Assembly (NCBI RefSeq): GCF_002872335.1
Contig: NZ_NJAG01000016.1
Span: 62,001-126,000, forward strand
Direction: 5' to 3'
Source: Siphonobacter sp. BAB-5405
GTDB lineage: Bacteria; Bacteroidota; Bacteroidia; Cytophagales; Spirosomataceae
Length of the DNA stretch: 64,000 nt
Numbering within the stretch: the first letter of the stretch is position 1; each line of letters opens with the position of its first letter. The translations under genes and the position numbers were made by a program. The notes beneath the pieces were generated by a model. It ran no database searches. It was not told the DNA's origin and saw nothing but the letters and a program-made list of their open reading frames with translations. Shown piece by piece: positions 1-64,000 of the stretch.

Positions 1-590
1 ACTGGCCACTGGTGTTCATCATTGGCGATATGATCAATGAGTATTTCGGCCGAAAAGGGGTTCGCTGGTTGTCGTTTCTGACGGCGGGACTCATTGTCTA
101 TTCCTTCTTCATCATCTACGCGGCTACGACCTTACCTCCGGCCCAGTTCTGGCTTGACGTTAACAGGGGTACCACCAATTTCAACATCGACTACGCCTAC
201 AAAGTCATTTTCCGTCAGGGCTTAGGCATCATTATTGGTTCGATTACGGCCTTTTTGTTAGCTCAGTTTCTAGACGTTACCGTTTTTCAGTACCTCCGCA
301 AGCATACCGGTCACAAGTACATCTGGATTCGGGCGACGGGTTCCACGATAGTATCGCAACTCATTGACAGCTTTGTGGTGGTGTTTGTAGCCTTTTATAT
401 TTTTGGTAACTGGTCGGCGGGACAGGCTCTTTCGGTAGCCTTGAATAATTACTTGTACAAATTCATCATTTCCCTGCTGACTATCCCCATTTTGTACCTC
501 GTCCATTATCTGATTGATCGCTGGCTGGGTACGGAAAATGCCCGCCAGATTGCGGACGACGCCGCAACGGAATTACCGGTATCGTTGTAA
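1..590 (+). CDS. yhhQ: Queuosine precursor transporter, YhhQ/VUT family (5' truncated)
   Basis: Inner-membrane protein of the VUT/YhhQ family, which imports 7-deazaguanine precursors (preQ0/preQ1) for queuosine in tRNA. The reading frame is already open at the left edge (W-P-L-V before the first possible GTG at 12), so the N-terminus lies outside the window. Visible features are the family-like stretch IIGDMINEYFG near the start, several hydrophobic helices, and the polar membrane motif with TGSTIVSQLIDSFVVV, which matches the conserved region of this family. The acidic tail after the last helix is unremarkable. It ends at TAA 588-590 before a strong hairpin shared with the convergent next gene. 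Family call is secure; the exact substrate is inferred from the family. Confidence 0.85.
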   Translation, partial: WPLVFIIGDMINEYFGRKGVRWLSFLTAGLIVYSFFIIYAATTLPPAQFWLDVNRGTTNFNIDYAYKVIFRQGLGIIIGSITAFLLAQFLDVTVFQYLRKHTGHKYIWIRATGSTIVSQLIDSFVVVFVAFYIFGNWSAGQALSVALNNYLYKFIISLLTIPILYLVHYLIDRWLGTENARQIADDAATELPVSL

Positions 591-603
591 GGTTACTGCT
601 TTA

Positions 604-643
604 TACAAGAGCGCCCGGTAGAAATGCCGGGCGGGCTCTTGTA
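604..643. terminator. Bidirectional hairpin between convergent genes
   Basis: Near-perfect inverted repeat: TACAAGAGCgCCCGG on the left, CCGGGCgggCTCTTGTA on the right, with a short loop. It lies between the stop of the transporter and the stop of the convergent PhnA-domain gene, so it can serve both. There is no long T-run. Confidence 0.7.
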
Positions 644-656
644 TGAGGTGCTTTCG

Positions 657-866
657 TTAAGATTTCTTCAAAAAGCAGGTCTTCAGGACCAGTTTGGTTT
701 TCTCCACTTTACATTCCACTTCTTCCTCATCATCGGTCAGGCGAATATTTTTGATAGCGGTTCCCTGTTTCAGCGTCATGGAGGTACCCTTTACTTTCAG
801 ACTTTTAATCACGACTACTGAATCGCCATCTTTTAATTCGTTGCCATTACTGTCAACTGCACTCAT
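657..866 (-). CDS. yjdM: Short PhnA/YjdM-domain protein
   Basis: A 69-residue protein that corresponds to the C-terminal PhnA domain alone: D-S-N-G near residue 5, DGDSVVVIKSLKVKG, then LKQGTAIKNIRL and an acidic DDEEEVECKV segment. Full-length YjdM also has an N-terminal zinc ribbon, which is absent here. The family was named for alkylphosphonate utilisation, but the role of the isolated domain is not established and no phn genes are nearby. It is a single gene, convergent with the upstream transporter, and its start ATG is at 864-866. Confidence 0.8.
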   Translation of the reverse strand: MSAVDSNGNELKDGDSVVVIKSLKVKGTSMTLKQGTAIKNIRLTDDEEEVECKVEKTKLVLKTCFLKKS

Positions 867-949
867 AGGATTTGTTGTTTAAGTTAGGTAAAATGTTGTT
901 TGTTTTATTCAATCACAGGTTCGTTATTCGTCTTGCTGAGACGGCTGGT

Positions 950-1090
950 CTTTTAGTCCGTATGCATTCCATGCCGGGCATCCCATGCCGGCACACCCAC
1001 CGCTCTTTTCATCTGGCTCAAGGCCACCACATTGCCGAGGAAGTAGGCGGCTTGAGTCCCAGAATGGAATTCCGACATGGAATGTGATAG
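950..1090. repeat. Nested inverted repeats in intergenic space
   Basis: CCATGCCGG occurs twice directly (969-977 and 983-991). CATTCCATG at 965-973 is complementary to CATGGAATG at 1076-1084, and CTCAAG at 1017-1022 to CTTGAG at 1051-1056, giving a nested foldable block of about 120 bp. This looks like a degenerate REP-type element rather than a gene. ORFs crossing it on both strands are short and unconvincing. Confidence 0.55.
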
Positions 1091-1168
1091 GACGGGGCCT
1101 GTATTTATGTTGTCCATGCAGAAATCTGCAACTTTTAACAACTATCAACTTTAATCAGAAGATGAAAA

Positions 1169-1260
1169 CCTCTCCCGCCCCTGAGCAACGGAACGGCCTA
1201 CGACAGCCGCGATGCGGTGGCCTAGTGTAGGCTGTCGTTAGGCGTGGAGAGGCTCAGGGG
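1169..1260. repeat. Compact structured repeat with pseudoknot-order complementarities
   Basis: Three complementary pairs occur in the order a-b-c-c'-a'-b'. Pair a is CCTCTCC (1169-1175) with GGAGAGG (1246-1252). Pair b is CCCCTGAGC (1178-1186) with GCTCAGGGG (1252-1260). Pair c is GCCTACGACAGCC (1196-1208) with GGCTGTCGTTAGGC (1230-1243). Pairs a and b cross, so they cannot both form in a simple hairpin. The rest of the 867-1418 spacer holds a short AACAACT-type heptad run at about 1129-1149 and nothing gene-like. Confidence 0.5.
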
Positions 1261-1418
1261 CTACTAGTCGGCTTTGCCTGCGGGAACAATCTCAGTCTAG
1301 GTGAATAACGAAGCTTGATAAGAACAAACTTTCTCCAGCACGAAATAGAAATAAGCCATTAACCAGGTTACTTGTGGCACCAAACTCGGTCTATTCAAGG
1401 CAACATACATGAACGACT

Positions 1419-2159
1419 TCACCGTCGCAAATTATCCAGCACAATCGCCGTAGCAATGCCTGCGTTCAGTGATTCGGCTTCGCCGAACCGGGGAATGGTG
1501 ATGCGTTTCTGAATGAAGCCTTCGTTTTCCGGACGAATGCCGTTGGCTTCGTTGCCAATCACGATGTATCCCGATTCACTAAAGCTTAAGCCGTGAATGG
1601 ATTCCCCGTCGAGGAAGGTACCGTAAACCGTCTGGGTTTTCTCCTGTTCGAAAAATTCCTGCAGCGGGACATAATACGTTTGTACACGCGTAAAGGAACC
1701 CATACTGGCTGCAATCACCTTCGGATTGTACACATCCACGCAGGAAGTCGAGCAGATAATCTTTTTTATTCCGTACCAATCGGCAATCCGAATGATGGTT
1801 CCGAGGTTACCCGGATCGCGTATATCATCGAGTACCAGAGCAAATTCCTGGCCCCGTACCCGCAGCGGAAGGTTTTCTTTCGTTTCTGCAATGGCCAGGG
1901 CGGCATTGTTGGATTGCAGGGTTCCAACCTTTTCGAGTTCATCTTCCGTCACCAATTCAGGCCGGAAGGGTTGCTCGTCGAGTAGCTTTTGGTTTTCTTT
2001 GTAAAATGTATCCGTTACAAACAGAGCCTGAAGTCTAAAATCAGCGGTCAGTAACTCGCGGACACTCTTGCCGCCTTCTACCAGAAATGCTCCCGATTCC
2101 TGCCGGTGCTTTTTCTGCTGAAGCAGGCGTATTTGTTTTTGCCACTTTTGTGAGATCAT
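1419..2159 (-). CDS. SpoU/TrmH-family RNA 2'-O-methyltransferase
   Basis: 246-residue SPOUT enzyme that transfers methyl from SAM to a ribose 2'-OH in rRNA or tRNA. The N-terminal substrate-binding part (about 1-95; LVEGGKSVRELL) resembles the L30e-like domain of RlmB-type enzymes. The catalytic domain shows the three SpoU motifs: DIRDPGNLGTIIR, IVIGNEANGI and the knot motif IPRFGEAESLNAGIA. The target nucleotide cannot be told from sequence. Its ATG (2157-2159) is only 14 bp from the start codon of the divergent Omp85 gene, so each promoter must lie inside the other gene. Confidence 0.88.
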   Translation of the reverse strand: MISQKWQKQIRLLQQKKHRQESGAFLVEGGKSVRELLTADFRLQALFVTDTFYKENQKLLDEQPFRPELVTEDELEKVGTLQSNNAALAIAETKENLPLRVRGQEFALVLDDIRDPGNLGTIIRIADWYGIKKIICSTSCVDVYNPKVIAASMGSFTRVQTYYVPLQEFFEQEKTQTVYGTFLDGESIHGLSFSESGYIVIGNEANGIRPENEGFIQKRITIPRFGEAESLNAGIATAIVLDNLRR

Positions 2160-2173
2160 TGTCCCGTATACTT

Positions 2174-4690
2174 ATGCCATTCCCAACGAGGAAGAAATAC
2201 AGTCATCTGCTGGTGATAGGAATGGCTTTTCTTGGTTTTCTAGCTGCCTGCACCCGTAATACCGAACTACGGCGAGGCGAGTATCTTTTAGCCAAACAGA
2301 CCATCAAAGGTAACAAGGAAATTCCGAACGAAGAGCTCGAAGCCCTTTTACCCCAGGAATCGAACCGGGTTCTGATTACGCAGCCCATTACGCCTTTTCT
2401 GTGGGTGTATCAGATTGCCCGCCCCGATTTTCTAAAGTACAAAAAGCCCCGTTTCGAACGGGAAATCCGGGAATATCAGGCCCGTATCGAACAGATTCGG
2501 AATGCTCCGGATTCGACACAATCCCGCAAAAATCTGCGTCGGATTGAGCGGCTCGACCGCAAGATTGACCATAATCGCCTGGCGATTGAACAGGGCCACT
2601 GGTGGATGCGGGTTGTGGGCGAACCGCCCGCCATCATCACCGAAGAAGACGCCCGTCAGAACGCCCAGAACCTCCAGGCCTTTCTGCGTACCAACCGGGG
2701 TATGTTTGATGATTCCGTGCGGTACAAGCTTGATACGGTCAAATTTCGTCGGGTAAAAGTGCTCTACGAAGTACAGCAGGGGAAACCTTACGTACTGGAT
2801 TCCATCCGGCTGGTCACCGTTGATCCCCGCATTGACAGCATTCTCCAAAATGCCCGGGGCATTCGCTTTCTGCGAAAAGGAAACCGGGTCGACGAGCGTA
2901 ATTTCAGTGCCGAACGCGAACGGGTGGAAGCCTTGTTGCGAGACCGGGGGTACTACGGCTTCTCGAAGGAGAATATTTCGTTTACCGGCACCTACGACAC
3001 TTCACTGGCCGAGCCCCTGAAGCACCATATGAATGTCACGATGGTGATCGATTCGGTGCCGTTTCGCTACCCCTACTACCAGATTAATTCGGTCACGTTT
3101 GTGGTTGATGGTCGCGATCCTTCCGAACCTTCCTCGCACCTGGACTCGACCGTTTACAATGGCATTCGGTACATTTTCGTGGGGAAGAAATATTCGACCC
3201 GACTACTCGATGCCAAGCTGAAGGTACGTCCCGGAGCTACCTATAACCAGACGTTTCACAACGAGACGCTACGGATGCTGGGGACGCTTGATCAATTCAA
3301 ATTCCCGAACATAACCTACGATACGGCCAGTAATCACCGGTTGAATGCACTGGTATACGCCCAGCCGCTGCAACGGTATGAGCTTACGTCGGAGGTGGGC
3401 ATGAACGTGTACCAGGGTTTGCCCGGTCCTTTTTTGAATGGAGCCTTACGCATCCGGAATTTCTTTCAGGGACTGGAAACGCTGGAAATTGCCGGAAAGG
3501 CGGGTTACGATGGTCAGCCCGGTTTTACCCAAAGCTCGCAGAATCTGGCCTTCAAGGATCAAAACTTTGAAGCGGGTCTGAATACTTCACTGATTTTTCC
3601 GCAATTACTGATTCCGGCGGCAATGAAAGTTCGCTACAGCAACAGTGCCCCGCGTACCCAGGTCGGGATTGGTTATTCGTTCAGCGACCGGAAAGATTTT
3701 CGGCGTACGGGCTTTAAACTGGCGATGAATTATTCCTGGCAAATTTCGTCCAAGGAAACGTTTTACTTCAGTCCGCTGGACATTAACCTGATCAATACCA
3801 GTCGTCAATCCGACGCTTTTCAGCAATTTTTGCAGCAGCAGCAACTCGCCGGTAATAACCTGATTTTTACCTTCAATCGGTCGTTTGTTTCCAGCATCAG
3901 CGGCTCGTACGTGTATAACGATAACAACCTGAACTTAAACACCTTCCGTCGGACGAAGTACTTACGCATTTTCGCTGAATCGGGTGGTACAACCCTGAAC
4001 TTACTCTCGCGTAGCAGGCAGGATCAGCTGACCGACAACGAGGATCTCCGCTATTATAAATTCCTGAAAACCAGTGTTGATTACCGGGTTTATGTTCCCT
4101 TACGCCGCCGGGGGCGGTCCATGCTCGTCTTCCGGGCGTTTGGAGGCATTGGTTGGGAGTACTCCAAGAATGGGGGAATTTTGCCCTACGAAAAGGCCTT
4201 TTTTGCCGGGGGAGCCAACTCGATGCGGGGCTGGAATCCGCGTAAGTTAGGGCTAGGAGCCCAGGCGGCCAGTTTTGATACACTCAAGTCAGGAGTGGTC
4301 GTTCCGAGTTACAAATTCGAACGCCCTGGTGATGTTCAACTCGAACTCAATGCCGAATGGCGGTTCCCCCTGTTTAAGCTTTTTGGCGATTTCAATGGAG
4401 CCTTATTCGTGGATGCCGGAAACGTATGGTTACTGCGAACGAATCAGACCGAGTCGCAATTTAAGCCGGGTAGCTTTCTCAGTCAGACGGCTCTCAATGC
4501 GGGTTTTGGCCTGCGTTTCGATAAGTCGTTCTTCATCTTACGAGCCGACTGGGGTATCAAGCTTTACGAACCCGCCCGCCCGCGTGCCGATGGTGGTTTG
4601 GGTCAATGGGTAGTAGGCGATATGTTCAATTCAACACTGGACAATCGGTATCGTCCGGAACTACGGTTTGGAATTGGGTATCCGTTTTAA
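2174..4690 (+). CDS. BamA/TamA-family outer-membrane lipoprotein (TamL-like)
   Basis: Omp85-superfamily protein of 838 residues from ATG 2174. The open frame reaches back to 2087, but ATG 2174 is the start that puts a lipoprotein signal directly at the N-terminus: hydrophobic segment about 12-25, lipobox L-A-A-C with Cys26. A POTRA-like periplasmic region follows (about 30-430), then a beta-barrel with the conserved Omp85 lid-loop sequence GGANSMRGW and a terminal aromatic (GYPF). A lipid-anchored TamA homologue matches TamL of Bacteroidota, which works with TamB in outer-membrane biogenesis; tamB is not the next gene here. It could instead be another BamA paralogue. Its last 65 bp overlap the convergent gene. 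Confidence 0.82.
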   Translation: MPFPTRKKYSHLLVIGMAFLGFLAACTRNTELRRGEYLLAKQTIKGNKEIPNEELEALLPQESNRVLITQPITPFLWVYQIARPDFLKYKKPRFEREIREYQARIEQIRNAPDSTQSRKNLRRIERLDRKIDHNRLAIEQGHWWMRVVGEPPAIITEEDARQNAQNLQAFLRTNRGMFDDSVRYKLDTVKFRRVKVLYEVQQGKPYVLDSIRLVTVDPRIDSILQNARGIRFLRKGNRVDERNFSAERERVEALLRDRGYYGFSKENISFTGTYDTSLAEPLKHHMNVTMVIDSVPFRYPYYQINSVTFVVDGRDPSEPSSHLDSTVYNGIRYIFVGKKYSTRLLDAKLKVRPGATYNQTFHNETLRMLGTLDQFKFPNITYDTASNHRLNALVYAQPLQRYELTSEVGMNVYQGLPGPFLNGALRIRNFFQGLETLEIAGKAGYDGQPGFTQSSQNLAFKDQNFEAGLNTSLIFPQLLIPAAMKVRYSNSAPRTQVGIGYSFSDRKDFRRTGFKLAMNYSWQISSKETFYFSPLDINLINTSRQSDAFQQFLQQQQLAGNNLIFTFNRSFVSSISGSYVYNDNNLNLNTFRRTKYLRIFAESGGTTLNLLSRSRQDQLTDNEDLRYYKFLKTSVDYRVYVPLRRRGRSMLVFRAFGGIGWEYSKNGGILPYEKAFFAGGANSMRGWNPRKLGLGAQAASFDTLKSGVVVPSYKFERPGDVQLELNAEWRFPLFKLFGDFNGALFVDAGNVWLLRTNQTESQFKPGSFLSQTALNAGFGLRFDKSFFILRADWGIKLYEPARPRADGGLGQWVVGDMFNSTLDNRYRPELRFGIGYPF

Positions 4691-5201
4691 GGCTTTCATT
4701 TAGCGGAACGTTTCCCTGATGCTGTTTAAACTCGCTGTACAACGTCATCCCTAAAAGCCGCCATTCCAGTATTCCCGTCACATTATATTTTAATGTGTTT
4801 CCAGCGGGATTCACGGCTATAAACTTTGGTTTCCAGACCACACCACCCATAAGGCCATTCATGGTTGAATAAGCATCTATGACGACGACATTACTGGAAT
4901 CTTTAGCCGGTCCGTACAGTAGATACAGATTGTAGCTGGACAGTAGTTCTTTTTGCAACTTGACCTGAATTCGACGTATAGCCTGCTCTGCTACCCTATT
5001 TCGGGATACTAACCCGTGTTTCTGAACTTCATCCGCCTGTTGTGTAACAGACTTCCCAGCGGACGAAAAGATGCCAACGACAAAAATAGCCGCCGCCCAC
5101 CAGCCCAGATTTTGCCGGAGTAACTGCGTAGCTTTCAAACACAAATAGAGAAAATAAAGCAGTATAGCCAGGTTGAGAAGATTCCAGAGCAGGTGGAGCA
5201 T
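4626..5201 (-). CDS. Uncharacterised membrane-anchored protein
   Basis: 191 residues, no family recognised. There are two hydrophobic segments at the N-terminus (about 3-25 and 33-48), then a soluble region with a charged helix (SRNRVAEQAIRRIQVKLQKEL) and a mixed beta-rich part ending around ILEWRLLGMTLYSEFKQHQGN. The last 20 residues overlap the 3' end of the Omp85 gene on the other strand. Its frame stays open through the overlap and ends in TGA. It could be a small envelope or signalling protein; there is no basis for a function. Confidence 0.6.
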   Translation of the reverse strand: MLHLLWNLLNLAILLYFLYLCLKATQLLRQNLGWWAAAIFVVGIFSSAGKSVTQQADEVQKHGLVSRNRVAEQAIRRIQVKLQKELLSSYNLYLLYGPAKDSSNVVVIDAYSTMNGLMGGVVWKPKFIAVNPAGNTLKYNVTGILEWRLLGMTLYSEFKQHQGNVPLNESLKTDTQFQTVVPDDTDCPVLN

Positions 5202-5284
5202 AGATAGCGTATACGATGGTGAGGTGGAGACAGAGTACAGTAAAAGTACTTCAAAATTTCTGCGTATAAACTAGAAACAACCTA

Positions 5285-6031
5285 CTAAAGTACACTGTTC
5301 ATCCTGGTACCAGAGAGCCTTTTGGGTAGTTTACGCTGGTAGTTCCAGATTAAATTGTCCAGTAACCTGGGATTCATTTCGTATCCTTTCAAAACGAGTT
5401 GGCTCGATACTTCCGCCAAGAGCACTTGTGCTTCTTCAAGGGTTACCGTACTTCCAGTAATCGCTTTCAGGAAATCCCTCACCATCCGATCGGGCTTGAT
5501 AAGCTGATCGTTTCCCGCCAGCATGAAGAAGTAGCTCAAGCAAATACCACTGGCCTGTCCGGGAATACGCTTGATCTTTTGTTCGAAATTCGTATCCGTG
5601 ATGAGGCGAGGTACATCCTGAAAGTACTGCACATCAAAATCGGCTAGTACCCGTAAAAATCGACTGACGGCTTCCGCTTTCAGAATTCCGTTTAGTGTAG
5701 AGGTTCGCTGTTTATTCCGGTAGACTTCCAGAGCCAGTTTTTCGGGCGATTCATGCTCAACTTTTTCCAGAAAAGCCGCTACTGAAATCTGTTGTGCCGG
5801 ATCAATAGGTAAAGAACCATGGTCCCGAAAAAGGGTATGACCGACCAGAGGCTCCATTCGCCGGACGACGTTTCGGACGGATTCGTACTTCACGCCCATG
5901 GAAAACACACTGTCTACCACACAAAGCGGAAGATGAGCGTAATAATATTCAGGGTCTAGTTTAGGATTCGAAAAATCGAGTTTTTGCAAACAAAAATCAG
6001 TAACCAGGTCGAGGGTTGTTGGGGTAGGCAT
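5285..6031 (-). CDS. Conserved protein resembling HhH-GPD-type helical fold
   Basis: 248 residues from the ATG at 6031; an earlier in-frame ATG at 6094 would add 21 residues of unlike character. The sequence is all-helical by appearance. Around residues 156-184, IPGQASGICLSYFFMLAG followed by IKPDRMV is laid out like the helix-hairpin-helix plus catalytic-Asp segment of base-excision glycosylases (LPGVG...VDTHV), with Asp181 in the catalytic position. This is inference from motif spacing; the classical iron-sulfur cysteines of Nth are absent. It stands alone between oppositely oriented neighbours. If real it may be a DNA-repair or DNA-binding protein of unknown target. Confidence 0.55.
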   Translation of the reverse strand: MPTPTTLDLVTDFCLQKLDFSNPKLDPEYYYAHLPLCVVDSVFSMGVKYESVRNVVRRMEPLVGHTLFRDHGSLPIDPAQQISVAAFLEKVEHESPEKLALEVYRNKQRTSTLNGILKAEAVSRFLRVLADFDVQYFQDVPRLITDTNFEQKIKRIPGQASGICLSYFFMLAGNDQLIKPDRMVRDFLKAITGSTVTLEEAQVLLAEVSSQLVLKGYEMNPRLLDNLIWNYQRKLPKRLSGTRMNSVL

Positions 6032-6242
6032 GGGCAATGATTGATCAGTAAAGGTTTCAGTATAACTATCAGCGTACGAACGAAAGGTTATCAAAATTGG
6101 GAACTTTCATTCATTTTCCTGATTTACCCATCAAGTATGGGACTAGCAAATCAGAGAGCCTCTCAACTCCTGTCACTCCCTTTCAACACAAAATCCAGCT
6201 TTTCAAAACCCATTCTTTACTGACAATCTGTCAGCTTTTTTA

Positions 6243-6250
6243 TACCTTTG
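6243..6250 (+). promoter_or_regulatory. Bacteroidota -7 element upstream of miaB
   Basis: TACCTTTG fits the phylum consensus TAnnTTTG. It lies 68 bp before the miaB ATG, giving a leader of about 60 nt. No good -33 TTTG is seen at the usual spacing. Confidence 0.55.
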
Positions 6251-6318
6251 TACTTCTGAATTCAACGAACATTTAGATATGTAAGCGGAAAGCCTGAGGC
6301 TCAACGCTCCGAGCACCC

Positions 6319-7737
6319 ATGAAGACCTTAGAAATCCTGACTCCTGAAGATAAGCAAGGCATTGACCTTCCCCGTTTACTCGAGGATGAACAAAATGCTC
6401 TTGGTAAAAAGAAATTATACATCGAAAGCTACGGCTGTCAGATGAACTTCTCCGACAGCGAAATCGTAGCTTCCATCATGCGGGAAAAAGGCTTTGCCAC
6501 CACTTCCAGCATTGACGAGGCCGATCTGGTACTACTCAACACCTGTGCCATTCGCGACAACGCCGAGCAGAAAGTACGGAATCGTTTAAGCACCTTCACC
6601 AGCCTGAAACGCCGCAAACCCGACACCATGATTGGCGTACTGGGCTGCATGGCCGAACGCCTCAAAGCGAAGTTACTGGAAGAAGAAAAAGTGGTTGACA
6701 TGGTGGTAGGCCCCGATGCGTACCGTGACCTGCCCCGCTTGCTCGACGAAGTAGAAACGGGCCAGAAAGCCGTAAACGTTTTTCTTTCCAAGGAAGAAAC
6801 CTACGCCGATATTGCTCCGGTACGCCTGAACTCCAACGGCGTAACGGCCTTTATCAGCATTATGCGGGGTTGCGACAACATGTGCAGCTTCTGCGTAGTA
6901 CCCTTCACACGCGGTCGCGAACGTTCGCGGGATGCGTATTCCGTCGTACAGGAAGCTCAGGATTTGTTTGCACAGGGTTACCGGGAAGTGACGCTGCTGG
7001 GCCAGAACGTGGATAGCTACAAATGGGCTTCGGAAGACGGTACCGAGCAGGTAAACTTTGCCGGATTGCTGGAAAGAGTGGCCCTGGTGAGTCCGGAGTT
7101 GCGGGTACGCTTCAGCACCTCCCACCCCAAGGATATTACGGACGAAGTACTCTACACCATGAAGAAGTACGACAACGTCTGCAACTACATTCACCTGCCG
7201 GCCCAAAGCGGCAATTCCCGCGTACTGAAAATCATGAACCGGACCTACGACCGGGAGTGGTACGTGAACCGGGTAGACGCCATTCGTCGGATTCTGGGCA
7301 ATGACTGCGGCATTTCGCAGGATATGATCGCTGGGTTCTGTACGGAAACGGAGGAAGAACACCGCGATACGCTTACGCTCATGGACTACGTCAAGTACGA
7401 CTACGGGTACATGTTTGCCTACTCCGAGCGTCCGGGTACGCCAGCGGCTAAGAAGTTCGTCGATGACATTCCGGAGGACGTGAAAAAGCGTCGCCTCAAC
7501 GAAATCATTGCCTTACAACAACAGCACAGCCTCGAACGTAATCAGCAGGCCATTGGTAAAGTACACAAGGTACTCGTGGAAGGAACGTCCAAACGTTCTG
7601 CCGAGCATCTGCAGGGCCGTAACGACCAGAATAAGGTCGTTGTGTTCCCCAAACATAACTTCACCAAAGGTCAGTACGTGAATGTATTGGTTACGGATTG
7701 TACGGCGGCAACCTTGCTGGGCGAACCCGTTCTTTAG
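6319..7737 (+). CDS. miaB: tRNA-2-methylthio-N6-dimethylallyladenosine synthase
   Basis: Radical-SAM methylthiotransferase that adds the 2-methylthio group to i6A37 in tRNAs reading UNN codons. At 472 residues it has the family length. The N-terminal UPF0004 domain supplies the auxiliary 4Fe-4S cysteines Cys40 (SYGCQMN), Cys76 (NTCAIRDNA) and Cys110 (LGCMAER). The radical-SAM triad CxxxCxxC is Cys185, Cys189 and Cys192 (GCDNMCSFC). A TRAM-like RNA-binding domain occupies the last 70 residues. The SYGCQMN and NTCAIRDNA forms favour MiaB over MtaB or RimO. It is first in a same-strand run with the sigma-54 activator and lptE, but a hairpin after its stop may reduce read-through. Confidence 0.96.
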
Positions 7738-7751
7738 AGCATAGATCCCCG

Positions 7752-7794
7752 AAAAAGAGTATGGCCTGGCATTCGTTAGGCAATACTCTTTTTT
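7752..7794 (+). terminator. Hairpin with T-run after miaB
   Basis: AAAAAGAGTAT-ggCCT pairs with AGGcaATACTCTTTTTT. It fits a rho-independent terminator and lies just downstream of miaB and 39 bp before the next ATG. Confidence 0.8.
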
Positions 7795-7832
7795 CCCATT
7801 TGTCCATTCTCTAAGCTCTATCCATTACACAC

Positions 7833-9122
7833 ATGTCACCTCAGGAAATACAATCCATAAAATCGCGGTTTGGCATCATTGGTAATTCATCAGCACTGAA
7901 TTACGCCATCCAGATCGCAGCCCAGGTCGCTCCTACCGATCTGACGGTACTCATTACCGGAGAAAGCGGAAGCGGGAAAGAGTCGTTTTCCAAGATTATC
8001 CATCAATTATCGACCCGTAAGCACGGGCAGTTTATTGCCATCAACTGCGGAGCCATTCCCGAGGGAACCATTGATTCCGAGTTGTTCGGGCACGAGAAAG
8101 GAGCCTTTACCGGAGCCGTCGATGCTCGGAAGGGATATTTTGAAGTGACGGACGGCGGTACCATTTTTCTCGATGAAATCGCTGAAATGCCGTTGGGTAC
8201 GCAGGCCCGGCTCTTACGGGTACTCGAAAACAAGGAATTTATACGCGTCGGTTCTTCCAAAATCATGAAGACCGATGTTCGGGTCGTAGCCGCCACCAAC
8301 GTTAATCTGATGCAGGCGGTGGAGAAAGGCCGCTTCCGGGAAGATTTGTACTACCGTCTGAATACGGTGCCCATTTTCGTACCACCTCTGCGGGACCGGG
8401 GCGATGACGTACTCATGCTCTTTCGGAAATTTACGGCGGATTTCAGCGAACGCCAACGCATCCGCCCCGTACAGCTCACTGAAGATGCCCGGGAGGTACT
8501 GCTGAGTTACCGTTTTCCGGGAAATATTCGTCAGCTGAAAAATCTGGCTGAACAGGTTTCTATCTTGGAAGAAGAACGTACCATCAATGGTCGTTCGTTA
8601 CTCAAGTACATTCCGGATGCCCAGCGTTCGTCCCTACCGGACGTATTCCGGGACGGCCAGAGCCAGGATTTCAACGAACGGGAGTTACTCTACAAAGTAC
8701 TCTTCGATCTCAAACGCGACGTAACGGAACTGAAAAAGCTGTTCGTGGAAATGGCTCAGAATGGTGCGGGCGACGGTGAAATTCTGCGGCAACACGCCAA
8801 TCTGTTTCAGGGCGTGACCGACGAACCCGTTAATTTTAGTGAAAATCATACGCCGACCCGGTATCTGCCCGTTTCGACTACGGCTACGCCGCCCGCAACA
8901 CCCAATGTCTTTTCGCTGGATCCGTCCAACGATTCCAGCTTTGTGGATGTGACGGACGAGTCGGAAGATGAATCGCTTTCGCTCGAAAAGAAAGAGAAAG
9001 AGATGATTATCAAAGCCCTGCGTAAGAACGGCAATAAACGTAAAAATGCGGCTCAGGCCCTCGGCATCTCCGAACGGACGCTGTACCGGAAAATCAAACA
9101 GTATGAGATTGACGAAGAGTAG
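7833..9122 (+). CDS. Sigma-54-dependent activator lacking a receiver domain
   Basis: 429-residue AAA+ enhancer-binding protein. The AAA+ domain starts almost at the N-terminus: Walker A GESGSGKE at 43-50, sigma-54-contacting loop GAFTGA at 90-95, Walker B GGTIFLDEI at 108-116, then the arginine-rich sensor region. A 120-residue acidic, Ser/Pro-rich linker leads to a Fis-type helix-turn-helix (about 388-427; KNAAQALGISERTLYRKI). There is no N-terminal receiver, PAS or GAF domain, so control must come from expression, the linker or a partner. It opens sigma-54 promoters by ATP hydrolysis. Its 3' end overlaps the lptE start by 20 bp, which implies translational coupling with an envelope gene. 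Confidence 0.93.
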   Translation: MSPQEIQSIKSRFGIIGNSSALNYAIQIAAQVAPTDLTVLITGESGSGKESFSKIIHQLSTRKHGQFIAINCGAIPEGTIDSELFGHEKGAFTGAVDARKGYFEVTDGGTIFLDEIAEMPLGTQARLLRVLENKEFIRVGSSKIMKTDVRVVAATNVNLMQAVEKGRFREDLYYRLNTVPIFVPPLRDRGDDVLMLFRKFTADFSERQRIRPVQLTEDAREVLLSYRFPGNIRQLKNLAEQVSILEEERTINGRSLLKYIPDAQRSSLPDVFRDGQSQDFNERELLYKVLFDLKRDVTELKKLFVEMAQNGAGDGEILRQHANLFQGVTDEPVNFSENHTPTRYLPVSTTATPPATPNVFSLDPSNDSSFVDVTDESEDESLSLEKKEKEMIIKALRKNGNKRKNAAQALGISERTLYRKIKQYEIDEE

Positions 9123-9657
9123 TCCTTTCCCCGGCAACAAAACCCTACGCCGCACCTTATTACTGCTCCTGATTCTGCTACCGGGCGTTCTGTTGAACGG
9201 TTGCGGTCCCTATTCCTTTTCGCCGGGCGGGAAATTGTCAGCGGATCTAAAGACCATTACGATTAACAACTTCGTCATGAATGCGGCGGGTGGACCGGCT
9301 ACCCTGCCCAACACCTTTACCGAACAGCTTAAAGAGTATTTCCAGCGAAATACCCGTCTACAACTTAAACCGGGCGGCGATGGTGACTTGTTAATCGAAG
9401 GAGCCATTACGGGTTACGACGTGACGCCGCAGGCTCCTACGGCTCAGGATAAGGCGGGTTTGAACCGACTAACCATCACCGTTACGGTTCGGTTTGTGAA
9501 TACCAAAGATGAATCGGCGAGTTTTGAACAACCCTTCTCATTTTTCCGGGATTTCCCGCAAACCCAAACCCTGAATCAGGTCGAAGGACAGCTCATTCCG
9601 CCCATTCTGGAGCAGATCATTCTGGACATTTTTAACAAAACAGCGGGCGACTGGTAA
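9103..9657 (+). CDS. lptE: LptE-family LPS-assembly lipoprotein
   Basis: 184 residues from ATG 9103, which overlaps the stop of the sigma-54 activator gene. The start is chosen because it puts a basic stretch and hydrophobic core (TLLLLLILLPGVLL) ahead of the lipobox N-G-C. After the Cys comes GPYSFSPGG and a small alpha/beta domain of the LptE type found in Bacteroidota. LptE plugs the LptD barrel that inserts lipopolysaccharide into the outer membrane; lptD is not in the window. Position before the TPR gene and secG supports an envelope-biogenesis run. Confidence 0.87.
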   Translation: MRLTKSSPFPGNKTLRRTLLLLLILLPGVLLNGCGPYSFSPGGKLSADLKTITINNFVMNAAGGPATLPNTFTEQLKEYFQRNTRLQLKPGGDGDLLIEGAITGYDVTPQAPTAQDKAGLNRLTITVTVRFVNTKDESASFEQPFSFFRDFPQTQTLNQVEGQLIPPILEQIILDIFNKTAGDW

Positions 9658-9883
9658 TATTTTTCTAAAAAACCCAAGAAAATTTCTACGAACCCTTCCC
9701 TACTCAAGGGATTCATTTGTAAGAACCTGCTGCGGTTTTATTCAACGATTACTTTAGACATCTCTTACCAGTGAAAAGCAGGAACTATTGATTCCGGAGC
9801 AGGAAATTCTGTATCTTAGAATCTACATTTTAAAGTTTCCCCTGGCCATTTTGGCTAGACGGACCTCCTCCACTGGGCACCTT

Positions 9884-10612
9884 ATGCAACGCGATATTTT
9901 TTCTTATCTTGTTACCAATCCAACCGATCTTTCATCGGATGATGTGGCTTATCTCAAAGAATTGGTAGAACATTACCCTTTTTGTCAAACCGGGCACGTA
10001 CTGCTGGCAAAAGGTTATACCGATCAGGCCGATCATACGGATGCCCCAGCGGCTTTACGCAAAGCGGCTGCCTATTCGCTGAGCCGCAACGCCCTGCGTA
10101 AATTCATTGGAGGAGAATTTCCGGCAGCAACTACTCCCACCGAAGAACAACGCCTACCGTTTACGCGTCGCCATCCCCGGGAAGTAGAGGAAATCACAAC
10201 GCAGCCCGTTCCGGTTTTCGAAACCATCAATCCGGTACACGCCCTACGAGGCCTGGATTATTCGGAAGTACTGCTCAAAAAATCGGAAGAAAAAGCTGAA
10301 AAAGAGAAGTTTGAAACGCCCGCGTACGATCAGTTAGCTATCATTGATCGCTTCATTCAAGCCGAACCCCGGATCGGTCCATTCCGGGCTAAACCCGGTC
10401 CAAGCGACGAAGAACCCGTGGATCTGGCTTATAAACAACAAGTCTCCAGCAGCACGCCTTTAACGGAAGCGTATGCCAAAGTACTGGCCCGGCAGGGAAA
10501 AACGGAGAAGGCCATTGAAATCTACGAAAAGCTACAGTTGAAGTTTCCAGAAAAAAAGGCGTACTTTGCAATCAAAATCGAGGAACTGAGAAGTCGACTT
10601 TCCTTGTTTTAA
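9884..10612 (+). CDS. Tetratricopeptide-repeat protein
   Basis: 242 residues from ATG 9884. The frame reaches back to 9788, but those 32 residues look unrelated and ATG 9884 begins the typical QRDIFSYLVTNP. The N-terminal half is helical (KELVEHYPFCQTGHVLLAKG), the middle is acidic, and the C-terminal 45 residues contain a clear TPR (AYAKVLARQGKTEKAIEIYEKL then FPEKKAYFAIKIEEL). No signal peptide is seen, so it is probably cytoplasmic. It sits between lptE and secG; whether it serves envelope assembly is only suggested by that position. Confidence 0.75.
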   Translation: MQRDIFSYLVTNPTDLSSDDVAYLKELVEHYPFCQTGHVLLAKGYTDQADHTDAPAALRKAAAYSLSRNALRKFIGGEFPAATTPTEEQRLPFTRRHPREVEEITTQPVPVFETINPVHALRGLDYSEVLLKKSEEKAEKEKFETPAYDQLAIIDRFIQAEPRIGPFRAKPGPSDEEPVDLAYKQQVSSSTPLTEAYAKVLARQGKTEKAIEIYEKLQLKFPEKKAYFAIKIEELRSRLSLF

Positions 10613-10649
10613 ACGTGCACACCATTTCTCCTTTTTATAAAAGAACCCA

Positions 10650-11015
10650 ATGTTTACTACGTTAATTATCCTCTCCATCATTGTGGCTGCCTTATTAGTC
10701 CTGGTGGTATTGATTCAAAACCCTAAAGGCGGTGGACTTTCACAGTTTACCGGAGCCGGTTCCCAACAACTCTTTGGCGTGAAAAAAACGGGTGATCTGC
10801 TCGAACAACTCACCTGGGGTTTTGGCGGAGCCATTGCCGTATTTGCTCTGGTTTCTGTATTCTTCCTGACGGGTCAGACTGCCGGTGATGGAATGGATGA
10901 TGGTTTAGGTACGGCAGCTCCAGCGGTAACGGTTCCTGCTCCGCGTCCGGCAACGCCCGCTCCTACGACTCCTGCACAACCGGCTCCCGCTCAACCGGCA
11001 CAGCCTCAGAAATAA
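10650..11015 (+). CDS. secG: Preprotein translocase subunit SecG
   Basis: 121-residue small component of the SecYEG channel. Two transmembrane helices (about 3-22 and 55-74) flank the conserved cytoplasmic loop LIQNPKGGGLSQFTG, the hallmark of SecG. A Pro/Ala/Thr-rich tail of about 40 residues (repeats of PAQPA, PAPTTP) extends past the usual length and is likely unstructured. The start codon lies 37 bp after the TPR gene, and a strong terminator follows, so it ends the run. Confidence 0.94.
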   Translation: MFTTLIILSIIVAALLVLVVLIQNPKGGGLSQFTGAGSQQLFGVKKTGDLLEQLTWGFGGAIAVFALVSVFFLTGQTAGDGMDDGLGTAAPAVTVPAPRPATPAPTTPAQPAPAQPAQPQK

Positions 11016-11030
11016 GAAATTCAGGTATAG

Positions 11031-11070
11031 AAAAACCCTCCGAACTTTCGCTCGGAGGGTTTTTCATTTT
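11031..11070 (+). terminator. Rho-independent terminator after secG
   Basis: AAAAACCCTCCGA, loop, CTCGGAGGGTTTTT with a T-run on the + strand and an A-run on the other side, so it may also stop transcripts of the convergent gene at 11110. Confidence 0.88.
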
Positions 11071-11109
11071 TACAGCGTATGACCTAAGCCGGACCTGGAT
11101 TTGATCGAA

Positions 11110-11820
11110 TCAATCTTCTACGGCCTGAGCCACTTTTTGCCGGGCTATGGGAAGCAACGTTTCGTCCATGGGATAGCCCAGGGTACTTTCTACCAGATAC
11201 GAGGCCGGATTGGGCAGATCCTTATTCTTTCGAACCAGTTCCATCTTGATACTTTCGAACGTCGTGGTGTAACTCTTGTTACGCGAATCGATCAGGTGAG
11301 TTTCGACCCGTCGGCTCGGCGGGGCTGTACTTTCGAACAACTGCACTTTGTACTGATAAATCCGTAGCTCACGGTTGATGTTCTCATACATAAACAAATA
11401 GCCTTCTTTTCGGAAAAGTGGCATAATGCCAATCGGAGCGATAGACAGGGCCTGGGTGACGTGCTGAAAGAGCGTTTTCCCAGTACTCAGCGTATGTTCG
11501 AGCCGGGGTATGGCGTAGCTTAAAATTTCATCTACTTCCTCCAGCGGTTGTAAGGCTTCGAATTCACTGGTGTACTTGAGTTGCCATTTTTCGCGGTCAA
11601 TGCCGACTAATTTGCGGCGAATACGGTCTGACCACTGGCTTTGCTGTTGCTGTAACGCCAGACTTTCCTGGTAATGAAGCTGTAAATCTGACAGTTCAGG
11701 GAAGAGTTTTTTTTCCTGAAAATGTTCATTGACATGTTTCAGGTAGGCCAATAACTGGTATTTTTTGTACTCAAAATCCAGTAATCCGTCGGTAATCCAG
11801 GTTTTTTGCAACTTTTTCAT
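11110..11820 (-). CDS. Conserved uncharacterised cytoplasmic protein
   Basis: 236 residues, no named family recognised. It starts MKKLQKTWITDGLLDFEYKKYQLLAY and is helical through about residue 110 (Gln-rich QESLALQQQQSQW), followed by a more beta-rich C-terminal half (GYLFMYENINRELRIYQYKV, ETHLIDSRNKSYTT). There is no signal peptide or membrane segment. It is read toward secG and away from groES. The composition matches its neighbours and the frame is long and intact, so it is very probably a real gene of unknown role. Confidence 0.7.
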   Translation of the reverse strand: MKKLQKTWITDGLLDFEYKKYQLLAYLKHVNEHFQEKKLFPELSDLQLHYQESLALQQQQSQWSDRIRRKLVGIDREKWQLKYTSEFEALQPLEEVDEILSYAIPRLEHTLSTGKTLFQHVTQALSIAPIGIMPLFRKEGYLFMYENINRELRIYQYKVQLFESTAPPSRRVETHLIDSRNKSYTTTFESIKMELVRKNKDLPNPASYLVESTLGYPMDETLLPIARQKVAQAVED

Positions 11821-12056
11821 ACCCTCCTGGTTTATATTTTAATCCCCGAATCTATTCTTTTCCAATAAATCGCCAAATATTTTAACAGTAATTTCCTAAA
11901 GTAAAAGTCATTCATTTGGTTTGCCAGGCTTTTTGCAGCAATTGTCAGCAAGTTCGGTAAAATTGACAGACAAATTGGGCTGGCACAGGAATCGTAGTCA
12001 GGCTACCTAACCAGATGGTTAATCGAAAACGTTAACAAATCTATCTCATCACTAAC

Positions 12057-12353
12057 ATGTCAGTAAACGTCAAACCTTTGGCAGACCGCGTTCTGGTAGA
12101 ACCGGCTCCCGCAGAAGAAAAGACTGCGTTCGGAATTATCATTCCCGATACCGCCAAAGAAAAACCTCAACGCGGAGTAGTAGTGGCTGTTGGCCCAGGC
12201 AAAAAAGATGAACCCCTGACGGTTAAAGAAGGCGATACCGTACTATACGGTAAATACTCAGGTACGGAGATCTCTTCCGACGGAAAAGATTACCTCATCA
12301 TGCGGGAATCAGACATCCTGGCGGTACTTACTGAAGCAGCGGTTGTTGCTTAA
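12057..12353 (+). CDS. groES: Co-chaperonin GroES
   Basis: 98-residue Hsp10 that caps the GroEL ring. It shows the family start [12 protein letters not shown], the mobile loop around [19 protein letters not shown] that docks on GroEL, and [11 protein letters not shown] near the end. It lies 64 bp upstream of groEL. The 236-bp upstream spacer contains no CIRCE operator (TTAGCACTC-N9-GAGTGCTAA), so heat control is by another route. Confidence 0.98.
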
Positions 12354-12405
12354 TTTCCTTTTACATCCCAACGTGAACCTTGATTCACACTTCAACACAT
12401 TATAA

Positions 12406-14043
<1,638 letters not shown>

Positions 14044-14060
14044 TTCATAGATCATTCTCT

Positions 14061-14096
14061 AAAAGCCTCTTCGATAACTCGGAGGGGCTTTTTTTA
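14061..14096 (+). terminator. Terminator after groEL
   Basis: AAAAGCCTCT pairs with AGGGGCTTTTTTT across a short loop, followed by T-rich sequence, 18 bp past the groEL stop. Confidence 0.85.
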
Positions 14097-14284
14097 TGGC
14101 TTTCGGGAACGAACGTTACCCTCTGCTATTACGGGCGATTAAGTCTCACTGACTGATGCAAGTTTCCAAACTTGTACCTAATAATTAGGCAGATTCTTAC
14201 CTGCTTTTATTGCTTAAACTAATCACCGAAATTGGAAACTGCCGGATGATGGTTACAGACTTTATAAACCTGTAGGTTCCTAAC

Positions 14285-14339
14285 TTCAAGGATATAGAAA
14301 AGGCTTCTCTACTTGAGAAGCCTTTTCTATATCCTTGAA
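14285..14339 (-). terminator. Perfect 25-bp inverted repeat downstream of the GH13 gene
   Basis: Left arm 14285-14309 and right arm 14315-14339 are exact reverse complements with a 5-nt loop. The repeat ends 5 bp before the stop codon of the leftward amylase-family gene, so it is most likely its terminator and may also back up groEL termination. Confidence 0.75.
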
Positions 14340-14344
14340 TGGCC

Positions 14345-16066
14345 TTAATTCAATCGGAACCACTGGAAACCGTAGCCATCCATAGCCAGCGAATACGAAC
14401 CCTCGGCAACGGGTTTAACCGTTTTTTCATTGAGTAAGTCCCGCAAAGACTTGCCTTTCCATTCGGCCATTCGCAGTTGAATGTTCTGTTTTTCCTTACT
14501 GAAATTATGGGCCACCACGATTGATTTATCTTTCCACTTGTACTGCATCACCAATACCGTAGACGTTGTAGCGGGCAGAATGGTCCATTCGCCCCAGCCA
14601 ATCTCCGGACATTCGCTACGAATTTTGATGAACTTCTTGATGGTATTCAGCAGTGATTTCTGGTCTTTCTCCTGGGTCGCTACGTTCACTTTCTGATACG
14701 CATAGTCCCCCTGACTAATGACGGGATGAAAGGTTTTGGCTGCCGTAGAGAAGCCCGCGTTTTTCTGCGTATTCCACTGCATGGGCGTGCGTACCGAGTT
14801 GCGTTCTTTCAGGCTCAGGTCATCCCCCATACCAATCTCTTCCCCGTAGCGTAAACTTGGCGTACCCGGCAAGGCAAACAATAAACTGTAAGCCAGATCA
14901 ATCTGCTTCCGGTTACCCAGCATCGGAGCCAGCCGGCGACGGATACCCCGGTCGTACAAACGCATGTTTTCTTTCGGGCCGAATTTTGAATACACTTCTT
15001 CCCGAGCTTCGTTGCTCAGTCGGCCCAGGTCAATTTCATCGTGATTCCGTAGAAACCAGGCCCATTGATTGGCGGGTGAGTGATCGCGGGTTTCGATCAG
15101 GGCTTTTTTGAACGTTTCGATATTTTCGGAAGCCAGGGCCGAGAATAGGTACTGATTTCCGTAGAAGTTGAACATCATTTGAATCCCTTCGCCGTATTTA
15201 CCGAGAAATTTGTCCGTCTCCTTCGGATCGACGTTAGCCTCTCCCAGTACTGCAGCATCGGCTTTGTGCCATTGGATGAATTGCCGCAAACCATAGAGCA
15301 GATCAAATTGCAACATGGGATTTTTCATGCCGCTCTGAGGGATTTCCATGTAAAAAGGCACCGCATCCAATCGGAATCCGGAAATGCCGAAGTCCAGCCA
15401 GTGTTTGACAATTTTGCGAATCTCTACTTCGACGTCCGGATTCTGAGCATTCAGATCGGGTTGAAAATCGTAAAAACGGTGGAAATAGTACTCCTGAGCC
15501 AGTGAATCGTAGGTCCAGGTTTCCTTTTGTACGCCGGGAAATACCATGCCCTCGTCGGCATCCTTTGGCCGCTCCTTACTCCAGACATACCAGGAGCGAT
15601 ACGGTGAATTTTTGTCCTTCCGGGCCGCTTGATACCAGGGGTGTTGATTGGACGTATGGTTAATCACCAGATCAATAATCACCCGCATCTCCCGCTTGTT
15701 ACATTCCTCGATCAATTGCTTGAAATCAGCTTCGGTTCCGACGCGGGGATCGATCTTATAAAAATCCGCTACATCATATCCATCGTCCTCCAAGGGAGAC
15801 GGATGAAAGGGCGATAGCCAGATTACCGTTATGCCGAGGTCTTTCAGGTAATCCAGTTGCTGAATCAAACCTTTGAAATCGCCCATGCCATCCCCGTCGG
15901 AATCTTTGAAGACTTTTACGTCGAGGTTATAGATCAGGGCCCGCTTGTACCAGATTTCTTCGACAAAATCCGTCGGAATGGGTGCTGGTGGGGCGGTAGG
16001 TGCTTCGGTCTGGGCGAAAGAGAGCTGGGTACTTAGGCAAGCTAGAAAAATAAGCCATTTCTTCAT
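14345..16066 (-). CDS. Secreted GH13 alpha-amylase-family enzyme (trehalose-synthase-like)
   Basis: 573 residues with a Sec signal peptide (about 1-19, ending SFAQ), so periplasmic or exported. The GH13 (beta/alpha)8 barrel carries the catalytic set: nucleophile Asp234 (GFRLDAV), acid/base Glu276 (VLGEANV) and stabiliser Asp343 (RNHDE). The opening WYKRALIYNLDVKVFKDSDGDG and FKGLIQQLDYL is typical of trehalose synthase/maltosyl enzymes (GH13_16 and relatives) rather than classical amylases. A C-terminal beta domain follows. A signal peptide on this subtype is uncommon for the cytoplasmic trehalose synthases, so substrate is uncertain: maltose, maltodextrin or trehalose conversion. Confidence 0.87.
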   Translation of the reverse strand: MKKWLIFLACLSTQLSFAQTEAPTAPPAPIPTDFVEEIWYKRALIYNLDVKVFKDSDGDGMGDFKGLIQQLDYLKDLGITVIWLSPFHPSPLEDDGYDVADFYKIDPRVGTEADFKQLIEECNKREMRVIIDLVINHTSNQHPWYQAARKDKNSPYRSWYVWSKERPKDADEGMVFPGVQKETWTYDSLAQEYYFHRFYDFQPDLNAQNPDVEVEIRKIVKHWLDFGISGFRLDAVPFYMEIPQSGMKNPMLQFDLLYGLRQFIQWHKADAAVLGEANVDPKETDKFLGKYGEGIQMMFNFYGNQYLFSALASENIETFKKALIETRDHSPANQWAWFLRNHDEIDLGRLSNEAREEVYSKFGPKENMRLYDRGIRRRLAPMLGNRKQIDLAYSLLFALPGTPSLRYGEEIGMGDDLSLKERNSVRTPMQWNTQKNAGFSTAAKTFHPVISQGDYAYQKVNVATQEKDQKSLLNTIKKFIKIRSECPEIGWGEWTILPATTSTVLVMQYKWKDKSIVVAHNFSKEKQNIQLRMAEWKGKSLRDLLNEKTVKPVAEGSYSLAMDGYGFQWFRLN

Positions 16067-16234
16067 ACAGCGGTGTAAATAGGGTTGATTATACGTTATG
16101 GTTTTCTACTTAAAAAAATGATACGAAGCAGTTTTTTGCCCGTAAGTCTCCCCAAGTCTTGAAAATGAATGCTTTGGTCGTAATCTGGACGAGGGCATTT
16201 GGCAGAACTTTGGGGTTTCCTTTTCTTTGATTAC

Positions 16235-17971
16235 ATGAAACGTTTTTTCCTCCTGCTGACCATCGCACTACGTATGCAAGCCGCTTTTGCACAAGATCTG
16301 GAAACGATTTTTGAACGAACCAAGGGAGCCGAAACCCCTACCTACGAGCAGGGAATGGCCTATTTCCGGCAACTGGATCAGCAATTTCCGCAGGTACAGA
16401 TGCGTACGATGGGCGTGACCGACGCGGGCGAGCCGCTGCATTTACTGGTGATTTCGAAGGATAGAAACTTTGATCTCGCCCAGCAGCGAAAGAAAGGGAA
16501 GGCCATTTTTCTCATTGATAACGCCATTCATCCCGGCGAACCCGACGGCGTAGATGCCTGTCAAATGCTTTTGCGAAACCTGCTCACGGGCAAAGACGGA
16601 CTCAAACTGCCCGACAATGTCGTGCTCTGCGTGATTCCTTTTTACAACATTGACGGAGCCCTGAACCGTAATTCGACCAGTCGGGCGAATCAAAATGGCC
16701 CAAATTCCTACGGTTTCCGGGCGAATGGACAGAATTATGACCTCAACCGCGATTTTGTAAAAGCCGACAGCCGCAATGCGATGGCTTTTGCTGAAATTTT
16801 TCATCTCGTTGATCCTGACGTTTTTGTGGATACACACGTGAGCAACGGAGCCGATTACCAGCACGTGATGACGCTCATCGCTACGCAGCACAGCAAACTG
16901 GGCGGTGGATTGGGGCCGTTCCTGCACACGAAAATGGAGCCCTATCTGTACGAGCAGATGAAAGCCAAAGGCTATCCGATGACCCCCTACGTGACCAACT
17001 TTGGGCCGAATGTGACGAAGGAAGGCTTCAGCGGTTTCATTGACTATCCCCGATACTCCACGGGTTTTGCGGCGATGTTCCAGACGCTCGGCTTCATGCC
17101 CGAAACGCACATGCTGAAGTCGTACGAGCAACGCGTGAAATCGACCTATGCATTATTAAAAATCTATCTGGAATTTACGGTAACGAACACTCAGGAAATT
17201 ATGCGTTTGCGAAAGGCCGACCGGGAGGCCGTTCGAACGCAGCAGGAGTTTCCACTGGCCTGGAAGAAAGACGAAAGTCGCTCCCGGCCCATTGAATTTC
17301 TGGGTTATGAACACGGATACAAACCTAGTGACGTATCCGGGCAACCGCGATTGTACTACGACCGCAGCAAGCCGTTTCAGATGAGCGTTCCGTATTATGA
17401 CTACTTCGTGCCGACGCTGAGCGTGAAGAAACCAAAAGCGTATCTCATTCCGCAGGCCTGGTGGCCCGTGATCGAACGGCTGAAAGCGAACCACGTAACG
17501 ATGAAGCGGCTCGACCAGGACACCACGCTGAGCGTAGAAGCGTACCGGATTGAATCGTACCAGACGTCACCCCGCCCCTACGAAGGGCATTACCCGCATT
17601 CGGACGTGAAGGTGAGCACGCATACGCAGTCGATCCATTTCCGCAAAGGCGATTATTACGTGGCATGCAATCAGGACAAGAACCGCTATCTGGTGGAGAC
17701 GCTGGAACCAACGAGTCCGGAAGGTTTTTTTGCCTGGAATTTCTTCGATTCCATCTTACAGCAAAAGGAAGGATTTTCGGATTACGTATTCGAAGATCTG
17801 GCGGCTGAATTTTTGAAAAGTCACCCGGAAGCCCGGCAAAAGCTGGAGGAAAAGCGGGCTCAGGATCCCGCTTTTGCTAAGAATGGTCGGGCTCAACTGG
17901 AGTTTGTGCACAAGCTTTCACCGTACTATGAGCCGGAGCATATGCGGTATCCGGTGTTTCGGGTTTTGTAG
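16235..17971 (+). CDS. Secreted M14-family zinc carboxypeptidase
   Basis: 578 residues from ATG 16235, which begins a signal peptide (MKRFFLLLTIALRMQAAFA); the open frame to 16199 adds 12 unrelated residues. Zinc ligands HxxE are His99 and Glu102 (IHPGEPDG), and the third His is His201 (DTHVSNG). The substrate-site Asn-Arg pair is in NYDLNRDF and the catalytic-Glu region in FMPETHM. Past about residue 350 there is a long C-terminal region of the type seen in Bacteroidota M14 proteins. It probably trims peptides in the periplasm or outside the cell. It is divergent from the GH13 gene. Confidence 0.9.
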   Translation: MKRFFLLLTIALRMQAAFAQDLETIFERTKGAETPTYEQGMAYFRQLDQQFPQVQMRTMGVTDAGEPLHLLVISKDRNFDLAQQRKKGKAIFLIDNAIHPGEPDGVDACQMLLRNLLTGKDGLKLPDNVVLCVIPFYNIDGALNRNSTSRANQNGPNSYGFRANGQNYDLNRDFVKADSRNAMAFAEIFHLVDPDVFVDTHVSNGADYQHVMTLIATQHSKLGGGLGPFLHTKMEPYLYEQMKAKGYPMTPYVTNFGPNVTKEGFSGFIDYPRYSTGFAAMFQTLGFMPETHMLKSYEQRVKSTYALLKIYLEFTVTNTQEIMRLRKADREAVRTQQEFPLAWKKDESRSRPIEFLGYEHGYKPSDVSGQPRLYYDRSKPFQMSVPYYDYFVPTLSVKKPKAYLIPQAWWPVIERLKANHVTMKRLDQDTTLSVEAYRIESYQTSPRPYEGHYPHSDVKVSTHTQSIHFRKGDYYVACNQDKNRYLVETLEPTSPEGFFAWNFFDSILQQKEGFSDYVFEDLAAEFLKSHPEARQKLEEKRAQDPAFAKNGRAQLEFVHKLSPYYEPEHMRYPVFRVL

Positions 17972-18310
17972 AATAGTTGTTGGTTGTAAGTTGCTGGTAA
18001 GATTTGCTTCCTTATCTGTACCTGTTGTAGGGCTTAGTAAGGGTGAATCAGGCTTCGTTTATTGCATCGGGGGCTTCTTCTGAACAGGCGAATGGGTAAG
18101 CTCCAGATCAGTCAGCCATCCATAACATACAGCGTTTACACGAAGGTAGCGTTTTGAGAGTAAACATAACTAACGCAATACACTGCCCTGAAAATCAAAC
18201 TTTCTATCATTAAAACAGCCGGACGAAAACGTCCGGTTTTGTTTTTTTCAGGTCGCTCGCACGAAATTTGTGCAAGTTTTGCAAATCTTTTCACGTATTC
18301 CTTACCGCCT
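17972..18310. other. Intergenic spacer: heptad run and hairpin only
   Basis: Directly after the peptidase stop are four units of a 7-bp pattern (17974-18001: TAGTTGT TGGTTGT AAGTTGC TGGTAAG), the reverse-strand form of the AACAACC-type heptads seen elsewhere. A terminator hairpin lies at 18219-18249. I see no gene or RNA in the rest. Confidence 0.5.
18219..18249 (+). terminator. Hairpin with T-run
   Basis: CCGGACG-aaaa-CGTCCGG followed by TTTTGTTTTTTT. It sits 62 bp before the next start, so it probably ends transcripts from the peptidase side. Confidence 0.7.
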
Positions 18311-19168
18311 ATGCTCTTTATGTCAGGACTCAAGTACGCCGCCGTTTTTCTGTTGACTTTTGCTGTTGCCCCGCTGGCTCATGCGTTCATGGTTTCTGAT
18401 TCGTTACGATTACGGGAAGAAGTTCAAACCGACACCCTACCGCCGGGCGTTGAAAATTTTCCGAGCCTAATTCAGGTAACTCGCCCACCCGCCGATACGC
18501 TCAAACACTTTACCTACGCTATTACCCTGGGCGGTGATTACCGAAGCGGCAATGTGCAGCGGAGTTTGTATACGCTGGTCACGTCGTTTGATTACTTTAA
18601 TCCCAAATCTATTCTGGGTTTATATACGTCCCCGCGGTATACCTATGGTACCATTAACAAGGAATTGCAGGAACGGGAGCTATTTGTGGATCTAAACGCT
18701 ACCTTATGGTACAATCAGCACGATGTGTATCTGATGGGATTTGGGGTACATGAGGAAAGTAACCTTCGACAGATTTCTAATCGCTGGTACGGAGGAGCGG
18801 GTTTTGGCTGGCGAGTTCTGGGCGGAAGAAAAGTGCCTAATACGCTGGTAAAAATCTCCATGACGAATGCAATTATTTTCGAATACACCGACTTTCTAAA
18901 CGCTGAAGATGTTCGAGTGATTCGTAACTCTACCCGTATTCGGGTTGGTCTTACCAAAGATAAACTCGCCTTCAATAGTACCGTCTTCGTACAGCCCGCT
19001 TTGAACATGGCCAACCTTCGCTGGAGTTCGCTGAGTACGCTGGCTTATGCATTAGGCAAACGGCTCGCTCTTTCGCTGACGGCGGATCATACCTATGAAA
19101 GTGTGGTACTACCGGGGAAGAGACGTACGGATTTTCACTGGGCGATTGGGTTGACGTTTAAGAACTAA
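18311..19168 (+). CDS. DUF481-like outer-membrane beta-barrel protein
   Basis: 285 residues from ATG 18311 (ATG 18320 also possible). A signal peptide (about 1-25, ending PLAHA) is followed by a short linker and a run of amphipathic strands typical of a small barrel (TYAITLGGDYRSGNVQRSLY, YTSPRYTYGTIN, WYGGAGFGWRV, TRIRVGLT) ending in ...HWAIGLTFKN. Organisation and repeated GxxY/F strands resemble DUF481 (salt-induced outer-membrane protein) but the match is by eye. Function unknown. Confidence 0.65.
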   Translation: MLFMSGLKYAAVFLLTFAVAPLAHAFMVSDSLRLREEVQTDTLPPGVENFPSLIQVTRPPADTLKHFTYAITLGGDYRSGNVQRSLYTLVTSFDYFNPKSILGLYTSPRYTYGTINKELQERELFVDLNATLWYNQHDVYLMGFGVHEESNLRQISNRWYGGAGFGWRVLGGRKVPNTLVKISMTNAIIFEYTDFLNAEDVRVIRNSTRIRVGLTKDKLAFNSTVFVQPALNMANLRWSSLSTLAYALGKRLALSLTADHTYESVVLPGKRRTDFHWAIGLTFKN

Positions 19169-19185
19169 TGAGGTAGGTGCAGGTG

Positions 19186-19231
19186 CCCCGCATTGCATGC
19201 GGGGCTAATCAAATTGAACCCCTCCGGGGTT
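19186..19231 (+). repeat. REP-like palindromic unit, copy 1
   Basis: 46-bp unit made of two hairpins: CCCCGCATtgCATGCGGGG, then CTAATnnnnnnTG and AACCCCTCCGGGGTT. The same unit occurs at 19375-19420 and, reversed, at 52434-52479. Confidence 0.75.
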
Positions 19232-19322
19232 AGGTATAGAACTGCACGTTTCTAGCCGATACTTGTCATTGAAATGTTGGGTCCTCATCTTACCGTTTCC
19301 ATATCGAAGTGCGGTAACGCCA

Positions 19323-19420
19323 GCGGGACGGGTTATCCGTAGCATCCGCTACGAACTTTTCGAGCTGTTCGAGTCCCCGCATTACATGCGGGGCTATGCG
19401 TATTGCACCCCTTCGGGGTT
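19323..19420 (+). repeat. Composite REP-like repeat, copy 2
   Basis: Two conserved units are joined. Unit A (19323-19353) is GCGGGACGGGTT-n-TC-nn-TAGCATnnGCTACG with a TAGCATccGCTA palindrome. A 21-bp spacer follows, then unit B (19375-19420) CCCCGCATtaCATGCGGGG...CCCCTTCGGGGTT. The same A-B pair occurs reversed at 52434-52553 with a 43-bp spacer. These account for most of the 19169-19502 spacer, and no gene is seen there. Confidence 0.75.
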
Positions 19421-19502
19421 GGGCACTAGGGAGGACAGAACTACTGGTGCTCGTTTCTAATTGCTTTGTTTCTACGAACACCCATCAAACCTTTCCTTGA
19501 AC

Positions 19503-20156
19503 TTACTCCGAGACAATCCGACCGTCCAGCATTTCCAGCTTGCGATCGGCCATTTGGGCGAGTTCTTCATTGTGCGTGACCAGTACGAAAGTCTGATTGA
19601 GCTCATCCCGCAACTGAAAAAACAACTCGTGCAGTTCCCGGGCGTTGCGGGAATCCAGGTTGCCGGAGGGCTCATCGGCGAAAATTACGGCGGGCGAATT
19701 AATCAGGGCTCTAGCCACGGCCACCCGCTGTTGCTCACCCCCGGAAAGCTGACTGGGATAGTGTTTTTCCCGATGCGAAAGACCCAGTTTCCCCAGTAGC
19801 ATCTGGGCTCGCTCTTCCGTTTGCTGCGTTTTACCGCCAATCCAGGCCGGAATGCAAACATTTTCCAGAGCTGTAAATTCGGGTAGCAGGTTATGAAACT
19901 GGAAGATAAAGCCAATGCGTCGGTTTCGAAACTCGGCCAGTGCTTTGTCTTTTAAACTACTGATTTCCTGTCCGTCCAGAAATATCTGACCGGAGTCGGG
20001 TCGGTCAAGCGTTCCCAACAGATGCAGCAGGGTACTTTTGCCCGCTCCCGAGGCTCCCACGATTGATACGATTTCGCCAGGCTGGATTTGTAAATCGATT
20101 CCTTTGAGTACGGGCAGGGCTCCGTATGATTTAACGAGTTGACGAGCTTCGAGCAT
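19503..20156 (-). CDS. lolD: ABC transporter ATPase, LolD-like
   Basis: 217-residue ATPase of the LolD/MacB class (MlotiK-type lipoprotein release or MacB export). Walker [10 protein letters not shown] is at 34-42, the ABC signature [15 protein letters not shown] and Walker [13 protein letters not shown] follow, with the D-loop and switch His (VTHN). Length and the EPSGNLD form fit LolD, which drives release of lipoproteins from the inner membrane for transport to the outer membrane. No permease (LolC/E) gene is adjacent, so partner assignment is inferred. Confidence 0.82.
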
Positions 20157-20448
20157 GAATGTTGAATCCTAAACTTTTGTTAAACGGAGGGTCCGGGGCT
20201 TTTTGCCGTCCTTCTCTTTCCGTATTACTATTCCGATGGGCCGAAATTCTTATCCCTTTCCAGAGCGAATAAGACCCTTATTACGATCTGTTTATCAAGG
20301 CCTTATCACTTCTACCCCCTTCTACTCCATCGGTCGTAGCTATATTTTGTTGAGCAAAGTTCCTAAACTTTGTCAAACATAACTCAAAGACTTTATTGAT
20401 TTCTCCCTAATTTTCGGGCCGTAAAGTGAAACCTCACTCAACTTCCTA

Positions 20449-21648
20449 ATGAACATACACGAATACCAGGCGAAAGAGATCCTCAAACGATACGGAGTCC
20501 GTATTCAGGAGGGCATCGTCGCTGACACACCCGACAAAGCGGTAGAAGTAGCCCGCGAACTCAACATCAAAACGGGTACGAAATGGTTTGTGGTGAAGGC
20601 TCAGATTCATGCCGGAGGCCGTGGTAAAGGCGGTGGCGTAAAACTGGCTAAAAACTACGAAGAAGTCCGTGAGAAATCAGGACAGATTCTGGGCATGCAA
20701 TTAGTCACGCACCAAACCGGTCCCGAAGGTAAGAAAGTACATAAGGTTCTGATTTCCGAAGACGTGTACTATCCCGGAGCTACGGAGCCCAAAGAATTCT
20801 ATCTGGCTATCCTGTTGGATCGTGCCAAAGCCTGTAACGTCATCATGGCGTCTACGGAAGGTGGTATGGACATCGAAGAAGTAGCCGAACACTCACCCGA
20901 GAAAATCATCAAGGAATGGATCGATCCTAAAGTGGGTCTTCAGGGCTTCCAGGCTCGGAAAATCGCTTTCGCTTTAGGTCTTGAAGGCGATGCTTTCAAA
21001 GAGATGGTGAAATTCATTGGCTCTCTTTATAAAGCATACATCGATACGGATGCTTCTCAATTCGAGATCAACCCCGTATTGAAAACGTCCGATAACAAAA
21101 TTCTGGCCGTTGATGCGAAAGTGAACCTTGACGACAACGCTCTGTATCGCCACACGGATCTGGCCGAAATGCGGGACGTTCGCGAAGAAGATCCTCTGGA
21201 AGTAGAAGCGGGTCATTACAACCTGAACTATGTGAAACTAGACGGCAACATTGGCTGTATGGTGAACGGTGCAGGTCTGGCCATGGCTACGATGGATTTG
21301 ATCAAACTGTCAGGTGGTGAGCCTGCCAACTTCCTCGACGTAGGGGGTGGAGCTAACGCCCAGACGGTAGAAGCAGGTTTCCGCATCATCCTGAAAGATC
21401 CGAACGTAAAAGCGATCCTGATCAACATCTTCGGTGGTATCGTTCGTTGCGACCGCGTAGCTACGGGTATCGTAGAAGCGTACAAAGCCATCGGTAATAT
21501 CCCCGTCCCCATCGTCGTTCGTCTGCAAGGAACGAATGCCGAAGAAGGAGCGAAAATCATCGATGAATCAGGTCTGGAAGTACACTCAGCGGTACAATTG
21601 AAAGACGCAGCTGATCGTCTGAAAGATGTACTAGCCACTGCATTCTAG
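20449..21648 (+). CDS. sucC: Succinyl-CoA ligase, ADP-forming, beta subunit
   Basis: 399-residue TCA-cycle subunit with an ATP-grasp N-terminus (MNIHEYQAKEILKRYGV, KAQIHAGGRGKGGGVKLA) and a C-terminal CoA-ligase domain (DVGGGANAQTVEAGF, INIFGGIVRCDRVATGI). With SucD it converts succinyl-CoA to succinate and forms ATP; sucD is not adjacent, as in many Bacteroidota. Codon use is strongly biased, suggesting high expression. Its 292-bp upstream spacer shows T-rich sequence but no clear promoter pair. Confidence 0.97.
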   Translation: MNIHEYQAKEILKRYGVRIQEGIVADTPDKAVEVARELNIKTGTKWFVVKAQIHAGGRGKGGGVKLAKNYEEVREKSGQILGMQLVTHQTGPEGKKVHKVLISEDVYYPGATEPKEFYLAILLDRAKACNVIMASTEGGMDIEEVAEHSPEKIIKEWIDPKVGLQGFQARKIAFALGLEGDAFKEMVKFIGSLYKAYIDTDASQFEINPVLKTSDNKILAVDAKVNLDDNALYRHTDLAEMRDVREEDPLEVEAGHYNLNYVKLDGNIGCMVNGAGLAMATMDLIKLSGGEPANFLDVGGGANAQTVEAGFRIILKDPNVKAILINIFGGIVRCDRVATGIVEAYKAIGNIPVPIVVRLQGTNAEEGAKIIDESGLEVHSAVQLKDAADRLKDVLATAF

Positions 21649-21694
21649 GGAGTTTTTAGTTTTCAGCGACTAGAAACGTAGATTGTCAAACAGA

Positions 21695-21730
21695 GAGAAG
21701 GCCGCTCGATGGAGTGGCCTTCTTTCTTTC
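21695..21730 (+). terminator. Terminator after sucC
   Basis: GAAGGCCgCTC pairs with GAGtGGCCTTC, followed by TTTCTTTC. Confidence 0.8.
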
Positions 21731-21774
21731 AATAGTTTTCAATCTTCTGTTTACAATTTTCAGTAGCTTCAAAC

Positions 21775-21817
21775 TAAAAAAGGAAAGGCCACTCTTTGGA
21801 GTAGCCTTTCCTTTTTT
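21775..21817 (-). terminator. Terminator for the leftward M48 gene
   Basis: AAAAAAGGAAAGGCcACTC pairs with GAGTaGCCTTTCCTTTTTT around a short loop. It is symmetric with A/T runs on both sides, so it can act on either strand. Confidence 0.8.
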
Positions 21818-21898
21818 GCAACGTTCGTAGTTTCAATTTTACCAAAATCGCTTTATTACAACAACTGAAAACGGTAAACCGAAAACTGCAAACTAACC

Positions 21899-22726
21899 CT
21901 ATCGGCGGGCGTAGTATTTCTCGGCTTCCGGCAACAGCTTCTTCAGATCGTTGATCCGTTGTTGATCTGAGGGGTGCGAAGAAAGCAGTACGGGAGGCTT
22001 CTGAGCATTCTTGCTGGCTTCGGCCATACGTCCCCAGAAGGTAACCGCCTCTTTCGGATCATAACCCGCCATCGCCATAAAGATCAGACCTAAATGATCC
22101 GCTTCACTTTCGTGCTGACGACTGTACCGCAGAATAGCCAGGTTAGCCCCAATGGGAGCCGCTACGTTAAAGACCGTACTCCAGACATTACGGGCCTGGG
22201 CGGGCTTGTTAGCATTGGCTACACCCAACGCCACCTGTCCACCCGTGAGCAAGCCCTGAGCTACGTACTGCTGACTGACGCGTTCGGACCCGTGCTTCGC
22301 AATGGCGTGCGAAATCTCGTGACCCATCACCGTAGCTAATCCCGCTTCCGTCTGAGCAACGGGAATCAAACCTGTATACACAACCACTTTACCACCGGGC
22401 ATACACCAGGCGTTTACCTGATTATCCTGTACCAGGTTAAATTCCCAGTTATAGCCATCCAGGTACTCGGGGTGCTTGATCTCATTAAAATACTTGGTAG
22501 CCGCTGCGGCAATTCGCTCGCCTACCCGCTTCACCATTTGCGTATTGGCGTTGCCGTTGGAAATAACTTTGTTAGTATCCAGAAACTGCTTGTAGCTCAC
22601 CAGAGCCTGCTGATTCATTTCTGCATCGGATACGAGTAATAATTGATTCCGGTTTGAGATAGGTACTCGACTACACGCCCATATCGTTGTAGCCAGTACA
22701 ATACCCAGGGCAAAGGTTCTTTTCAT
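21899..22726 (-). CDS. M48-family periplasmic metalloprotease lipoprotein
   Basis: 275 residues. A lipoprotein signal ends at Cys18 (TTIWAC). The zinc motif HExxH is His136-Glu137-His140 (VMGHEISHAIAKHG), and the third ligand Glu lies in the downstream QHESEADHLG motif, characteristic of BepA/LoiP-type M48 proteases. These proteases degrade or help assemble outer-membrane proteins. The C-terminal segment has the family signature SSHPSDQQRINDL. It is convergent with sucC. Confidence 0.92.
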   Translation of the reverse strand: MKRTFALGIVLATTIWACSRVPISNRNQLLLVSDAEMNQQALVSYKQFLDTNKVISNGNANTQMVKRVGERIAAAATKYFNEIKHPEYLDGYNWEFNLVQDNQVNAWCMPGGKVVVYTGLIPVAQTEAGLATVMGHEISHAIAKHGSERVSQQYVAQGLLTGGQVALGVANANKPAQARNVWSTVFNVAAPIGANLAILRYSRQHESEADHLGLIFMAMAGYDPKEAVTFWGRMAEASKNAQKPPVLLSSHPSDQQRINDLKKLLPEAEKYYARR

Positions 22727-22822
22727 GATTGTGGAAATGCTAAATGAGGAAATGCACTAATGAATTGTAAAGTACTTGTTAGAAAATCCTGTACCGAACC
22801 CGCAAAGTGCTTCGGGATCGCT

Positions 22823-22830
22823 TAGCTTTG
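22823..22830 (+). promoter_or_regulatory. -7 element for the FAH-family gene
   Basis: TAGCTTTG matches TAnnTTTG, 89 bp before the ATG at 22919. No clear -33 box. Confidence 0.4.
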
Positions 22831-22918
22831 CAGATAGGTCGGTTCAGCCTCCAAAAATGAGGAATAAAACCCACTTGATTGCTTTTTGATCAGTATTGTC
22901 TTCGAACATTCATCATTT

Positions 22919-23530
22919 ATGCGGATTTTTTGCATTGGGCGAAATTATGCCGAGCATATCGCCGAACTACAAAACGAGCGGCCCGCCGAGCCTGTTATAT
23001 TCAGCAAGCCCGATTCTGCCATTTTAAGAGAAAATAACGCTTTCTACCTGCCCGACTTTACGCAGGATGTTCATCATGAACTGGAAATCGTATTGAAAAT
23101 CAATAAGCTAGGCAAAAATATTCCGGTACAGTTTGCGGATAATTATTACGAAGAAATTGCTCTGGGTATTGATTTCACCGCTCGTGATGTGCAGTCCAAG
23201 CTAAAAGCCAAAGGACTTCCCTGGGATATTGCCAAAGGTTTCGACAGTTCGGCCCCTATTTCCAAGTTTGTGCCGAAAAGTCAGTTTCCGGAATTTCCCA
23301 GGCTCAATTTCAATCTTACCATCAACGGCGAAACCCGTCAGGTGGGTGACACGACGATGATGTTGTGGTCCTTTGGGGAAATTATTGCCTATTTATCGAA
23401 ATTCTTTACCTTAAAAATTGGTGATTTGATCTTTACCGGAACGCCCGCGGGTGTGGGTCCCGTACACATCGGTGACCGGCTGATGGGTACACTGGAAGGT
23501 CAGGAATTACTGAATTTCGAAGTCAAATAA
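22919..23530 (+). CDS. Fumarylacetoacetate hydrolase-family protein
   Basis: 203 residues from ATG 22919, which gives the family start RIFCIGRNYAEHIAEL. Metal-binding acids lie in HELEIVLKI and in GIDFTARDVQ. The KGFDSSAPIS and FTGTPAGVGPV signatures are conserved. The small single-domain FAH proteins (YcgM/FAHD1 type) act as acylpyruvate hydrolases or oxaloacetate decarboxylases. Which reaction this one catalyses cannot be said, and no catabolic operon surrounds it. Confidence 0.9.
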   Translation: MRIFCIGRNYAEHIAELQNERPAEPVIFSKPDSAILRENNAFYLPDFTQDVHHELEIVLKINKLGKNIPVQFADNYYEEIALGIDFTARDVQSKLKAKGLPWDIAKGFDSSAPISKFVPKSQFPEFPRLNFNLTINGETRQVGDTTMMLWSFGEIIAYLSKFFTLKIGDLIFTGTPAGVGPVHIGDRLMGTLEGQELLNFEVK

Positions 23531-23559
23531 TTCTACAGCCAACCTGAAACAACCCCGGG

Positions 23560-25431
23560 TTGGCTGATCCATTTTCTTACGTATTCGTCTTGCTAGCTCG
23601 TATTCTTTCGTTGGCCTGGGTACTAGCCTTTTCCGCCGCCGCCCAGCAACCGTACCTTTTTCCTATTTTACCCGGACAAACCGCTCAACTGGCCGGTACC
23701 TTTGCCGAGCTTCGGCCGCAGCATTTTCACGCAGGTATCGACATCAAAACCCAGCAACGCGAAGGACTTTCGGTACAGAGCATTGACCGGGGGTACGTTT
23801 CCAAGATTATCGTTAGTCGTACAGGATACGGCAATGCGGTTTTTGTTACGCATCCATCCGGCGAAACCAGCGTGTACGCTCACCTGCAACAGTTCAATCC
23901 GCGGATTGCTCAGTACGTGTATCAACAGCAGGTAGCCCGCCATTCACCCGAAGTAGTGCTCACGCCCGCTCCCAGTACCCTTCCGTTGCAACGCGGTGAA
24001 GAACTGGGACTTTCGGGTAATTCGGGGGGGTCCATGGGGCCACACCTGCACTTTGAAATCCGGAATGCCCAGGGGATCAACGTTGATCCGCTGAATTATT
24101 CCTTTGCAGAAGTACACGATAACATTCCCCCCGTACTCGAAGCTCTGGCCGTCCGTACCCTGGATGCGAATGCCCGGGTTGAAGGCCGTTTTGGTCGTAT
24201 GGAGTATGGCTTTATTAAGGAAGAATCGCCGAAACCTTCCGTACATCTGTATCGGTTGCGGGATACGCTGCGAATGATGGGTGAAATGGGGCTGGAATTA
24301 CTGGCGTACGATCAGAGTAATGGTTCGGCTTCCAAGAATGGACTAAGTTGCGTGGAAGTGCACGTGGATGGCCGCGAGCTGCATTTTCACCACCTGGCTC
24401 AGGTACCCGAAGCCTATACTGACGACATTAACATTCACACCGATTACGCCACGTATTTCGAAACGGGTCGCTTTTTCCAGCGTTGCTACAAAGCGGATGG
24501 CAACGACCGCGTACCGATTTATTCGCCCCGCGACGGACGTTTACGCGTCAACCCCGGAGCCGTTCATCAGGTGACGATTACTACCTGGGACCATTTTCAG
24601 AACAAATCGCAACTGCATTTTGTGGTGAAGGGCGATCCGAAAGAAGGCCGCTCCACTGATCCTTCCGTACGCTGGACGGTGGAAGAAAACTGGCTGGTGG
24701 TGAAAGGGGCTCTGGCCGATTCGTTACAGGTTTATCTGCCTGGAAAACTACAAACGTTAAGTCCGGCGTACCCCGGCTGTTACCTCTGGGATTTACGTCA
24801 GGGTCTGCCCGATTCCCTGGATACGGGGTCGCAGCTGATCCGGTTTTCGTTCGTGGGTACGGCTTATCCCAAAAAACCGGGACGACTTAGCAGGGACCGC
24901 CTGGAGCTGGAATGGAAGCCGGAAAGTCTTTACGATACCTTGTTTCTGAATCTTCAGGAAAAAAATGAAAAGCTACTGATTGGCGATCCGACGGTGCCCC
25001 TGAAGGGTAAAGTCACGATTCATTACCAGCCCGAAAGCCCCATCTCCGAATACGAGAAAACGGCCCTGTACCGGGATGGCGAACGGCCTGAATTCGTGGG
25101 CGGACAGTGGAAAGACGGCCGTATCCACGCCGAAACGCTGTACCTGGGCACGTACCGACTAGCGACGGATACGCTGGCTCCAACCATCACGCCGGTGAGT
25201 ATAAATGCCCGCCAGCTTCGTTTTCGCATTAAAGACAATTTATCCGGGATTAAAACCTGGCAAACCCAGGTCGGTACGGAAACCGTCATACTGGAATACG
25301 ACGCCAAAAATGATTTGCTGTTTTCGAAAATAAGGGAAGAAAATCGTCCTTTTCAGGGTGAATTACGCTTGGAAGTGACGGACAATTCAGGAAACAAAGC
25401 TACTTTTGAACGACCGAACCTCCATCCATAA
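23560..25431 (+). CDS. M23-family metallopeptidase with long C-terminal region
   Basis: About 623 residues; the start is uncertain because the frame opens with TTG at 23560 and no ATG precedes the hydrophobic signal (YVFVLLARILSLAWVLAFSAAAQ). The LytM/M23 domain (about 40-190) has the zinc motifs HAGIDIKT and GPHLHFEIRN. The remaining 430 residues are beta-rich and extracytoplasmic, ending ELRLEVTDNSGNKATF. M23 enzymes cut peptidoglycan cross-links, or regulate amidases when a ligand is lost. In this case the HxH and the first His-x3-Asp are present, so it may be active. It starts 29 bp after the FAH gene. Confidence 0.87.
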   Translation: MADPFSYVFVLLARILSLAWVLAFSAAAQQPYLFPILPGQTAQLAGTFAELRPQHFHAGIDIKTQQREGLSVQSIDRGYVSKIIVSRTGYGNAVFVTHPSGETSVYAHLQQFNPRIAQYVYQQQVARHSPEVVLTPAPSTLPLQRGEELGLSGNSGGSMGPHLHFEIRNAQGINVDPLNYSFAEVHDNIPPVLEALAVRTLDANARVEGRFGRMEYGFIKEESPKPSVHLYRLRDTLRMMGEMGLELLAYDQSNGSASKNGLSCVEVHVDGRELHFHHLAQVPEAYTDDINIHTDYATYFETGRFFQRCYKADGNDRVPIYSPRDGRLRVNPGAVHQVTITTWDHFQNKSQLHFVVKGDPKEGRSTDPSVRWTVEENWLVVKGALADSLQVYLPGKLQTLSPAYPGCYLWDLRQGLPDSLDTGSQLIRFSFVGTAYPKKPGRLSRDRLELEWKPESLYDTLFLNLQEKNEKLLIGDPTVPLKGKVTIHYQPESPISEYEKTALYRDGERPEFVGGQWKDGRIHAETLYLGTYRLATDTLAPTITPVSINARQLRFRIKDNLSGIKTWQTQVGTETVILEYDAKNDLLFSKIREENRPFQGELRLEVTDNSGNKATFERPNLHP

Positions 25432-25575
25432 ATCGGGGATGTCCGTCATTAGCAGGAATTGTTTTCGGATAAGAAAAGAAGAAATTTTCCGATCCCGGTA
25501 CGATTCCAGCCATACCCTTTTTAGTTTAGCAGGAATGGAAGTTACTGCTTTCCATTCCTAAAGCCTTACGTATCT

Positions 25576-26031
25576 ATGTCTCTTCAAACTGGCGATCAGG
25601 CTCCGGCCTTTGAAGCAGCCGACCAGAATGGTCAACTCGTGAAACTCAGTGATTTCGCCGGAAAGAAGGTAGTCCTGTATTTTTACCCCAAAGATGATAC
25701 GCCGGGTTGCACGGCTCAGGCCTGCAACCTCCGCGATAACTACGAAAGCCTGTTACAGGCGGGTTATGTCGTCCTGGGCGTTAGCGTAGACGATGAGAAA
25801 TCGCACCAGAAGTTCATTAAAAAATACGAGCTGCCCTTCCCCTTGCTGGCTGATGCCGACCATAAAATCGTGGAAGCCTACGGCGTCTGGGTGGAAAAAA
25901 ACATGTACGGCAAAACCTACATGGGTACGGCACGGACGACTTTCGTGATTGATGAATCCGGAAAAATTGCCCAGATCATCCGCAAAGTTGACACCAAGGA
26001 CCACACCAGTCAGATTTTGCAATCGGCGTAA
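25576..26031 (+). CDS. bcp: Thioredoxin-dependent thiol peroxidase (Bcp/PrxQ)
   Basis: 151-residue peroxiredoxin. Peroxidatic Cys45 and resolving Cys50 lie in DDTPGCTAQACNLRD, the five-residue spacing of atypical 2-Cys Bcp. The upstream FYPKDDTPGC and the GTARTTFVID region are conserved. It reduces hydrogen and alkyl peroxides using thioredoxin. Monocistronic by appearance. Confidence 0.96.
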   Translation: MSLQTGDQAPAFEAADQNGQLVKLSDFAGKKVVLYFYPKDDTPGCTAQACNLRDNYESLLQAGYVVLGVSVDDEKSHQKFIKKYELPFPLLADADHKIVEAYGVWVEKNMYGKTYMGTARTTFVIDESGKIAQIIRKVDTKDHTSQILQSA

Positions 26032-26135
26032 GTTTGTGTCGATTTCACACAGGTAATTTATCATTTAGTTATAGGGTTTGACTGGACTAAAGTACTCGTT
26101 TAAGCAGGCCCCTTTGTTTTCGCTTATCTACACAT

Positions 26136-26984
26136 ATGAATCTTCAGGAAATTGCTTCTCAGGTTCGTCGTGACATCGTCCGGATGGTACACGGCGTCAA
26201 ATCAGGTCACCCCGGTGGATCATTAGGTTGTACGGACCTGCTGGTGAGTCTGTATTTCAAACACATGGATTTGAAAACCGACGAAAACGGCCAGGTGGTA
26301 TTTAACATGGACGGAAACGGTGAAGATCTTTTCTTCCTGTCCAACGGTCACATCTCCCCGGTTTTGTATTCCGTTCTGGCTCATCGCGGCTACTTCCCAC
26401 CCGCCGAGCTGGCTACCTTCCGTAAACTCGACTCGCGTTTGCAGGGTCACCCGGCAACGGCCGAGCATTTGCCCGGTATCCGCATCGCTTCAGGATCGCT
26501 GGGTCAGGGTCTTTCGGTAGCCATCGGTACGGCTCTAGGCAAGAAACTTAACGGTGATTCGCACCTCGTGTACGTACTCATGGGCGACGGTGAGCAGCAG
26601 GAAGGCCAGATTTGGGAAGCCGCTACGTTTGCTCCCCACCACAAAGTGGACAACCTGATTGCGTTCGTGGATTTCAACGGTCAGCAGATCGACGGTCCAA
26701 CAGAGAAGGTCATGAACAACCGCGACCTCGGAGCTAAATATGAAGCTTTCGGCTGGACGGTTCTGCACATGGACGGCAACGATTACAACTCCCTGGATAC
26801 GGTTCTCAGCGAAGCAAAAGGACTGACGGGTCAGGGTAAGCCCATCGTGGTCATTACCAAAACCGAAATGGGTCAGGGTGTTGATTTCATGATGCACACG
26901 CACAAGTGGCACGGTACGGCTCCCAACGACGAACAACTCGCCAAAGCCCTCGCCCAACTCCCCGAAACTTTAGGTGATTATTAG
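26136..26984 (+). CDS. Transketolase N-terminal subunit
   Basis: 282 residues carrying the thiamine-diphosphate binding half of transketolase: GHPGGSLGCTDLLVSLY, GSLGQGLSVAIG and the ThDP motif GDGEQQEGQIWEAA. The split N/C arrangement replaces a single 660-residue Tkt in many bacteria. It transfers two-carbon units in the non-oxidative pentose phosphate pathway. Its partner is the next same-strand gene, but 225 bp away. Confidence 0.95.
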   Translation: MNLQEIASQVRRDIVRMVHGVKSGHPGGSLGCTDLLVSLYFKHMDLKTDENGQVVFNMDGNGEDLFFLSNGHISPVLYSVLAHRGYFPPAELATFRKLDSRLQGHPATAEHLPGIRIASGSLGQGLSVAIGTALGKKLNGDSHLVYVLMGDGEQQEGQIWEAATFAPHHKVDNLIAFVDFNGQQIDGPTEKVMNNRDLGAKYEAFGWTVLHMDGNDYNSLDTVLSEAKGLTGQGKPIVVITKTEMGQGVDFMMHTHKWHGTAPNDEQLAKALAQLPETLGDY

Positions 26985-26988
26985 GAGC

Positions 26989-27207
26989 GTTTTCAGTTTC
27001 CGGTTGACTGTTTTCAGTTGTTGATTAACTCAAGGGTTTTCTCAACTTTGAAATTATCAATCAGAAATTGACTAGCTACTTCTTAATCCTGTACAGCGTT
27101 TGCAGTTTTCAATAGGCCATTCCTGGTATCCTGATCGAATCAGATAAGGATTTACAAACTGGTCAGTATTTAACTGAAAACTGTAAACTCTAAACTGAAA
27201 ACTGACA
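26989..27207. repeat. Heptad-bounded intergenic element B, between the transketolase halves
   Basis: The left arm (26989-27019) contains GTTTTCA-type words 5 bp after the tktN stop. The right arm is five phased 7-mers, ACTGAAA ACTGTAA ACTCTAA ACTGAAA ACTGACA (27173-27207), ending 2 bp before the next ATG. An internal 20-mer (27098-27117, GTTTGCaGTTTTCAATAGGC) recurs with one mismatch in element G. Confidence 0.65.
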
Positions 27208-27209
27208 CA

Positions 27210-28169
27210 ATGAAACAATATCCTTATACCGATAAAAAAGATACCCGCTCGGGTTTTGGAGCGGGCATGACCGAACTGGGTCGTACCAATCCTGACGTCG
27301 TAACGCTGTGTGCCGACTTAGTAGGATCCCTCAAAATTGACACGTTCATTCAGGAAAACCCCGATCGTTTTTTCCAGTGCGGTATTTCTGAAGCCAACAT
27401 GATCGGCGTATCGGCAGGTCTGGCCATTACGGGCAAAATTCCCTTTGCAACGACATTTGCCAACTTCGGTTCCAGCCGCGTATTCGATCAGGTACGTCAG
27501 GCGGTCGCCTATTCCAACAAAAACGTAAAGATCGCTGTATCACACGCCGGTCTGACGCTGGGTGAGGATGGAGCTACGCACCAGGTCCTTGAAGACCTCG
27601 CCATGATGAAGGCTCTGCCCAACATGACGGTCATCAATCCCTGCGATTACAACCAGACGAAAGCGGCTACGATTGCTTCAGCGGCTTACGAAGGCCCCGT
27701 ATACCTGCGTTTTGGTCGTCCGGTGATTCCGGTATTCATTCCCGAAGATATGCCCTTCGAGATTGGAAAAGCCATCACGCTGAACGAAGGTACGGATGTC
27801 AGCATTTTCGCAACCGGTCACCTGGTATGGGAAGCTCTGCAAGCCTGCCAGATGCTGGAAGATGAAGGTATTTCAGCCGAAATCATCAACATTCACACCA
27901 TCAAGCCGCTCGATACGGAAGCCATCCTGGCCTCGGTACAAAAGACGGGTTGCTGCGTAAGTGCGGAAGAACACCAGGTGAATGGAGGTCTGGGTGAAAG
28001 CATTGCTCATACGCTTATTACCAACTACCTGGCTCCGCAGGAATTCGTTGGCGTGAAAGACACGTTTGGCGAAAGCGGTACGCCCGATGAACTGATGACC
28101 AAGTACGGTCTGAAAGCAGCGAACATCGTAGAAGCAGCTAAGAAAGCTATCGCCCGCAAAACGAAATAA
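27210..28169 (+). CDS. Transketolase C-terminal subunit
   Basis: 319 residues: the pyrimidine-binding and C-terminal domains of transketolase, with FFQCGISEANMIGVSAGLA (catalytic-Glu region), the SHAGLTLGEDGATHQ segment and a C-terminal Rossmann-like domain (SIFATGHLVWEAL). It pairs with the N-terminal subunit upstream to form the active dimer. The heptad array runs up to its start codon, so its leader is unusual. Confidence 0.95.
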   Translation: MKQYPYTDKKDTRSGFGAGMTELGRTNPDVVTLCADLVGSLKIDTFIQENPDRFFQCGISEANMIGVSAGLAITGKIPFATTFANFGSSRVFDQVRQAVAYSNKNVKIAVSHAGLTLGEDGATHQVLEDLAMMKALPNMTVINPCDYNQTKAATIASAAYEGPVYLRFGRPVIPVFIPEDMPFEIGKAITLNEGTDVSIFATGHLVWEALQACQMLEDEGISAEIINIHTIKPLDTEAILASVQKTGCCVSAEEHQVNGGLGESIAHTLITNYLAPQEFVGVKDTFGESGTPDELMTKYGLKAANIVEAAKKAIARKTK

Positions 28170-28186
28170 GCTTGCATTGTTTCCTA

Positions 28187-28228
28187 AAGGCTAGTTCGAA
28201 GACTATTTCGGACTAGCCTTCTTTTTTG
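28187..28228 (+). terminator. Terminator after the transketolase genes
   Basis: AAGGCTAGT-tcgaa... pairs with ...GGACTAGCCTT, followed by CTTTTTTG. Confidence 0.75.
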
Positions 28229-28306
28229 TTGATCCATGAAAAAGCCCTATCTCGGTCGTTTTTTCACTGATTTTAACAATTTAGCCTTCGATTAGGTCTA
28301 TTGGGG

Positions 28307-28339
28307 CTTGCATTGGAATCTTTCCATTCCCTATACTTG
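28307..28339 (+). promoter_or_regulatory. Possible promoter of the ECF sigma-factor gene
   Basis: CTTG at 28307-28310, 21-bp spacer, then TATACTTG at 28332-28339, close to the -33 TTTG / -7 TAnnTTTG pattern. It lies about 33 bp upstream of the ATG at 28372. Confidence 0.4.
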
Positions 28340-28371
28340 TTCCTTCATAAGTAGTGTTGAAAGTAAAGTAC

Positions 28372-28911
28372 ATGTCTGATCAGGAACTGTTGGAAAAATT
28401 TGCGAATCCGGAAACGCGTAATTACGCGTTCAACCTGCTGATTCGTAAGTACCAGCATAAGGTATACAGCCTGATTCGGAAAATGGTTATCGATCATTCG
28501 GACGCCGATGATCTCACGCAGGAAACCTTCATCAAGGTCTGGCAACACCTGGCCGAGTTTCGCGGGGATTCGCAACTGTTTACCTGGATTTACCGCATTG
28601 CCAGTAATGAGACGTTCAATTTTCTGAATAAAAAACGTCGTCGTTTCTTCCTGCCGCTCGATAATGTAGACTACGAACTGGAGGCGAAGATTGATGCCGA
28701 TCCCCAGCTTTCCGGGGATGAAATTCAGAATAAATTACAAAAAGCCATCCTTCGCCTGCCCGAAAAACAACGACTGGTTTTTCACTTACGATACTACGAC
28801 GAAATGCCCTACGAGCAAATGTCCGAAGTGACCGGGACTTCCGAAGGAGCTCTGAAAGCCTCGTATCACCACGCCGTACGAAAAATTGAAGAATTTTTAA
28901 ACGGAAATTAA
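28372..28911 (+). CDS. ECF-family RNA polymerase sigma factor
   Basis: 179 residues from ATG 28372. The region-2 motif DHSDADDLTQETFIKVWQHL binds the -10 element and core polymerase. Region 4 (LPEKQRLVFHLRYYDEMPYEQMSEVTGTSEGALKASYHHAVRKIEEF) carries the DNA-binding helix. It is followed at 98 bp by a single-pass membrane protein that fits an anti-sigma factor and then by a Spy-like periplasmic protein, so an envelope-stress circuit is likely. Confidence 0.93.
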   Translation: MSDQELLEKFANPETRNYAFNLLIRKYQHKVYSLIRKMVIDHSDADDLTQETFIKVWQHLAEFRGDSQLFTWIYRIASNETFNFLNKKRRRFFLPLDNVDYELEAKIDADPQLSGDEIQNKLQKAILRLPEKQRLVFHLRYYDEMPYEQMSEVTGTSEGALKASYHHAVRKIEEFLNGN

Positions 28912-29009
28912 ACTTTGCCGGGGCGAACTGTTCCAAGTTTCGAGTAAGCAATAAACTGATCCTCAAGGTTTTTGAATAGTACAGTTTGTTGATTTTATAG
29001 GACGAAGAG

Positions 29010-29468
29010 ATGGAAAAAGAGATGGAAAACAAGAAAATAAAACTGGAAGACATTCCGAAGATTAATCCCTACTCTGCTCCTGATCCGTACTTCGACGACC
29101 TGCCGCAGCGTATTCAGGCTCGCATTCACGAACAACGGGCCCCCGAACGCGTATGGTCCCTGAATTGGTCCTGGCGGCGGAGCTGGTTGTCGGCGGGAGC
29201 GGCGGCGGTAATAGCCGTACTGATGTACGTCAGCTGGCCCGTACGGCAGGATTCCATCGGCGTGGAAACGCTGAGTCAGGTAGCTTCCGAAGATATTGTC
29301 CAGTATCTCCAGCAGCAGCCGAATGTTTCAGTACAGGATTTGTCGGAGTCGCCCAAAAACCGGCCCCTCATCGACAGCCTCAGTACCCAACCCCTGCAAA
29401 ACCTGAAGGCGTCGAAGAAAGATATTCTGGATCACATTCCGCTGGAAGATCTGGAAGATTTAATTTAG
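29010..29468 (+). CDS. Putative anti-sigma factor (single-pass membrane protein)
   Basis: 152 residues: a charged cytoplasmic N-terminus (about 1-58), one transmembrane helix (about 59-77, SAGAAAVIAVLMYVSW) and a periplasmic tail ending IPLEDLEDLI. It has no named domain I can see. The topology and position right after an ECF sigma gene, before a Spy-like gene, are the basis for the call. ATG 29010 is used; a second ATG is 4 codons in. Confidence 0.6.
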   Translation: MEKEMENKKIKLEDIPKINPYSAPDPYFDDLPQRIQARIHEQRAPERVWSLNWSWRRSWLSAGAAAVIAVLMYVSWPVRQDSIGVETLSQVASEDIVQYLQQQPNVSVQDLSESPKNRPLIDSLSTQPLQNLKASKKDILDHIPLEDLEDLI

Positions 29469-29517
29469 TACCATGCACCTACCCAATCGTTTGAGCGATT
29501 GTTTTTTAAGAAAACGT

Positions 29518-29988
29518 ATGAAATTCTGGATCACTGGTAGTTTGTTTTTCTTGCTGACGGTAGTTTCCTACGCCCAGCAGCCTGCCAAAGAAGGTCAGCC
29601 CAATAAGGAAGGTCAGCAACGCATCCGGGCCGCCAAAATTACCTGGATTACGAACCGGCTGAACCTGACACCCGATCAGGCTAAAGATTTCTGGCCGCTC
29701 TTTAATGAATGTGAAGATAAAAAGCGGGAGATCCGTCACCGACTGCGTCGCCTCAACGGAGAAACCAATAACTTGAACGCCAGCGACGAAACCATTCGGA
29801 AGAATCTGAAAGAAGTACTGGACCTGCGGCAACAGGAAGTAGACCTCGAACGCGAGTACCAGACGAAATACCTGAAAGTTCTGAATGTGAAACAGTTATC
29901 AGAATTGTACAAAGCGGATCAGCGGTTCACCCAGATGCTTATCGAACGGTTGAATAACCGCCCTCATAAGGAACAGGACCAGCATTAA
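29518..29988 (+). CDS. Spy/CpxP-like periplasmic LTxxQ protein
   Basis: 156 residues from ATG 29518, which gives a clean signal peptide (MKFWITGSLFFLLTVVSYAQ). The mature part is all helical with the LTxxQ-type motif LNLTPDQAKDFWPLF near residue 47 and a second LNVKQLSEL. Such proteins act as small periplasmic chaperones or stress sensors. It lies 49 bp after the putative anti-sigma gene, which suggests that it is the output or sensor of the ECF circuit. Confidence 0.75.
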   Translation: MKFWITGSLFFLLTVVSYAQQPAKEGQPNKEGQQRIRAAKITWITNRLNLTPDQAKDFWPLFNECEDKKREIRHRLRRLNGETNNLNASDETIRKNLKEVLDLRQQEVDLEREYQTKYLKVLNVKQLSELYKADQRFTQMLIERLNNRPHKEQDQH

Positions 29989-30006
29989 GCAGACTCCATT
30001 TCGAGA

Positions 30007-30040
30007 AACAACGCATCAAAACCGGTGCGTTGTTTTTTTA
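30007..30040 (+). terminator. Terminator ending the ECF operon
   Basis: AACAACGCAtc pairs with ggTGCGTTGTT followed by a run of T. Confidence 0.85.
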
Positions 30041-30180
30041 TGCCGTTCGGACTCAATACCTTACTAGCTGATCTATATGTTCAAAAAGAACGGTCAATTT
30101 TTCAGTACAGCAAGTCCGCTGGCACAAAACTTTCGTTCGTATTGATCAAATAAGCTGTTTAACCATTCGTTTGTTCACCT

Positions 30181-30876
30181 ATGTATCAGATCCCAGTAAA
30201 GTCCTATTTTAAATCCTTCAATCCTATGCGTGCGTTTGTGCTGGCCCTGTGTCTCTGCTGGGCGGGCAGTGTTTCTGCTCAACGAGAAAATATTTCTCTG
30301 GGACCTATGATCGGTGGATCATATTCTACCCTAACGAATACACCCCAAGGTGTACAGACCAACTACAAATTTGGCCCGTCGGCGGGTGTGTTTGTCAACT
30401 ATAGTATCAAGGAACACTTTGGTTTGACGGCCAACGTTTTGTACACGCGTCTGGGCACAGACTATGAGAGCTTTAATAATAATACGAATGGGGCTTTTAA
30501 GCTGAATTTGGACTATATCCACGTACCTGTGCTGGCTACGTATTATTTCGGCAATGATATGGGGCCGGGTGCCATCCGTCCCAAACTGTTTTTAGGCCCC
30601 GCGGTTAGCTTCATGGTTGGTAACAACGGTCTGATTAATGATAACTTCCAGAAAATTGATGTGGGAGCTACCGGTGGCGTAGGAGTTAACATTGGTCTGG
30701 CTAAGCAGCAATGGATCAATGTGGATCTTCGTTACAACTTAGGCTTTAATCAGGTATACAAAAATATTCCTGATCGTAAGGACATGAGTAATCAGTGGTT
30801 CTCTCTTACCGTAGGCTATAGTTTCCCGGTAGGCCAGTACGACAAAGGAAGTAATAAATTCAGCGGAAGACGTTAG
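30181..30876 (+). CDS. PorT-like outer-membrane beta-barrel protein
   Basis: 231 residues from ATG 30181; ATG 30226 would start a more compact signal peptide (MRAFVLALCLCWAGSVSAQ). The mature protein is a small barrel with alternating strands (ISLGPMIGGSYSTL, GPSAGVFVNYSI, FGLTANVLYTRLG, VPVLATYYFG, KLFLGPAVSFMVG) like the PorT/outer-membrane-beta-barrel family of Bacteroidota. Function unknown; PorT itself belongs to the type IX secretion system, but other por genes are absent here. Confidence 0.75.
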   Translation: MYQIPVKSYFKSFNPMRAFVLALCLCWAGSVSAQRENISLGPMIGGSYSTLTNTPQGVQTNYKFGPSAGVFVNYSIKEHFGLTANVLYTRLGTDYESFNNNTNGAFKLNLDYIHVPVLATYYFGNDMGPGAIRPKLFLGPAVSFMVGNNGLINDNFQKIDVGATGGVGVNIGLAKQQWINVDLRYNLGFNQVYKNIPDRKDMSNQWFSLTVGYSFPVGQYDKGSNKFSGRR

Positions 30877-30894
30877 TCTTCCCAAGCCTAAATA

Positions 30895-30928
30895 TGAAAA
30901 GGCCGGACTAAACATCCGGCCTTTTTTA
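30895..30928 (+). terminator. Bidirectional terminator
   Basis: GAAAAGGCCGGActaaacaTCCGGCCTTTTTT between convergent genes. Confidence 0.88.
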
Positions 30929-30951
30929 TGAATGAATCCATTGCGACTAAT

Positions 30952-31539
30952 TCAAACGGGGGTCCGTTGGATAATGCGATAAAACCCGATACGCTCCTCC
31001 CATATCCCGTAAGGTAAGTCGCCAGAGCTGATCGGTTGGTGCGTCAAATAATTGATGGGATAGCGTATTCGATACAATCCAGGAGTCCGGTTCAGCTCAT
31101 CGCTCAGCTGACCTTCTCCCCAACCCGAGTACCCAATAAAAAAGCGAATATCTCCGGCGGGTAACGACCCCAGATTGAGCAGTTTCTTGATCTGTTCAAA
31201 GTCACCACTCCAGTACAGACCGTCCTGCAATTCCGTTGAACCTTCGATCAAATCCGGGCGGCGGTGAATGTAATGCAGCGTATTTTTCTCAACGGGTCCA
31301 CCCACAAAAAGCGGTACGTCAGGATAGATATCGTCTTCAATTACATCGTCCAGCAGCAACTCCGTCGTTTGAGTCAAAACCAGCCCAAAAGTCCCTTGCT
31401 CATTGTGTTCACAAATCAGTACTACACTCCGCTCAAAATTTTCATCACCCAGAAACGGTTCAGCTAACAACAAACTGCCTCGGGTCACCTTCATTTGAGC
31501 ATTGTTTTTTCCTGGAAGAAAGTCGCTCAATTCTCTCAT
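30952..31539 (-). CDS. YqgE/AlgH-family protein
   Basis: 195 residues of the DUF179/AlgH family: GSLLLAEPFLGDENFERSVVLICEH near the start, GTFGLVLTQ, PLFVGGPVE and the later IRFFIGYSGWGEGQLSDEL, all family signatures. The molecular role is not known; it is a conserved cytoplasmic protein. The start at 31539 gives a 15-residue lead before the conserved block; an internal ATG after Gln15 is the alternative. Confidence 0.93.
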   Translation of the reverse strand: MRELSDFLPGKNNAQMKVTRGSLLLAEPFLGDENFERSVVLICEHNEQGTFGLVLTQTTELLLDDVIEDDIYPDVPLFVGGPVEKNTLHYIHRRPDLIEGSTELQDGLYWSGDFEQIKKLLNLGSLPAGDIRFFIGYSGWGEGQLSDELNRTPGLYRIRYPINYLTHQPISSGDLPYGIWEERIGFYRIIQRTPV

Positions 31540-31675
31540 GGTCAGACTATTTGAAAATCGTTGGATAAAGCTGCTAAGAGCAAGATAAACGATTTTTCTT
31601 CACAAACCAGCTTCTTTCGGGAGAAAAACTACCTTTTTTAAATATTTTTCAGGTTTTTATCTGCATTTCCTTCGG

Positions 31676-32434
31676 TTACCAGATTTCCACGCCTTTGTGA
31701 TGATACGGTTCAAGTTGCTCCGTTGTCATGGCCGAAGAGGTAATGAGCAGGTCCAGGGCTTCGTAGGGACACACCCGGCACGTATCGGCCGTATCGAATT
31801 TATCCCGCCAGGCCGTCGCAATGACTTTTTGGGATACCTCCACCATTTTCTGTTTCAGCAAGGCTTCTTCCCAATACGGCGTTGTCACGCCCAGCTCGTG
31901 ATGAATGGAACAAACGCCCACGATGCAAAAGTCCGGCCGTAGTTGTTCGAGCGTATGCATGACCCCAGCCCCCAGGGTGACCTGAGCCCGCTTGTAAACC
32001 CATCCCCCCATCAAGTGTACTTCCACGGAAGGATGCTCGCTAAGAATCTGGGCAATGGCTAGACTGTTGGTAAAAATCTGGGCATTCAGGTCCGTTGGGA
32101 GCCTTTGAGCAATGACCATGTTGGTGGAACCATTGTCCAGAATGATTGTCTGTCCATCCTTAAACAAAGCAGTAGCTTTCCGGGCAATTTCTTCCTTCTC
32201 GTGCTGGGCGTAAGCAATGCGTTCGGTCATCTTGAGCGGAGCCGGTGCCCGGGGTACGCTGGGAATGGCTCCGCCGTGTACTTTCTTGAGTAAGCCCTCT
32301 TTCGCCAGTTCATTGAGGTCCCGACGAACGGTGTCATCCGAAACGTTTAATTCCTGGCTTAATTCTACCGAACTTACCCGCTGGTGCTGCGTCAGTTTCT
32401 GAAGAATGTATTGGAGGCGTTCTTCGCGAAGCAT
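31676..32434 (-). CDS. DeoR/GlpR-family transcriptional repressor
   Basis: 252 residues from ATG 32434; the first frame ATG at 32461 lies on top of the likely -7 element. An N-terminal winged HTH (VSSVELSQELNVSDDTVRRDLNELAKEGLLKKVHGG) is followed by a DeoRC sugar-phosphate-sensing domain (TIILDNGSTNMVIAQRLP, IFTNSLAIAQIL). Family members usually sense a phosphorylated sugar or nucleoside derivative. It is divergent from a phosphatase, a deoxynucleotidase and an MFS carrier, which are the obvious candidate targets. Confidence 0.92.
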   Translation of the reverse strand: MLREERLQYILQKLTQHQRVSSVELSQELNVSDDTVRRDLNELAKEGLLKKVHGGAIPSVPRAPAPLKMTERIAYAQHEKEEIARKATALFKDGQTIILDNGSTNMVIAQRLPTDLNAQIFTNSLAIAQILSEHPSVEVHLMGGWVYKRAQVTLGAGVMHTLEQLRPDFCIVGVCSIHHELGVTTPYWEEALLKQKMVEVSQKVIATAWRDKFDTADTCRVCPYEALDLLITSSAMTTEQLEPYHHKGVEIW

Positions 32435-32458
32435 TTCGTTTTTTTTCGTTTTATAACG

Positions 32459-32466
32459 CAAAGATA
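32459..32466 (-). promoter_or_regulatory. -7 element of the DeoR-family gene
   Basis: Minus-strand TATCTTTG fits TAnnTTTG, 25 bp from the start at 32434. This supports the downstream start. Confidence 0.5.
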
Positions 32467-32486
32467 ATCTTAATCATGCGGCTTAT

Positions 32487-32503
32487 TTCGGTTTTTTACC
32501 GAA
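32487..32503. promoter_or_regulatory. Candidate operator in the DeoR/HAD divergent spacer
   Basis: TTCGGT-N5-ACCGAA, a 6-bp inverted repeat placed between the divergent promoters, 20 bp upstream of the repressor -7 element and 28 bp before the HAD start. Suggested repressor site; no other evidence. Confidence 0.35.
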
Positions 32504-32530
32504 TTTTGCAACATCACTAGCAATAAGCCT

Positions 32531-33220
32531 ATGAAACTGGTCATTTTTGATATGGATGGCGTACTCGTGGACAGCGAGCCGATCTACCATCATTTCCATC
32601 CCTATTTTTTTGAAAACCATCTGGGTATTCCCTTGACCCAGGAAGAAGTGGATGGCCTGACGGGCGTCGCTTCCCGCGAGATTTACAGCCGCTACAAAGC
32701 CCTGTATCCCGAACAATTACCCAATGCCCCGGAAGTATACGTGGAGCAGGAATACGACCTGCTGATGGAGAAATTTGCGGCTCTTGAGCCCTTTCCCGTC
32801 ATTCAGGGTATTCCTGAATTGCTGGCCACGTTACAGGAGCAGGGATTCAGACTGTGCGTTTCCTCCTCCAACCAGCGACGCATGGTGAATCTGTGCCTGG
32901 AGCGTTCGGGTTTGAAAAGCTATTTCGAGAACGTGTACAACGGCGAAGACGTCGCCCGGGCGAAACCCGATCCTGAAATTTTCCTCAAACAAAGTGCGTA
33001 TTTTGGCGTAGCACCCGAGGACTGTCTGGTCATTGAAGATTCAACGAATGGATGCCGGGCCGCCAAGGCTGCTGGTATACCCTGCGTCGGGTACGTCAAT
33101 CCCAACTCGGGCAATCAGGATTTATCGCTGGCCGACTGGAAAATTGATGCCTGGGATACGGCGGGTATTACACAGTTATTAACCATTTTAAAAGCCACGG
33201 ACCTGGAAACGGTTCGCTAA
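32531..33220 (+). CDS. HAD-superfamily phosphatase (beta-phosphoglucomutase-like)
   Basis: 229 residues. Motif I DMDGVLVDSEP supplies both catalytic Asp (residues 8 and 10), motif II is SSSNQ, the Lys motif KPDPEIFL, and motif IV IEDSTNGCRAAKAAG. A helical cap domain lies between motifs I and II. This subclass dephosphorylates small sugar phosphates or isomerises them. It overlaps no neighbour and is 7 bp before the next gene, so the two are cotranscribed. Confidence 0.92.
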   Translation: MKLVIFDMDGVLVDSEPIYHHFHPYFFENHLGIPLTQEEVDGLTGVASREIYSRYKALYPEQLPNAPEVYVEQEYDLLMEKFAALEPFPVIQGIPELLATLQEQGFRLCVSSSNQRRMVNLCLERSGLKSYFENVYNGEDVARAKPDPEIFLKQSAYFGVAPEDCLVIEDSTNGCRAAKAAGIPCVGYVNPNSGNQDLSLADWKIDAWDTAGITQLLTILKATDLETVR

Positions 33221-33227
33221 AAAACGA

Positions 33228-33770
33228 ATGAAACGTATTTTGATTGACATGGACGATGTCCTGGCGGATGCTTCCGGTCGTTTTGTGGAATATTGCGTAA
33301 ATCGGCTGGGCCGATCCGTTACCAAAGATTTATTGAAAGGCCCTAACTGGGCGGCTGCCGTGGATATTCACGCAGATACGGTAAAAAGTTGGGTACACGA
33401 ACCCGGATTTTTTCGGGGTATGACCGTGATGCCCGACGCTCAGGAAGTAGTAAGAAAGCTCACCGAACAGTATGAAGTATTCATTGTTTCAGCAGCGATT
33501 GAGTTTCCTAATTCTCTGAAAGAAAAAGTCGAGTGGCTGGCTGAACACTTTGCATTCATCGACTGGCGGTATATTGTTCTCTGTGGGCACAAATGGATGA
33601 TTGATGGCGATTACCTCATCGACGACCATGAGAAAAATTTGAGTACCTTTCGTGGTACGCCGATTTTATTTGATGCTCCGCACAACCAAACCCTGGAAGG
33701 GTATCAACGCGTACAAACCTGGCGAGACGTTGAACGCCTGCTGTTGCCGGAGCCGTTACTGAATCCATAA
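33228..33770 (+). CDS. 5'(3')-deoxyribonucleotidase (NT5C-type HAD)
   Basis: 180 residues of the small NT5C family: N-terminal DMDDVLADASGRFVEY nucleophile motif, PGFFRGMTVMPDAQEVV, the Ser in IVSAAIEFPNS, and DDHEKNL near the end. It removes phosphate from deoxynucleoside monophosphates. Starting 7 bp after the HAD gene and near an MFS carrier under a divergent DeoR regulator, it fits nucleotide or deoxysugar salvage. Confidence 0.85.
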   Translation: MKRILIDMDDVLADASGRFVEYCVNRLGRSVTKDLLKGPNWAAAVDIHADTVKSWVHEPGFFRGMTVMPDAQEVVRKLTEQYEVFIVSAAIEFPNSLKEKVEWLAEHFAFIDWRYIVLCGHKWMIDGDYLIDDHEKNLSTFRGTPILFDAPHNQTLEGYQRVQTWRDVERLLLPEPLLNP

Positions 33771-33811
33771 CCCCAGGCAAGTCCGGATACCCCAAAACGA
33801 ACGCTTACTTT

Positions 33812-34972
33812 ATGTTTTCTCCTGAAGTTCCCCCACCGGCTCGCCTCAACTATACGGCGGCCCGGGTATCGGTCAGTACATTTTTCTTTTTGATGGGACT
33901 GAGCTTCGCGAGCTGGGCTTCACGTATTCCAGACATTCAGGAAAATCTGCAGTTAAGTGCGGGCGAACTGGGTTCGATCCTGCTGGGAATGCCCCTGGGA
34001 TCATTGGTGGCACTGGCCCCGGCGGGTTGGCTGGTCACCAAGCTAGGCAGCCGAAAAGTAACGTTCTGGGCTTTGGTCGCCTACGTAGCGGCCTTACCTC
34101 TGCTGGGATTAATGACAAGTGGCTGGCAACTAGCGGCGGCTTTATTTCTGTACGGAGCCGCCGGAGACGTTTCCAATATCGCCGTTAACACGCAGGTGGT
34201 AAACGTGGAACGAGGCCTGGGCAAACCGATTATGTCTTCCTGTCACGGCTTGTTCAGTATTGGAGCCTTCGCGGGATCTGCTCTGGGAGGTATTGCGGTT
34301 TCCTTGCGAATAACGCCTTTGTATCACTTTCTGGCGGTTCTGGTTCTATCCGTCATTATGGCCTTGGTATCCGCCCGGGCTTTGCTTAGTCAGGATCATA
34401 AACAACAGACTTCGACTGAGAAAACACCCCTTTTCGTGTGGCCCGACCGAGCCCTGTTACTGCTCGGTCTCATTGCTTTCTGCTGTATGCTTACCGAAGG
34501 AGCCATGGCCGACTGGTCGTCCATCTATTACCGGCAACGGGGCGGTAACGTGGCGTCTTTAGGGTATACAGCTTTCACCATCACCATGGCTGCCGGACGT
34601 TTCATGGGTGACTGGCTTACCGTACGTCTCGGCATTCGAAAAATGCTTCAGATCAGTGGCCTGGGCATTGCCGTAGGCATGGCACTGGCCGTATCGGCTC
34701 CCTTTCCCTGGGCCGTCATCATTGGTTTTCTAATCATTGGTTTTGGCGTAGCCGTCGTTGTACCACTGGTGTATTCGGAGGCAGGACGTTCCGCAACCAT
34801 GTCGGCGGGCATTGCTCTGGCTGCCGTATCCACCGTAGGGTACACGGGCTTTTTAATGGGGCCTCCGCTGATTGGATTTGTTGCGGAAGCCGCTACCCTC
34901 CGCATCGCTCTGAGTATCGTTATCGTTCTGGGTTTTACGATCTGGTTACTGGCCCGTCGGGTACGGCACTAG
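33812..34972 (+). CDS. MFS transporter
   Basis: 386 residues with 12 predicted membrane segments. The N-terminal signature GLSFASWASRIPDIQENLQLSAGELGSILLGMPLGS resembles the YbjJ/FucP-like MFS group. The substrate is unknown, but it is 41 bp after the deoxynucleotidase gene and probably in its operon, which suggests sugar or nucleoside import or efflux. Confidence 0.88.
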   Translation: MFSPEVPPPARLNYTAARVSVSTFFFLMGLSFASWASRIPDIQENLQLSAGELGSILLGMPLGSLVALAPAGWLVTKLGSRKVTFWALVAYVAALPLLGLMTSGWQLAAALFLYGAAGDVSNIAVNTQVVNVERGLGKPIMSSCHGLFSIGAFAGSALGGIAVSLRITPLYHFLAVLVLSVIMALVSARALLSQDHKQQTSTEKTPLFVWPDRALLLLGLIAFCCMLTEGAMADWSSIYYRQRGGNVASLGYTAFTITMAAGRFMGDWLTVRLGIRKMLQISGLGIAVGMALAVSAPFPWAVIIGFLIIGFGVAVVVPLVYSEAGRSATMSAGIALAAVSTVGYTGFLMGPPLIGFVAEAATLRIALSIVIVLGFTIWLLARRVRH

Positions 34973-35101
34973 CCTAGCCCTACGGAAGGCCTGACTCAGG
35001 ATTCTATTCAAAATCATAATGCTAAACGCAATCGGCGAGGCGACCGTGTACGTTTGCTGTTTCCTCTACCTGCTTAGTACCCTCCGGCATCGTACCCTAA
35101 C

Positions 35102-35132
35102 AAAAAACCTCCGCTCAAAGAGCGGAGGTTTT
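35102..35132 (+). terminator. Terminator after the MFS gene
   Basis: AAAAACCTCCGCTcaaagAGCGGAGGTTTT between convergent genes. Confidence 0.85.
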
Positions 35133-35213
35133 AACCTTCCCACTATAAACTACTCTGATAAAAATTCGAACCTTTGGTTTCGCTTTCCCCTCGGTCAAAC
35201 GCCACGGCAACGC

Positions 35214-36518
35214 TTAATTCCAGAACACCTGATACTGGAGCAGTACCGCTCCTTTGGTACCGATGCGATCCGCGGTATTCGTTCCAGGTATATTCTGGAA
35301 AACGGGGCGGTTCTGATAGGCCAGGGTGAGTTTCGAGGTTTGTCCTTTCAACAACCAGTTGATACCGGCATCCCAGAATAGTACCGCCGCATTTAGCCGC
35401 TCGTAACGGGCGTATTGCAGACTCGCGTAGGGCATTAGGGTAGTTTTACCCAACAGATTTTCCCTACACTTATAGCCTACCTGCCCGTACAACAAGTGGC
35501 CCGTCCCGAAGGAAGGATAGCCGTTGCCACTTCCATTCACGATATCTGTACGCGTAGTACCCGAGGCCGGATTCATGGTTGCCTGATTTCGCAGGTACCC
35601 CGGTCCGTAATCCGTATGCATGTACACGGCGTACGCACTCAGGGCGGTACCTTTGGCCGAATTCAGCGGTACATCGTAAAATAAATCCACGGCAAAATTT
35701 CGCATGGCCGTCGAAACGGTATCCGTACCCACTAAATGCCACTGAGCGGCGGGCTGGTACTGAAATCCGGCTCCTACGTTCAGAACCCGTTTGCTTCCCA
35801 AGTACGTTCCGGTATTATAACCCGTCACATTCGACTCCTGATCCAGGAACTGCCACTGTACGTACCCGTGCCACTGCATGCGGGCGGATCGCGGCGAAAA
35901 TGACGAATTAACCGACAAACCAGGCGTATAGCCCGCTGCTTTGGTGATCGACATGGGGTTACTCATCACCAATCGATAATCCAGCTTGCCCCATTTGCCT
36001 TTGGCGTACAGACTGAGTTTCCGTAGAAACTGATCCGTTACGTCATTGGTATTCTGCTCGAACAGGGGAGCATCAATTCCCAGAATGGACCCGACGGCCG
36101 GAGCCGAAAATCGGGACAGTCCATTCCAAGCCGTGAGTCCGCCCCCAACGAACAATTTCTTTCGAACGACTTCATAATCCCCGTTGATGTCGTGGATGAA
36201 AAACCCTGCTTTCCGATCCGACAAAGCACTAAAGTTGTTCATTCCAATTTGCGTATAAATAAATACGCGATCGGCAATTTGCCCGAACGCCTGCAAACGA
36301 GCCCGGCGAATCCCGATATCGGTTACATTCGTCTGAGCAAACCCATTCACTGTACTACCGGGATTTAGCTCCGTATTTCGCAACCAGATTTGGGCATTCA
36401 GGGTCACTTTAAAATAATTGCTGCCGTCTTCGTTCAGCCACAGCTTGCCTTCTTTAAAAGTCTGAGCTTGCGAGGACAAACTCATACCTAACCATACAAT
36501 ACACCAACACTTCTTCAT
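35214..36518 (-). CDS. Porin-family outer-membrane protein
   Basis: 434 residues: signal peptide (about 1-18, ending SSQAQ) then a large barrel. DIGIRRARLQAFGQIADRVFIYTQIG and YRLVMSNPMSI are typical of phosphate-selective porin O/P-like proteins in Bacteroidota, and the last residue of the strand-rich C-terminus is aromatic-Asn. It probably allows small solutes through the outer membrane; specificity unknown. Confidence 0.8.
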   Translation of the reverse strand: MKKCWCIVWLGMSLSSQAQTFKEGKLWLNEDGSNYFKVTLNAQIWLRNTELNPGSTVNGFAQTNVTDIGIRRARLQAFGQIADRVFIYTQIGMNNFSALSDRKAGFFIHDINGDYEVVRKKLFVGGGLTAWNGLSRFSAPAVGSILGIDAPLFEQNTNDVTDQFLRKLSLYAKGKWGKLDYRLVMSNPMSITKAAGYTPGLSVNSSFSPRSARMQWHGYVQWQFLDQESNVTGYNTGTYLGSKRVLNVGAGFQYQPAAQWHLVGTDTVSTAMRNFAVDLFYDVPLNSAKGTALSAYAVYMHTDYGPGYLRNQATMNPASGTTRTDIVNGSGNGYPSFGTGHLLYGQVGYKCRENLLGKTTLMPYASLQYARYERLNAAVLFWDAGINWLLKGQTSKLTLAYQNRPVFQNIPGTNTADRIGTKGAVLLQYQVFWN

Positions 36519-37074
36519 AAAGCAGACTAAAAGGACCTTTTATCGCCCTAATATCGCTCCCTTCCCAGTGTTCACTCACGTAAAATCAGAATTCCGTTGA
36601 ATTTCTGTGTCCCATGTTAGACTTTACTTTCGGCAAAAATGGAAGTATTCTTAGTCCGTTAGATCATTCTTGATCTGAAAGTTAAGCTACAGGCATTGAT
36701 TTTAAGGCCGTTTTAATATAGGCGTCCGTTTTTCCCTTGCTTGGGCTATCAAGCCTTGTCAAACCTGAATGCCTCAAGACTTGAAGAACGTTTCGTAATC
36801 GCTACTTCTCTAGTTGCCCAGAGTATCAGAACCAGCAAGCTGCCTTTGTAGAAAGGTTGTCACGAACTCCATTCTTCGAAAGTCAACGAAAAACCGCCTT
36901 CCTATCACGCTGACAACAGCATTTCTGGCAAAATGTGTTGGTAACCGTTGAATAAAAAGTGTTCACAGATTCTGGATTCGCAGTTCCCGAGGGTAATGTA
37001 AAGCTTCCTGCGTCTTTCCAATGAAAGCAAGCCTTCTCATTTTGTAGCTTTGCTTCGCTTTTTTCACTTCCCCT
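36519..37074. other. Divergent intergenic region with no gene seen
   Basis: 556 bp between the leftward porin and rightward EamA genes. I see an EamA promoter candidate at 37045-37052 and a GATC-attctt-GATC motif near 36663-36676, but no ORF, RNA or repeat. Confidence 0.4.
37045..37052 (+). promoter_or_regulatory. -7 element for the EamA gene
   Basis: TAGCTTTG fits TAnnTTTG, 22 bp before the ATG, so the leader would be very short. Confidence 0.5.
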
Positions 37075-37998
37075 ATGAATCGTACGTCTTCGTTACAAAT
37101 CTGGTCCGGACTTATTTACCTCTATTTAGCCTGGGGGAGTACGTATCTGGCTATTCACTACCTCATTGAAACCGTCCCGCCCCTCATGGCTTCGGGCGTA
37201 CGGAACTTTACCGCCGGACTGCTCATGCTAGTCTGGGCTAAAGCCACGGAGCCGCGAGTATGGCCCAGTAGCCGAGCCTGGCTTACCTCAAGTATTGTGG
37301 GTATTTTGCTACTCGGCGTCGGCAATGGGGGTGTGAGTATTGCCGTGGCCTGGGTGCCCACGGGATATGCCGCTTTGATTGTGGCGGCGGTACCCATCTG
37401 GCTCGTTTTACTTCAACTGCTATGGCTACGCCAGATCCCGAGCCCGATGGTCATTGGAGGTGTTCTGACCGGTGTGGTAGGCGTTGGGTTGTTACTGGAT
37501 TTTGATGCTTTTTCGCTCGAAGGAACGTCGGCAAATTTTACCTGGGGTATTCTGGCATTATTACTGGCCACCTTCTGCTGGAGTCTGGGAATGGTGATTT
37601 CGCAGCGGGCTCAGCTCCCCTATTCCGCCGCCTACTTATCGGCGATGCAAATGCTGGGCGGTGGTATCGCCACGCTGCTGGTCAGCTCCGCAGTAGGTGA
37701 ATTTTCAAAGGTGAATGTGGCCGGTTTCAATCATAGTACCTGGCAGTCGTTCCTGTACTTACTGAGTGTAGGTTCGCTGGGCGGATTTACGGTATTCAGC
37801 TGGCTGTCACAACGGACCTCTCCTACCTTGCTGGCCACGTATAACTACGTCAATCCGCTGGTAGCCCTGTTGCTGGGTTATGTATTTGTGGGCGAGCAGC
37901 TCACCTTTAAAGTCGTTGTAGCCGCAGGGATTATCATTCTGGCCGTCGTCCTTATTACAGTTGGTCAACGCATGCAGAAACGAGCAGCGGCCCGCTAG
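37075..37998 (+). CDS. EamA/DMT-family transporter
   Basis: 307 residues with ten predicted membrane helices in two repeated EamA halves. The start GLIYLYLAWGSTYLAIHYLIETVPPLMASG is the characteristic DMT opening (YdcZ/YedA-like). It exports small metabolites or amino acids. The C-terminus is basic (QRMQKRAAAR). It is 65 bp before the esterase gene on the same strand. Confidence 0.9.
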   Translation: MNRTSSLQIWSGLIYLYLAWGSTYLAIHYLIETVPPLMASGVRNFTAGLLMLVWAKATEPRVWPSSRAWLTSSIVGILLLGVGNGGVSIAVAWVPTGYAALIVAAVPIWLVLLQLLWLRQIPSPMVIGGVLTGVVGVGLLLDFDAFSLEGTSANFTWGILALLLATFCWSLGMVISQRAQLPYSAAYLSAMQMLGGGIATLLVSSAVGEFSKVNVAGFNHSTWQSFLYLLSVGSLGGFTVFSWLSQRTSPTLLATYNYVNPLVALLLGYVFVGEQLTFKVVVAAGIIILAVVLITVGQRMQKRAAAR

Positions 37999-38063
37999 TC
38001 ATCCCATATTTAATTGGAGAAAGTTTCAGACCTTGCTCCCCTTTTCTAAACCTACCATTACTC

Positions 38064-38975
38064 ATGAAAAAACTTTGGTTCGTCGCTCTCATGCTTTCTT
38101 TTCAGGCTCAGGCTCAGCAGGTGATTCCCTTGTATACGGGTAGCCCTATTCCAAATCAGGCTCCCAACGCTCCCACCAGCGACGAGATCGTGGAACCAGG
38201 CAAAAACGATGGCGTTTTACGAATTAGAAACGTAACTAAACCTAGTATCACCGTGTACAAAGCGGCTAAACCTAATGGTACGGCGGTTATCATTTGTCCG
38301 GGAGGCGGCTACCATATTTTAGCCGCTAGTCACGAGGGCTCCGACGTAGCGAAAGTGCTCAACGAAGCCGGCGTAACCGCTTTTGTACTGAAATACCGGC
38401 TACCCTCTACCGAGAACCTGTTGGTGCAGAAAGAGACCGGACCGCTGATGGACGCCCAGCAAGCCATTCGGATTGTCCGGTCACGGGCGAAAGAGTTTGG
38501 AATACAGCCCGATCGCATTGGGATCATGGGCTTCTCGGCGGGTGGTCACGTAGCCGCCACGGCGGGTACGCACTTTGAAAAACCTCTGGATGCGAGTTCG
38601 AATGTATCCGTACGACCAGATTTCCTGATGCTGATCTACCCCGTCATCAGTATGACGCCGGAGCTGACCCACCAGGGCTCGCATGACGCGTTGCTGGGGA
38701 AAAACGCCAGTGCTGAACGGGTAGATGCGTATTCAAATGAAAAGCAGGTAACCCGCCAGACGCCGCCCACCTTTCTGGTTCATGCGGCGGACGACAAAGG
38801 TGTATCCGTCAATAATTCCATTGTTTTCTTCCAGGCATGTCAGAAAAACGACGTTCCTGTCGAACTGCACGTCTACCCGAAAGGCGGACACGGGTTTGGC
38901 CTTACCAATAAAACAACCCCGGATCAATGGAGCGATCGGCTAAAGAACTGGCTGAGTACGCTTTTCAAAAATTGA
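38064..38975 (+). CDS. Secreted alpha/beta-hydrolase, acetyl-esterase-like
   Basis: 303 residues with signal peptide (about 1-17, ending AQAQ). Oxyanion region ICPGGGYHILAASHEG, nucleophile elbow GFSAGGHVA, acid Asp in HAADDKGVS, and His in GGHGFGL make a complete triad. The overall layout resembles the BD-FAE/acetyl-xylan-esterase type that deacetylates carbohydrates. It is followed by a terminator shared with the convergent lacI-type gene. Confidence 0.88.
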   Translation: MKKLWFVALMLSFQAQAQQVIPLYTGSPIPNQAPNAPTSDEIVEPGKNDGVLRIRNVTKPSITVYKAAKPNGTAVIICPGGGYHILAASHEGSDVAKVLNEAGVTAFVLKYRLPSTENLLVQKETGPLMDAQQAIRIVRSRAKEFGIQPDRIGIMGFSAGGHVAATAGTHFEKPLDASSNVSVRPDFLMLIYPVISMTPELTHQGSHDALLGKNASAERVDAYSNEKQVTRQTPPTFLVHAADDKGVSVNNSIVFFQACQKNDVPVELHVYPKGGHGFGLTNKTTPDQWSDRLKNWLSTLFKN

Positions 38976-39007
38976 TGGTTCTATAACGGATTATTAGAGT
39001 ATCATTC

Positions 39008-39048
39008 AAACGAAAGGAGCAGCCTTCATTAGGCTGCTCCTTTCGTTT
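39008..39048. terminator. Perfect 18-bp bidirectional hairpin
   Basis: AAACGAAAGGAGCAGCCT, loop TCATT, then its exact reverse complement. The right arm runs into the stop codon of the convergent LacI-type gene at 39047. Confidence 0.85.
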
Positions 39049-40114
39049 ATACTTCCGGCGTCCGTTGCGAAGATCGCCGGACCACCAGATCGGTCTGCAG
39101 GATACGGGTTTGGTACCGGATGGGTTTTCCTTTCTTTTCAATCATGTCAATGAGTAATTCTGCCGACTGCTGACCCATTTCAAAACCGGGCTGAGCGATT
39201 GAACTCAAGGGCGGATCAAGCAAGGGGGCAATGGGCGGATCCGAAAAACCAATCAAAGCGACTTCTTCGGGCATTTTCATACCTACTTCCCGAATCGCCA
39301 AATGAGCCCCTAGGGCAATGCTGGTACTGGCGGCCAGAATACCGTCGGGATGATCGCTCAGGTCGGCGAACAGTTCTTTTGTCAGCTGATTACCGCTGTT
39401 TTGCCGGAACGGACCTTCGACGAGCCATTCAGCCCGTATCGGTAAATTATGCTTTTGCAAAGCGGCTTTAAAACCACCCGTACGCTGTTGCACGATGGGC
39501 AAATGCTGGGGTCCGGTCAGGCAGGCCAGTTTACGGCAACCCTGTTCAATCAAATGCTCGGTCGCCCGAAACGCTCCATCGAAATCATCCACAATCACCT
39601 GGTGGGTCTGAAAATTTTCCACTTTCCGGTCGAAAAAGACGACGGGAATGCCCTGCTCCTGAAGCGTTCGGAAATGGTCCAGATTCCGAATCTGACTGGC
39701 CGTGGAAACCACCAGTCCATCCGCTCTTCGCACCAGAATATTACGCACATCGGTTACTTCCCGATCCGAAGAGTCGTGGCTTTGGTAAATCGTAATGTGA
39801 TACCCCTGCCGATACGCCACTTCTTCAATCCCGCTAATTACCGAGCCAAAAAATGAGTTCGCAATTTCGGGTACGATGATACCGATGGTCTGGCTCCGGC
39901 TCCGTTGCAGACTCAACGCAATCGGGTTGGGCGTATAGCTCAGTTCGCGAGCCAGCTCCAGTACCCGCTGTTTGGTTTCGGCACCAATTTCACTGCTGTC
40001 CCGTAAGGCCCGCGATACGGTCGATTTGGAAAGACCTAATCGACGGGCAATTTCTTTCAAGGTAATAATAGGCGTGTTCACAAAGCTAGCAGATTGTTTC
40101 GCGGAATAGTACAA
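39047..40114 (-). CDS. LacI-family transcriptional regulator
   Basis: 355 residues. The N-terminal HTH (ITLKEIARRLGLSKSTVSRALRDSSEIG), hinge helix YTPNPIALSLQRSRSQTIGIIVPEIANSFF and a periplasmic-binding-like effector domain (about 65-350) are all intact. The start is either ATG 40114 or an in-frame GTG at 40081, which would begin right at NTPIITLKE. LacI regulators in this phylum usually control carbohydrate genes; the adjacent acetyl-esterase is a plausible target. A repeated palindrome upstream (40201-40230) may be its own operator. Confidence 0.92.
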   Translation of the reverse strand: MYYSAKQSASFVNTPIITLKEIARRLGLSKSTVSRALRDSSEIGAETKQRVLELARELSYTPNPIALSLQRSRSQTIGIIVPEIANSFFGSVISGIEEVAYRQGYHITIYQSHDSSDREVTDVRNILVRRADGLVVSTASQIRNLDHFRTLQEQGIPVVFFDRKVENFQTHQVIVDDFDGAFRATEHLIEQGCRKLACLTGPQHLPIVQQRTGGFKAALQKHNLPIRAEWLVEGPFRQNSGNQLTKELFADLSDHPDGILAASTSIALGAHLAIREVGMKMPEEVALIGFSDPPIAPLLDPPLSSIAQPGFEMGQQSAELLIDMIEKKGKPIRYQTRILQTDLVVRRSSQRTPEV

Positions 40115-40200
40115 AGTTTCCTAGCCATGCTAAAAGTCCTCTAACCACTCCGACGAACGCAAAAATTGAATTTTACCTAAAAAAAAGTGAAGTAAAGATA

Positions 40201-40230
40201 GTTCCGGGAACGGTTTCGGGAACGGTTGCG
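40201..40230. promoter_or_regulatory. Hexamer-phased palindrome array, candidate LacI operator
   Basis: Reads GTTCCG GGAACG GTTTCG GGAACG GTTGCG: alternating, mutually complementary halves every 6 bp, so GTTCC-G-GGAAC and GGAAC-G-GTTTC both form palindromes centred on a single G. It is about 90 bp upstream of the LacI start and 137 bp upstream of the divergent ECF gene. Confidence 0.5.
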
Positions 40231-40366
40231 TAAAAATATTTTTGCCTATTCTTGGCGATGCGGTTCTATACGTTCTAATATCCCCTCATCGTTTCAGCAG
40301 AATTTGAATCGGTAAAATTCAGATTTCCAGGAATAATCGTATGCGATAATCACTAAAAACAGATCT

Positions 40367-40978
40367 ATGAACAGTACGTCTCGCCGCTCCACCCTCCGTA
40401 CGAGCCCCGCCAAATCGAAGGTCTCTACGTCACAGTTGTTCGAACGTTTTATCCAAAACGCTGACGCTACGGCATTTTCTGATCTGTACCATCGCTACCA
40501 CAAGCGATTACTGGTATACGCAACGAAGATTTTAAATTCCTCGGAACTGGCTGAAGAAGTGGTACTGGACGTGTTCATGCACTTCTGGCAACACCGTTCC
40601 CGGTTGCAGATTCACACTTCGTTTGAGTCATACCTGTTCCGTTCCGTACGTAACCTGGCCTTTGATTATCTGAAACATTACCGCCACGAATTACACCTGC
40701 ACGAGATTACGCCCGAGGTTGCGAATTCCCTTCCCCTCTCGGAAGATCGCATCGCCGACCAATACGATTACCAAATTGTCAGTCATTTTATTGAAAGCCA
40801 TATTTCAGCTCTCCCCAAACGCTGCCGACTGATTTTCCGGATGAGCCGGGAAGAAGGACTGATGTACCGGGAAATCGCGGAAAAATTAAATCTTTCCATC
40901 AAAACGGTGGAAGCTCAGATGGGACGGGCGTTAAAGATGCTCCGTTCCGCCTACGAACAACAATTTCAGGCCGTTTAA
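40367..40978 (+). CDS. ECF-family RNA polymerase sigma factor
   Basis: 203 residues. Region 2 is NADATAFSDLYHRYHKRLLVYATKIL with LAEEVVLDVFMHFWQHR; region 4 is LPKRCRLIFRMSREEGLMYREIAEKLNLSIKTVEAQMGRALKMLR. The closest shape is the Bacteroidota ECF group usually paired with a FecR anti-sigma and SusC/D genes; neither is present downstream here, where a terminator follows. It is therefore an orphan in this window. N-terminal 35 residues are Ser/Arg/Thr-rich. Confidence 0.92.
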   Translation: MNSTSRRSTLRTSPAKSKVSTSQLFERFIQNADATAFSDLYHRYHKRLLVYATKILNSSELAEEVVLDVFMHFWQHRSRLQIHTSFESYLFRSVRNLAFDYLKHYRHELHLHEITPEVANSLPLSEDRIADQYDYQIVSHFIESHISALPKRCRLIFRMSREEGLMYREIAEKLNLSIKTVEAQMGRALKMLRSAYEQQFQAV

Positions 40979-41002
40979 GTAGCAACCACCCACGTATACA
41001 AC

Positions 41003-41040
41003 AAAAGCGAGTTCAGGTGAAAACCAGACTCGCTTTTTTA
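41003..41040 (+). terminator. Terminator after the ECF gene
   Basis: AAAAGCGAGTt...gACTCGCTTTTTTA, between convergent genes. Confidence 0.8.
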
Positions 41041-41064
41041 ATTAATCGCCAGGTTACGGCAGAC

Positions 41065-41949
41065 TTAGAAATACACGGGGTGTACCTTGACTTTGAACTT
41101 AGGAGGCACTTTCGACACCCGGAATTCAATCGCCGGAGCCGGAATTTTCAGGCAATTCGCCAGAAATAACAGACTTTTCAGTAAATCGGAATGCGTAGGA
41201 ATACGCGTCAGATCCAGGTCAGGCGAGATAAAAAACTGTCGAACGGGTCTTCTGCCTAAAGCGATACTTTTTTCGTAATCCGCAGCAATCATGTTGTCAA
41301 TGCCATATCCAACGGCGATATTGAGTAGTTTGGGCCAGCGAACGGTACGCTCGTTAGAAGCCTGAAAAGAAGCCGGATTCATCGATAACCAGTACGTTTG
41401 CCCGTTATAATCCTTCAGCCAGCTTTCGCTCCAGCTACGTCCCAACAGCTCCGGTCTTTCGCGAGCGAGCCGGGTGGGGTGAAAACTCCATTTGGGTGTA
41501 ACCCGCACTTCGCCCCAGGCCAGTTGCTGCGTTACCAGAATCGCCGGACCAGTCAGATTTGCTACCACGTCGCCAATTGAAAAGCCGTATTCGGGCGAAA
41601 ACCCGTCCAGAATTTCAATGGGTAACATGAAGGTTACGCCGCTGGTAGCTCCGTACAAAGCGGACTGTTGGTTATTCATTCCAGCCCACTGGTACGCGGC
41701 CATACCCATACGAGCGATTTGATAGGCCGTGTAGGCGTGCCCGGCTTTATCCAGCTGCAACCATTCTTTATTGTCGTTGAAAGTATGAAAATTCTTGAGC
41801 GGTTTTTTGTACCAGGCTTTACTCAGACCATAAATCGTTCCAGCGAAAACGGCTCCCTGGCCAATCAACAAGCCATTCAGCCGGTCCTGCCGAATCTGGC
41901 CGAAAACCGTTGAATGGAGAAAGACGAGAAGAAAAATCAGTTTACGCAT
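41065..41949 (-). CDS. DUF2279/YfiM-like protein
   Basis: 294 residues from ATG 41949, giving signal peptide MRKLIFLLVFLHSTVFGQ. The N-terminal half matches the DUF2279 pattern: LDKAGHAYTAYQIARMGMAAYQWAG, and EILDGFSPEYGFSIGDVVANLTG with Asp and Gly-rich loops. The C-terminal half (GYGIDNMIAADYEKS, FISPDLDLTRIPTHS) has a beta-rich look. Function is unknown; probably periplasmic. Confidence 0.75.
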   Translation of the reverse strand: MRKLIFLLVFLHSTVFGQIRQDRLNGLLIGQGAVFAGTIYGLSKAWYKKPLKNFHTFNDNKEWLQLDKAGHAYTAYQIARMGMAAYQWAGMNNQQSALYGATSGVTFMLPIEILDGFSPEYGFSIGDVVANLTGPAILVTQQLAWGEVRVTPKWSFHPTRLARERPELLGRSWSESWLKDYNGQTYWLSMNPASFQASNERTVRWPKLLNIAVGYGIDNMIAADYEKSIALGRRPVRQFFISPDLDLTRIPTHSDLLKSLLFLANCLKIPAPAIEFRVSKVPPKFKVKVHPVYF

Positions 41950-42031
41950 AAGGTGCCAAAGGAGCACAAAGAAAGCAGATGCCCGCTTACGCCGCGTAAC
42001 AGAATTAAGAAAGTTGTTGGGGTGAACACCT

Positions 42032-44089
42032 TTAATAGCTTCCCAGGTATTTGCGGAAACCCCACTCTAGAGCGAGTAACGTTAGCAGAATAAAGAAAAT
42101 CCAGCGAAGATTGATGGGCTCCCGTAAATCTTCCGTACTGGTTAGCTTATCGGGCAAATCACGGCTCAGCAGGTTTTGTTCAAGCGTCTGTAGCTGGCTG
42201 GCGGTATAGAACTTCCCGTTGGATTGCTGGCTCAGCTGGCGTAACAAATTGAAGTCAGCGGTCGTATTGGCCAGTTCCAGTTGTTCATCCCGAATAACGA
42301 ATTCACCACTGGCCGTCTCATCCTTGCCCAACACTTTCGCCGTAGCCGCATAGCGATACACGCCAACGGGCAAATTGCTGATCTCAAAACGACTAGCCGA
42401 TGAGGTATACGTGTATTTGCGAGCCTGCCCTTTTTCATCCGTAATCGTCAGCGTAACCTCGGGCCCGTAAATCCGTTCGTACAGTTCATTGTAGATCTCG
42501 GTTTCGAACGCCACCCGATCTTCCAGTTGGAACTGATTCTGGGTGGGGTATACCCGCAGTTTGCGTTTGTCATCTTTGGAAGAAAGAAACTGAATCAGTT
42601 TCGTCACCAGTTCATCGACCACCTCCTGCTTTTCCGTCAGCCGGTACTCTTCCAGTCGCCATTCCCACAAGCCTTCGCCCAGCAACATGGCCCCGCGTTT
42701 AGGACCCGAATTGAGAATGAGCAGGGGCTTACTGGTTTCAATCGTATTTTTCTTCTGAAACAGCACGACTTCCGAATTGGCCAGGGGCCGTACCTCCCCA
42801 AAAGGCACGGACAGCGGCGGCAGTTTGCGTAACAATTCCATCTGTTCGGCATTCAGATTCAGCCGGGTGAAATTCCGGTTATAGAAAGCCGTAACTTTAT
42901 CCAGTTGACCCGCCTGAGCCTGAATTTGAGCCACTTGCTGGGCATTATTCAGTGGATTGGTACCCGTCTGACTCGCCACGATCCAGAACACGGGGGTACC
43001 CTGATCCATTAATCGTTTAAGGTACGCTCCGGAAGAACTGAAAGCATCGGGCTGCTGGTGGAAGATGAGGAGGTCGTATTTTTTGTCGGAAGGCTGGGGC
43101 GGCGTACTGGGATTTACGATCTGAAAGTCAAACTCGAAGTTGTCATTCTTTTCAATGATACTACGAATGGCCTTGATATCCGGGTGAGGGGCCGATGCGA
43201 CGAGCAAAATCCGCTGCCGACCATCAATCACTTCCACGTACACATCTTTCCGGTTGTTTTGGGTGGTATGTTCCCCGGGTAAGGGTACGACTTCGACGAC
43301 CAGATGTTGCAAACCTTTGGCCAGAGCCTGCGTAGTGAAGTTGACGGTAGCGAGAGCCCGTTCTTTGGGAAATTGTACCGTTTGCTGGGCCAGCGTTTGA
43401 CCACCCCGTCGCAGCACTACCGTAGCCGTTCGGCCCGCGTAGCCATCCGCCAGAATATCGGCCTGAATGGGAAACTGATTGCCTAGGTAGGCAATCTGGT
43501 TGGCCGTGATGGTTTTCAGATTCACATCCCGTTTCGGCGTGGTATCGCCTACGGCCAGCGAATGAATGGGAAAGGTAAAGGATTGAAATGTTGGCGATAC
43601 GCCCTGATTGACAATGCCATCCGACAGCAGTACAACATCCGTAACGTTCCGTCCTTCCAGACTGGTTTTAACGTTCGTCAGCAGACCGGATAAATCGGTT
43701 GATTTCTGAGTGAAGCGGACGGAATCCAGACTGGATACGGGCGTAGCTCGTAACGTTTGTACTTCAACGGCGTATCCTTTGTTTTCCAGAGCTTCCTGAA
43801 AGCTTTTCAGCCCGCTGATCAGTCCCTGCCCCTGTTTCCCTACCGAAGCCGAGTTATCCAGAGCCAGTACCACCGTTTTCTTTTCGACGCGTACTTCCGT
43901 TTGGCGTAGTAACAGATTGAGTAGCAGTAAGCACAGTCCGGAAACTACGATGAACCGAAGGACCGCCAGCGACCCGTTGGCCACTTTGCTCCAATTCGCT
44001 TTGGGCTGGTAGAGAAGAAAAGCATAGAATCCACCCACCAAGAGGCAAAGCAGAATCCACCACGGCGAAGACTGAAAAACGAAGTTCAA
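42032..44089 (-). CDS. Membrane-anchored VWA-like protein
   Basis: 685 residues: two membrane helices at the N-terminus (about 8-28 and 40-64), a VWA/MIDAS-like domain beginning VVLALDNSASVG (DxSxS form) with DVVLLSDGI, then beta-sandwich and GATase-like segments, and one membrane helix near the C-terminus (WIFFILLTLLALEWGFRKY). This is the layout of the large 'VWA domain-containing' proteins of Bacteroidota related to BatA/BatB, but the usual MoxR ATPase and Bat genes are not here. The ligand is unknown. Confidence 0.75.
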   Translation of the reverse strand: MNFVFQSSPWWILLCLLVGGFYAFLLYQPKANWSKVANGSLAVLRFIVVSGLCLLLLNLLLRQTEVRVEKKTVVLALDNSASVGKQGQGLISGLKSFQEALENKGYAVEVQTLRATPVSSLDSVRFTQKSTDLSGLLTNVKTSLEGRNVTDVVLLSDGIVNQGVSPTFQSFTFPIHSLAVGDTTPKRDVNLKTITANQIAYLGNQFPIQADILADGYAGRTATVVLRRGGQTLAQQTVQFPKERALATVNFTTQALAKGLQHLVVEVVPLPGEHTTQNNRKDVYVEVIDGRQRILLVASAPHPDIKAIRSIIEKNDNFEFDFQIVNPSTPPQPSDKKYDLLIFHQQPDAFSSSGAYLKRLMDQGTPVFWIVASQTGTNPLNNAQQVAQIQAQAGQLDKVTAFYNRNFTRLNLNAEQMELLRKLPPLSVPFGEVRPLANSEVVLFQKKNTIETSKPLLILNSGPKRGAMLLGEGLWEWRLEEYRLTEKQEVVDELVTKLIQFLSSKDDKRKLRVYPTQNQFQLEDRVAFETEIYNELYERIYGPEVTLTITDEKGQARKYTYTSSASRFEISNLPVGVYRYAATAKVLGKDETASGEFVIRDEQLELANTTADFNLLRQLSQQSNGKFYTASQLQTLEQNLLSRDLPDKLTSTEDLREPINLRWIFFILLTLLALEWGFRKYLGSY

Positions 44090-44108
44090 GCTGTTGAGTT
44101 TAGAGTTT

Positions 44109-44218
44109 TTCAGTTTGCAATTTTCAGTTTGCAGTTTTCAGTACTACCAACGCGACTGTTTCTATGCTGAAATTGTCCCGATGAACTCCTGAAAACTGCA
44201 AATTGAAAACTGAAAACT
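44109..44218. repeat. Heptad-bounded intergenic element C
   Basis: The left arm is five phased 7-mers: TTCAGTT TGCAATT TTCAGTT TGCAGTT TTCAGTA (44109-44143). The right arm is GAAAACT GCAAATT GAAAACT GAAAACT (44191-44218). The arms are inverted, with an unrelated 47-bp centre. It fills the spacer between the VWA gene start and the fabG stop. It is the most compact and clearest copy. Confidence 0.7.
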
Positions 44219-44228
44219 ACTATCCATT

Positions 44229-44975
44229 TTAGGTCAGCAGTCCCCCATTTACCTGGAGTACCTGACCCGTGATGTATTTAGACATATCCGAAGCCAGGAA
44301 TATACAGGCATCGGCTATCTCTTCGGGCTGACCACCGCGTTTCATGGGAATTGAATTCATCCATTCTTCTACGGCCTTTTCGCTTACTTCGCCCGTCATT
44401 TCAGTAATGATGAAACCCGGTGCAATGGCGTTGGAACGTACATTGCGGCTCGCCAATTCCAAGGCTACGGATTTCGTAAAACCAATAATACCCGCTTTGG
44501 AGGCAGCATAGTTAGCCTGACCCGCATTGCCCCGCACGCCTACAATAGACGTCAGGTTAATGATCGAACCACTCTTCGCCTTCATCATGGGGCGAGTGGC
44601 CGCTTTGGTCAGGTTGAATACCGACTTCAGGTTTACCCGAATTACTTCGTCCCAGGCTTCTTCCGTCATCCGCATTAGCAGGCCGTCCCGGGTGATACCA
44701 GCATTGTTGACCAGCACGTCCAGCGTACCAAAATCAGCAATGACTTGTGTAATCAGCTCTTCGGCGGCTTTATAGTCGGAGGCATCCGAACGGTACCCTT
44801 TGGCTTTAACGCCCAAAGCGGCTAATTCTGCTTCCAGAGCCTGACCTTTTTCAACACTCGACAGATACGTAAAGGCAACCGAAGCCCCTTCCTGAGCAAA
44901 GCGGGTGGCAATGGCCCGGCCAATCCCCCGGGAAGCCCCCGTAACCAGGGCGACTTTTCCTTGTAATAAAGGCAT
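44229..44975 (-). CDS. fabG: 3-oxoacyl-ACP reductase FabG
   Basis: 248 residues from ATG 44975; a longer frame to 45068 adds a hydrophobic stretch not found in FabG. NADPH motif TGASRGIG at 12-19, NNAG in the beta-4 region, and the Ser-Tyr-Lys catalytic set (NLTSIVG, ANYAASKAG). It reduces 3-ketoacyl-ACP in fatty acid synthesis. No other fab genes are adjacent. Confidence 0.92.
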   Translation of the reverse strand: MPLLQGKVALVTGASRGIGRAIATRFAQEGASVAFTYLSSVEKGQALEAELAALGVKAKGYRSDASDYKAAEELITQVIADFGTLDVLVNNAGITRDGLLMRMTEEAWDEVIRVNLKSVFNLTKAATRPMMKAKSGSIINLTSIVGVRGNAGQANYAASKAGIIGFTKSVALELASRNVRSNAIAPGFIITEMTGEVSEKAVEEWMNSIPMKRGGQPEEIADACIFLASDMSKYITGQVLQVNGGLLT

Positions 44976-45084
44976 ACGAACAAAAATGTTTGGAGTACAA
45001 GCGACAAAAATAACCGCAAATAGCGATAATACGGTGGTAAGTTGCGAGGATCGCTCCGGTAAAGTCAAGTTATTTTCGTGACGC

Positions 45085-47004
45085 TCACACGGTTACTGCC
45101 AGAACAACGTGGGTTCCTTTTTGAGGAGCGGAATGAATTTCGAGGGTTCCACCAATGGATTCGGCCCGTTCGCGGATGTTCCGCAGGCCCATCCCCTCCG
45201 GCAACTGATCTACCTCAAAACCAGCACCATCGTCGGTCACGGTAACCTGTAAAGTATCCTCCTTTTTCTCCACAACGATCTCAGCTAACAGAGCTTTGGC
45301 GTGTTTCAGAATGTTATTACAGAGTTCCAGACAGATGTTATACACATTGAATTCAATGTCCTGCGAAAGCCGTTCCTCCAAGCCACTTACTTGCAGCGTA
45401 AACTGGGTTTGACTACGACTGTTAGTCATAATCTGTACCAGTCGTTTTAACCCTGCCTCCAGGCCGTACTTTTCGAGTTCGACGGGTAGCATGTTATGGG
45501 AGATGAACCGGATTTCTTCGTACGCGTGCTTCATCATGGCCAATACATCGTCGTAAATGACCTTTTCCTGCGAACTCAAATGTTCTGGATTCAGGGCCTG
45601 GATGGTCATGCGGGCCGCTGCCAATAACCCACCCAGGTTATCGTGTAATTCCGCCGCTACGCGTTTACGTTCCATCGTCTGCCCAATCAGTAGGGCTTCC
45701 GAAATCTCCCGGTTTTTCTGGACTAACTCCCGGTTGGCTTTCTGTAATTCGGCCGTACGCTCCTGTACCCGGATTTCCAGGGTTTCGTTTAACTGTTCAA
45801 TTTCTCTGTTCTGTGCCTCAATTTTTCGCTGCTTCCGTCGTACCGACTGATTGAGCCAGACCAATCCGGCCCCAATGAGTAATAGTAATCCGGCTATTAC
45901 CGTAATCCAGAGTTTGTACTTTCGTTGAAAATTGGCCTCCTCCTCTTTTTCGGCCAGCTTTTCTCGTTCCAGTTCTACCATAATCTGGTAGTAATCCTGC
46001 ATACCCTTGCTTTTGGGCAGACTATCGGCCGTTGCTTTGTACCGTTCGTAATACGTTAACGCTTTTGCGTAATCGCCTCGCTGCTTATACGCTTCGTAAA
46101 GATATTGACAGGCTTCCGCCCGATCCGATAGATTATTGTTTTCTAAAGAAGCGTATCGAAGGGCCAAATGAGCATTCATAATGATTTGCTGCGTCTCCTT
46201 ACGATCCAGGTTCAGCTTCGCTAACAATAAGTGCCCGGCTGAACGGGTTACGGTACTGCTATCCAGTCGAATCGCCCGCTGAATCATCGCTTCACCTCGT
46301 GTTGTATCGCCAGACTTGATGTAGCTTTCACCCAGAAAATTCAAGGTCATTGCCCTTTCATAGGTAGATTTCTGGGCTAAAGCGAGTGATTTATAGAGGA
46401 ATTGTCGAGCGGGTAGATAGTTTTTTAACTTCAGGTAGCATAGGCCAATCTGTCGAAGCATAAATGACCGATCCTCCCGGGTTTTAGCAATTTTTTCCCC
46501 GATCATAAAATAGCCCATCGCTTTTTCATAATCTTCCAGCGTGTTATACTGAATCCGTCCCATGCGTTTCAGGCATTCATACAGATAGCGGCACCGCTCC
46601 ACGGGATACTGGGAATAAATATGATACGCCTGATAATTCGCTACGTACGATTCCCGGTATTGCATCCTGAGGTGAGCCACCTTTCCCTTCAGCGTCAAGG
46701 CATCTGCTTCCGCTAGTTCGATTCGTAAAGCTTGGGCCGTTTCCAGATACTGGTTAACGAAGTAGCGGGCGGAATCCAGGGTGCGATCCCGGCCATCGTA
46801 ACTATCGGCATAGGCGACGTACAGATTGGTCAGCTTATCGTACAGCTCGAGTGCTTGGGGAGAATAATTGGTACCTGATGGACTCTGGGGAAGAGCCGCC
46901 AACTCAGTACGAGCTTTCGTGATAGCGGATTCATGCGTTTGAGCCTCCCCTTCCCGGCTCAATACTAACAGTCCGGTAAGCGTCAGTAGGAAAAGCGTTC
47001 GCAT
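45085..47004 (-). CDS. Sensor histidine kinase with extracytoplasmic TPR domain
   Basis: 639 residues from ATG 47004 (47028 would add 8). A signal peptide is followed by about 300 residues of TPR-like helices (FLGESYIKSGDTTRGEAMIQRAI), a membrane helix (about 365-384), a coiled coil and a HisKA_3 dimerisation domain with phospho-acceptor His454 in VAAELHDNLGGLL. The ATPase domain has ...GMGLRNIRERAESIGG. This is the NarL/LuxR-partner kinase type common in Bacteroidota. No response regulator is adjacent, so its partner lies elsewhere. Confidence 0.9.
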   Translation of the reverse strand: MRTLFLLTLTGLLVLSREGEAQTHESAITKARTELAALPQSPSGTNYSPQALELYDKLTNLYVAYADSYDGRDRTLDSARYFVNQYLETAQALRIELAEADALTLKGKVAHLRMQYRESYVANYQAYHIYSQYPVERCRYLYECLKRMGRIQYNTLEDYEKAMGYFMIGEKIAKTREDRSFMLRQIGLCYLKLKNYLPARQFLYKSLALAQKSTYERAMTLNFLGESYIKSGDTTRGEAMIQRAIRLDSSTVTRSAGHLLLAKLNLDRKETQQIIMNAHLALRYASLENNNLSDRAEACQYLYEAYKQRGDYAKALTYYERYKATADSLPKSKGMQDYYQIMVELEREKLAEKEEEANFQRKYKLWITVIAGLLLLIGAGLVWLNQSVRRKQRKIEAQNREIEQLNETLEIRVQERTAELQKANRELVQKNREISEALLIGQTMERKRVAAELHDNLGGLLAAARMTIQALNPEHLSSQEKVIYDDVLAMMKHAYEEIRFISHNMLPVELEKYGLEAGLKRLVQIMTNSRSQTQFTLQVSGLEERLSQDIEFNVYNICLELCNNILKHAKALLAEIVVEKKEDTLQVTVTDDGAGFEVDQLPEGMGLRNIRERAESIGGTLEIHSAPQKGTHVVLAVTV

Positions 47005-47163
47005 GAATAAACTGGATTGGACATTCAAAATAAGCCTTTTTTGAACTACTATCCATGCTTTCCCGGGTAAAACTACTCGATTCCGTGAATTTTATTACCT
47101 CATGATAGGTTTTAATAGAGCGAGCTTTTTAAAATGGATGAGGCAGCCTTGTCCGCTTTACTC

Positions 47164-47171
47164 TACCTTTG
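47164..47171 (+). promoter_or_regulatory. -7 element for the Smr-domain gene
   Basis: TACCTTTG, 24 bp before the ATG at 47195. It supports that start over the open frame's first ATG at 47102. Confidence 0.5.
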
Positions 47172-47194
47172 CTCGTATATCTGAACTAGTTTGT

Positions 47195-48136
47195 ATGAAT
47201 ATTGGAGACCGCGTTCGGCTGGTACACGGCCGTGAAGAGGGCATTATCACCAAATTTTTACCCGGTGATTTAGTAGAAGTAGAAATTGAGGCTGGGTTTC
47301 GTATTCCAGTACAACGGCGGGAAGTTTCGCTGATTTCACCCGAGGAGAAAAATCGTTTTCGGGCTGTACCCGCCAGCGAAACGCCCAAAGCTCCCTCCTC
47401 TTCCGAGGTGTTTGCCAATCAGGGTTTGTATCTGGCTTTTGTTCCGGTTAACGATCGGGAACTGTCGATGTACATCATTAATAATACTGACTGGGACGTA
47501 CCCTTTTCACTCATTAATGGGTCAGAGCCGCATTTTAAAAGTTTAGGATCGGGCTTATTAAAAGCCCGTAGCAGTCAAAAAACGAGTGACTGGCAAGTCA
47601 AAGACTTTGAAAACTGGGGCGTATTCACGGTTCAGGCTTTGTTCTCCCGACTGGCCTTCCGGAATGTACGTCCACCGCTGGAAAAGAAAATTCGCTTCCG
47701 GGCCAATTCGTTTTTCAAAACCAAACAACGCATTCCCGTACTCGATCAGGTCGGGCATCTGTTTCAGGTAGACGATGAAGCGATTCAACCGGAAAAAATC
47801 AAGGAAAGCCTGACGGAGCGAAAAGTGGAGGAGCCTAAGCCGATCATAGAGAAGCCCGAAACTACGGTGGATCTGCACATTGAGAAGCTCACGCGGCATT
47901 TTCTGGCGATGGATACCAGTGAGATGCTGGAACTTCAACTCAAGACATTCAATACGGCTCTGGAAAACGCCATTGCCCACGGACTGGATGAAATCATTTT
48001 CATTCACGGTGTTGGTAACGGTACGCTGCGTACGGAAATCCACCGCAAACTGGGCAGGCATCCGCACGTGGCTTTCTTCGCGGACGCTCAGAAGGAAAAA
48101 TTTGGCTACGGAGCAACGCGGGTGAAAATTAAGTAA
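47195..48136 (+). CDS. DUF2027/Smr-domain protein
   Basis: 313 residues from ATG 47195. The N-terminal DUF2027-type beta domain begins MNIGDRVRLVHGREEGIITKF, like the KOW-type part of MutS2. The C-terminal Smr nuclease-like domain has VDLHIEKL and EIIFIHGVGNGTLRTEIHRKL ending GATRVKIK. MutS2-derived Smr proteins bind or cut branched or stalled nucleic acids; the ATPase domain is absent here. Confidence 0.87.
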   Translation: MNIGDRVRLVHGREEGIITKFLPGDLVEVEIEAGFRIPVQRREVSLISPEEKNRFRAVPASETPKAPSSSEVFANQGLYLAFVPVNDRELSMYIINNTDWDVPFSLINGSEPHFKSLGSGLLKARSSQKTSDWQVKDFENWGVFTVQALFSRLAFRNVRPPLEKKIRFRANSFFKTKQRIPVLDQVGHLFQVDDEAIQPEKIKESLTERKVEEPKPIIEKPETTVDLHIEKLTRHFLAMDTSEMLELQLKTFNTALENAIAHGLDEIIFIHGVGNGTLRTEIHRKLGRHPHVAFFADAQKEKFGYGATRVKIK

Positions 48137-48302
48137 GTTTTGGGTTTACCGTTTTCAGTTACGATTCCCCTTACATACGTCTCAACTGGGGTAATTTTCA
48201 CCACAATCCCAGCAAGGCATAAAGTTTCACTATAACATTTGACTCCTATACTCCGACGGAATCTATTACTGAAAACAGAAAATTGTAAACTTAAAACTGA
48301 AA
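48137..48302. repeat. Heptad-bounded intergenic element D
   Basis: Left: GTTTTGG GTTTACC GTTTTCA (48137-48157), starting at the Smr stop. Right: ACTGAAA ACAGAAA ATTGTAA ACTTAAA ACTGAAA (48268-48302), whose last A is the first base of the next ATG. Confidence 0.65.
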
Positions 48303-49747
48303 TGCCTGATTATTTGTGCCGTATTCCCTTTTCCCGTAGTTTTTGGGCGGCAGTTGGTTTTGTATTCTTGATTTCATTGGAGGGCTGTCGGCCGAAAGGT
48401 TCCATATCCAGCAATCCCTCAGCCCCTAAGGAATCGTATCTCTACACGAAAAAACAAGTGGAAAGTCGTCGGTACCTATCAACCATCAACCTTCCGGTTG
48501 AAATCTCTCTTTCAGAAGTCGAACGTCAGATCAACGCCAATCTCACGGACTTGATCTATGAAGATATGAGTTATGAAGATCAGGACGATATGATGGTTCG
48601 GGTCTGGAAACGTGGTACCATTGTGGTTACGCCGGGAGCCAGCGTTAATAATGAAAGTTCGCTGAATCTGAAGGTTCCCCTGAAAATCTGGATTCGGGCT
48701 CGCTACAGTCTGCTTGGACTCTCGACGGAACGGGAACTGGATTTTGCCCTGGACGTGCGGCTTTCTACCCGATTCTCGATTGCCCCCAACTGGGAAGCTC
48801 ATACCACGACCAAACTCGAAGGCTACGACTGGGTAACGAAGCCGGTACTCAAACTAGGGCCTGTTTCCATTCCTGTTGCGGGAATCGTCGGAAAAGCTCT
48901 GGACTCGAAGAAATCCACGCTGGAAAAAGGGGTGGACGATGCCGTGGCTAAAAACGTTGAAATCAAAAAATACGTCGTTCAGGCTTGGAATGCGGCGTTG
49001 CAACCGTATCAGGTGTCGGAACAGTACCGTACCTGGTTGAAAATAACGCCGGTAGCTATTCAGATGGCTCCGTTCCGTACGGTGGGAAAAACGATTCAGT
49101 CAACCATTGGTTTTCAGACCTATACGGAAACAGCTTTTGGGGATAAGCCTGTCGTAAACGCAGTCAATCAGGTACCGGATTTAAAGCTTGGTGCGGCCCC
49201 CTCGAATGAATTTAAAATTGGCTTGGTGAGCGAACTCTCGCATGCCGAAGCCGAACGAATGGTAGCGGATACGGTAGTGGGACAGAAATTCAATTACGGT
49301 AAATATGCCGTGGAAGTGACGTCCATCAAACTATACGGCGATGCGAACACGCTGGCAATACGGGCCGGACTGAAAGGCAGTCTTGACGGATATATTTACT
49401 TCAAAGGCGTACCGTATTACGATCCCGTCACCAAGTCGGTTACCTTGAAAGACCTCGATTACGATCTGGACACGCGGAGTTTTCTGGTGAAAACCGCCAA
49501 CTGGGTTTTGCAGAGTAAGCTACGCAAGTCGCTGCAATCGGCCCTGACCTTCCCGGTTGGTGAGCCCATTGACGAAGCGAAAAAGCAGTTACAGGCTCTA
49601 TTGACCAATCGGCAAATTACGAAGGGTGTAACCTTATCCGGGAAAATTGATTCGATTACCCCCGATCAGGTGTACCTGACGCCCGGTTCAATCTACGCCG
49701 TAGTCTTTGCCAAAGGGAAAGTGAATTTGCACGTGGATGGACTGTAG
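48302..49747 (+). CDS. DUF4403-family lipoprotein
   Basis: 481 residues from ATG 48302; the upstream open frame is read through heptad sequence and is not credible. The signal peptide ends with L-E-G-C (lipobox), giving a lipid-anchored protein. The body shows the DUF4403 features: INLPVEISLSEVERQINANL, LKVPLKIWIRARYSL, and PGSIYAVVFAKGKVNLHVDGL at the end. Two lipid-transport-like TULIP/BPI-type folds have been suggested for this family; the role is unknown. Confidence 0.82.
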   Translation: MPDYLCRIPFSRSFWAAVGFVFLISLEGCRPKGSISSNPSAPKESYLYTKKQVESRRYLSTINLPVEISLSEVERQINANLTDLIYEDMSYEDQDDMMVRVWKRGTIVVTPGASVNNESSLNLKVPLKIWIRARYSLLGLSTERELDFALDVRLSTRFSIAPNWEAHTTTKLEGYDWVTKPVLKLGPVSIPVAGIVGKALDSKKSTLEKGVDDAVAKNVEIKKYVVQAWNAALQPYQVSEQYRTWLKITPVAIQMAPFRTVGKTIQSTIGFQTYTETAFGDKPVVNAVNQVPDLKLGAAPSNEFKIGLVSELSHAEAERMVADTVVGQKFNYGKYAVEVTSIKLYGDANTLAIRAGLKGSLDGYIYFKGVPYYDPVTKSVTLKDLDYDLDTRSFLVKTANWVLQSKLRKSLQSALTFPVGEPIDEAKKQLQALLTNRQITKGVTLSGKIDSITPDQVYLTPGSIYAVVFAKGKVNLHVDGL

Positions 49748-49750
49748 AGA

Positions 49751-49976
49751 GTTTTCCGTTTTGAGTTTTCAGTTTTGAGTTGTTACCATATCATACGCTT
49801 AGGGAATGATCGGGACGGTAAAACATTTGTTTTTTAAAGATTTGATTCCCTATATCTGAACTGACAACCATCAACTAATAACCACGCAGGCAGGCCCTCA
49901 TGTAGGGCGTCCTACTGTTGAAACCGGGTGCTGTCGGAAGCTGAAAACTGAAAACTCAAAACTGAAAACTCAAAAC
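49751..49976. repeat. Heptad-bounded intergenic element E, upstream of rnpB
   Basis: Left: GTTTTCC GTTTTGA GTTTTCA GTTTTGA GTTGTTA (49751-49785). Right: GAAAACT GAAAACT CAAAACT GAAAACT CAAAACT (49942-49976), the purest tandem array in the window. Between them is an AACAACC-type run (49865-49885: CAACCAT CAACTAA TAACCAC). The array ends 6 bp before the rnpB -7 element. Confidence 0.7.
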
Positions 49977-49982
49977 TCCCCG

Positions 49983-49990
49983 TACCTTTG
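49983..49990 (+). promoter_or_regulatory. -7 element of rnpB
   Basis: TACCTTTG followed at the expected distance by the RNase P RNA 5' end. Confidence 0.65.
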
Positions 49991-49995
49991 CGGCA

Positions 49996-50336
49996 AGCAA
50001 GCCATCTTATCGCTTCCGGTGTAAGCAGGAAGAGGAAAGTCCGGGCAGCGTAGAGCACCGTGCTACCTAACGGGTAGGCAGTCAACTGGCGACGGTTGGC
50101 TGACAGCCAGTACCACAGAAAAAATACCGCTTTCCTTCGGGGAAAGTAAGGGTGAAAAGGTAGGGTAAGAGCCTACCGCTCAGGGGGTGACTTCTGAGGC
50201 AGGGTAAACCTCACGGGCTGAAAGACCAAATAAACCAGCGGTGTCCGCAAGGACCGAAGGGCTGCTCGTCCGGTGCTGGTGGGTAGGTCGTTAGAGACGG
50301 CAGGCGACTGCCGTTCTAGATAAATGATAAGACTTT
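49996..50336 (+). ncRNA. rnpB: RNase P RNA
   Basis: Catalytic RNA of RNase P, which trims tRNA 5' leaders. Diagnostic features: the P4/J region GAGGAAAGTCCGGGC (about 50032-50046), ACAGAAA (50114-50120), the GGGTGAAAAGGT...GGTAAGAGCCTACC element, the late GGTGCTGGTGGGTAGGTCG segment and the 3' AGATAAATGATAAGA. The P1 stem pairs TCTTATC (50005-50011) with GATAAGA (50326-50332). It looks like a type A bacterial RNA. A T-run and a UUCG-loop hairpin (50339-50352) follow. Ends are approximate. Confidence 0.93.
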
Positions 50337-50338
50337 TT

Positions 50339-50352
50339 ACTGGTTCGCCAGT
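50339..50352 (+). other. Small UUCG tetraloop hairpin after rnpB
   Basis: ACTGG-TTCG-CCAGT just past the rnpB T-run. It could stabilise or help terminate the RNA; there is no following T-run. Confidence 0.35.
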
Positions 50353-50551
50353 GAAGATGACAGAACCCGGCTTATCGGCTTGTTTTTTATTTCTATCGGC
50401 TGTTTTCAGTTTTAATTTACCGCGAAAGGTCGCCTTCGTATACCTTTTTTGGTTTTCTTCACGGAAAAACCAGAACTGTTTAACTACTACGCTGAAAACT
50501 TCTGAGCTAAAGCATTCTATCAACCGGAATTGCTTTCTACGTACTGTACCT

Positions 50552-52207
50552 ATGAAACGAAGCCTTCTCTCTATCCTTCTCGTTAGTATAAGTTTAGGGT
50601 CGCTCTGGGCCCAAACACCTGATAAAAAATATCAAACTCCCATGACGCTGGAAGAACAAAACCAGCAAAAAGTATTCGCTGAAGCCGAAAGCAAGCGGTT
50701 GCGTCGCTCGTACGAGGGATTCAACAAAATGCACACCTGGTCAGTAACTGCTCACGGGGGCATTAGCAAGTTCTACGGAGACTTACAAACGGGTAATTTT
50801 TTCTCAACGGGTCCGGGAGAAAAAACGCCCTTTTTCGGTGGGCTTTCGGTTAACAAACAACTGACGCATTTACTCGGCGTTTCGGCCAATTTTGGCTTCG
50901 GACAACTGAGTGGTAGCAAGGACCGATTTGTCTACATCGATCCGATTAATCCTTCAGCGGGTCTTTCTTACGGACCGAGCTACTTCTTTTCGGACATTAT
51001 GCAGGCCGGACTGAACGCCGACATTAACCTGAAGTCTCTGGTTTTTGGTACAAAGAAATTACGCCGCCTGAAGGTAGATTTTATTGCGGGCGTCGGGTAT
51101 ATGTACTACCGGACCAAGGTTTATTCCATCCGGAATTTTGAATACGAAAACTCGCTGGGCGAACGCAAAACGTATGCCGCGAAAGAACTGGTCCGTTTCT
51201 CAAATGGACCCTTTAGCTCGACCACCGCGGGCGGCTGGACGGGCAGTGGCTCGAAGTATACCCGTGATCTGGTCATTCCTACGGGCATTCGGGTCTTGTA
51301 CGAGTGGTCCAACCGATTGGATATCGGTATTCACTACATGCTGAATCATACCTTCACCGAAAAGCTCGATATGACCCTGGGCGGCTACGACAATTCATTG
51401 CCCAGCGAAATTTACGCTTCACCCAACGGAAACAATTCCTTCCGCCGCGGTGATTCGGCCTATGATAAATACGGTACGCTGGCTTTTGAGGTTACGTATA
51501 AATTTGGAAAACGGGCTTCGCAGGTAAGCGATCAGGGCAAATACTCCACGAAGAAAGGAGAAATGTATCACCTCCGCTGGACGGACCCGAAAGATCTGAT
51601 TCCAGCACCTTACAACCCTACGGTTGATACTGCTCTGGCTCGCGTGAAAGCGATCATGCCGGGTGAAGTGGATCCGCGTTTGTATACAGATTCCGATGGC
51701 GATGGCGTAGCAGATTTATACGATCAGGAACCCAATACGCCGCCGAACAGTATCGTGTCGGGTTCGGGTGTGGCGATGAATTTGCAACAATTGCTGCAAC
51801 CTTTCGTAGATGCTAAAACGCCGAAAGAAACCTGTACGCAGATTTTCGGTAACGTTGAATTCAGAACCGATCAGGCCACCATTCAGCCGGAAGCCAAACG
51901 CCTGCTGGACGATGTTATCTCCTACCTTAACAATGCCACGGAATGCCGCGTCGTAGTAGTAGGTCACACCGATCGCCGGGCGTCGGATTCGTACAATATG
52001 AAGCTGTCGAGAAGACGTACGCAGGCTGTTAAAAAATACCTGACCCGTTACGGTCTGAAAGATCCCAGCCGGGTGACGATTGAATGGTACGGCGAATTCC
52101 GGCCCGTCGCTCCAAACGATAAGCCTAACGCAGGCATGCAACGCAACCGCCGCGTAGAGCTACGGATCTTACCGCTGAACAACTGGAAAAATTATCCGGG
52201 GAATTAG
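50552..52207 (+). CDS. OmpA-family outer-membrane protein
   Basis: 551 residues from ATG 50552; the open frame back to 50324 lies in the rnpB tail. The signal peptide ends SLWAQ. An N-terminal barrel-like region (about 50-350; AHGGISKFYGDLQTGNFF, GVSANFGFGQLSG) precedes a short DSDGDGVADLYDQEPNTPP calcium-type repeat (about 374-390), followed by a C-terminal OmpA peptidoglycan-binding domain (EFRTDQATIQPEAKRLLDDV, VVGHTDRR, RRTQAVKKYL). It links the outer membrane to the cell wall. Confidence 0.9.
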   Translation: MKRSLLSILLVSISLGSLWAQTPDKKYQTPMTLEEQNQQKVFAEAESKRLRRSYEGFNKMHTWSVTAHGGISKFYGDLQTGNFFSTGPGEKTPFFGGLSVNKQLTHLLGVSANFGFGQLSGSKDRFVYIDPINPSAGLSYGPSYFFSDIMQAGLNADINLKSLVFGTKKLRRLKVDFIAGVGYMYYRTKVYSIRNFEYENSLGERKTYAAKELVRFSNGPFSSTTAGGWTGSGSKYTRDLVIPTGIRVLYEWSNRLDIGIHYMLNHTFTEKLDMTLGGYDNSLPSEIYASPNGNNSFRRGDSAYDKYGTLAFEVTYKFGKRASQVSDQGKYSTKKGEMYHLRWTDPKDLIPAPYNPTVDTALARVKAIMPGEVDPRLYTDSDGDGVADLYDQEPNTPPNSIVSGSGVAMNLQQLLQPFVDAKTPKETCTQIFGNVEFRTDQATIQPEAKRLLDDVISYLNNATECRVVVVGHTDRRASDSYNMKLSRRRTQAVKKYLTRYGLKDPSRVTIEWYGEFRPVAPNDKPNAGMQRNRRVELRILPLNNWKNYPGN

Positions 52208-52357
52208 GGGAGTTTTCAGTTTAGAGTTTACGGTTTTCAGTTTTGGGTGTTTACCGTTGCGGTTTTGAATTTTCTTAACATACTATAGAAAGGGTTTTAG
52301 GCTGGAAAACCGGCTTAAAACCCTTTCTTTTTTTATTTAAGGTTAGATCTACTGGCT

Positions 52358-52380
52358 GTTCCAGATTTGCAATCTGGAAC
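52358..52380. repeat. Palindrome GTTCCAGATT-TGC-AATCTGGAAC
   Basis: Perfect 10-bp arms around TGC. A weaker relative, AGGTT-TGC-AACCT, is at 56900-56912. Confidence 0.65.
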
Positions 52381-52433
52381 CCGTCTGCTGTGCATTTTTA
52401 ATACATGAGATTGGAAATCCCACGCAGATTGCC

Positions 52434-52553
52434 AACCCCGGAGGGGTTCCATGTCATTAGCCCCGTATGCAATGCGGGGACTTGGCCAGCCCAGGTAGGT
52501 ACAGCCTACCAACGTTTGCGTCCGTAGCAAATGCTAGAGACAACCCGTCCCGC
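52434..52553 (-). repeat. Composite REP-like repeat, copy 3 (reverse)
   Basis: On the minus strand this reads unit A (31 bp, 52523-52553), a spacer with a GTAGGCTGTACCTAC palindrome, then unit B (46 bp, 52434-52479). Unit B differs from the copy at 19186 at only a few positions. Confidence 0.75.
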
Positions 52554-52655
52554 TTATGTTACCGGGTTTATCCTAACAGAAAACTGGAAATTGAAAACTG
52601 TAAACGCAAAACAGAAAACCCTAAACTCAAAACTCAATTATTAAAAACTATTCCG

Positions 52656-52663
52656 TACCTTTG
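52656..52663 (+). promoter_or_regulatory. -7 element of the rpsP operon
   Basis: TACCTTTG, 51 bp before the rpsP ATG. Confidence 0.6.
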
Positions 52664-52681
52664 CATTCCAATTCGGAAACC

Positions 52682-52698
52682 GGGGGACGGGTTCCCCC
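52682..52698 (+). promoter_or_regulatory. GC-rich leader hairpin before rpsP
   Basis: GGGGGA-cgggt-TCCCCC, in the short 5' leader 16 bp before the start codon. It might control ribosomal-protein expression or simply be leader structure. Confidence 0.35.
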
Positions 52699-52713
52699 AC
52701 AAACCCAACTACA

Positions 52714-53259
52714 ATGGTTAAAATTCGCTTAGCCCGTCGCGGTCGCAAGAAACATGCTATGTACGATGTCGTTGTTGCTGACGCTCGTGCTCCTCGTGAC
52801 GGTCGTTTCATCGAGAAACTGGGAACGTATGATCCTAACACCCAACCTGCTACCATCGTTCTGAACGAAACGAGTGCAGTAAAATGGTTGTTGAATGGTG
52901 CTCAGCCTACGGATACTGCTCGTGCGATTCTGTCGTACAAAGGTCTGATGCTGAAAAAACACCTTCAAGTGGGTGTGAACAAAGGAGCGATTTCTCAGGA
53001 ACAAGCTGATGAAAAATTTGCCAGCTGGAAGCAAACGAAAGATGCTCAGGTAACTGCAGCTACGGAAGGTATTGCTGGTAAAAAAGCTGATGACAAAAAA
53101 GCTCGTCTGGACGCAGAATCTAAAGTAAATGCCGCTCGTGCAGAAGCTTTAGCGAAGAAAAATGCTCCGGTTGTAGAAGAAGCTCCCGCTGAAGAGGCTG
53201 CTGCTGAAGAAGCTCCTGCAGCTGAAGGTGAAGCTACGACTACTGAAGCAGCTGAATAA
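52714..53259 (+). CDS. rpsP: 30S ribosomal protein S16 with C-terminal extension
   Basis: 181 residues. The first 85 or so are the S16 core ([40 protein letters not shown]). The remaining 95 residues are a Lys- then Ala/Glu-rich extension ([16 protein letters not shown], then [19 protein letters not shown]), roughly doubling the usual bacterial length. Such tails occur in Bacteroidota S16. It leads the operon with rimM and trmD. Confidence 0.97.
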
Positions 53260-53396
53260 GCTCTTTCCGAGTAACGATTTTTGGCAAGTCTGGCGGGTCT
53301 CCCGGCGGACTTGCTTCATTTTTAGGCGATTGATTCGGAGATTCCCTCCTATTTTTAACGGCTGTCAGCAACGAGCTACGGCCCACCGCTACTGCT

Positions 53397-53966
53397 ATGA
53401 ACAAAGAAGATTGTTATGAATTAGGACGGATTACCAAAGTGCACGGTCTGAAAGGCGAAGTGCAGCTACTTTTTGAGGTAGATGATCCGTTTGAATACGA
53501 AGACCTCGATAGCGTGCTACTCGAAGTCAAAGGGCAACTGATTCCGTACTTTATTGAAGACCTCAATATCCAGTCCAATAAAATCATTGCCAAATTTGAA
53601 GACATCACCTCCATCGAGAAAGCGACGCCGCTGGTAGGAGCCAAACTCTGGCTGACGCTGGATAACCTGCCGGAGCTGGACGACGATCAGTTTTACTTTC
53701 ACGATGTGATTGGTTACCAAGTGGTTGATACCAACGTGGGGCCCCTAGGAACGGTACGCGAATTTGCCAGCTTCTCGCTCCAGGACCTGATGGTGATGGA
53801 TTATGAAGGCAAGGAGGTACTGATTCCCGTCATCGACGAAATCATTGGTGAGGCCGATCACGAGGCGAAAACCCTCAGCGTTACGCTTCCCGAAGGCTTA
53901 CTCGATATTTACATGAGCGAAGCCAAAGATGCGGATGAACGGGATGACGCGGACGAGGAAGCGTAG
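53397..53966 (+). CDS. rimM: 16S rRNA-processing protein RimM
   Basis: 189 residues: N-terminal RimM beta barrel (LGRITKVHGLKGEVQLLFEVDDP) and a C-terminal PRC-barrel (VIDEIIGEADHEAKTLSVTLPEGLLDIY). It assists 30S maturation near S19. It is 137 bp after rpsP and 77 bp before trmD, all in the same direction, the classical order. Confidence 0.96.
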   Translation: MNKEDCYELGRITKVHGLKGEVQLLFEVDDPFEYEDLDSVLLEVKGQLIPYFIEDLNIQSNKIIAKFEDITSIEKATPLVGAKLWLTLDNLPELDDDQFYFHDVIGYQVVDTNVGPLGTVREFASFSLQDLMVMDYEGKEVLIPVIDEIIGEADHEAKTLSVTLPEGLLDIYMSEAKDADERDDADEEA

Positions 53967-54043
53967 CCCTAAGGATTGATCGTTATTGATTTTAGTTTCA
54001 TACGGTTCGGGCTCTGCACCCGAACGGTTTTATTTATTCTGTC

Positions 54044-54718
54044 ATGCGTTTAGATATTATTAGTGCCGTACCGGAATTGTTGGATAGTTTTTTCCAGAAC
54101 TCGATTGTTAAACGGGCTCAGGACAAAGGCCACGTGGAAGTTCACATTCATAACCTGCACGATTACGGCATTGGTAAGTACAAACAGATTGACGATTATC
54201 CCTTTGGAGGCGGTGCCGGCATGGTTTTGATGATCGAGCCGATTGCTCAGTTGATTCGTCAGCTCCAGGCCGAACGCACCTACGACGAAATCATTTATAC
54301 CGCTCCGGACGGCGAACGTTTTAATCAGAAAACGGCGAATACGCTTTCCATGGCCGAAAATCTGATCATCCTTTGTGGTCATTACAAAGGCATCGACGAA
54401 CGGTTACGGGAGATTTTCGTGACGAAGGAAATCAGTATTGGCGATTACGTACTGTCGGGCGGAGAACTCGCTGCCTCGGTTATTTCGGATGCGATTATTC
54501 GTTTGCTGCCCGGCGTACTGGGAGACGAAACTTCGGCTCTGACGGATTCATTTCAGGATAATCTGCTCGCTCCGCCCGTGTATACGCGGCCGTCGGAGTG
54601 GGAAGGCCATAAAGTTCCGGATATCCTGCTCTCCGGCCACGACGCCAAAATTCAGGACTGGCGACACGAACAGGCCGTCGAACGCACCCAGCAACGACGC
54701 CCGGATCTGCTTTCCTAG
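54044..54718 (+). CDS. trmD: tRNA (guanine-37-N1)-methyltransferase
   Basis: 224-residue SPOUT enzyme that methylates G37 next to the anticodon and prevents frameshifting. [25 protein letters not shown] opens it; the trefoil knot signature is [12 protein letters not shown] and [16 protein letters not shown]; and the C-terminal DNA-binding-like part contains [27 protein letters not shown]. Complete. Confidence 0.97.
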
Positions 54719-54729
54719 AAAGACGAAAC

Positions 54730-54777
54730 GTACCAACGCAAAAGCCCCGACAGAAATCGGGGCTTTTGCGTTGGTAC
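54730..54777. terminator. Perfect 21-bp hairpin after trmD
   Basis: Left 54730-54750 and right 54757-54777 are exact reverse complements around a 6-nt loop, containing AAAAGCCCCGA and TCGGGGCTTTT. It stands between convergent genes. Confidence 0.85.
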
Positions 54778-54815
54778 TCATATAAAAGGATTACTGGCCG
54801 AAAACTTGCTCCACG

Positions 54816-54846
54816 CATCAACAACCACTAACCAACAACCATCAAC
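54816..54846. repeat. AACAACC-type heptad run
   Basis: CATCAAC AACCACT AACCAAC AACCATC AAC, phased at 7 bp and touching the stop codon of the GH105 gene (54848). Confidence 0.5.
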
Positions 54847-54847
54847 T

Positions 54848-55975
54848 TTATTTCATCCTGTACACTTCACTTCCTGCCAGCAGGAAACAGCCTAGTCCAT
54901 AATCCTCAAAATCGGGTACGCTGCTGATTGTTACAGGCTGACCATCCTTTGGTTCTTTCCCCGTTCCCTGCACGTAACCCAGAAAACCATTGGGTTGTAC
55001 GGATTCCTTGATGAGAGCGTTCCAGGCTTTCACGACGATAGGTCGGTAGGTTTTCGCGGGAATAATGCCCTGATTAATGCCCCAGGCCATACCGTATACG
55101 AACAACGAAGTACCCGTGGCTTCTTTTCCGCCGTAATTATTCGGATCGTGTAAGCTGGCATTCCAGAAGCCGTCCGTCCGTTGAATGGGAGCCAGTGCAC
55201 TAAGCATATCGACCAGCATGGTTTGGTATTCCTGCCGATGCGGAGCGTCCTTCGGAATGATTTGAAGTACGCGTACCAGAGCAGCCACGACCCAGCCATT
55301 CCCCCGCGACCAGTAACAATCTTCGCCGTTGGGTTCTTTGTAGGGCGGCACAAAATCCTTATCCCGCCACCAGAGTTTATCCTGCGGATTGTACAGACCT
55401 TTGCCGCCTTCTACCTCTTTGGAATGCTTGTACATTTCGTGCATCCGCTCGTAGTAGGCCGGATTCTTGGTGATTTGTCCCAGCTTGGCAAATACGGGCA
55501 TGGCCATCTGAATGGCGTCAATCCAGGTCCAGTCGCTCACTTTCGACGTGGCCATCATGCTGTCGATGCTGGCTTTGATGTCGTGCATGCACTCCGTCTT
55601 CTGGGGATTCATTTCATACAGAGCCAGATACGTCTGGCCGCAACACTGGTTATCGGCATTGCGGGTTTTGATGCCACCGCGAAGCCCCCATTTGTGTGAT
55701 TCGCCCCAGCTGTAGGCATAATCCAGGTATTCTTTCTTACGATCAATGTCGTGAAGAGCCAGTAGCCCTTCGTAGTACACGGCCCGGGTCCAGATGTTAC
55801 TGGGGCGAGCAATATTGGTTACAATTTCTTTGCCCGTATCCGGCCATTTTTTCATGAAATAGGCATTGGCCCGTTGCATGGGCTCCAGAATATCTTTCGT
55901 TTTGGAAAGCTTCTGAGCCTGGAGACCCGTACTGAAAAGAAATACGCCCAGAATGGGCAGGAATTTTAGCTTCAT
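54848..55975 (-). CDS. GH105 unsaturated rhamnogalacturonyl hydrolase (YteR-like)
   Basis: 375 residues from ATG 55975, giving signal peptide MKLKFLPILGVFLFSTGLQAQ. The (alpha/alpha)6 barrel carries the GH88/GH105 catalytic Asp in SDWTWIDAIQMAMP and the YWSRGNGWVVAALVRVLQ motif. The enzyme removes the unsaturated uronic acid left at chain ends by rhamnogalacturonan lyases, using hydration of the double bond. It is followed on the same strand by two CE12-like esterases, giving a pectin-degradation set. Confidence 0.9.
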   Translation of the reverse strand: MKLKFLPILGVFLFSTGLQAQKLSKTKDILEPMQRANAYFMKKWPDTGKEIVTNIARPSNIWTRAVYYEGLLALHDIDRKKEYLDYAYSWGESHKWGLRGGIKTRNADNQCCGQTYLALYEMNPQKTECMHDIKASIDSMMATSKVSDWTWIDAIQMAMPVFAKLGQITKNPAYYERMHEMYKHSKEVEGGKGLYNPQDKLWWRDKDFVPPYKEPNGEDCYWSRGNGWVVAALVRVLQIIPKDAPHRQEYQTMLVDMLSALAPIQRTDGFWNASLHDPNNYGGKEATGTSLFVYGMAWGINQGIIPAKTYRPIVVKAWNALIKESVQPNGFLGYVQGTGKEPKDGQPVTISSVPDFEDYGLGCFLLAGSEVYRMK

Positions 55976-56035
55976 ACAATCAACTGCGTTTAGCATAAGA
56001 CGGGCACTCCATCAGGTATCCCTTCCTAGCCTGAC

Positions 56036-56824
56036 TTATTTTTTGATCAGATATCGGGTCAGTTTTAATCCTTTGGTGGCCCGTACCCCTTCTACGACCG
56101 CAGCGGCGTTGAGCTTCGCTCCGGCGAGTGAGGTGTGAGTATGGTCGACTTCGGTAAAATGCTCTTTCGTGACCTGCTCCTGCCCGATTGCTTCGTACTG
56201 CTTCGCTACGATTTCGTTGAGATCGATAAACCTGGCCCCCGTTTGCTCGGCTATCTGTTTCGCCCAAAGACCATAATCCTGCGATCCCCGGGCTACTTTT
56301 CCCTCCTTCCAGACGTTTCGTGGTACCAGCGAGAGTACGACCGGGATAGCTCCCTTCGCCTGAGCTTCGGTGATGTACTTTTTCATGTACCAGCCGTAGG
56401 TATGAACCGTTTCGGGACGTTTTTGAATGGGATTGTAAATGTCTTTGGTTTCCTCACCAATGCCCCGAATGGTACCACGAGCCCGGGCCGTATCATCCAA
56501 AGCTCCGGCATCGTTATGACCAAACTGCATCAGCACGTAATCGCCGGGTTGCAGGCGGGACAGAATTTTCTCCCAGCGGCCCTCGGTATGAAAGGTTCGG
56601 CTGGAACGCCCGCCAATGGCGTGGTTCTCTATGTGAATGCGGGTGGTATCAAAGAACTCGGGTAGGAAATGGCCCCAGCCCCAGAGGCCTTTATCGCCCT
56701 TATCGGACCCATTTTTTACGGTCGAATCACCAATCAGATACAGGGTTGGTTTGACCGTAGGCCGGGCAGCCAGAGCAACGATAGCGACCAGAAATAGTAA
56801 GCAAAGCCGTTTGAGTGAAGTCAT
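56036..56824 (-). CDS. Rhamnogalacturonan acetylesterase-like SGNH hydrolase (CE12)
   Basis: 262 residues with signal peptide. Block I TLYLIGDSTVKNG gives nucleophile Ser34. Block III is LMQFGHNDAG, and block V has the Asp-x-x-His pair in VDHTHTSLAG. The sequence fits family CE12, which removes acetyl groups from rhamnogalacturonan. It is 60 bp before (upstream of) the GH105 gene on the minus strand. Confidence 0.9.
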   Translation of the reverse strand: MTSLKRLCLLFLVAIVALAARPTVKPTLYLIGDSTVKNGSDKGDKGLWGWGHFLPEFFDTTRIHIENHAIGGRSSRTFHTEGRWEKILSRLQPGDYVLMQFGHNDAGALDDTARARGTIRGIGEETKDIYNPIQKRPETVHTYGWYMKKYITEAQAKGAIPVVLSLVPRNVWKEGKVARGSQDYGLWAKQIAEQTGARFIDLNEIVAKQYEAIGQEQVTKEHFTEVDHTHTSLAGAKLNAAAVVEGVRATKGLKLTRYLIKK

Positions 56825-56854
56825 CGTATTAGGTTATAGGTCATTAGGTATTGG

Positions 56855-56912
56855 TTGCATACGTAATGCAAGAATCCGTCGAGCTGCGTTTCGTCCCGTA
56901 GGTTTGCAACCT
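56855..56912. repeat. Small palindromes between the two esterase genes
   Basis: TTGCAT-acgta-ATGCAA at 56855-56871 and AGGTT-TGC-AACCT at 56900-56912, the latter like the palindrome at 52358. They look like REP-type debris in the 169-bp spacer. Confidence 0.45.
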
Positions 56913-56993
56913 TCCGCAGGTACGACATTCATTTTTCTCTAGCCCAGAAAGATGTCTCCGTATGAGCATTGGCTGAAAAGCCTGTTAGCCCTC

Positions 56994-58295
56994 TTAATTC
57001 CCATCTGGTTTCACATTTTTAATGAAAGGACTGGCTGGGAATTTCCACCGTTCATAGGACATGGGTCGAGCCGGATCAAACGCCGGGGTATCCTCCGTCA
57101 ACTCACTGGCAATGTCTAGTTGGGCCGCTTTGATACCCGTAATGACACACTGAGCCAGCAGATACGCTCCATAATTACTAAAGTGCGTATTGTCGTGAAT
57201 ATCCTTCGTCACGCCGGGCAAGGTCCCCGCTGGTACGTGGACAAAAGCTTTTTCCGAATCCTGCGGTCCCAGTGCTTCCCAGAGGGTTTTGCTCATCGCA
57301 TTCAGGTCGATCAAGGGTACGTTTTCTTCCTTTGCCGTTTGTCGCATGGCTTCGGGAAAATCGCCGAGCGTATTGATGATACGCCCCTGTTGGTCAAAGT
57401 TTCGGCGGTGCATGGATGTAACCAGCACCGGTTTCGCTCCCTTTTCCCGAACCGCCTTGATGTACTGTCTGAGCAAGTCCTTATACCCTACAAAGGGTTG
57501 TAAATCACTCTGTTTCTGATCATTATGAGCGAACTCTATGAACAGATAATCATTGGGTTTGATTACGCTCAGTATTTTCGCCAGTCGTTTTTCCGCCAGA
57601 AAACTCCGCAGGGATTCCCCCGATTCGGCGTGATTGGCCACAACGATTTTTTTAGGCCTGAAAAAGCGGGGAATCATCTGACCCCAGGCGGCGTAAGGTT
57701 CCTGGGCCTGATCGACTACGGTAGAATTTCCGGCCAGATAAATCGTCTGGGCCTTCGTATTCGGACGAATTTCCAGAGCGGCTACTTTCGGTAAAACGTC
57801 CGTAAATTCAAACGTAAGCTGGTCATCCCACTGGAAGTAATCTTTTTCACGCGGTTTCAGTCGTACGGAATCGGTATCCGTGATTCGGGCGGTACGGACA
57901 TTCACCGTGAACGTTTTCCAAACGAATTTACGGGGTTTGGTTTCTACCTTTTCCAGCATCAACCGTCGGTTTTCTGCCTTAACCGTCGTGTAGGAAACAT
58001 CTTTTTCATCCCCCAGCAAAAGTTTCACGTCATACGTACCCTCGGGAAGCCTTACGGAGAAAAAGAAGGGCTGCGTACTCGTCACGTAATCGCGTATGTA
58101 GCGAACGGCGTATAAACCCTGTACCGGAGAACCCGGCAGAAATCCGTACCCACGCTCGGGCGTATACTGCATTTCAGGCGTCACTTTCGTATAACCACGA
58201 GCCACCGGGCCCGCCCCAAAGTCAAAGCGGTACGACTGGGCCATTGTCGTGGTAACACCGAGCGAAAGAATACCCAAAAAGGCTAATCGAAACAT
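56994..58295 (-). CDS. Second CE12-like esterase with N-terminal carbohydrate-binding-type domain
   Basis: 433 residues from ATG 58295 (signal peptide ends TTTMAQ). An N-terminal galactose-binding-like beta domain (about 20-165; YRFDFGAGPVARGYTKV, VRLPEGTYDVKLLLGD) precedes the SGNH domain. Block I here is YLAGNSTVVDQ, with Asn in place of the usual Asp of GDS; the nucleophile Ser is kept, FAHNDQK and DNTHFSNYGAYLLA complete the site. Likely an esterase on a related pectin side substrate. Confidence 0.85.
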   Translation of the reverse strand: MFRLAFLGILSLGVTTTMAQSYRFDFGAGPVARGYTKVTPEMQYTPERGYGFLPGSPVQGLYAVRYIRDYVTSTQPFFFSVRLPEGTYDVKLLLGDEKDVSYTTVKAENRRLMLEKVETKPRKFVWKTFTVNVRTARITDTDSVRLKPREKDYFQWDDQLTFEFTDVLPKVAALEIRPNTKAQTIYLAGNSTVVDQAQEPYAAWGQMIPRFFRPKKIVVANHAESGESLRSFLAEKRLAKILSVIKPNDYLFIEFAHNDQKQSDLQPFVGYKDLLRQYIKAVREKGAKPVLVTSMHRRNFDQQGRIINTLGDFPEAMRQTAKEENVPLIDLNAMSKTLWEALGPQDSEKAFVHVPAGTLPGVTKDIHDNTHFSNYGAYLLAQCVITGIKAAQLDIASELTEDTPAFDPARPMSYERWKFPASPFIKNVKPDGN

Positions 58296-59052
58296 AGAAA
58301 AATGATAATAAATACAAGAATACATGCAAAAGCGATCCCTTAGCAACCCGTACTATCAGGGCTTGCGGGTTTTGAGTTTATCCAGACCTTTGGAAGTATA
58401 CCTATGAAAAGCGTTAGACTGAACGGGTACAAAAGTCCGTTTAATTACTTCAATAGCAACATTTTCTTTGGGATTGAACACGGATGCTTGCCAGTATTTT
58501 TTCGGACGGTATACGAACGGCCGCTTTTCAACTGAATTTACCCGTTTCGTTCAACTTTGGAAGCGTCCGTTTCTGTAACTGAAATGGCTAAGTAGTTTTT
58601 ATATAGCATTCGAAGGCCTACTAACAGCAACCCGTGCTGCTTCCCGGTTTCAGACAGCCGGAAATCTATTTAGTAAGTGTTGGTATTTTTAATGATTAGT
58701 ATAATCTAGTGTAGCCACTAATTAAGTCTCTGTTGCATCAAGCCGTTCGTTTATCTGGAAGAGTAATGAAGAGAAACAAACCTGTTATTTTTTCAGTAAA
58801 TATCATTTAGCTATCAGTTCAATTAATAATCTTAATTAAAATTAGTATACTGAAATTCCGTAATACCTTTTAGTTTAAATCAATTTTCTAACAACTAAAT
58901 TCTCACTATTAATTCCCACTCATTTTCAATAATTTAATGCGTTATATAGAACATGATCAGTGCATTAAAACTTACCTTTTACACAGCACTTATGATAGTT
59001 ACAAGTATACGGTTGTTAGTATTAAAGAAAATCCCAACAACCGTATAACTGA
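58296..59052. other. Long spacer with an AT-rich stretch
   Basis: 757 bp between the pectin genes and the oxidoreductase gene. From about 58660 it becomes clearly AT-rich (long runs of A/T in 58780-59040). A 12-bp inverted repeat, TATACGGTTGTT (59006-59017) with AACAACCGTATA (59036-59047), precedes the oxidoreductase stop and could be its weak terminator. No ORF of note. Confidence 0.5.
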
Positions 59053-59583
59053 TTAAAAACGTTTTAAGAAATCCATATACAGAGGGACGCTTCTCTCAAC
59101 CCATTCCACCGAGGTATTATGTTCGATGCCGAAGTAAGCAAAAAGCGGCTGATAATCGGCTTTCACGTATTCAAAAGTCAACTCGAATGGACGGGTTAGC
59201 TCTTCTAGTGTATATTTGTACCGCTCTCCCGGAGCGAATTCGTGCTCGTCACCCCCTAAGGAGATGGCTAGTGCTATTTTCTTACCCGAAACTTTAAACC
59301 CGCTTTTACTCCCATACGCCCAGCCATGCGTCAAAACTTCATCCAGCCATTTTTTGAAAAGTGGAGGAGAATTAAACCAGTAATAGGGAAACTGAAATAT
59401 AATTTTATCGTACTGCTCCAGCATTTTCTGTTCGGCCTCAACATCAATTTTCTCATCCGGGTACCTTTCATACAACGAATGAACTACGTATTGTTCAGGA
59501 AATTTATTCAACTCTTCCATCCATCGCTTATTAACAACTGAATGGTTAAGATCCGGATGAATAACGATCACTAGTGTTTTCAT
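59053..59583 (-). CDS. Flavodoxin-fold NAD(P)H-dependent oxidoreductase
   Basis: 176 residues of the YwrO/KefF/MdaB type: VIVIHPDLNHSVVNKRW at the N-terminal FMN site, IIFQFPYYWFNSPPLFKKWLDEVLTHGWAYG in the quinone/FMN region, and LAISLGGDEHEF. It probably reduces quinones or related electrophiles. It is divergent from the HxlR-type gene, the common arrangement for redox/aldehyde-responsive pairs. Confidence 0.9.
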   Translation of the reverse strand: MKTLVIVIHPDLNHSVVNKRWMEELNKFPEQYVVHSLYERYPDEKIDVEAEQKMLEQYDKIIFQFPYYWFNSPPLFKKWLDEVLTHGWAYGSKSGFKVSGKKIALAISLGGDEHEFAPGERYKYTLEELTRPFELTFEYVKADYQPLFAYFGIEHNTSVEWVERSVPLYMDFLKRF

Positions 59584-59681
59584 GACAGGCTTATTTTAAA
59601 GTACTCTGGCAAAGTAAAGAGCAATTCATTTAAGTATGCATAACAACACCCCATTGTGAGACACTATAAAAAATGTAAGTA

Positions 59682-60056
59682 ATGACCAAGGTTAAAGCAG
59701 CTTCAACCAATTTTGCGAATAAAACTGCACTAGCGGAGGAATGTCCGGAGGTGTATGCTGCCAACATTATTGGCGGACAATGGGCACTGGTCATCTGTTC
59801 CTGGTTAATCAATGGTAAGCTGAGATTTAGCGAGCTCAAAAAACGGTTGCCCAACATCAGCGAACGAATGTTGACGTTACAACTACGAAAATTAGAAGAA
59901 GATCAAATGGTCACCCGAACCGTTTACGCCGAAGTTCCACCACGCGTGGAGTATGAGCTGACGCCCATTGGCTACGAATTGAAGCCCATCATTCAGCAAC
60001 TTGAAAAATGGGGAGAGAAACACAAGCAACTCAAGGATGCTAAGGAGCCTTTTTGA
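59682..60056 (+). CDS. HxlR-family transcriptional regulator
   Basis: 124 residues. CPEVYAANIIGGQWALVICSWLINGKLRFSELKKRLPNISERMLTLQLRKLEEDQMVTRTVY is the winged-helix HxlR signature, with Cys25 in the position used for thiol/electrophile sensing in several relatives. Likely regulates the divergent oxidoreductase across a 98-bp spacer. Confidence 0.9.
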   Translation: MTKVKAASTNFANKTALAEECPEVYAANIIGGQWALVICSWLINGKLRFSELKKRLPNISERMLTLQLRKLEEDQMVTRTVYAEVPPRVEYELTPIGYELKPIIQQLEKWGEKHKQLKDAKEPF

Positions 60057-60216
60057 CGGATGCTGTAGTACACCCTTTCAACTTGTACTTTTACTTTCCC
60101 ATCCACCCACTCGTACTCCAGATCACTTGAGCTAGTCTTCCTTTTTAAACAAAAAGTAGTAGGACCTGTTTATTTAATAGCTATATAGATGACGTTTTCA
60201 CACCAAGGACACACAA

Positions 60217-60843
60217 ATGGACATTAAACAAATTTTTACCAACAACCAGGACTGGGTTCAGAAGAAGCTAGATATAGACCCTTCCTATTTCAATGACTTA
60301 TCGAAAGGCCAAACGCCGGATATTCTTTACATTGGTTGCTCCGATAGCCGCGTATCTGCCGAAGAACTGATGGGTTTATCTCCGGGTGATGTCTTTGTGC
60401 TCCGGAACATCGCCAATATGGTTCCCAATACCGATCTGGGCGTAATGTCGGTGATTAACTACGCGGTGGATCACCTCAAAGTCAACCACATTGTCGTTTG
60501 CGGTCACTACTATTGCGGTGGGGTGCAGGCAGCTATGAAATCCGCTGACTTGGGAATCCTGAATCCATGGCTAAGAAATATTCGTGATGTATACCGAACT
60601 CACAAAGAAGAGCTCAATAAAATTGAGGACGAAGAAGCACGGTATAAGCGACTGGTAGAGCTGAACGTAGAAGAACAATGCATCAATGTTCTGAAAACGG
60701 CTGAAGTACAGAGAGCCCGTCGGGATCGGGATCTTACGGTTCATGGCTGGGTCTTTGACGTACACTCGGGTAAACTGATCGATCTGGAAATCGACTTTAT
60801 CAAGTTACTGGAAAATATCCGGGAGATTTATCATCTCGACTAG
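60217..60843 (+). CDS. Beta-class carbonic anhydrase
   Basis: 208 residues. Zinc ligands are Cys41 (in GCSDSR, with the Asp43-Arg45 dyad), His97 and Cys100 (CGHYYCGG). It interconverts CO2 and bicarbonate, needed for carboxylation reactions and pH balance. Single gene followed by a terminator. Confidence 0.95.
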   Translation: MDIKQIFTNNQDWVQKKLDIDPSYFNDLSKGQTPDILYIGCSDSRVSAEELMGLSPGDVFVLRNIANMVPNTDLGVMSVINYAVDHLKVNHIVVCGHYYCGGVQAAMKSADLGILNPWLRNIRDVYRTHKEELNKIEDEEARYKRLVELNVEEQCINVLKTAEVQRARRDRDLTVHGWVFDVHSGKLIDLEIDFIKLLENIREIYHLD

Positions 60844-60884
60844 GGTAGATACTGGCTTGCTTACCTGCATAGCAACATTCCTTA

Positions 60885-60915
60885 AACAGCTCCATCAGGA
60901 TGGAGCTGTTTTTGT
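60885..60915 (+). terminator. Terminator after carbonic anhydrase
   Basis: AACAGCTCCAtcaggaTGGAGCTGTTTTTG. Confidence 0.85.
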
Positions 60916-60943
60916 TACTACCCCAGTAGTTTAAATCCTTACC

Positions 60944-60979
60944 AAACAAAAGCCCCGGTTGATGCCGGGGCTTTTGTTT
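60944..60979 (-). terminator. Terminator of the GNAT gene
   Basis: Perfect 15-bp arms AAACAAAAGCCCCGG and CCGGGGCTTTTGTTT around ttgatg; the right arm includes the GNAT stop codon at 60978. Confidence 0.85.
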
Positions 60980-61427
60980 ATAAATCGACGTGGCAGTTGA
61001 TCCACTCGCCATCGAGCTTAGCTCCGAATTTCTTGTAGAATTCAATGGAAGGTTCGTTCCAGTCCAGTACCTGCCACATCAGGCCTGAGCACTGGGTTTG
61101 GCGGGCTTCTTGCACGGTGGCTTCGAGCAGTCGCTTGCCTAAACCGTACCCGCGATACGCTTCTTTGATGATCAGATCTTCGAGGTACAGCCGTTTGCCT
61201 TTCCAGGTCGAATAACGGTAATAATACAGCGACATGCCCACCACTTCACCGTTTACTTCCGCTACGATCGTACCGTATAAGGGCTGCTCGCCGAAGCCGT
61301 CTTTCAGCAACTGCTCGGGTGTATTTTTGACTTCATGTAAAGCTTTCTCATATTCCGCCAGCTCTATAATTAACTGATAAATCGAAGGTACATCTGCGGG
61401 CGTCGCCCGACGAATAATCGTACTCAT
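60978..61427 (-). CDS. GNAT-family N-acetyltransferase
   Basis: 149 residues. IRRATPADVPSIYQLIIELAEYEKALHEV, the acetyl-CoA loop EAYRGYGLGKRLLE and QVLDWNEPSIEFYKKFGA fit the diamine acetyltransferase (SSAT/thialysine) subgroup. It likely acetylates a small amine; substrate unproven. Confidence 0.9.
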   Translation of the reverse strand: MSTIIRRATPADVPSIYQLIIELAEYEKALHEVKNTPEQLLKDGFGEQPLYGTIVAEVNGEVVGMSLYYYRYSTWKGKRLYLEDLIIKEAYRGYGLGKRLLEATVQEARQTQCSGLMWQVLDWNEPSIEFYKKFGAKLDGEWINCHVDL

Positions 61428-61434
61428 AGGAAGC

Positions 61435-61575
61435 GTTTAGGGTTTGCGGTTTTCAATAGGCGTCGTTTTAAGTTTTCAGGTATGATGGAAGTTTACTTTT
61501 CAGTGTATTCGATGCCAAATGTTGCGTCAGATGGTGCCTGAACACCCCTTCCCTAACAGCTACTGAAAACTTAGA
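61435..61575. repeat. Heptad-bounded intergenic element G (weakest copy)
   Basis: Left: GTTTAGG GTTTGCG GTTTTCA (61435-61455), then GTTTTAA GTTTTCA (61465-61478). Right: only ACTGAAA ACTTAGA (61562-61575). It shares with element B the 20-mer GTTTGC(A/G)GTTTTCAATAGGC (61442-61461). Confidence 0.5.
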
Positions 61576-61578
61576 ATC

Positions 61579-62601
61579 CTACCCCTGACTGTAGGCTTCC
61601 CATTTTTCCATGACGGCCACGATATCCGGGGCCAGGTCAGAGTCAAATTGGAGCCATTCTTTGGTTTTCGGATGTTCGAAACCGATGGACTTGGCGTGCA
61701 AGGCCTGTCGGGGGCATAACGCGAAACAGTTTTCGACAAATTGCCGGTACCGGGTAAAAATGGTGCCTTTCACGATCCGGTCACCGCCGTACATGGCATC
61801 GTTAAACAGCGGATGGCCCAGATACCGCATGTGAGCCCGAATCTGGTGCGTACGACCCGTTTCCAGGTTACACTGCACCAAACTTACGTACTTCAATCGC
61901 TTCAGTACTTTATAATGGGTAACGGCAGGCTTTCCGTAGTCTCCATCGGGATACACATCCATCACTTTCCGATCCCTGGAGCTACGGCCGATATGACCGC
62001 GTATTGTACCCGTGTCCTCTTTCGGTTCACCCCAAACCAACGCGTAATAGGTTCGTTCGATGGTGTGCTCGAAAAACTGTCGGGCGAGGTGACTCATGCT
62101 GTAATCGTTTTTGGCAACGACCATCAACCCCGAAGTATCTTTATCGATGCGGTGTACCAGCCCCGGACGAATCTCGCCATTCCGTCCCGTAGGCAGGTGT
62201 TGAAAGTGATAAATGAGGGCATTCACCAGCGTACCATCCCAGTTTCCGTAGGCTGGATGAACCACCATACCCGCGGGTTTGTAAAGTACTAACACGTCCT
62301 CGTCCTCGTAACGAATATCCAGTGGAATATTCTGCGGAATCAGTTCGTTTTCAGCCCGTGGGGGCTTGGGTAAGGAAATGACAATCTCATCCAGCGGTTT
62401 GACTTTATAACTGGGTTTGATTGCCTTGCCATTTATTTTAACACCTTCCGCTTCAATACCCGCCTGAATTTTAGTACGGGTGGCATTCGGAATTTTCTCC
62501 GTCAGAAACTGATCAATACGGGTCAATTTCTGACCCGCATCCACCAGGATCCGGTGGTGTTCGTATAATTCGTCTTCTAATTCTTCGGGTTCAGTACTCA
62601 T
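61579..62601 (-). CDS. RluD-family pseudouridine synthase
   Basis: 340 residues. An S4 RNA-binding domain (about 25-80, RIDQFLTEKIPNATRTKIQAGIEAEGVKINGKA) precedes the catalytic domain with Asp153 in VHRIDKDTSGLM, the GRTHQIRAHM motif and HPLFNDAMYGG. It isomerises uridines in 23S rRNA; which positions cannot be said by sequence alone. Confidence 0.94.
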   Translation of the reverse strand: MSTEPEELEDELYEHHRILVDAGQKLTRIDQFLTEKIPNATRTKIQAGIEAEGVKINGKAIKPSYKVKPLDEIVISLPKPPRAENELIPQNIPLDIRYEDEDVLVLYKPAGMVVHPAYGNWDGTLVNALIYHFQHLPTGRNGEIRPGLVHRIDKDTSGLMVVAKNDYSMSHLARQFFEHTIERTYYALVWGEPKEDTGTIRGHIGRSSRDRKVMDVYPDGDYGKPAVTHYKVLKRLKYVSLVQCNLETGRTHQIRAHMRYLGHPLFNDAMYGGDRIVKGTIFTRYRQFVENCFALCPRQALHAKSIGFEHPKTKEWLQFDSDLAPDIVAVMEKWEAYSQG

Positions 62602-62624
62602 ACCCCATCAAGTCTTTGGTAAAA

Positions 62625-62658
62625 CAAACCCCCACCTTCGGAAAGGCAGGGGTTTTTA
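62625..62658 (-). terminator. Terminator after sufB
   Basis: On the minus strand AAAAACCCCTGCCTTtccgAAGGTGGGGGTTTGTTTT, between sufB and the RluD-type gene, both leftward. Confidence 0.7.
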
Positions 62659-62751
62659 ATTTTTGTATCAGAAAAGAGTGTTATTGATGCTCCTTACAAT
62701 ACTGTAAAAGGTCACTCTTATAGATTCGTATTCCGTCGCTACTTCTACAGA

Positions 62752-64000
62752 TTATCCTACGCTTCCTTCCAGGCTAATTTCGAGCAGTTTCTGAGCCTCT
62801 ACCGCAAATTCCATGGGCAGTTGGTTCAATACTTCCTTGGCATATCCGTTTACAATCAGAGCAACGGCGGCTTCGGAAGGAATCCCACGTTGGTTACAGT
62901 AAAACAACTGATCTTCTCCAATTTTAGAAGTGGTAGCTTCGTGTTCTACCGTTGCCGTGCTATTCTTCACTTCGATATACGGGAACGTATGGGCTCCGCA
63001 TTTATCACCCAGCAGTAACGAATCACATTGGGAGAAGTTACGAGCATTTTCAGCCCGTTTCATCACTTCCACTAAACCCCGATAGGAGTTCTGCGAGCGG
63101 CCAGCCGAGATTCCCTTCGAAACGATCCGTGATTTCGTATTCTTTCCGATGTGAATCATCTTGGTACCCGTATCCGCCTGCTGGAAGTTATTCGTAACAG
63201 CTACGGAATAGAATTCACCGATCGAGTTATCTCCTTTCAAAATCACTGAGGGATACTTCCAGGTTACGGCCGAACCTGTTTCCACCTGCGTCCAGGAAAT
63301 TTTGGCGTTCGCCCCATCGCAAATACCGCGTTTGGTTACGAAGTTGTAAATACCTCCTTTTCCTTCTTTATCGCCGGGGTACCAGTTCTGTACCGTAGAG
63401 TACTTGATTTCTGCGTTTTCAGCGGCAACCAGTTCTACAACAGCCGCGTGTAACTGATTTTCATCCCGCATCGGAGCCGTACATCCTTCGAGATAACTAA
63501 CGTAGCTACCTTCATCGGCTACGATCAACGTCCGCTCGAACTGACCCGTACCTGCCGCATTAATCCGGAAGTACGTGGACAATTCCATCGGGCAACGTAC
63601 GCCTTTGGGAATGTAACAGAACGAACCATCAGAGAATACGGCTGCGTTCAGGGCCGCAAAGAAGTTATCTTTCGCGGGCACTACGGAACCCAAGTATTTC
63701 TTCACCAGTTCAGGATGCTCATGAATCGCTTCCGTCATGGAACAGAAAATGATACCGCGTTCGGCCAGATCTTTCTTAAATGTAGTAGCAATAGACACCG
63801 AGTCAATGACAGCATCCACCGCTACACCCGAAAGTCGCTCTACCCCAGCGATCCGCTCCTGCTCTTTCAGAGAAATACCCAGGCGTTCAAAGGTACGGCG
63901 TAATTCAGGATCAATATCGTCCAACGACTCCACCGTTTTCTTCTGCTTGGGAGCCGAGTAATATTTAATGCTTTGATAATCGACTTTCTGGTAATCGACA
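62752..64000 (-). CDS. sufB: Fe-S cluster assembly protein SufB (5' truncated)
   Basis: Scaffold subunit of the SUF system. The frame runs off the right edge: codons before the first listed GTG at 63931-63933 encode [15 protein letters not shown], matching the usual SufB N-terminus. Visible signatures are [22 protein letters not shown], the [31 protein letters not shown] core and the C-terminal [12 protein letters not shown] and [20 protein letters not shown]. The His of HEA and the later Cys are among the residues involved in cluster assembly. Other suf genes must lie beyond the window. Confidence 0.97.

Follow-up and report, generated by a model that had tools for sequence, protein, structure and literature searches.

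Inverted arrays of a degenerate 7-bp unit bracket many genes for the 23S-rRNA intervening-sequence protein (IVP, or S23p; PF05635) in Bacteroidota as well as on plasmids from other phyla, and arrays of this kind also flank spacers between protein genes in the window, i.e., the whole 64,000-nucleotide stretch analyzed here (G000:C11:62001-126000, from the 6.49 Mb draft genome G000). These spacers follow a layout that is not random, their left and right arms agree in unit type, and their sites turn over between sister genomes; the IVP gene is absent from all seven window spacers considered. We consider it probable that they are IVP-less members of a class of selfish or mobile elements that code for IVP and lie between genes, of which the intervening sequence (IVS) of 23S rRNA is the known form, with spacer G being included more doubtfully.

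The unit reads GTTTNNN in left arrays and NNNAAAC in right arrays, which is GTTTNNN read inward on both strands. The initial annotation had singled out seven spacers (A-G) built on this inverted plan, and all of them are present where it placed them, although the plan is clear on both sides only in B, C, D, E, and F and is weaker in A and G:

21652..21666, + strand: spacer A, left array, 2 in-phase units, weak
21863..21894, - strand: spacer A, right array, 4 units
26989..27019, + strand: spacer B, left array, between the N half and the C half of a split transketolase
27172..27205, - strand: spacer B, right array, stopping a few bases short of the start codon downstream
44107..44142, + strand: spacer C, left array
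44189..44218, - strand: spacer C, right array
48137..48160, + strand: spacer D, left array, beginning immediately past the stop codon
48268..48302, - strand: spacer D, right array, reaching a likely start codon
49749..49781, + strand: spacer E, left array
49941..49977, - strand: spacer E, right array
52211..52244, + strand: spacer F, left array
52431..52572, + strand: spacer F, interior, REP-like element
52593..52637, - strand: spacer F, right array
61435..61455, + strand: spacer G, left array, 3 units
61562..61570, - strand: spacer G, right side, a single clear unit

The arms can pair on either strand, and arm-to-arm pairing exceeded that of shuffles for each of B-F (p 0.005), but was not clear for A (p 0.15) or G (p 0.05). 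The arms are inverted yet variable in length and unit, and their units, degenerate in the window, are perfect in other arrays of G000. The unit had been described as being of the GTTTTCA type; position counts over 258 units reduce the constant part to GTTT, which is fixed by definition, followed by three freer positions, of which position 5 is most often T, position 6 is C or G, and position 7 is most often A. Similarly, the longest window array has 7 units with gaps allowed, not the up to nine repeats reported at first, and arrays of 13 or more units exist in G000 outside the window. A search for shared interiors found none common to all seven spacers, and the plan first described, with inverted heptad arrays around unrelated middles, is correct. 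The spacers lie between protein genes and not inside a 23S rRNA helix; an Rfam search of the window returned the RNase P RNA beside spacer E as its sole match, and no rRNA. The right array of spacer E ends a few bases 5' of TACCTTTG (49983-49990), which resembles a Bacteroidetes promoter, and of this RNase P RNA (49994-50390). A comparison of the E-F DNA with plasmids was set aside, the 6 records found all matching one short stretch within the RNase P gene.

Chance is excluded as the source of the 7-bp phase. In 564 kb of G000, runs of three in-phase GTTT or AAAC spaced by 7 bp were counted 73 times (24 + 49) in 349 intergenic regions (73 kb) and not once in 478 kb of coding DNA, and other spacings from 4 to 15 occur 0 or 1 times each between genes, except for the harmonic at 14 (27). 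Regardless of unit, 13 of 311 regions are 7-periodic and inverted on both sides, compared with 0 in each of 20 shuffled sets; this strict test detects A, B, and D but not C, E, F, or G. Among arrays of at least 3 units, 16 of 18 of the GTTT type lie closer to the left gene, and 18 of 19 of the AAAC type lie closer to the right gene. Where one region holds both types (2 or more units per type, one missing unit allowed; 22 regions), GTTT lies left of AAAC in 20, the reverse is seen in 0, and 2 are mixed, while 23 further regions of the 564 kb have GTTT only and 15 have AAAC only. This layout is independent of gene direction. An argument from DNA orientation was dropped, since GTTT past stop codons and AAAC ahead of start codons amount to the same layout at the RNA level. 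A fixed 17-base unit pattern occurs in 37-238 copies per genome in six genomes of the genus (reversed pattern, 0-1), in 36 and 28 copies in two other genera of the family, and in at most 13 in the remaining genomes examined.

The link to IVP begins in the same genome. A PF05635 gene at G000:C4:95404-95868 is bracketed by an inverted array pair and ranks second among 440 G000 genes by inverted score. It is the one bracketed IVP locus in the 564 kb, and G000 as a whole has 3 IVP matches compared with 22 two-type spacers in the 564 kb. The six genus genomes contain 14 IVP matches, each between other genes and most, by eye, with arrays beside them; 9 of the 14 pass the 7-bp threshold. Compared by unit type, the arrays of A-F reach a cosine of 0.66-0.81 with the best genus IVP array and at most 0.38 with any of 58 other Bacteroidota IVP arrays. 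Because A-F resemble the IVP arrays of their own genus and not those of other Bacteroidota, we read them as IVP-less members, whereas spacer G is not separable in this way (0.38 vs. 0.35).

The association extends well beyond the genus. Of 148 Bacteroidota genomes, 116 were found to have the IVP family, as were none of 14 control genomes. We analyzed 70 Bacteroidota loci outside the genus, 30 chosen by the search tool and 40 picked by us before their flanks were seen. A 7-bp run lies beside IVP on at least one side at 57 of the 70 and on both sides at 39, compared with 57 and 7, respectively, of 440 genes of the array-rich G000 at the same thresholds; 13 of the 70 have no run at threshold, and 31 do not have one on both sides. 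Both-sided runs at periods 5, 6, 9, 10, and 11 were found at none of these loci and at period 8 at 9, so that period 7 stands alone save for its double and the weaker 8. The inverted arm match exceeds the cross-locus 95% level at 20/30 and 24/40 loci, the direct match at only 3/30 and 4/40, and the shuffle p of the inverted match is ≤0.05 at 22/30 and 28/40. Inverted match values are 33.3 and 37.8 within loci vs. 20.2 and 21.1 between loci, and RNA duplex energies beat the cross-locus 5% level in 22 of the 70. Away from shared sites, the similarity of IVPs is only weakly, though significantly, associated with unit type (rho 0.11, p 0.007; 2148 pairs from 67 loci, 17 of the 84 IVP loci being left out for want of a 7-bp run). 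We do not claim tight co-evolution of IVP and unit at such sites, since IVPs of similar sequence at unrelated sites usually differ in unit, as in most of 25 pairs. Sequence comparison gave a single relative of solved structure, PDB 2gsc (XCC0516).

IVP-like places were also found by tblastn in 26 plasmid records, 16 of which were analyzed. Ten of the 16 loci, mostly cyanobacterial, have an inverted arm match at p ≤0.05, one direct-array locus being set aside. Their units, such as GTAGGGA, GGGAACA, GGGAAAA, and TAGGGTG, are like the cyanobacterial STRR heptads, and an unannotated stretch of an Azospirillum plasmid has an IVP flanked by GACAGAG/GACGGAG units. Six of the 16 fail: L123 and L127 have direct instead of inverted arrays, L120 and L128 have a clear array on one side but not on the other, L124 has a 7-bp array on the downstream side only, and L121 has none on either side at threshold. 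Seven of the 16 score 54 or more, whereas a control set of 102 genes from two cyanobacterial stretches has 2 that reach 30 and 0 that reach 50; the control includes one IVP, which at 18 is not above the rest. IVPs on these plasmids lie between cas6 and cas4 (L122, L123), between cas10 and cmr3 (L132), or between two ribonucleotide reductase genes (L125). In two Nostoc plasmid operons the IVP occupies different junctions, each of which is only a few bases long in the other.

Comparison with a close relative, G001, in which nearly the whole window aligns in the same order at about 89-96% identity, indicates how such spacers change. Slippage, as had been suggested for these arrays, is evident in A, E, and F, whose arrays differ by 7 or 14 bp between the two genomes. 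Such steps were seen only inside arrays; differences in whole-spacer length showed no excess of multiples of 7 (1 of 15 array spacers), because the interiors change too. At spacers B and C, G001 differs in both arms and interior between near-identical genes, with the layout kept; arms and interior are exchanged together at a fixed site while its flanks remain 95% identical. Among 269 spacers paired between the genomes (80 of 349 regions without a paired place were dropped), the matched part is below 60% of the spacer in 6 of the 16 that carry arrays in both genomes, compared with 12 of 226 array-less spacers, or 6 of 143 when only array-less spacers of 100 bp or more are counted, supporting faster turnover of array spacers (Fisher p 0.0003-0.0004). 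Spacer C falls outside those 6 cases, as its counted interval included part of a gene. The two arms also agree in unit type. The base at position 6 defines two dialects of the unit, and across 26 spacers the left and right arms differ by 0.16, compared with 0.46 in shuffled pairings (p 0.0002 pooled over two genomes with shared sites; p 0.0004 and 0.016 for each alone). Ten sites were typed in both sister genomes: unit type switches in both arms at 4 of them (C and three contig-4 sites) and stays the same at 4, while the other two switch in part, B in its right arm and half of its left, and another site in its right arm only.

One might ascribe all this to neutral growth, in which slippage and template switching at inverted repeats build the arrays and IVP genes land in spacers that are permissive. 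The shifts of 7 or 14 bp between sisters are in keeping with such growth, the unit varies among copies of perfect and presumably young arrays (11-15 units), and template switching would make both arms agree. However, this explanation, which we regard as unlikely, predicts neither the joint exchange of arms and interior between flanks that remain near-identical nor the bracketed IVPs on plasmids of other phyla, with other units.

If the spacers belong instead to an IVP-coding class, as we favor, the full element would consist of an inward 7-bp array, a gene for IVP, a four-helix-bundle protein, and the same array inverted. IVP may recognize the array, and the element may move as a unit with the help of IVP. 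By analogy to the 23S IVS, which is excised by RNase III, the arms in a transcript could pair into a stem that holds the cargo in its loop, and this might allow a host operon to tolerate the insert. Slippage would afterwards alter the number of units, and IVP-less members would either have decayed or never have carried the gene. For the 23S IVS of Coxiella, PMC4990558 describes an S23p ORF with a variable number of GACAGAT heptads ahead of it, and excision of the IVS by RNase III; it also describes an S23p of Xanthomonas campestris as a homopentamer. The likeness lies in a PF05635 ORF between inverted arms, in heptads before the Coxiella ORF (PMC4990558), and in complementary ends able to form a stem, which B-F have as well. 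By contrast, the elements here lie between protein genes, have long inverted arrays of many unit types, and often carry no ORF.

Junctions that are filled in some species and empty or otherwise filled in others support this reading. Between two aconitase-family genes, presumably leuC/leuD, G000, G003, and G004 have an IVP element, G001 and G005 about 30 bp, and G002 a PIN-domain gene. Between two Gfo/Idh/MocA genes, an IVP is found in G001, G002, G003, and G005, those of G002 and G005 with internal stop codons, whereas the junction is under 60 bp in G004 and holds a DUF433/DUF5615 pair in G000. At the GMC-oxidoreductase/gluconate-dehydrogenase-3 junction, all six genus genomes have an IVP, and these group by array type (set by eye), not by species, with 71-86% identity within and 60-69% between types; G000-G003-G005 is the sole strongly supported group. 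The downstream gene there is 96% identical between sister species. By-eye comparison of filled and empty junctions at a few sites established no target-site duplication.

Toxin-antitoxin-like genes (PIN, L141 in G002; DUF433 with DUF5615, L150 in G000) thus fill junctions that hold an IVP in sister species. This would suit a second alternative, namely that IVP and array form a protein-RNA unit, in which the transcribed repeats are bound by IVP, which either controls the operon or works as a toxin-antitoxin-like addiction unit, mobility being incidental. The orientation of IVP, which is co-directional with both neighbors at 59 of 84 loci, also fits. Nevertheless, most spacers are arrays without IVP, and Coxiella S23p did not slow the growth of E. 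coli according to PMC4990558, and we judge this alternative to be more unlikely still than neutral growth.

REP-like sequences have also to be considered. The initial annotation had set the spacers apart from REP units, which is correct for the arrays themselves, which are not palindromic units; yet a REP-like, palindrome-rich element (52431-52572 in the window) has 57 matches in G000, and an AAAC array starts a few bases past the end of 16 of 20 copies examined, compared with 1.9% of random intergenic 60-mers. The unit that follows varies (GGA, TGG, TGA, AGA, or CCA after AAAC). Pieces of the element lie near two of three Y1-transposase (PF01797) loci, L213 (G000:C9:42401-42745) and L214, some on opposite strands. 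Arrays might on these grounds be tails made by the REP/RAYT system of G000, which we nonetheless hold to be very improbable, since most array-adjoining copies have no GTTT array in the upstream 600 bp, and F is the sole window spacer in which the element was found. The Y1 transposases were rejected as movers of the arrays, one of the three loci having a single in-phase GTTT pair and the others none. Architectural or regulatory protein-binding sites under selection on phase would account for a constant GTTT among free positions, but are scarcely credible given the fast turnover of arms and interior relative to array-less spacers.

Heptads of other bacteria may be related to the elements proposed here. 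Two Xanthomonas genomes have 70 and 75 inverted heptad pairs, and G-rich heptads of Xanthomonas and Nostoc form intergenic 7-bp arrays near ORF ends (PMC4692102, available text). Tandem 7-bp units in intergenic DNA, as in cyanobacterial STRR, are found here too, but the main text of PMC4692102 draws no link to IVP, with 0 occurrences of "S23" or "four helix." TAACTGA repeats of Beggiatoaceae, cyanobacteria, and Bacteroidetes are described as direct repeats with a proposed translational role; like the present arrays they are intergenic heptads beside start codons, with one reversed set after a stop codon, and are patchy across phyla, and "S23," "four helix," and "IVP" have 0 occurrences in the available text of that paper (PMC4679880). 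The window spacers further resemble MITEs in being short, IVP-less, spread in one genome, and inverted at their ends, but differ in that the ends are degenerate arrays, the interiors are unrelated, and no target duplication was seen. The MITE-like origin and the STRR comparison first offered for these spacers pointed the right way, and the link to IVP and the joint exchange of arms and interior come on top. In the open-access literature, preprints excluded, we found no paper that connects heptad arrays with IVP genes located outside rRNA.

We lean, with some reserve, towards a wider hypothesis, that the heptad repeats of several phyla (STRR, TAACTGA, GGGAATC, and alike) and the orphan IVP/S23p genes are two halves of one selfish class in operons, of which the 23S IVS is the rRNA special case, with IVP reading the heptad dialect and co-evolving with it, and IVP-less copies riding along. 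The cited papers, in their available text, state no origin for the heptad repeats and no known function for IVP/S23p; joining the two makes both questions testable, and may explain the puzzling seven-letter repeats of many bacteria. It predicts protein-nucleic acid recognition with changeable dialects, and a class of elements entering operon junctions, including those of plasmid CRISPR-cas operons (L122, L123, and L132).

Some further features were observed around the arrays. A short GC-rich palindrome of the type CCGCAGCGGCGGCCGC, not found in the coding DNA examined, occurs inside or beside heptad arrays (G000 C4 152318-152482, C4 226267-226386, and several of L192-L211). At L075 (1800-1881), the right array is apparently read as the C-terminal end of IVP, the stop codon overlapping the start of the next gene. 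By eye, related brackets of GTTTGA-like units at G000 C4 323288-323577, L080, and L085-L087 are spaced by 10-11 bp, not 7, a spacing that four genus IVP loci at the Gfo/Idh junction show.
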